Source: Syncephalastrum monosporum B8922
Taxonomy: Eukaryota; Mucoromycota; Mucoromycetes; Mucorales; Syncephalastraceae
DNA: 16,491 nucleotides
NCBI GenBank assembly: GCA_000697355.1
Contig: JNEN01000722.1
Span: 1-16,491, forward strand
Reading direction: 5' to 3'
Of this stretch, positions 1 through 16,491 are shown one piece after another. Numbering within the stretch: position 1 is the first letter of the stretch; every line of letters begins with the position of its first letter. Below the pieces are notes generated by a model. It saw nothing but the letters and a program-made list of their open reading frames with translations, did not search any database and had not been told where the DNA came from. Both the position numbers and the translations under genes were made by a program.

Positions 1-1
1 T

Positions 2-709
2 AAGTACTCATGGTTCCTCTGCAGTGTATTTGGCTCTGCTTTCGTTGCTAGCCTAGCCCACTTTTATCAGGAGGTCCGGCTAGTCCTGCCAGAAGGAGCC
101 CTTGAGCGTGCAGATCAGCTCTTGGAGCAGTTCCAGACCACCCTGTCGTCTGTGCATCCGATCTCACCCGCGAGCTTCCCAAACCCATTCTACAAAATCG
201 AGCAGGAGGACAACCAGCAGCTCGAGATTGGCGATGCTGGCCTGGACAACAACATACCGTTCTACCCTCTCATGCGCCAGGACCGCCACGTGGACATGAT
301 CATTGCCCTGGACCTGAGCGCCGATATCCATCTTGTGCCTCATCTGGACCGTGCCCATATCTATGCTGAGCGACGCCAGATCACGGGATGGCCAAGCAAC
401 CTCAAGTGGCCCAAACCGGGGGACAATGATGCATTCGGTACCTGTTCGGTGTTCCAAGAAGCTGACTGTCCTTCACCGATCACAGTGGCCTATTTCCCAC
501 TTGTGCGCAACGAAGGTTATGATCCCGAGTTTGACCCGCAAAAAGCCGAGTTTTGCTCGACGTGGAACTTTTGCTACACGGACAGCCAGGTGACGAAACT
601 GGCTGGCCTTGCACAACGTAATTTCCAAGATAATGTCGAGCATATTCGGGAGGCTATGCGTGATGTCTGGCAGCGTAAGCGGAGCGCACGACTTTCAAGT
701 CAGTCGTAA
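2..709 (+). CDS. Cytosolic phospholipase A2-like (PLA2_B family), C-terminal part, 5' truncated by window edge
   Basis: The C-terminal ~230 residues of a fungal cPLA2-type lipase, which would hydrolyse acyl chains of glycerophospholipids with a Ser/Asp dyad. Visible: a FGSAFVASLAHFYQEV segment near the left edge, typical of fungal cPLA2-like proteins, then the DAGLDNNIPFYPL block whose first Asp (codon 230-232) corresponds to the catalytic Asp of the family, followed by R-x-x-RHVD and ALDLSAD. The end has the C-x(3)-NFCYT and VWQRKR pattern seen near the C terminus of fungal family members. The nucleophile Ser (GxSGS) lies outside the window. The frame is open from base 2, but bases 1-24 end in TTCCTCTGCAG, a good 3' splice site, so the first exon base may really be 25. 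Stop TAA 707-709. Family assignment is firm; substrate preference cannot be read from this part. Confidence 0.85.
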   Translation, partial: KYSWFLCSVFGSAFVASLAHFYQEVRLVLPEGALERADQLLEQFQTTLSSVHPISPASFPNPFYKIEQEDNQQLEIGDAGLDNNIPFYPLMRQDRHVDMIIALDLSADIHLVPHLDRAHIYAERRQITGWPSNLKWPKPGDNDAFGTCSVFQEADCPSPITVAYFPLVRNEGYDPEFDPQKAEFCSTWNFCYTDSQVTKLAGLAQRNFQDNVEHIREAMRDVWQRKRSARLSSQS

Positions 710-821
710 GTGGGGCAGCTTGTCTCCTCGTCTACCTCTTATTGGGCATTGTACAGTACGAAACAATAGGCTGGAATTGTAAGCATTCTTACGGACCCAC
801 CCATGTATTCTAGTTTTGCGT

Positions 822-827
822 AATAAA
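822..827 (+). promoter_or_regulatory. Poly(A) signal of the phospholipase gene
   Basis: A perfect AATAAA about 110 nt after the phospholipase stop codon, directly before a short tandem repeat. Placement fits a cleavage/polyadenylation signal, but fungal signals are loose, so this is moderate evidence only. Confidence 0.5.
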
Positions 828-828
<1 letters not shown>

Positions 829-858
<30 letters not shown>

Positions 859-863
859 TACAC
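829..863 (+). repeat. Hexanucleotide microsatellite (TACACA)n
   Basis: Almost six exact copies of TACACA in tandem, between the phospholipase and MRPL20 genes. Uninterrupted, hence probably length-variable between strains. Confidence 0.95.
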
Positions 864-1058
864 GGTATGTGCTCAAAGTGCCTATGATAAAGGGAGTGAT
901 ATAGAATGATAATGAACATGGCCTACAAAGGCAGTTCCATATTATGGCGTGGGTGGCTTGTACATGGGAGGGAGGAAATTCCCAGGTCTGCTTCTCAGAC
1001 ACAGACGTTCGTTGGCCTGTCAAAACGAGGGTATTTCTACAACAAATACAAATCAAGC

Positions 1059-1505
1059 ATGTTTCGATTGACGAACACGACGACGAGCCGGTGTCTGGTG
1101 CATGCTCGCCAGTATGCGACCAAGAGCAAGACAACCAACCTTAAATTCAAAACGGCTGTGCCTACGACCGAGACCACGCTGGCCGATGGCAGCATCTTCA
1201 TTGCCCGTGAGGCGCCTGTGCCTGTGAGCATACAAGCCAAAGCTGCTCCTCTGACCGCGCCCTACGAGAAGCAGTACAACCTGACAGAACAGCAAATTGA
1301 GGAAATGCGTCAGCTGCGACGTGAGGATCCGCAGACGTGGACACGCAAGAAGCTTGCCGAGAAGTTCAACTGCTCTCAGCTCTTTGTTGCCATTTCCGCG
1401 CCCCTCCCGCCTTCGGCTCAGTCAAACGAAACGGTCGCTTCCAAGGACGGCTATCGTCGCAAGCTCATCAAGGAAAACAGACAGAAGAGACGGGAACTTT
1501 GGTAG
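1059..1505 (+). CDS. MRPL20: Mitochondrial large ribosomal subunit protein mL58 (54S L20)
   Basis: Single-exon gene of 148 residues. The start at 1059 gives an N terminus rich in Thr, Ser and Arg without acids (MFRLTNTTTSRCLVHARQYA), a typical mitochondrial import presequence with a probable cleavage near RQYA. The core is the family pattern: a conserved YNLTEQQIEEMRQLR helix, DPQTWTRKKLAEKFNCSQLF (a helix-turn-helix-like element found in yeast Mrpl20) and a basic C-terminal helix RRKLIKENRQKRREL. The yeast protein is ~195 residues, so this one is somewhat short but has all core blocks. The frame continues upstream to an ATG at 906; I prefer 1059 because of the presequence. KU80 follows on the same strand after 273 nt. 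Confidence 0.85.
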   Translation: MFRLTNTTTSRCLVHARQYATKSKTTNLKFKTAVPTTETTLADGSIFIAREAPVPVSIQAKAAPLTAPYEKQYNLTEQQIEEMRQLRREDPQTWTRKKLAEKFNCSQLFVAISAPLPPSAQSNETVASKDGYRRKLIKENRQKRRELW

Positions 1506-1778
1506 ACGGCTCCTACCTTGTCTTAATATTCTGTATTCTACATCTACGCTTTCCCCGAACCCTACTATTCCACACAACACACCCAACCCACACCGCTCGT
1601 CTTCCTCTCTTTTGTCTGCATTCTATTCATGTCACATCTTTCGTGTACACTTCTTCTTTTCTAGTAGCCTTTTTCGTCGAAAAAAGACATACGCAAAATA
1701 TATATAGATTGTCGTTTCTTCATAAAGGTTTCAATTATACGCGCTTTAATTCTTTCTTTTTTTTATGCGCAGCACCTC

Positions 1779-4743
1779 ATGGCACAGAAGAAAGCAACCG
1801 TTTATATTCTCAATGCGAGCCCTTCCATGGGCAGAACGCTACCGAACCACGCCAAGTCACAATACGAAGAGTCTCAAAGCATCTTGTTAGGATTGCTTGA
1901 AGAAAAGGTATTCTTCTATCCTTACTATGATCTCTGGACGCGTCCATCCTCATTCGCGCGACGCACAGGCAATGGCGGGTCGGAAAAGCGATGTCGCCAC
2001 TGTCATTCTAGTGGGCACAGAAGGTAGTGTGAGTGTGCACGGCTGAGGCCCCTCCCTGACTTGGTGATAGAAACCTCAAACGTGCTGGCCGAGGAGGATC
2101 AATACCAGCATATCACCACCCTCGATGACTTCAAACCTCCTTCCGCAGCGCTTTTACGCACCGTAGCCAACACAACTGTCACAGAAGCCAAGGATGCAAC
2201 CGGAGACAGTAAGTGCGCCGCTCGTTGGCCTCATATCCTCAATCTATGTATGGATCACTTGACACCCCATAGTGGTTGACGCTCTCATTCTGGCCACCCA
2301 TATGATGAACGAGTTTTGTCGTCACCTCAAGTACGAACGCCGTATCGTCGTTCTTACCAACGGAGAGGACCCGGTTGACTGGACAGATAAAGATGAGATC
2401 ATACGAAGAATCGTTGACATCAAAACATCCGTGCTTGTTGTGTAAGCCGAAGAAATGCCACCGCATTGCTCGATTTACTTATTCCAGTTCTTAGCGGGCT
2501 CGGGGGTGCCAAGATCGAAAACACCAAGCAGAATCCTCATGTAAGCCGTTTTTTCGAAATAGACACTCCGTGCAGGCCCTAACTTCATCTGTATTCGCGT
2601 CCCTAGCTCGCCGAAAATACCGAAAACTGGAAGGCTATCGTCGAAGCGACCGAGGGCGATATGCTCTCCCAGGAAGAAGCGTTGCACGAGTTGCACAATT
2701 TCAGACCCAAGGTCGTCAGGCCCACTCCCATTTTCCGAGGGTTTCTGACTCTCGGTGATACCTCACACGTGAATGATGCCGCACTTTCGATCAGTGTTAC
2801 CATGTACGTGACAACGATGGTGCAACGCCCGCCGGGAAGCAAGAAATATTCTGCCTTGTCCAACCAGCCTGCCAAGGAGACCGGCACACACACCGTGAAC
2901 ACCAAGAGAGAGCACAAGGTCAAAAACAAGCCCATCGCCGAAGAAGAGCGACCGGAGGGCGAGGCTATACCAGACGCAGATAATCTCGAGCAGGATCAGC
3001 CAGACGAAAAGGTGGATGAGAGCACCATCGTGTCCGCTGGCGTATTTGGCAAAACCTTAGTCCCCATCGGTCCTGAAGAAGAAGAAGTGCTGAAACTGAA
3101 AGCAAGGCCAGGCATGGAGATCCTGGGACTTCTCAGTGCGGACGCCGTGAGTATACACACATGTAGGGTGTAAATGAGGGCTTATATGCTCCATCCTAGG
3201 TACCTCGAGATTATTTCCTCGGACAGGTCTATGTCCTTACACCAGGTACATTTAAACCGATGGCATCCGGCACTGCGCTCTCATCCTTTGCGCGCTGTTT
3301 GGACGAGAAGAATGCTGTTGCTTTGGTGCGCTATGTTTTCCGGAACGACACTCAGCCCAAACTCGGTGTCCTCTTCCCGCACTTTGAGGAAAATGTCGAC
3401 GTGCTGCATTTCATACAGGTGAGTCCACTGCGGGATATAGGACAAATTAAGCTGATGACAGGATATAGGTCCCTTACAATGAAGATTTACGTATGTTTGG
3501 ATTCAACTCGCTTGATCGGGTGGTCTCCACTTCAGGAAAGGTCGTTGACCGAGATCACCCGCTCTTGCCAACCCAAGAGATGGAGGAGCTCATGGACCAG
3601 TTTGTGAGCGAAACTAGCATGTATGATCCGACCTCAGGGTAAGTTTGGTTTTCATGCCACCCTGACGACTTTGTTGATACCATGTTCTAGGGAAGAGTAT
3701 CTGAGACTGGATGAGACCTATAATCCGATGCTGTGGCGGGTCGAAAAAGCTATCACAACGCGTGCGCTCAATGAAGCAGCGCCTATCCCGGAACTGGACG
3801 ACCGGTTGAAAGCGCAGCTGAATTTCCTGCCGGTTTTGCCCAACAGCAAAGAGGAGGGGTTGACTCAGAAACTCAAGGACGTCTTTAACGTGAAGAAAGG
3901 TACGCTGTGGCACATGCGGATGAATCGCAGAGGTGTAACCACTATCCTATGTATAGCTGCACTGAAAGAAAAACGAGGCTATGGAAAAGGCAACGAGGGA
4001 CAAACGGCAGGCGCTGCCGACATGGATGTGGATGAAATCGTCAAATCCAAACGTGTCAAGACAGAACACGAAACAGATTACAATGCAGCCATCGAGTCAC
4101 TGGTCGGAAAAGACGTCCGACAGGTATCCAGCCTCGACCCCATCGGGTCCTTTAAGGCTATGGTCAACAATACAAAGGAGGACTTGATCACGACAGGTAA
4201 CCCCAAGTGAGCATTACCCGGTTATATCCGGACTTACATTACTTTTAAACAGCTGTGGAGCAAATGGGCAACCTGATTATCGAGCTTGTGACCACATCGT
4301 TTGCTGACCAACACTATGGTAAAGCGCTCGAGTGCCTAAAGACTGTACGGTCCACATCGGCCGAAGAGAACGAATCCGATACTTTTAATGGTTTTAAGCA
4401 CCGACTCAAATCCAAAGTGGACCCGGGCAATCCCAAGTCGCGTCGCCTTGACTTTTGGGAGATGCTCAAGAAGGAAGACGTGACATTGATTTCCAAAGAG
4501 GAAGCTGAGGACAGCGACGTGAGTCCTGAGCAGGCCAAAGAGGTAACGCATATAAGCATAGGATGTCATTCGAGTTGGCTCAATCCATGACTTAGTTTCT
4601 GGAAGCGGCCACCGCGACAGCTCCGGAGCCGGAACACACTGCAGAAGGCGAGGAAGGCGACGAGGATGATCTGGTAAGACAGAAATATGTTTGTCTTTTT
4701 GCTTGTACTAATGCCGAAATAGCTTGCTCAAATGCTCGAGTAA
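1779..4743 (+). CDS. KU80: Ku80, DNA double-strand-break end-binding subunit (NHEJ), 13 exons
   Basis: Nuclear partner of Ku70 that threads onto broken DNA ends and recruits the non-homologous end-joining ligase. Exons deduced: 1779-1907, 1969-2023, 2071-2208, 2273-2441, 2495-2540, 2607-3146, 3200-3418, 3469-3638, 3691-3899, 3957-4196, 4253-4542, 4596-4673, 4723-4743; joined they give exactly 767 residues, close to usual Ku80 length. All 12 introns are GT-AG, 47-66 nt. Visible blocks: N-terminal vWA fold (ATVYIL, then AGRKSDVATVILVGTEE and EEDQYQHITTL), the RPKVVRP entry to the beta-barrel (~212-218), GKTLVP, VPRDYFLGQVYVLTPG, VRYVFRNDTQPKLGVLFP, LDRV, then the helical C-terminal domain. An acidic, charged insert lies at ~265-330. 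The intron at 3900-3956 is 57 nt with no in-frame stop, so retention is possible. The tail is EEGDEDDLLAQMLE. Family assignment is certain; exon 2/3, 4/5 and the last exon rest on similarity and frame. Confidence 0.93.
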
Positions 4744-4947
4744 CTCAATTTGTATAGGACGCAAACAGATGCTTCAAGTACAAAAAGATACACACATACC
4801 GACAATGTAATCAACTTGGTTGGATATGTGTCTATGTTTGTCCTAAACGCATCGGCTGCGGCCTTCCTTTTGAGTAACACGTATACAAAATTATGATATC
4901 ATGGGCATGTTGAGGCAGGGCTATAGTTCACGGAAACCCAGCCTATA

Positions 4948-4964
4948 TATAAATTTAATTTATA
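4948..4964. repeat. 17-nt AT-only perfect palindrome
   Basis: TATAAATT, one central T, AATTTATA. It could extrude a small hairpin or serve as a bidirectional TATA-like or poly(A)-type element between two same-strand genes; AT-rich chance is also possible. Confidence 0.6.
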
Positions 4965-5113
4965 GACACACTTTGCTATGAATATGTGTCTGGTATGATA
5001 ATATCACCAGCACTGCGATATGTCATTATCGGCCAGATACACTTAGATAGAGAGATAAAGAAAAGCAATGGAGCGATTCGAAGTACAGGGAAGCTGGCTT
5101 GATTTCTTCGTAG

Positions 5114-5124
5114 CACGTGATTGG
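5114..5124. promoter_or_regulatory. E-box plus inverted CCAAT box
   Basis: CACGTG (bHLH/Cbf1-type site; read on the minus strand as part of ATCACGTG-like context) immediately followed by ATTGG, the inverse of CCAAT, about 140 nt before the ATG at 5260. The position suits a proximal promoter module. The assignment rests on sequence and position only. Confidence 0.4.
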
Positions 5125-5259
5125 TTGCAGATGAGAGGGCATGAACATCTGAGTTGCAAAACGGGATAACCAAACCAATGTGCCCGCCTTTGTGGTTTCG
5201 TACAAACAGGGTTTCTTTTTCTGTAGCATTTTTAGCCCTCTTCCCTGGACGATTGCAGC

Positions 5260-6354
5260 ATGAGCAACGACAACAATCAGAACGACAAAGACAGCCGACC
5301 TCAGAATGAGAAGCATGCGAACGATCGGTCTTCTGAAACTGACCACGATCTACCTATACCACCCCCAGTGCCTCCTCCGACCCCTCCTCCCCAGTCATCG
5401 CGGAATTCGTCCTCACTATTGTCGCCCTGGTGGTCAGCAGAGCCTCCGCCGGAGAAGCCACCCGCCCAAGAGGATCCAGAGAAGGCGGCGAGTCCCGGCC
5501 ACTTGCTCGTCCACTTTTGCCGCACAGCTACTTTCCGCGATCCCAACGACAGCACCAGCCTCCCGACCGAGCTCTTTCGGGAGCAGTGCTTTATGCTGGC
5601 CAAAAAGCCCCAACAGAACAGCGACTCTGAAACGATGGACAACCCGACCCAAGTCGAAGCAGAGGAGTGCCGCATGGTGTGCTTCCTTCGAGAAAACGAG
5701 GAGCGGAGGGCGCAGCGCCGGGAAGAAGCCAAGACCAAGTTTTGGAACCCGTTGCACGGCACATGGCTGGTCGTTGCTACCACGCAAGAGCGGTGCCGGG
5801 AACACACCTCTGGTATTCTATTTGTATGACCCCAACACCGTCTATGTGTGCTTACCTGTTTGCTGTCCACTCTTTGTATGAAACCAAAACCAGAAAACGA
5901 TATCACCAAGAAGAACCAGTACGTGAAACAGCAATGAGTGTTAGTGTCGTCCCCATTGGCTCACTCACCTTGTTTTTCCTTCCATTTCCTTCTGTTAGCC
6001 CAGACTATTATACCATCGAACTCGGTGAACGATTCAGCGGATCAGGTGAAGATGGTAAAACGAGATAATCGCGATTTTTCTGGCAAAACAATATCTGCTC
6101 ACTCCCTCACCCCACACACAATATTAGTCAAAAAGTTCATGGCAAGGACATTCAGCCCAGCCCAAGAACTCGCAAGGCGGTATGTCGTATCTTGGCAGGA
6201 TGGCACTCAAAAGGCGTTCCTGAATCGCTTTTGGGAGAGTGCCCAACGAGGAGACGCTTTTCACCTCGTGCGTGACAATACGAAGCGACTGATCGACGCT
6301 GCGCTGGGCAATGACAAGAAGCCAGGCGACGACGACGGCAAGCCAAACAAGTAA
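5260..6354 (+). CDS. Unrecognised protein, proline-rich N terminus, 4 exons including a 25-nt microexon
   Basis: I do not recognise this 286-residue protein. Exons deduced: 5260-5812, 5894-5918, 5999-6054, 6128-6354, phases 1, 2, 1, all GT-AG (donors GTATTC, GTACGT, GTAAAA; acceptors CCAG, GTTAG, ATTAG). Only this combination keeps one frame open through to the C-terminal part. Residues 1-30 are polar and charged; 31-72 are proline-rich (PPPVPPPTPPP, EPPPEKPP), a likely disordered or SH3/WW-ligand segment; 81-184 look folded (HLLVHFCRTATFRDPND, a charged helix ENEERRAQRREEAKTKFW, then GTWLVVA). Residues ~207-275 are an amphipathic helical part (ELARRYVVSWQ, FLNRFWESAQRG, DNTKRLIDAAL), and the tail is Asp/Lys-rich. 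No signal peptide or membrane segment. The gene is convergent with RCE1. The existence of the first and last exons is likely; the 25-nt exon is the weakest part. Confidence 0.6.
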
Positions 6355-6609
6355 CCAGTAACCTAGAGCCTTTTTTTTTTCTTCCATCTGTAATGCCGAT
6401 GTCTTTTACACGTTCCTCTCATTTCCCTCCTCACCTCCTGTTCATTCTTTTTTTTTTTATTTTTATTCTTTTTATCTCTACTTCCTTTTTTTCCCTTCAT
6501 TTCCTTTCGTTTCATTTCCTTTCTTATTTCCTTGTTTTCTCCCTCTATCTTCTTGTAGAAACCACGCCCTTTTTTTATTCTCATCTCAACATATAAAAGC
6601 ATCATACCA
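6355..6609. other. Pyrimidine-rich convergent intergenic region
   Basis: 255 nt between two converging genes; the plus strand is nearly all C/T over 6369-6590. No gene visible. It presumably carries the 3' ends of both transcripts. Confidence 0.7.
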
Positions 6610-7913
6610 TCATGTTGACCAGTAGATGGACCCGCCTACTAACTGAGGATCAGTCAATGGGTATATCAATGCAAGAAAGAGGAGAGGCCCAATGTAAAAC
6701 GCGGACCAGATGACTGTGGGAATTGCATGCCAGGGCGCGAAGGTAGACATGCACAATGGTGAGAAATAATCGTATGATTTTATGTGAGAGAAGGAGAATG
6801 AGAGAGAGAGAGTCTGGACATTACCTTTGCGCTCCCAGACAGGTCGGTATTGGACATCGCTCATATCGGGGAAACCCATCATATTGCAAAAGGAGTGACA
6901 CACGATCACGGGCCACACCCGACCCAGGCGCAGAAATACAAAACTGACAAACCAACCAAATACGGTTGTGTACGCGAACTGGAACGCTGAAACGTATCCG
7001 CAAAACGTGTCAATAAGAGAGAAGGAGAGAGAACATACCCACTCAACCAAAGAAAATAAAGAAAAAAAAAAACAAAAACCACCCTCACGTGTGGTTTGTT
7101 TTTGTTTTTATTCTTACCAGATGAAAGCATGGCTGCCTTGAGTGCTTCGACGGTAGAGCCACCTTGGCGGTATTTGTCCCAAGCGTGATGCAAATGAGCT
7201 ACAGAAAAAAAGTTTATGCAATCCATGAAGTCTTGGTTTCACAGAATTTTTTTTTCTTCTTTTCTGGCTTACCGAGGCCAAAGTAGACGGGCGAGGCAAA
7301 GATAAGATAGGCGTGTGAGTATTGAGCTTCATGCAAGACCGCAATCACACATGCGCGAAAAACCCATTCTTCTGTAGCAGGTCCCTAGCATAGATATCAA
7401 GGTTGAATTGCTAAGATACTTGTAATGCAAAAAAAAAAAATGAAATAGTGCTTACCACGACATAATTTCGCAAACCAATCAGGTTACCAAAGGTATCCTG
7501 CAGCTGATCCCGCCAGCTGAAGCCTTTCTGGAAAGGCAACGATCGTTCAAAGCCGAGGTGTACCAGAGGGCCGAGAAAAAGCACAGCGACTAAAAGGAGA
7601 GGCGCCACAAGGCCCTGAATGGATCCCAGGCCGAGTCCCAGTCGCGTGTAAAGTGGGTGCTATCAGGAACCCGTCGTCAGGTGACTAGCATAGGAAAAGC
7701 TACTTTTGAAGCGATTACCGTCTCATTCGTAAAGTACCAGACGAGCAAGGTTGTCAGGGCACTCGCAGCCAGAACAGCCTTGATGCGCTCGACAATCACG
7801 GCCGGGTCATTCCGAGACAGGTTCGGATCGGCTGTGCGAAAGACATAGAATCCGCCGACGTAGAGAGTAGCAAAGCCAATGCAAGCGACATTGGCAGCTG
7901 CTGCGCTGAGCAT
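6610..7913 (-). CDS. RCE1: CAAX prenyl protease 2 (Rce1), ER membrane endopeptidase, 6 exons
   Basis: Removes the AAX tripeptide from prenylated CAAX proteins such as Ras and a-factor-type pheromones, in the ER membrane, before carboxymethylation. Exons (5' to 3' on the minus strand): 7719-7913, 7456-7659, 7273-7384, 7118-7198, 6825-6986, 6610-6713; 285 residues; introns 59-131 nt, all GT-AG. The Abi/CAAX-protease motifs are complete: EEWVFR (E138, E139, R143), FGLAH (F168, H172) followed by HH, and HSFCN (H228, N232). Hydrophobic membrane stretches are seen at ~8-27, 45-63, 80-100, 205-228 and 255-272. ACC-free start: the first ATG is at 7913; codons further upstream in frame lack an ATG. 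The length is close to the usual 290-330. The SPX-phosphatase gene ends 216 nt upstream on the same strand. Confidence 0.92.
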
Positions 7914-8129
7914 GGATGGAGATGCTGTGGAGGAGTGTTTCTCTCTCACCAGAGAGAGCGGGCCGGCGGGGAGGAGGATTTAAGTGGGGAGCGGGGAAAC
8001 AGATCAAAATTGGAAAGGTATCGAATGGGGAGAGACAGACAGATGGCATGTATTTACTTTCTTCTTCTATGTGTGGATATATTTCATACTGCAATATGGA
8101 CAAGCAAAAGAGAGAGCCATGGCATCCCC

Positions 8130-10258
8130 TTAGTAGCTGGAGTGCAGCTGTTCCATGTCTTGCTCCGAGTAGCCAAGCAAGGTCAGCACGTATTTCAAGC
8201 TCTTTTGGTTGATGCGCGAAGGAGCCTGCTCCTGCACGCGCGGCTTGGCATTGAACGCGATACCCAGCCCAGCCTTGTTCAGCATCCACAAATCGTTGGC
8301 ACCATCACCTACGGCAATGACCTGCTCGGGTGTCACGCCCTCGGCCTGGGCAATGACGTCCAAGAGCTCAGCCTTGCGGATACCGTCGACAATCGGACCC
8401 ACGGTCTCGCCCGTCAGGGTCAGGCCATCCCAGGAGACTTTAAGCTAATGTTGCCCTGGATAAGTAACCCAATGTTTGTTTCCTTCGAATTGGGGTATGT
8501 TTTTACCTGGTTAGCAAACGCGTAGTCCAATCCCAGCTCGGCCTTGACGTAGTTGGCGAGCGGTATGAAACCACCTTATCGTATGGTATGGAAAGGAGAA
8601 AACGGAGGTTCAGTCTTACAAAGTTAACAACGGCGCAGATTTAGGCATACCGCTAATGACAGCCAGCTTGAAGCCGAGCTTCTTGAGAGCACGGCACAAG
8701 AAGCGAGCACCTTCGGTAAATGTCAAGACTTGTTTGACCTTGTCAATGACACTGACGCTTGTGCCGTTCAATAGGGCAACACGGCGACGCAGCGACTCCT
8801 TGAAGTCAATCTCGCCGTTCATGGCGGCCTCGGTAATGGCCTAAGTGAGAAACACGTGAGATAGGAGATCCTCTCTGCGACCCTGAATCGAATACTTACG
8901 GCCACTTGGTCGACCACACCGGCATAGCGGGCAATTTCATCAATCACCTCTTGCTGAATCAGAGTGGAATCCATATCAAAGACGACAAGACGCTTGTTCT
9001 TGCGGAAGACGTCATCCGGCTGCAGGGCGATATCGGTCAAGTTCTCGGCAGAGAGCTCAAAGAGGTCGGTACGGAGCTTGTTCATGTCGACCGTGTTGGG
9101 AATGGAGAGGCGGAAATCGGCGCAAGACAGAATAGTGCCGTCCTTGTTGAGACGCGAGAGCTTCTCGACCGAGATGCGGTACTTGAGACAGAGCTGGGTC
9201 CACCCGTTCAAGAAGGCGGGCTGGATGCCGTTCTGGTTGAGGATACTGGCGGCATACTTGATACGGCCCGAGTAAGGGGCTTCCTCCAGCGAAGGCGGCA
9301 AGTAGATCTCGCTGACTTCTTCGTTGGCAGGCTTCGACTTGGCCTGTTCTGGTGTCTGCTGATGGTGGCGCACCGAAGGCTCGAGCGCCTGCGTGTCGGG
9401 CACATCAAAGGTCAGGGCAGCATCCCACTTTTGGGCGGCGTCGGCCAGGTCGCGGAAGATGGCGACGTTATCGGAGCGCAGGGTGATGAGGACACCAAAG
9501 GTGACATTGTGGTAGAGACGCGACAGCATGCAGTCGTTGATATCGCAGGGGTGGCGGGCCAGGCACTCGAGAACGGCGCCAATGATATCGGTACCATGGG
9601 GACCGGCCATGGAGACGAGCACCTTTTGGTTGGGACCGACCAGGGTCGGAGGCAGAACGCTTGAGGGCATGAGCTTCTGCTGCGAGCGGGAGCGCAGCAT
9701 GGCAGGCGAGGCTGGGGCCAAGAGCAAGTCGTGGGGCTGCACCTGCTGCTGCTGGCTCAGACGCTCCATGACGGTCTGTTTGAGCTTGGACAGGTCCTCG
9801 GCTCGGACGAGGGGCAGCGTGGCCACGCGGCGCAGACACGGTTCCGAGACGGACAGACCCGAGTGGCGGTCGTTCTTCTTGAGTATCTTGGTGATACCGG
9901 TGTAGTTGAGAAAGACAAAGCGCTCGAGGGTCAGGATACGCTGCAGGAGGGGCAGGGGCTGACTGTCATCCTTGAGGAGCGAAGCCAGGCGCTGGGACTC
10001 CTGGTCAAAGAAGTTGGACGCGCGCTGGATATCAGCCTCGAGGGCGTTCAAGAAGCCGGTCTCGCTGTCCTGGAGACTGGCGAGGCGGGCGCTCATGACG
10101 TCTGCGAGGGCGGCATGGGCGGGCGGATCGGCCCGGATGGAGTGCTGGTAAACCGTGGTTTTGAGCAGCGTCTTGAGCTGTGTATAGTCGATACTGTGAG
10201 CGGCGTACTCGGGCGGGAGCTCGGCTTTGCGCTCCTCGAGATATTTGCCAAACTTCAT
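8130..10258 (-). CDS. SPX domain fused to ACT-like region and SerB-type phosphoserine phosphatase, 4 exons
   Basis: Likely catalyses O-phosphoserine to serine plus phosphate, the last step of the phosphorylated serine pathway. Exons (5' to 3'): 8900-10258, 8651-8840, 8507-8574, 8130-8444, giving 643 residues; introns 59, 76 and 62 nt. Residues 1-~135 are an SPX domain: canonical start MKFGKYLEER, then IDYTQLK (Y25, K29) and GITKILKKNDR (K124, K127, K128), the basic residues that bind inositol pyrophosphates in SPX proteins. A Q-rich linker follows, then an ACT-like segment (~211-280: KVLVSMAGPHGTDIIGAVLE) and a less certain second one (~317-400). The HAD phosphatase is complete: DMDST (D428 nucleophile, D430), SGGF (S516), K563 and GDGAND (D586, D590). 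All three later exons match SerB in order and phase. The SPX part and the first catalytic motif are in one uninterrupted exon, so the fusion is not an artefact of exon joining. It is divergent from the NFKBIL1-like gene, sharing 342 nt. Confidence 0.93.
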
Positions 10259-10600
10259 GCTTCTTTTGGTAGGCTACTAAAAGAGGGTTGGCGGTTGATG
10301 AAAAAATACAAGGAAAGGGGAAGATGGCCCTACATCCAAAAAGTTAAAAAATGAAGATCAGCAGTCCCGATCCATTTTTCTTGACAGCTGGAAATAAGAG
10401 AACGGGCCAAGGTGGATGACTCACTATCTAAAATAGATTTCTACGTATCATGAACATGGCAGGCTCCCTTTTTATTTTTTCGTTATTTCCATGATCAGCA
10501 GTATATCTGTATACAAAGTGCACAGATAATAATGATCTAAAGGATACCAAAAAGAGACAAAATTGCTATAAAGTCAGTCGTCTTTTCGCTTCTTCTTCTT
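10259..10600. promoter_or_regulatory. Divergent promoter region between SPX-phosphatase and NFKBIL1-like gene
   Basis: 342 nt separating two divergent start codons. It holds a TGACTCA site (10417-10423, listed separately) and TATAAA at 10567-10572, about 29 nt before the plus-strand ATG. No open frame of note. Confidence 0.7.
10417..10423. promoter_or_regulatory. TGACTCA, Gcn4/Cpc1-type (AP-1-like) site
   Basis: A perfect TGACTCA within ATGACTCAC, 159 nt upstream of the SPX-phosphatase ATG and 178 nt upstream of the opposite gene. In fungi this heptamer is bound by the bZIP activator of general amino acid control, which induces amino acid biosynthesis genes. A serine-pathway gene is a sensible target. 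A chance match of a 7-mer in a 342-nt region is roughly a few percent, so context supports it but does not prove it. Confidence 0.55.
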
Positions 10601-11389
10601 ATGCCTAAGCTCAAGTTCAAGAAGGAGAAAAAGAGCGACAAGGAAGACAAACGAAAGAAACACAAGAAACACAAGCATAAAGAGCGCTACTATCGACCAC
10701 CCACGATCTATGATGAAGAGCCGGGTTGGACGCCCCAAGAAGGCGACATGGGAGAGTCGAGCGATCGATCTGCTTGGAACGAACGCCTCTTTGAGGCCAT
10801 GATGGAAGACGAAGGCCAGGATCCATTCTACACCCAATTCTACGAGCAGCCGACCTCCTCTCCTTCTGCCCGAATGACGGATGAAGAGTACCGCCAGTAC
10901 ATGGTCAATGGCATGAACAGCCGCAAGCGAGGCAGGCATGCCGTGTTCCAAGACGAGCTGGATCAAGAAGAGAAAGCGCAGCGCAAGGAAGAAAAGAAGC
11001 GCAAGAAGCAGCAAGAGAAAGAGGAAAAGGAGCGCCAACAACGCATCTTTGACCAGCTGCAAGGGCTGCGCAAAGAAAAAGAGGACCAGGACCACACCAA
11101 GGCCTACGAAGCGTATCAGGCCCGGTGGCAACAGGTGGAAGCAGGCACGCTCAAGGACGTGCCGTGGCCGAGGGCGAGCTCGTCTGCAGCATTGCGTCCT
11201 TTCTTGGTGCGGGCAGACCTGAGCCGCGACGAGAATCGGAAACGGGTGCGACTCGAGCAGAAGCGTTACCATCCCGATAAATTCATGCACCGTGTCACCC
11301 ATCTCCCAGCAGCAGAACAGACTCGACTGATCACCCGTGCAACCGAGTTATCGAGCTGGCTCAACGACCTCTGGTCTGAGTTGAGTTAG
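10601..11389 (+). CDS. NFKBIL1-like nuclear protein (J-domain-like HPDKF motif)
   Basis: Single-exon gene of 262 residues. Residues 1-28 are very basic (KKHKKHKHKE), a probable nuclear localisation signal. Residues ~118-165 form a highly charged coiled coil rich in K/E/Q/R. The C-terminal ~95 residues match the conserved end of NF-kappa-B inhibitor-like protein 1: an AYEAYQARWQQVE helix, DVPWP (186-190), then RLEQKRYHPDKFMHRV (HPDKF 224-228) and a final LSSWLNDLW helix. The human protein carries ankyrin repeats in front of this; none are visible here. HPDKF resembles the HPD of J proteins, but whether it binds Hsp70 is unknown. Metazoan relatives are linked to mRNA processing; the role here is an inference. 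The start at 10601 is the first ATG, with TATAAA upstream. Confidence 0.8.
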   Translation: MPKLKFKKEKKSDKEDKRKKHKKHKHKERYYRPPTIYDEEPGWTPQEGDMGESSDRSAWNERLFEAMMEDEGQDPFYTQFYEQPTSSPSARMTDEEYRQYMVNGMNSRKRGRHAVFQDELDQEEKAQRKEEKKRKKQQEKEEKERQQRIFDQLQGLRKEKEDQDHTKAYEAYQARWQQVEAGTLKDVPWPRASSSAALRPFLVRADLSRDENRKRVRLEQKRYHPDKFMHRVTHLPAAEQTRLITRATELSSWLNDLWSELS

Positions 11390-11395
11390 CTGCTT

Positions 11396-11460
11396 CTGTA
11401 CGTACAGTACACTGTAACTGTATACTGTTACTGTACGTACATACAGTATCGTATACGTTA
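11396..11460. repeat. Cluster of GTAC/GTATAC palindromes after the NFKBIL1-like gene
   Basis: Begins 6 nt after the stop codon. Contains the perfect 12-nt palindrome CTGTACGTACAG (11396-11407), the near-perfect palindrome GTAACTGTATACTGTTAC (11414-11431, two central-flank mismatches) and a further CTGTACGTAC copy (11431-11440). The transcript could fold into small hairpins in the 3' UTR. Confidence 0.75.
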
Positions 11461-12130
11461 AAATACAATATACCAAAACAAAACATTTGTGAACCTTACG
11501 GGCACAAACATCACCAGAAAAAAAAAGTTTTTTTTCTTCCTGTCTCTCTTTCGTTCACTCGCTCTTTTTTTTTTTTTGTTTTGATTCTCCTTGCCCTCTC
11601 CCGCTCCTCTCCACAAACCCCTCGTTTGGCTCAACTGCGTGGTAAGTTCTGATATGAAAGGCAATTCAAGGGGTCTGGTATTGAACAATGGAATTCACTA
11701 GAGTGCCGTGGGTCATAGACGCAACATACAACGACGACGACGTCAACACCAGCTTCCAGATTTCTCGTGGGCAGGAAAGGAGGGCTGTACGTCGTCGGGT
11801 GTGCGTCTATGATGTATACATGTCATGCTTCCATTCAGGGAGAAGGTCAAGTGTCCAAGGTTCGCGCGCGTTAATTTGTGCGAATGTGCGTGCGTGCGCG
11901 GGCTCTTTTCGGGTGGCACTATTTAGTATTTACTGCTCTATGTAGCGTAATGACTGATGGAAAGAAGCACGGGACATTTGGAAACGCGCCATTGCCTGCC
12001 TGGGCCTTGCGGCTGATGCACTTTCTGCCCTCCAACCAGCCGCCCCTTATTTCTTTTCTTTCTTCCCCTATCTCCTTCTCTCCTTGTTTTCCTCTCTTCT
12101 TCTGCGTCTCGCGCGCGCGCTTCTTTCCAT

Positions 12131-12168
12131 CTCTCTTTGCCTCTCTTTGCCTTTCTTTGCCTCTTTGC
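12131..12168 (+). repeat. Tandem repeat of a CTCTCTTTGC unit
   Basis: Two exact 10-nt copies, a third with one change (CTTTCTTTGC) and a shortened fourth (CTCTTTGC), inside a C/T-rich tract. Confidence 0.85.
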
Positions 12169-12186
12169 CTCCCTCCCGCACCTGTC

Positions 12187-12240
12187 ATATACACGCACGT
12201 ACCTATATACGTACATACGCACATACCTACACGTATATAG
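12187..12240. repeat. Alternating purine-pyrimidine tract (ACGTAC/TATA type)
   Basis: About 54 nt made mainly of AC, GT, AT and CG dinucleotide steps with short breaks (ACGCACGTACC, TATATACGTACATACGCACATACC, TACACGTATATA). Such sequence can adopt left-handed DNA under torsion; no function is shown by sequence alone. Confidence 0.6.
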
Positions 12241-12550
12241 TAACAACAACAATACGCACGTAACGTACACATAGCGGCAGACCGGTTGTTGTTGTCCCTG
12301 TTCGCCCTTCCCGCTCCTCCGCTCATGGATGTAAACTGAAACGATTTTCTACTCTTTCTCTCCATTTCCAATCTTCGTTTCTCCATCTTCCGCTTCCCCT
12401 CCGTCTCCTTCGTTCCCGCTGTCGGTGGTATCGAGTTAACCTGCCAAAGGCCTTGTGCGTCTTACGCTTTTCCCTCTTAAAGCTACCCCTCCTCTTTCTC
12501 CACTCTACTCTATTCTACTCTCTCCTGCTCCAACTGAATCCATTAAAGTC

Positions 12551-14126
12551 ATGTCCATCACATCCGAAGAATCTTTGACCGAACTGCAAGGCTCTCGTGA
12601 AGCAGTAAGTTCTGGCTTGCATAATCAAATTTTGCCTCCCTCTACCCTTTTACCCCCGCCTTCCCCTTTCTGGTATTCGACGCGTTCTTTCGCTTTCGAG
12701 CAAGACCGTGATCTGTTCTTATTGCCATTATTTAACTTGGCATACTATTTTTTTTTTACATGTTGGGCACGCGAGAGTGATCAACCACAGGAAAACCAAT
12801 CTCTCTCTCTTTTTTTTTCCTTCTTTTTTTGTTGTTTTAGATGCAACCGCTGTATGACCGTCTGCTAGCGCCCGTCTTCACAAGCAGCGCAGATGCCATC
12901 GAGTTCTGTCGAGAGGTGTGTGCTGAGTTCGGCTTCACGGTGAAACAAAAAGCGAGTGCTAACAAGGTAAAAAAACGCTTTTTTTTTTTTTTTTTTTGCC
13001 TGGGCGGAGGATGACACTCACACGCAAGGCACCTGCGTAGCACATTTACGTGTATTGCTCGCGCGAAGGCGTCGCCGAATCGGCACGGCAGAACAAGCAG
13101 CCGTACTGCCTGACACAGCAGCGCAAACGGCCGTCCAAGCGGTGCGACTGTCGGTGGCGCGTCGTGCTGACTGAAATCGACGCAGGCGGCTGGCAGTTTC
13201 GCCAGAGCAGCAACCCGGCTGCAGCCGAGCACAATCACTCCATGATGCGAGCCGACGAGCTGAAGAGTGCCAAAGGCTGGCCAGCCGAGGTACACCACCT
13301 CATCGCAAACCTAGCCACACGACAACCCGAGTGGTCCACGTCGGCTATTCGTGACGCAGTGCGTCGACAGTATCCGCACCTGGTGTGGAACGAGCGTCGC
13401 TTCTACAATCGATTAACGGACGAGCGGAAGCGTATACGGCAGCAAGCTGTGGTCGACCGTGTGCAGCGTCTCTTGATGCTCTCCTCGCAATTATGCGCCA
13501 TTGTCGCCGCCAACGAGTCATGGGCTACGTCGGTCCAGTTTGATATGTCGCGCATGGTCGACGGCTATCGTCAGCGACTTGCATGTGAGAACACCGACGA
13601 CGAGGACATTGTGGTCGATCTTGATCCTCAGGCTATTGTGCAAGAGCAAAGCACAAAAAAGAAGAAGAAAATGCAGCAAGAGCAGCATATCATAGTACCG
13701 AGCTATACGCTCCGCATACCTTGGTCCAAGAAGAGGAAGCATTCAGTGCCAGGTCCGTCAGCGATCCCCAACCAACCCCTGGGCGCGCCGCCTTCCCCAC
13801 CGGTTCCTACTCATTGGCTAGCGGCTCAACCCCCCATGATGGCTTCTGCTCCTCCTCCACCTCCACCACCATTGTCTCAAGCACTGCAACAGCACCAGCA
13901 GCACCAGGAACCACCCCAACAGCATCACCATCCTCCTCATCAGGTACCACCGGGTTCCTTACCGCCCCATCAGGCCCAAGACAAGCAACAGGACATGATG
14001 TCGTACCAGCATATGCAGTACCTGGATCCTAATGTGTTCCCGCCACCTAATATGATGCCGTACAATATCCACGACATGTACACCTTTGAAAGACAGCAGC
14101 ACCAGCAAAGACCTCCCCCGCCTTGA
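12551..14126 (+). CDS. FAR1-type (WRKY-GCM1 fold) zinc-finger protein with P/Q/H-rich tail, 3 exons
   Basis: Probable DNA-binding regulator of 421 residues. Exons deduced: 12551-12604, 12841-12966, 13041-14126; introns 236 and 74 nt, both GT-AG, phase 0. Residues ~28-130 carry the FAR1 pattern: ADAIEFCREVCAEFGF, YVYCSREG (C66), KRCDCRWRV (C95/C97), GWQF and HNH (H124, H126), the presumed zinc ligands. The fold is shared by FAR1/FHY3, MULE-type transposases and the fungal Aft iron regulators. No transposase (DDE) domain follows. Residues ~135-235 are helical; ~260-310 contain two basic stretches (TKKKKKMQQ and SKKRKH), likely nuclear localisation signals. The last ~110 residues are Pro/Gln/His-rich, like an activation domain. 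Exon 2 also starts with ATG, so translation from 12841 is an alternative. Targets are unknown. Confidence 0.8.
12979..12997 (+). repeat. Poly-T tract of 19 in intron 2 of the FAR1-type gene
   Basis: Nineteen T residues about 12 nt after the 5' splice site, far from the acceptor, so it is not the ordinary polypyrimidine tract. Length may be inexact owing to sequencing slippage. Confidence 0.8.
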
Positions 14127-14708
14127 TCCTCTGGGGATCTTTTTTTTTTCATATCTTCTTTTTTTCTTTCTTTCTCTCTTTTGTTATTCTTTTGACCAGT
14201 ACATAAGGGCTATCTTCAGTTTTTTCCACACAAGATACGCCATGGTTATACGACACATTCTCACGCACGACGTACATTGACAAAATGATTATGATTAGTA
14301 GGTATAGCAGTAGTTTTTGTTCTTAATATATATTATATATAACTTTTTATCCAAGTAATGCAAGTCATTTATCACAAGTAAAACCAGACAATAATATTAA
14401 TTCGTACAGGAACGAAAGAGTTCTTTTTTATTATGGTGGGCCACGTCCTTTCGTCGAGGGAAACGAAAACAGTGTTTTGAATCAAGTGGAGGGTGAAATT
14501 TATTAGGTAAGCAAGGGAAAGAACGGAAGAGAGAAAAGGACGAGATGAAAGAAATCGGATTATGCTGAAAGAAATACGGTATTTCCAATAAAGGCAAAAT
14601 AAAGAGAGAGAGAGAGAAGGAAAGGGAGAGTGAGAGAAAAGGGAAATGAAGAAAGGGTATCGTCTATGATATAGGAGATGCAGAAGATGCGGAGGAAGAA
14701 GGCTGTTG
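14127..14708. other. Convergent intergenic region between the FAR1-type and F-box genes
   Basis: 582 nt without a supported gene. The first part is T-rich (14140-14180), the middle is A/T-rich with TATATATTATATATA around 14327-14341, and the right part (14500-14650) is purine-rich on the plus strand, that is, pyrimidine-rich in the sense of the F-box gene's 3' UTR. TTTATT at 14427 and 14498 (AATAAA on the minus strand) may be poly(A) signals of the F-box gene. Confidence 0.6.
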
Positions 14709-16283
14709 TTATTGTTGTTGTAAGGCTGCACGGTCGCACTTTTCGATTTCAAGGCGAACCCAACGACAGAGGTCGGATGCACCGAGGCCGCGCTTGATGG
14801 TGAGCCAACCTTCCAATAGATCAAGGAGCAGGGCGCGCTTGATCTGCCTGAGCGACGGGTCATCGAGGAGTTCGCACACGCGCTGAACGGCGACCTCGAT
14901 ATGCGAATCGTTGAGGATTTTTCCGATAAAGGCAGCGCCCATGAGGTCAAAGCAGGCGGAGAGGCTGTGGAGGGTCAGGAGGCGAAGATCGTCGGATGGC
15001 TCGGATTGGGTGCGCGGTGCGTCGTGTTGGCAGACCACGGTGGCGTGGCAGACGGGGCCAAAGACACGGCTGTACAAGGACGCAATCGGGGCGTGGGCGG
15101 TGGGGTGGGCATGGCGGGGCACGGGATGGTGCGGGTGTTGAAAGGCAAGGAGCTTGTAGCCGGTGTATTCGAGGAAGGCCTTGATATTGTCCGCCAGGGT
15201 ATAGGTGATCTCGCGGCAGCAGGCGGGAAAGGCGGCGTCGAGACGGGTGAGGAGCCGCACCATCATGGCAGCCAGGGCGCGGTTGGCCGAGCTGGCGTGG
15301 GTGCAAGCAAGAGGCACCGGCGGCCGATTGACGGCTGCGACAAACACGGCGTGGTGGAAGATCACGTCGACGGCACTCCGGATGCGGTTGCGGATATCAA
15401 TGTCTTCGATCAAGACATACTTGTGTTTATATGAGGCAATGCCGCGCGTGATACGCTGGTGCAGCTGCTCCTCGCGGCACATCAGGTGCTTAAATTGCTT
15501 GTGGTTGTCAAACGCTGTGCTTGTCACCAGGCTGTTGGTATCATGGAAACCCGAAGACGGGGATGTGGAGGCACCTGGGAACATGGGTGTCGCAGTGTGC
15601 CCCTGATGGCGGTGGTGGTGGTGATGCTGATGGTGGTGCTGTTGACGCTGGTGCCGGTGTTGTGCTGCATGACGCCTTCTCCGCCCAAAGAAATCATTAT
15701 CCTGCGGAGGTATCGGGCCTGGCGCAGGTGGTGCAACGTCCCTCCCGCTTTCTTCCAATGCATCTTCTTGAATGTCCATATCCACCTGCTCATCCTCTTC
15801 CTCATCCTCCTCTTCCTCGTCTTCGCCTTCCTCCCCTTCTTCTTCGTCTACTAGTGCTTCGTCCTCGTCCTCGTCCTCCTCTTCCTCCTCTTCTTGCTCG
15901 TCCTCGTCTTCCGGCGGGGGTTCCTGGGCAACCGGCGGCAATTGCGGTGGTGGGCGATGCGGACTAGGGTCGAGTGGACTGGCAGTAGTGGAAGGCAGCG
16001 GAGTGCTCATCAGGCGGGTTTGCAGCGACAGTTGACGCGAGAGTGCTTCCAGGGCAACCAGCGAAGAGCGGCACTGGACCTTCATTATGGTCGTCTGCAG
16101 GTCAATCTTCCAGCGACGGTGAATGGTATGCATGGCAATAGTGCGGAAAGACCTCGACACTTCTAACAGCCGCCATAAGTCATGTAAGTCTAGGAACTCT
16201 TTGAGAATGTACAAGAGCAGCTCATTGGGGAGGCCCATAAGGGCACTTGCCGACGGATCGGCAGCCGCCAGCAGAGACAGCAT
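14709..16283 (-). CDS. F-box protein with acidic and histidine-rich segments
   Basis: Single-exon gene of 524 residues, likely a substrate receptor of an SCF ubiquitin ligase. Residues ~14-58 form the F-box (LMGLPNELLLYILKEFLDLHDLWRLLEVSRSFR), with the conserved LP, L-x-x-IL and W/R positions for Skp1 binding. Residues ~125-178 are almost all Glu/Asp, 201-204 are RRRR, and 205-228 are His/Gln-rich. The C-terminal ~260 residues are mostly helical (IDIRNRIRSAVDVIFHHAV, ALAAMMVRLLTRLDAAF, LTLHSLSACFDLMGAAFIGKIL, LLLDLLEGWLTIKRGLG) and presumably bind the substrate; I do not recognise leucine-rich or WD repeats. It ends LQQQ. The start at 16283 is the first ATG and places the F-box at the usual N-terminal position. 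Upstream lies a TATATATA stretch and a purine-rich leader (plus-strand view). Confidence 0.85.
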   Translation of the reverse strand: MLSLLAAADPSASALMGLPNELLLYILKEFLDLHDLWRLLEVSRSFRTIAMHTIHRRWKIDLQTTIMKVQCRSSLVALEALSRQLSLQTRLMSTPLPSTTASPLDPSPHRPPPQLPPVAQEPPPEDEDEQEEEEEEDEDEDEALVDEEEGEEGEDEEEEDEEEDEQVDMDIQEDALEESGRDVAPPAPGPIPPQDNDFFGRRRRHAAQHRHQRQQHHHQHHHHHRHQGHTATPMFPGASTSPSSGFHDTNSLVTSTAFDNHKQFKHLMCREEQLHQRITRGIASYKHKYVLIEDIDIRNRIRSAVDVIFHHAVFVAAVNRPPVPLACTHASSANRALAAMMVRLLTRLDAAFPACCREITYTLADNIKAFLEYTGYKLLAFQHPHHPVPRHAHPTAHAPIASLYSRVFGPVCHATVVCQHDAPRTQSEPSDDLRLLTLHSLSACFDLMGAAFIGKILNDSHIEVAVQRVCELLDDPSLRQIKRALLLDLLEGWLTIKRGLGASDLCRWVRLEIEKCDRAALQQQ

Positions 16284-16491
16284 TATGAGCTTTGTATATG
16301 TTTATATAGAGTAAAGCTGTGTGGTGTGGGAGTATATATAAAGAAGAAAAGAGAGAGAGAAAAAAAAAGGAAGGGCAAGCGAGGAAAAGGAAAAAGAGAG
16401 AGAAAAAGAAGGCGAAATAAGGGGTTAGCAGACACCAGACAGAGTGAGAAAGAGAGGGCCCTTTTTTTTCTCTTTTTTTCTTTTTTTTTTT
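16284..16491 (-). promoter_or_regulatory. Upstream region of the F-box gene
   Basis: Read on the minus strand this is a C/T-rich leader with poly-A near the window edge and a TATATATA element about 50 nt before the ATG (plus-strand 16332-16340). Pyrimidine-rich tracts before the start are common in fungal promoters. Confidence 0.5.

Follow-up and report, generated by a model that had tools for sequence, protein, structure and literature searches.

An SPX domain joined to an ACT-ACT phosphoserine phosphatase in Syncephalastrum monosporum and other early-branching fungi

The stretch of DNA analyzed here (the window) comprises 16,491 nt of Syncephalastrum monosporum B8922 (assembly GCA_000697355.1, contig JNEN01000722.1, positions 1 to 16,491). 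Its minus strand carries a gene that encodes, in order, an SPX domain, two ACT domains, and a SerB-type HAD phosphatase (Table 1); other genes and open frames of the window stand at the end of the table.

Table 1. Features of the window, with the parts of the SPX-ACT-ACT-SerB gene first
Feature	Position (nt)	Strand	Description
SPX-ACT-ACT-SerB coding gene, whole	8130..10258	-	643 aa + stop, four exons
Exon 1	8900..10258	-	453 codons: SPX, ACT1, ACT2, HAD nucleophile
SPX domain	9743..10258	-	residues 1-172
Y25-to-K29 codons	10172..10186	-	two of the three phosphate-binding-cluster residues; 100/100 full-architecture homologues; AtSPX1 counterparts Y25, K29
K124-to-R131 codons	9866..9889	-	remaining ligand-site residues K124, K127, K128, R131; spacing as in AtSPX1 K136, K139, K140, K143
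Variable linker	9638..9742	-	residues 173-207; mean pairwise identity 0.29; counterpart in homologue P0004 predicted disordered
ACT1 domain	9395..9637	-	residues 208-288; Pfam ACT_6, 31.0 bits; beta-alpha-beta-beta-alpha-beta in P0004 model
GPHGTD loop of ACT1	9604-9587	-	within ACT1
ACT2 domain	9035..9292	-	residues 323-408; by P0004 model; M. avium SerB2 alignment from model residue 323
HAD phosphatase domain start	8900..9016	-	from residue 415; nucleophile D428 at 8977-8975; TIGR00338
Intron 1	8841..8899	-	59 nt, GT-AG
Exon 2	8651..8840	-	HAD cap region to S516
Intron 2	8575..8650	-	76 nt, GT-AG
Exon 3	8507..8574	-	coding exon
Intron 3	8445..8506	-	62 nt, GT-AG
Exon 4	8130..8444	-	K563, D586, D590 (GDGAND) + stop
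Lysophospholipase gene piece	2-706	+	PLA2_B 25.6 bits, cut-off 23
Mitochondrial ribosomal protein L20 family	1005-1502	+	92.1 bits
Ku70/Ku80 beta-barrel match in open frame	2607-3170	+	32.7 bits; probably one exon of a longer gene
361-aa open frame	13041-14123	+	FAR1 DNA-binding match 25.1 bits, under cut-off 28.1; possibly transposon-derived
530-aa open frame	14712-16301	-	F-box-like match 31.4 bits; long acidic low-complexity stretch

With a fusion of this kind, one should consider a gene-model artefact, in which the SPX and the phosphatase are separate genes or the assembly is locally wrong. Here, the SPX, both ACT domains, and the nucleophile motif (DMDST, 428-432) share one open exon of exactly 453 codons, the length given in an earlier note on this DNA, and the sensor is therefore joined to the start of the enzyme without a splicing choice. 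The three splice junctions are clean in the alignment with the full-architecture homologues (insertions in 0/100; gaps in 1, 0, and 1 of 100), and the same domain order recurs in 100 of 120 homologues among the matches listed. Together, these observations rule out the artefact, to which we assign a negligible probability. The residues named earlier (MKFGK, Y25, K29, K124, K127, K128) were all found, the downstream exons supply S516, K563, D586, and D590 as had been stated, and the proposed fusion of SPX with a phosphoserine phosphatase is real, complete, and conserved.

The assignment of the phosphatase part can be made at two levels, the Pfam HAD family (66.8 bits, cut-off 27) and the NCBIfam SerB equivalog profile TIGR00338 (270.6 bits against a cut-off of 144.15). 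The DxDST, Ser, Lys, and GDGxND catalytic motifs are all present (D428, D430, S516, K563, D586, D590), and the catalytic residues of homologue P0004 (D419, D421, S507, K554, D577, D581) are invariant in a 65-row alignment, as are its E428 and R464. The latter correspond to E437 and R473 of the window protein, which we take to be the counterparts of the substrate-binding E20 and R56 of M. jannaschii PSP. The enzyme would thus be expected to convert phosphoserine to serine and phosphate. Inositol phosphates as the substrate in place of phosphoserine are not favored, because the protein matches the SerB profile, keeps the catalytic motifs and both substrate-binding residues, and is the one SerB of the genome that scores above the cut-off. 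The seven Pfam families found in the window protein at E <= 0.1 include no GDPD, VTC, or ankyrin family.

No gene in the 27.5-Mb genome other than the window gene scores above the SerB family cut-off (second-best match, 38.4 bits), and no substitute for it is visible; the search scores exons singly and keeps only the best candidates, and a second SerB in small exons is thereby unlikely, if not strictly barred. Matches to IPK (seven exons), PPIP5K (two exons), VTC (11), the serC_1 profile (423.6 bits, under the cut-off of 443.6), and PGDH-like proteins (191.1 bits at best, all under the cut-off of 454) indicate that both an inositol pyrophosphate signal and the serine pathway are probably present. 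A search with PF03105 returned 27 matches, which are exons and fragments and include the window gene.

The earlier note had described the N terminus as a canonical SPX, and this holds for both the domain and its ligand-site residues. The Pfam SPX match scores 43.6 bits (cut-off 27.8), and the SPX helical-bundle fold was recovered when this domain was modelled and searched alone, which was done because the PDB matches of the full-length model were dominated by HAD proteins. For AtSPX1, passages of PMC7810988 give two groups of putative inositol pyrophosphate contacts, Y25, K29, and K139, and K136, K140, and K143; the counterparts in the window protein are Y25, K29, and K127, and K124, K128, and R131, with identical spacing and with the third lysine of the surface cluster (K143) replaced by Arg. 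Across the 100 full-architecture homologues, the phosphate-binding cluster is kept (Y25 in 100, K29 in 100, and K127 in 99), as is the lysine surface cluster (K124 in 99 and K128 in 100), with position 131 being R in 86 and K in 13. A 63-row SPX alignment, consisting of the window piece and 62 of these 100 homologues, has only ten invariant positions (Y25, K29, K33, L73, E112, K124, K127, K128, D130, K160), which include five of the six contact positions, an enrichment with P = 1.2e-6 against all 172 positions and P = 1.2e-3 against the 28 K, R, and Y positions of the window SPX, both with the kinship of the rows left in. The SPX therefore keeps residues known to bind inositol pyrophosphates, and binding by the window SPX is predicted.

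This retention bears on the reading that the protein is an ordinary SerB with a tolerated SPX tail of no present role. A vestige would decay, and the ligand-site residues persist in Mucoromycotina, Glomeromycotina, Mortierellomycota, Zoopagomycota, and chytrids; we therefore regard that reading as improbable, although the SPX is apparently absent and the enzyme intact in Lichtheimia, Circinella, Fennellomyces, Gigasporaceae, and Dimargaritales.

Mean pairwise identity among the 100 homologues is 0.46 for the SPX, 0.29 for the linker, and 0.82 for the phosphatase. In the P0004 model, pLDDT falls below 50 at 180-201, within the linker; since this linker is variable and predicted to be disordered and the pTM of the whole model is only 0.64, one should not read a confident SPX-phosphatase arrangement from it.

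What had been called an ACT-like segment is indeed ACT and proves in detail to be two ACT folds, both seen in the P0004 model, where they align to 5jlp and 5is2 from model residue 210; Pfam detects the first alone (ACT_6, cut-off 23). TAL-effector chains also appeared in the PDB comparison and were set aside as an artefact, their scores being repeat-driven and without a passing stretch. With its two N-terminal ACT domains, the window protein falls in the ACT-ACT-PSP (SerB2) subtype, to which the SerB2 of M. avium and M. tuberculosis belong; those enzymes lack the SPX that the window protein adds.

The ACT pair may carry the amino acid signal proposed for this region; the serine part of that proposal is weaker than claimed. 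For M. avium SerB, the authors propose L-serine contacts at D17 and I126 of the ACT1-ACT2 interface (PMC10564941, in part). D17 aligns with His221 in the GPHGTD loop, and the proposed serine-contact Asp is thus absent at the aligned position of the window protein. This histidine is invariant in the 65-row alignment, three rows of which lack SPX. A position that is conserved yet different suggests that serine may be bound in another way, that a different small molecule may take its place, or that there may be no ligand at all. A GPHGTD or GKHGTD loop was seen in the fungal ACT-bearing SerBs inspected, with and without SPX, and at the same site the loop of the red-algal and bacterial rows is of the G-x-D-x-P-G type; the fungal loop may be the sign of a switched ACT ligand in fungi. 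The same excerpts of PMC10564941 report that M. tuberculosis SerB2 alters its oligomer with L-serine at the ACT domains, whereas the M. avium homologue does not.

The SPX-fused SerB is widely conserved in early-branching fungi. A whole-protein search of 7,997 scored candidates gave 1,363 homologues at E <= 0.001 (best E 1.5e-296), which excludes chance. Among the best 120 of the 1,363, SPX, ACT1, and HAD are all covered in 100, the other 20 being short at either end. The 100, which are sequence clusters and not species and were assigned to groups from their names, comprise 33 Mortierellomycota, 28 Mucoromycotina, 11 Zoopagomycota, 10 chytrids in the broad sense, 6 Glomeromycotina, and 12 metagenome or SRA rows; the arbuscular mycorrhizal Rhizophagus, the gut fungus Piromyces, Mucor, and Rhizopus all possess the architecture.

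A search with the SPX-less part (length ~178-565 aa) found a Pfam SPX in 3 of 120 among the matches listed. These matches include short SPX-less proteins of Lichtheimia, Circinella, Fennellomyces, Gigaspora, Dentiscutata, Racocetra, and Dimargaritales, most of which start at a Met near ACT1, as well as proteins of Chytridiales, Rhizophydiales, Ascomycota, red algae, and bacteria. An Ascomycota profile built from 11 sequences, the named rows of whose search we take to be Ascomycota, likewise found SPX in 0 of 120 among the matches listed. The ascomycete, Chytridiales, and Rhizophydiales SerBs share a homologous phosphatase domain with the window protein, and ACT_6 is not in the Pfam annotations shown for them. 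The absence of SPX is judged from protein models and may in some rows reflect a wrong gene start, and the survey covers the groups named here.

For the phylogeny that the earlier note had suggested, an IQ-TREE tree was built from 261 columns of the phosphatase region and 78 rows, that is, the window and 77 hand-chosen proteins out of 229. Rhizopus microsporus P0032, R. stolonifer P0037, and Cunninghamella echinulata P0034 were left out as probably truncated models, since their starts are linker-like; the Lobulomyces row carries no label, and the SPX-less rows include possibly incomplete Entrophospora and Coelomomyces proteins (with longer starts) and a partial one of Racocetra persica. All 35 SPX-bearing rows fall inside one set of 46 (support 98/91). 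The SPX label requires five changes over the whole tree, and the starred branches force at least three changes. This reads as one gain and four losses, in Dimargaritales, Entrophospora, Gigasporaceae, and the Lichtheimia-Fennellomyces-Circinella group, the last of which is the sister of the window gene (98/95); parsimony does not separate gain from loss, and the one-gain reading rests on the SPX-less bacterial and red-algal outgroups. Distances in the SPX and HAD regions of the 100 homologues and the window are correlated (Spearman 0.74, with 0 of 999 permutations as high), as are those of ACT1 and HAD (0.71), and the SPX-HAD correlation fits joint inheritance of a single fusion. The Ascomycota rows and the SPX-less Bifiguratus and Calcarisporiella proteins branch outside the SPX set, several of them on long branches. 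Their placement differs from the species tree and runs counter to a simple story.

What the SPX does for the enzyme can be approached through its relatives. The chances are about even that inositol pyrophosphates on the SPX control the phosphatase according to phosphate status, with either sign, and within such control we slightly favor activation over inhibition. At ample phosphate, inositol pyrophosphates would fill the basic patch of the SPX and break an inhibitory contact, in which the tethered SPX holds either the ACT-phosphatase dimer of which it is part or a second SPX. The release would license serine synthesis, as is reported for the VTC complex and as suggested by fission yeast Gde1 genetics; a drop in phosphate would put the enzyme back under the restraint of the SPX. 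Dimerization would be the task of the ACT pair, which may also carry an amino acid signal. Because the linker is variable, a rigid interface is less probable, and control would more likely pass through oligomer contacts.

The precedents have to be weighed with some caution. Passages of PMC10167327 report that in the VTC complex the ligand breaks an inhibitory SPX-SPX contact and that the SPX domains do not touch in the cryo-EM structures. For fission yeast Gde1, SPX control was described as unconfirmed in a 2020 review, which in the portion available allows that ligand-bound SPX may activate or inactivate (PMC7381174); genetic support came later, inositol pyrophosphate toxicity needing both the ligand site and the active site, although the authors note that SPX-ligand binding may not be strictly required for catalysis, and mutation of the ligand site of Vtc4 itself did not phenocopy Vtc4 deletion (excerpts of PMC8749416). 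Against gating of either sign, conservation of the SPX (0.46) falls below that of the phosphatase (0.82), the linker is variable, and the several losses read from the tree, with the enzyme kept, make the SPX seem dispensable in some lineages, including the nearest relatives of the window gene.

Against activation in particular, homeostatic logic would favor inhibition by the ligand (PMC7381174, PMC7864628, both in part). Ligand-bound SPX would then shut the enzyme at ample phosphate, and starvation would open it, phosphate being recovered from 3-phosphoglycerate while serine is made. The sequence evidence serves this sign equally well, SPX effects are expected to vary in sign among proteins (PMC7381174, as excerpted), and serine synthesis is predicted in passages of PMC7864628 to increase on phosphate limitation, as it frees phosphate. 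The precedents with data, VTC and fission yeast Gde1, nevertheless point to ligand activation, and fission yeast starved of phosphate for 24 h has virtually no 3-phosphoglycerate, which would leave little substrate (PMC11980565, in part). Inhibition, which takes its share of the even chance given to ligand control, is by itself a serious contender, if an unlikely one.

A further reading leaves catalysis unchanged and makes the SPX a docking module, which would place the enzyme on partner SPX proteins (for example, those of the VTC complex) or at a site rich in inositol phosphates. The variable linker, the documented SPX-SPX contacts of VTC (PMC10167327, in part), and several VTC-domain matches in the genome suit docking of this kind; the five invariant ligand-site residues would not be needed for it, unless docking is itself ligand-dependent, and we consider it unlikely.

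Among known proteins, Vtc4 of the VTC complex (SPX-polyphosphate polymerase) resembles the window protein in that an SPX is joined to a catalytic domain, and differs in belonging to a membrane complex that stores phosphate; the window protein has no VTC domain. Gde1 (SPX-ankyrin-glycerophosphodiesterase) is a different enzyme, whose ankyrin and GDPD families are missing here. SPX-RING proteins (fission yeast Spx1, plant NLA), SPX-EXS proteins (PHO1/XPR1), SPX-MFS proteins, Pho81, and the stand-alone plant SPX proteins have the sensor fold and ligand residues in common with the window SPX; their outputs are transport, ubiquitin, and transcription, and the source passages on them name no amino acid biosynthetic enzyme.

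The claim that no SPX-phosphoserine phosphatase had been described stands for publications, as none was found in the open-access full-text literature among the matches listed, and fails for databases, where many NCBI and UniProt entries already have the architecture, often under the name phosphoserine phosphatase and also as HAD-like protein. The parts are known, and the novelty lies in the output to which the SPX is attached. In the excerpted literature, the outputs given for SPX domains are the transport, storage, and recycling of phosphate, the degradation of proteins, and transcription. In the window protein, the sensor is fused to an amino acid synthesis enzyme that also frees phosphate, and phosphate status could in this way direct carbon toward serine, glycine, and one-carbon units independently of transcription. 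Somewhat short of an even chance, in our estimate, is the broader proposal that non-Dikarya serine synthesis is a direct output of inositol pyrophosphate phosphate signaling, in which an ancestral SPX-gated phosphoserine phosphatase, the cell's sole SerB, ties amino acid and one-carbon supply to phosphate status, and in which Ascomycetes and, separately, several zygomycete and glomeromycete lineages lost the gate. The proposal ties together, in a testable way, two nutrient systems that in phosphate-balance theory were coupled by flux alone, and lineages with the enzyme and no SPX are natural comparisons for it. Provided that DNA confirms the loss, the ACT-ACT-phosphatases to compare include those of Lichtheimia (P0036), Circinella (P0035), Fennellomyces (P0033), Gigaspora (P0124), Dentiscutata (P0128), and Racocetra (P0132).
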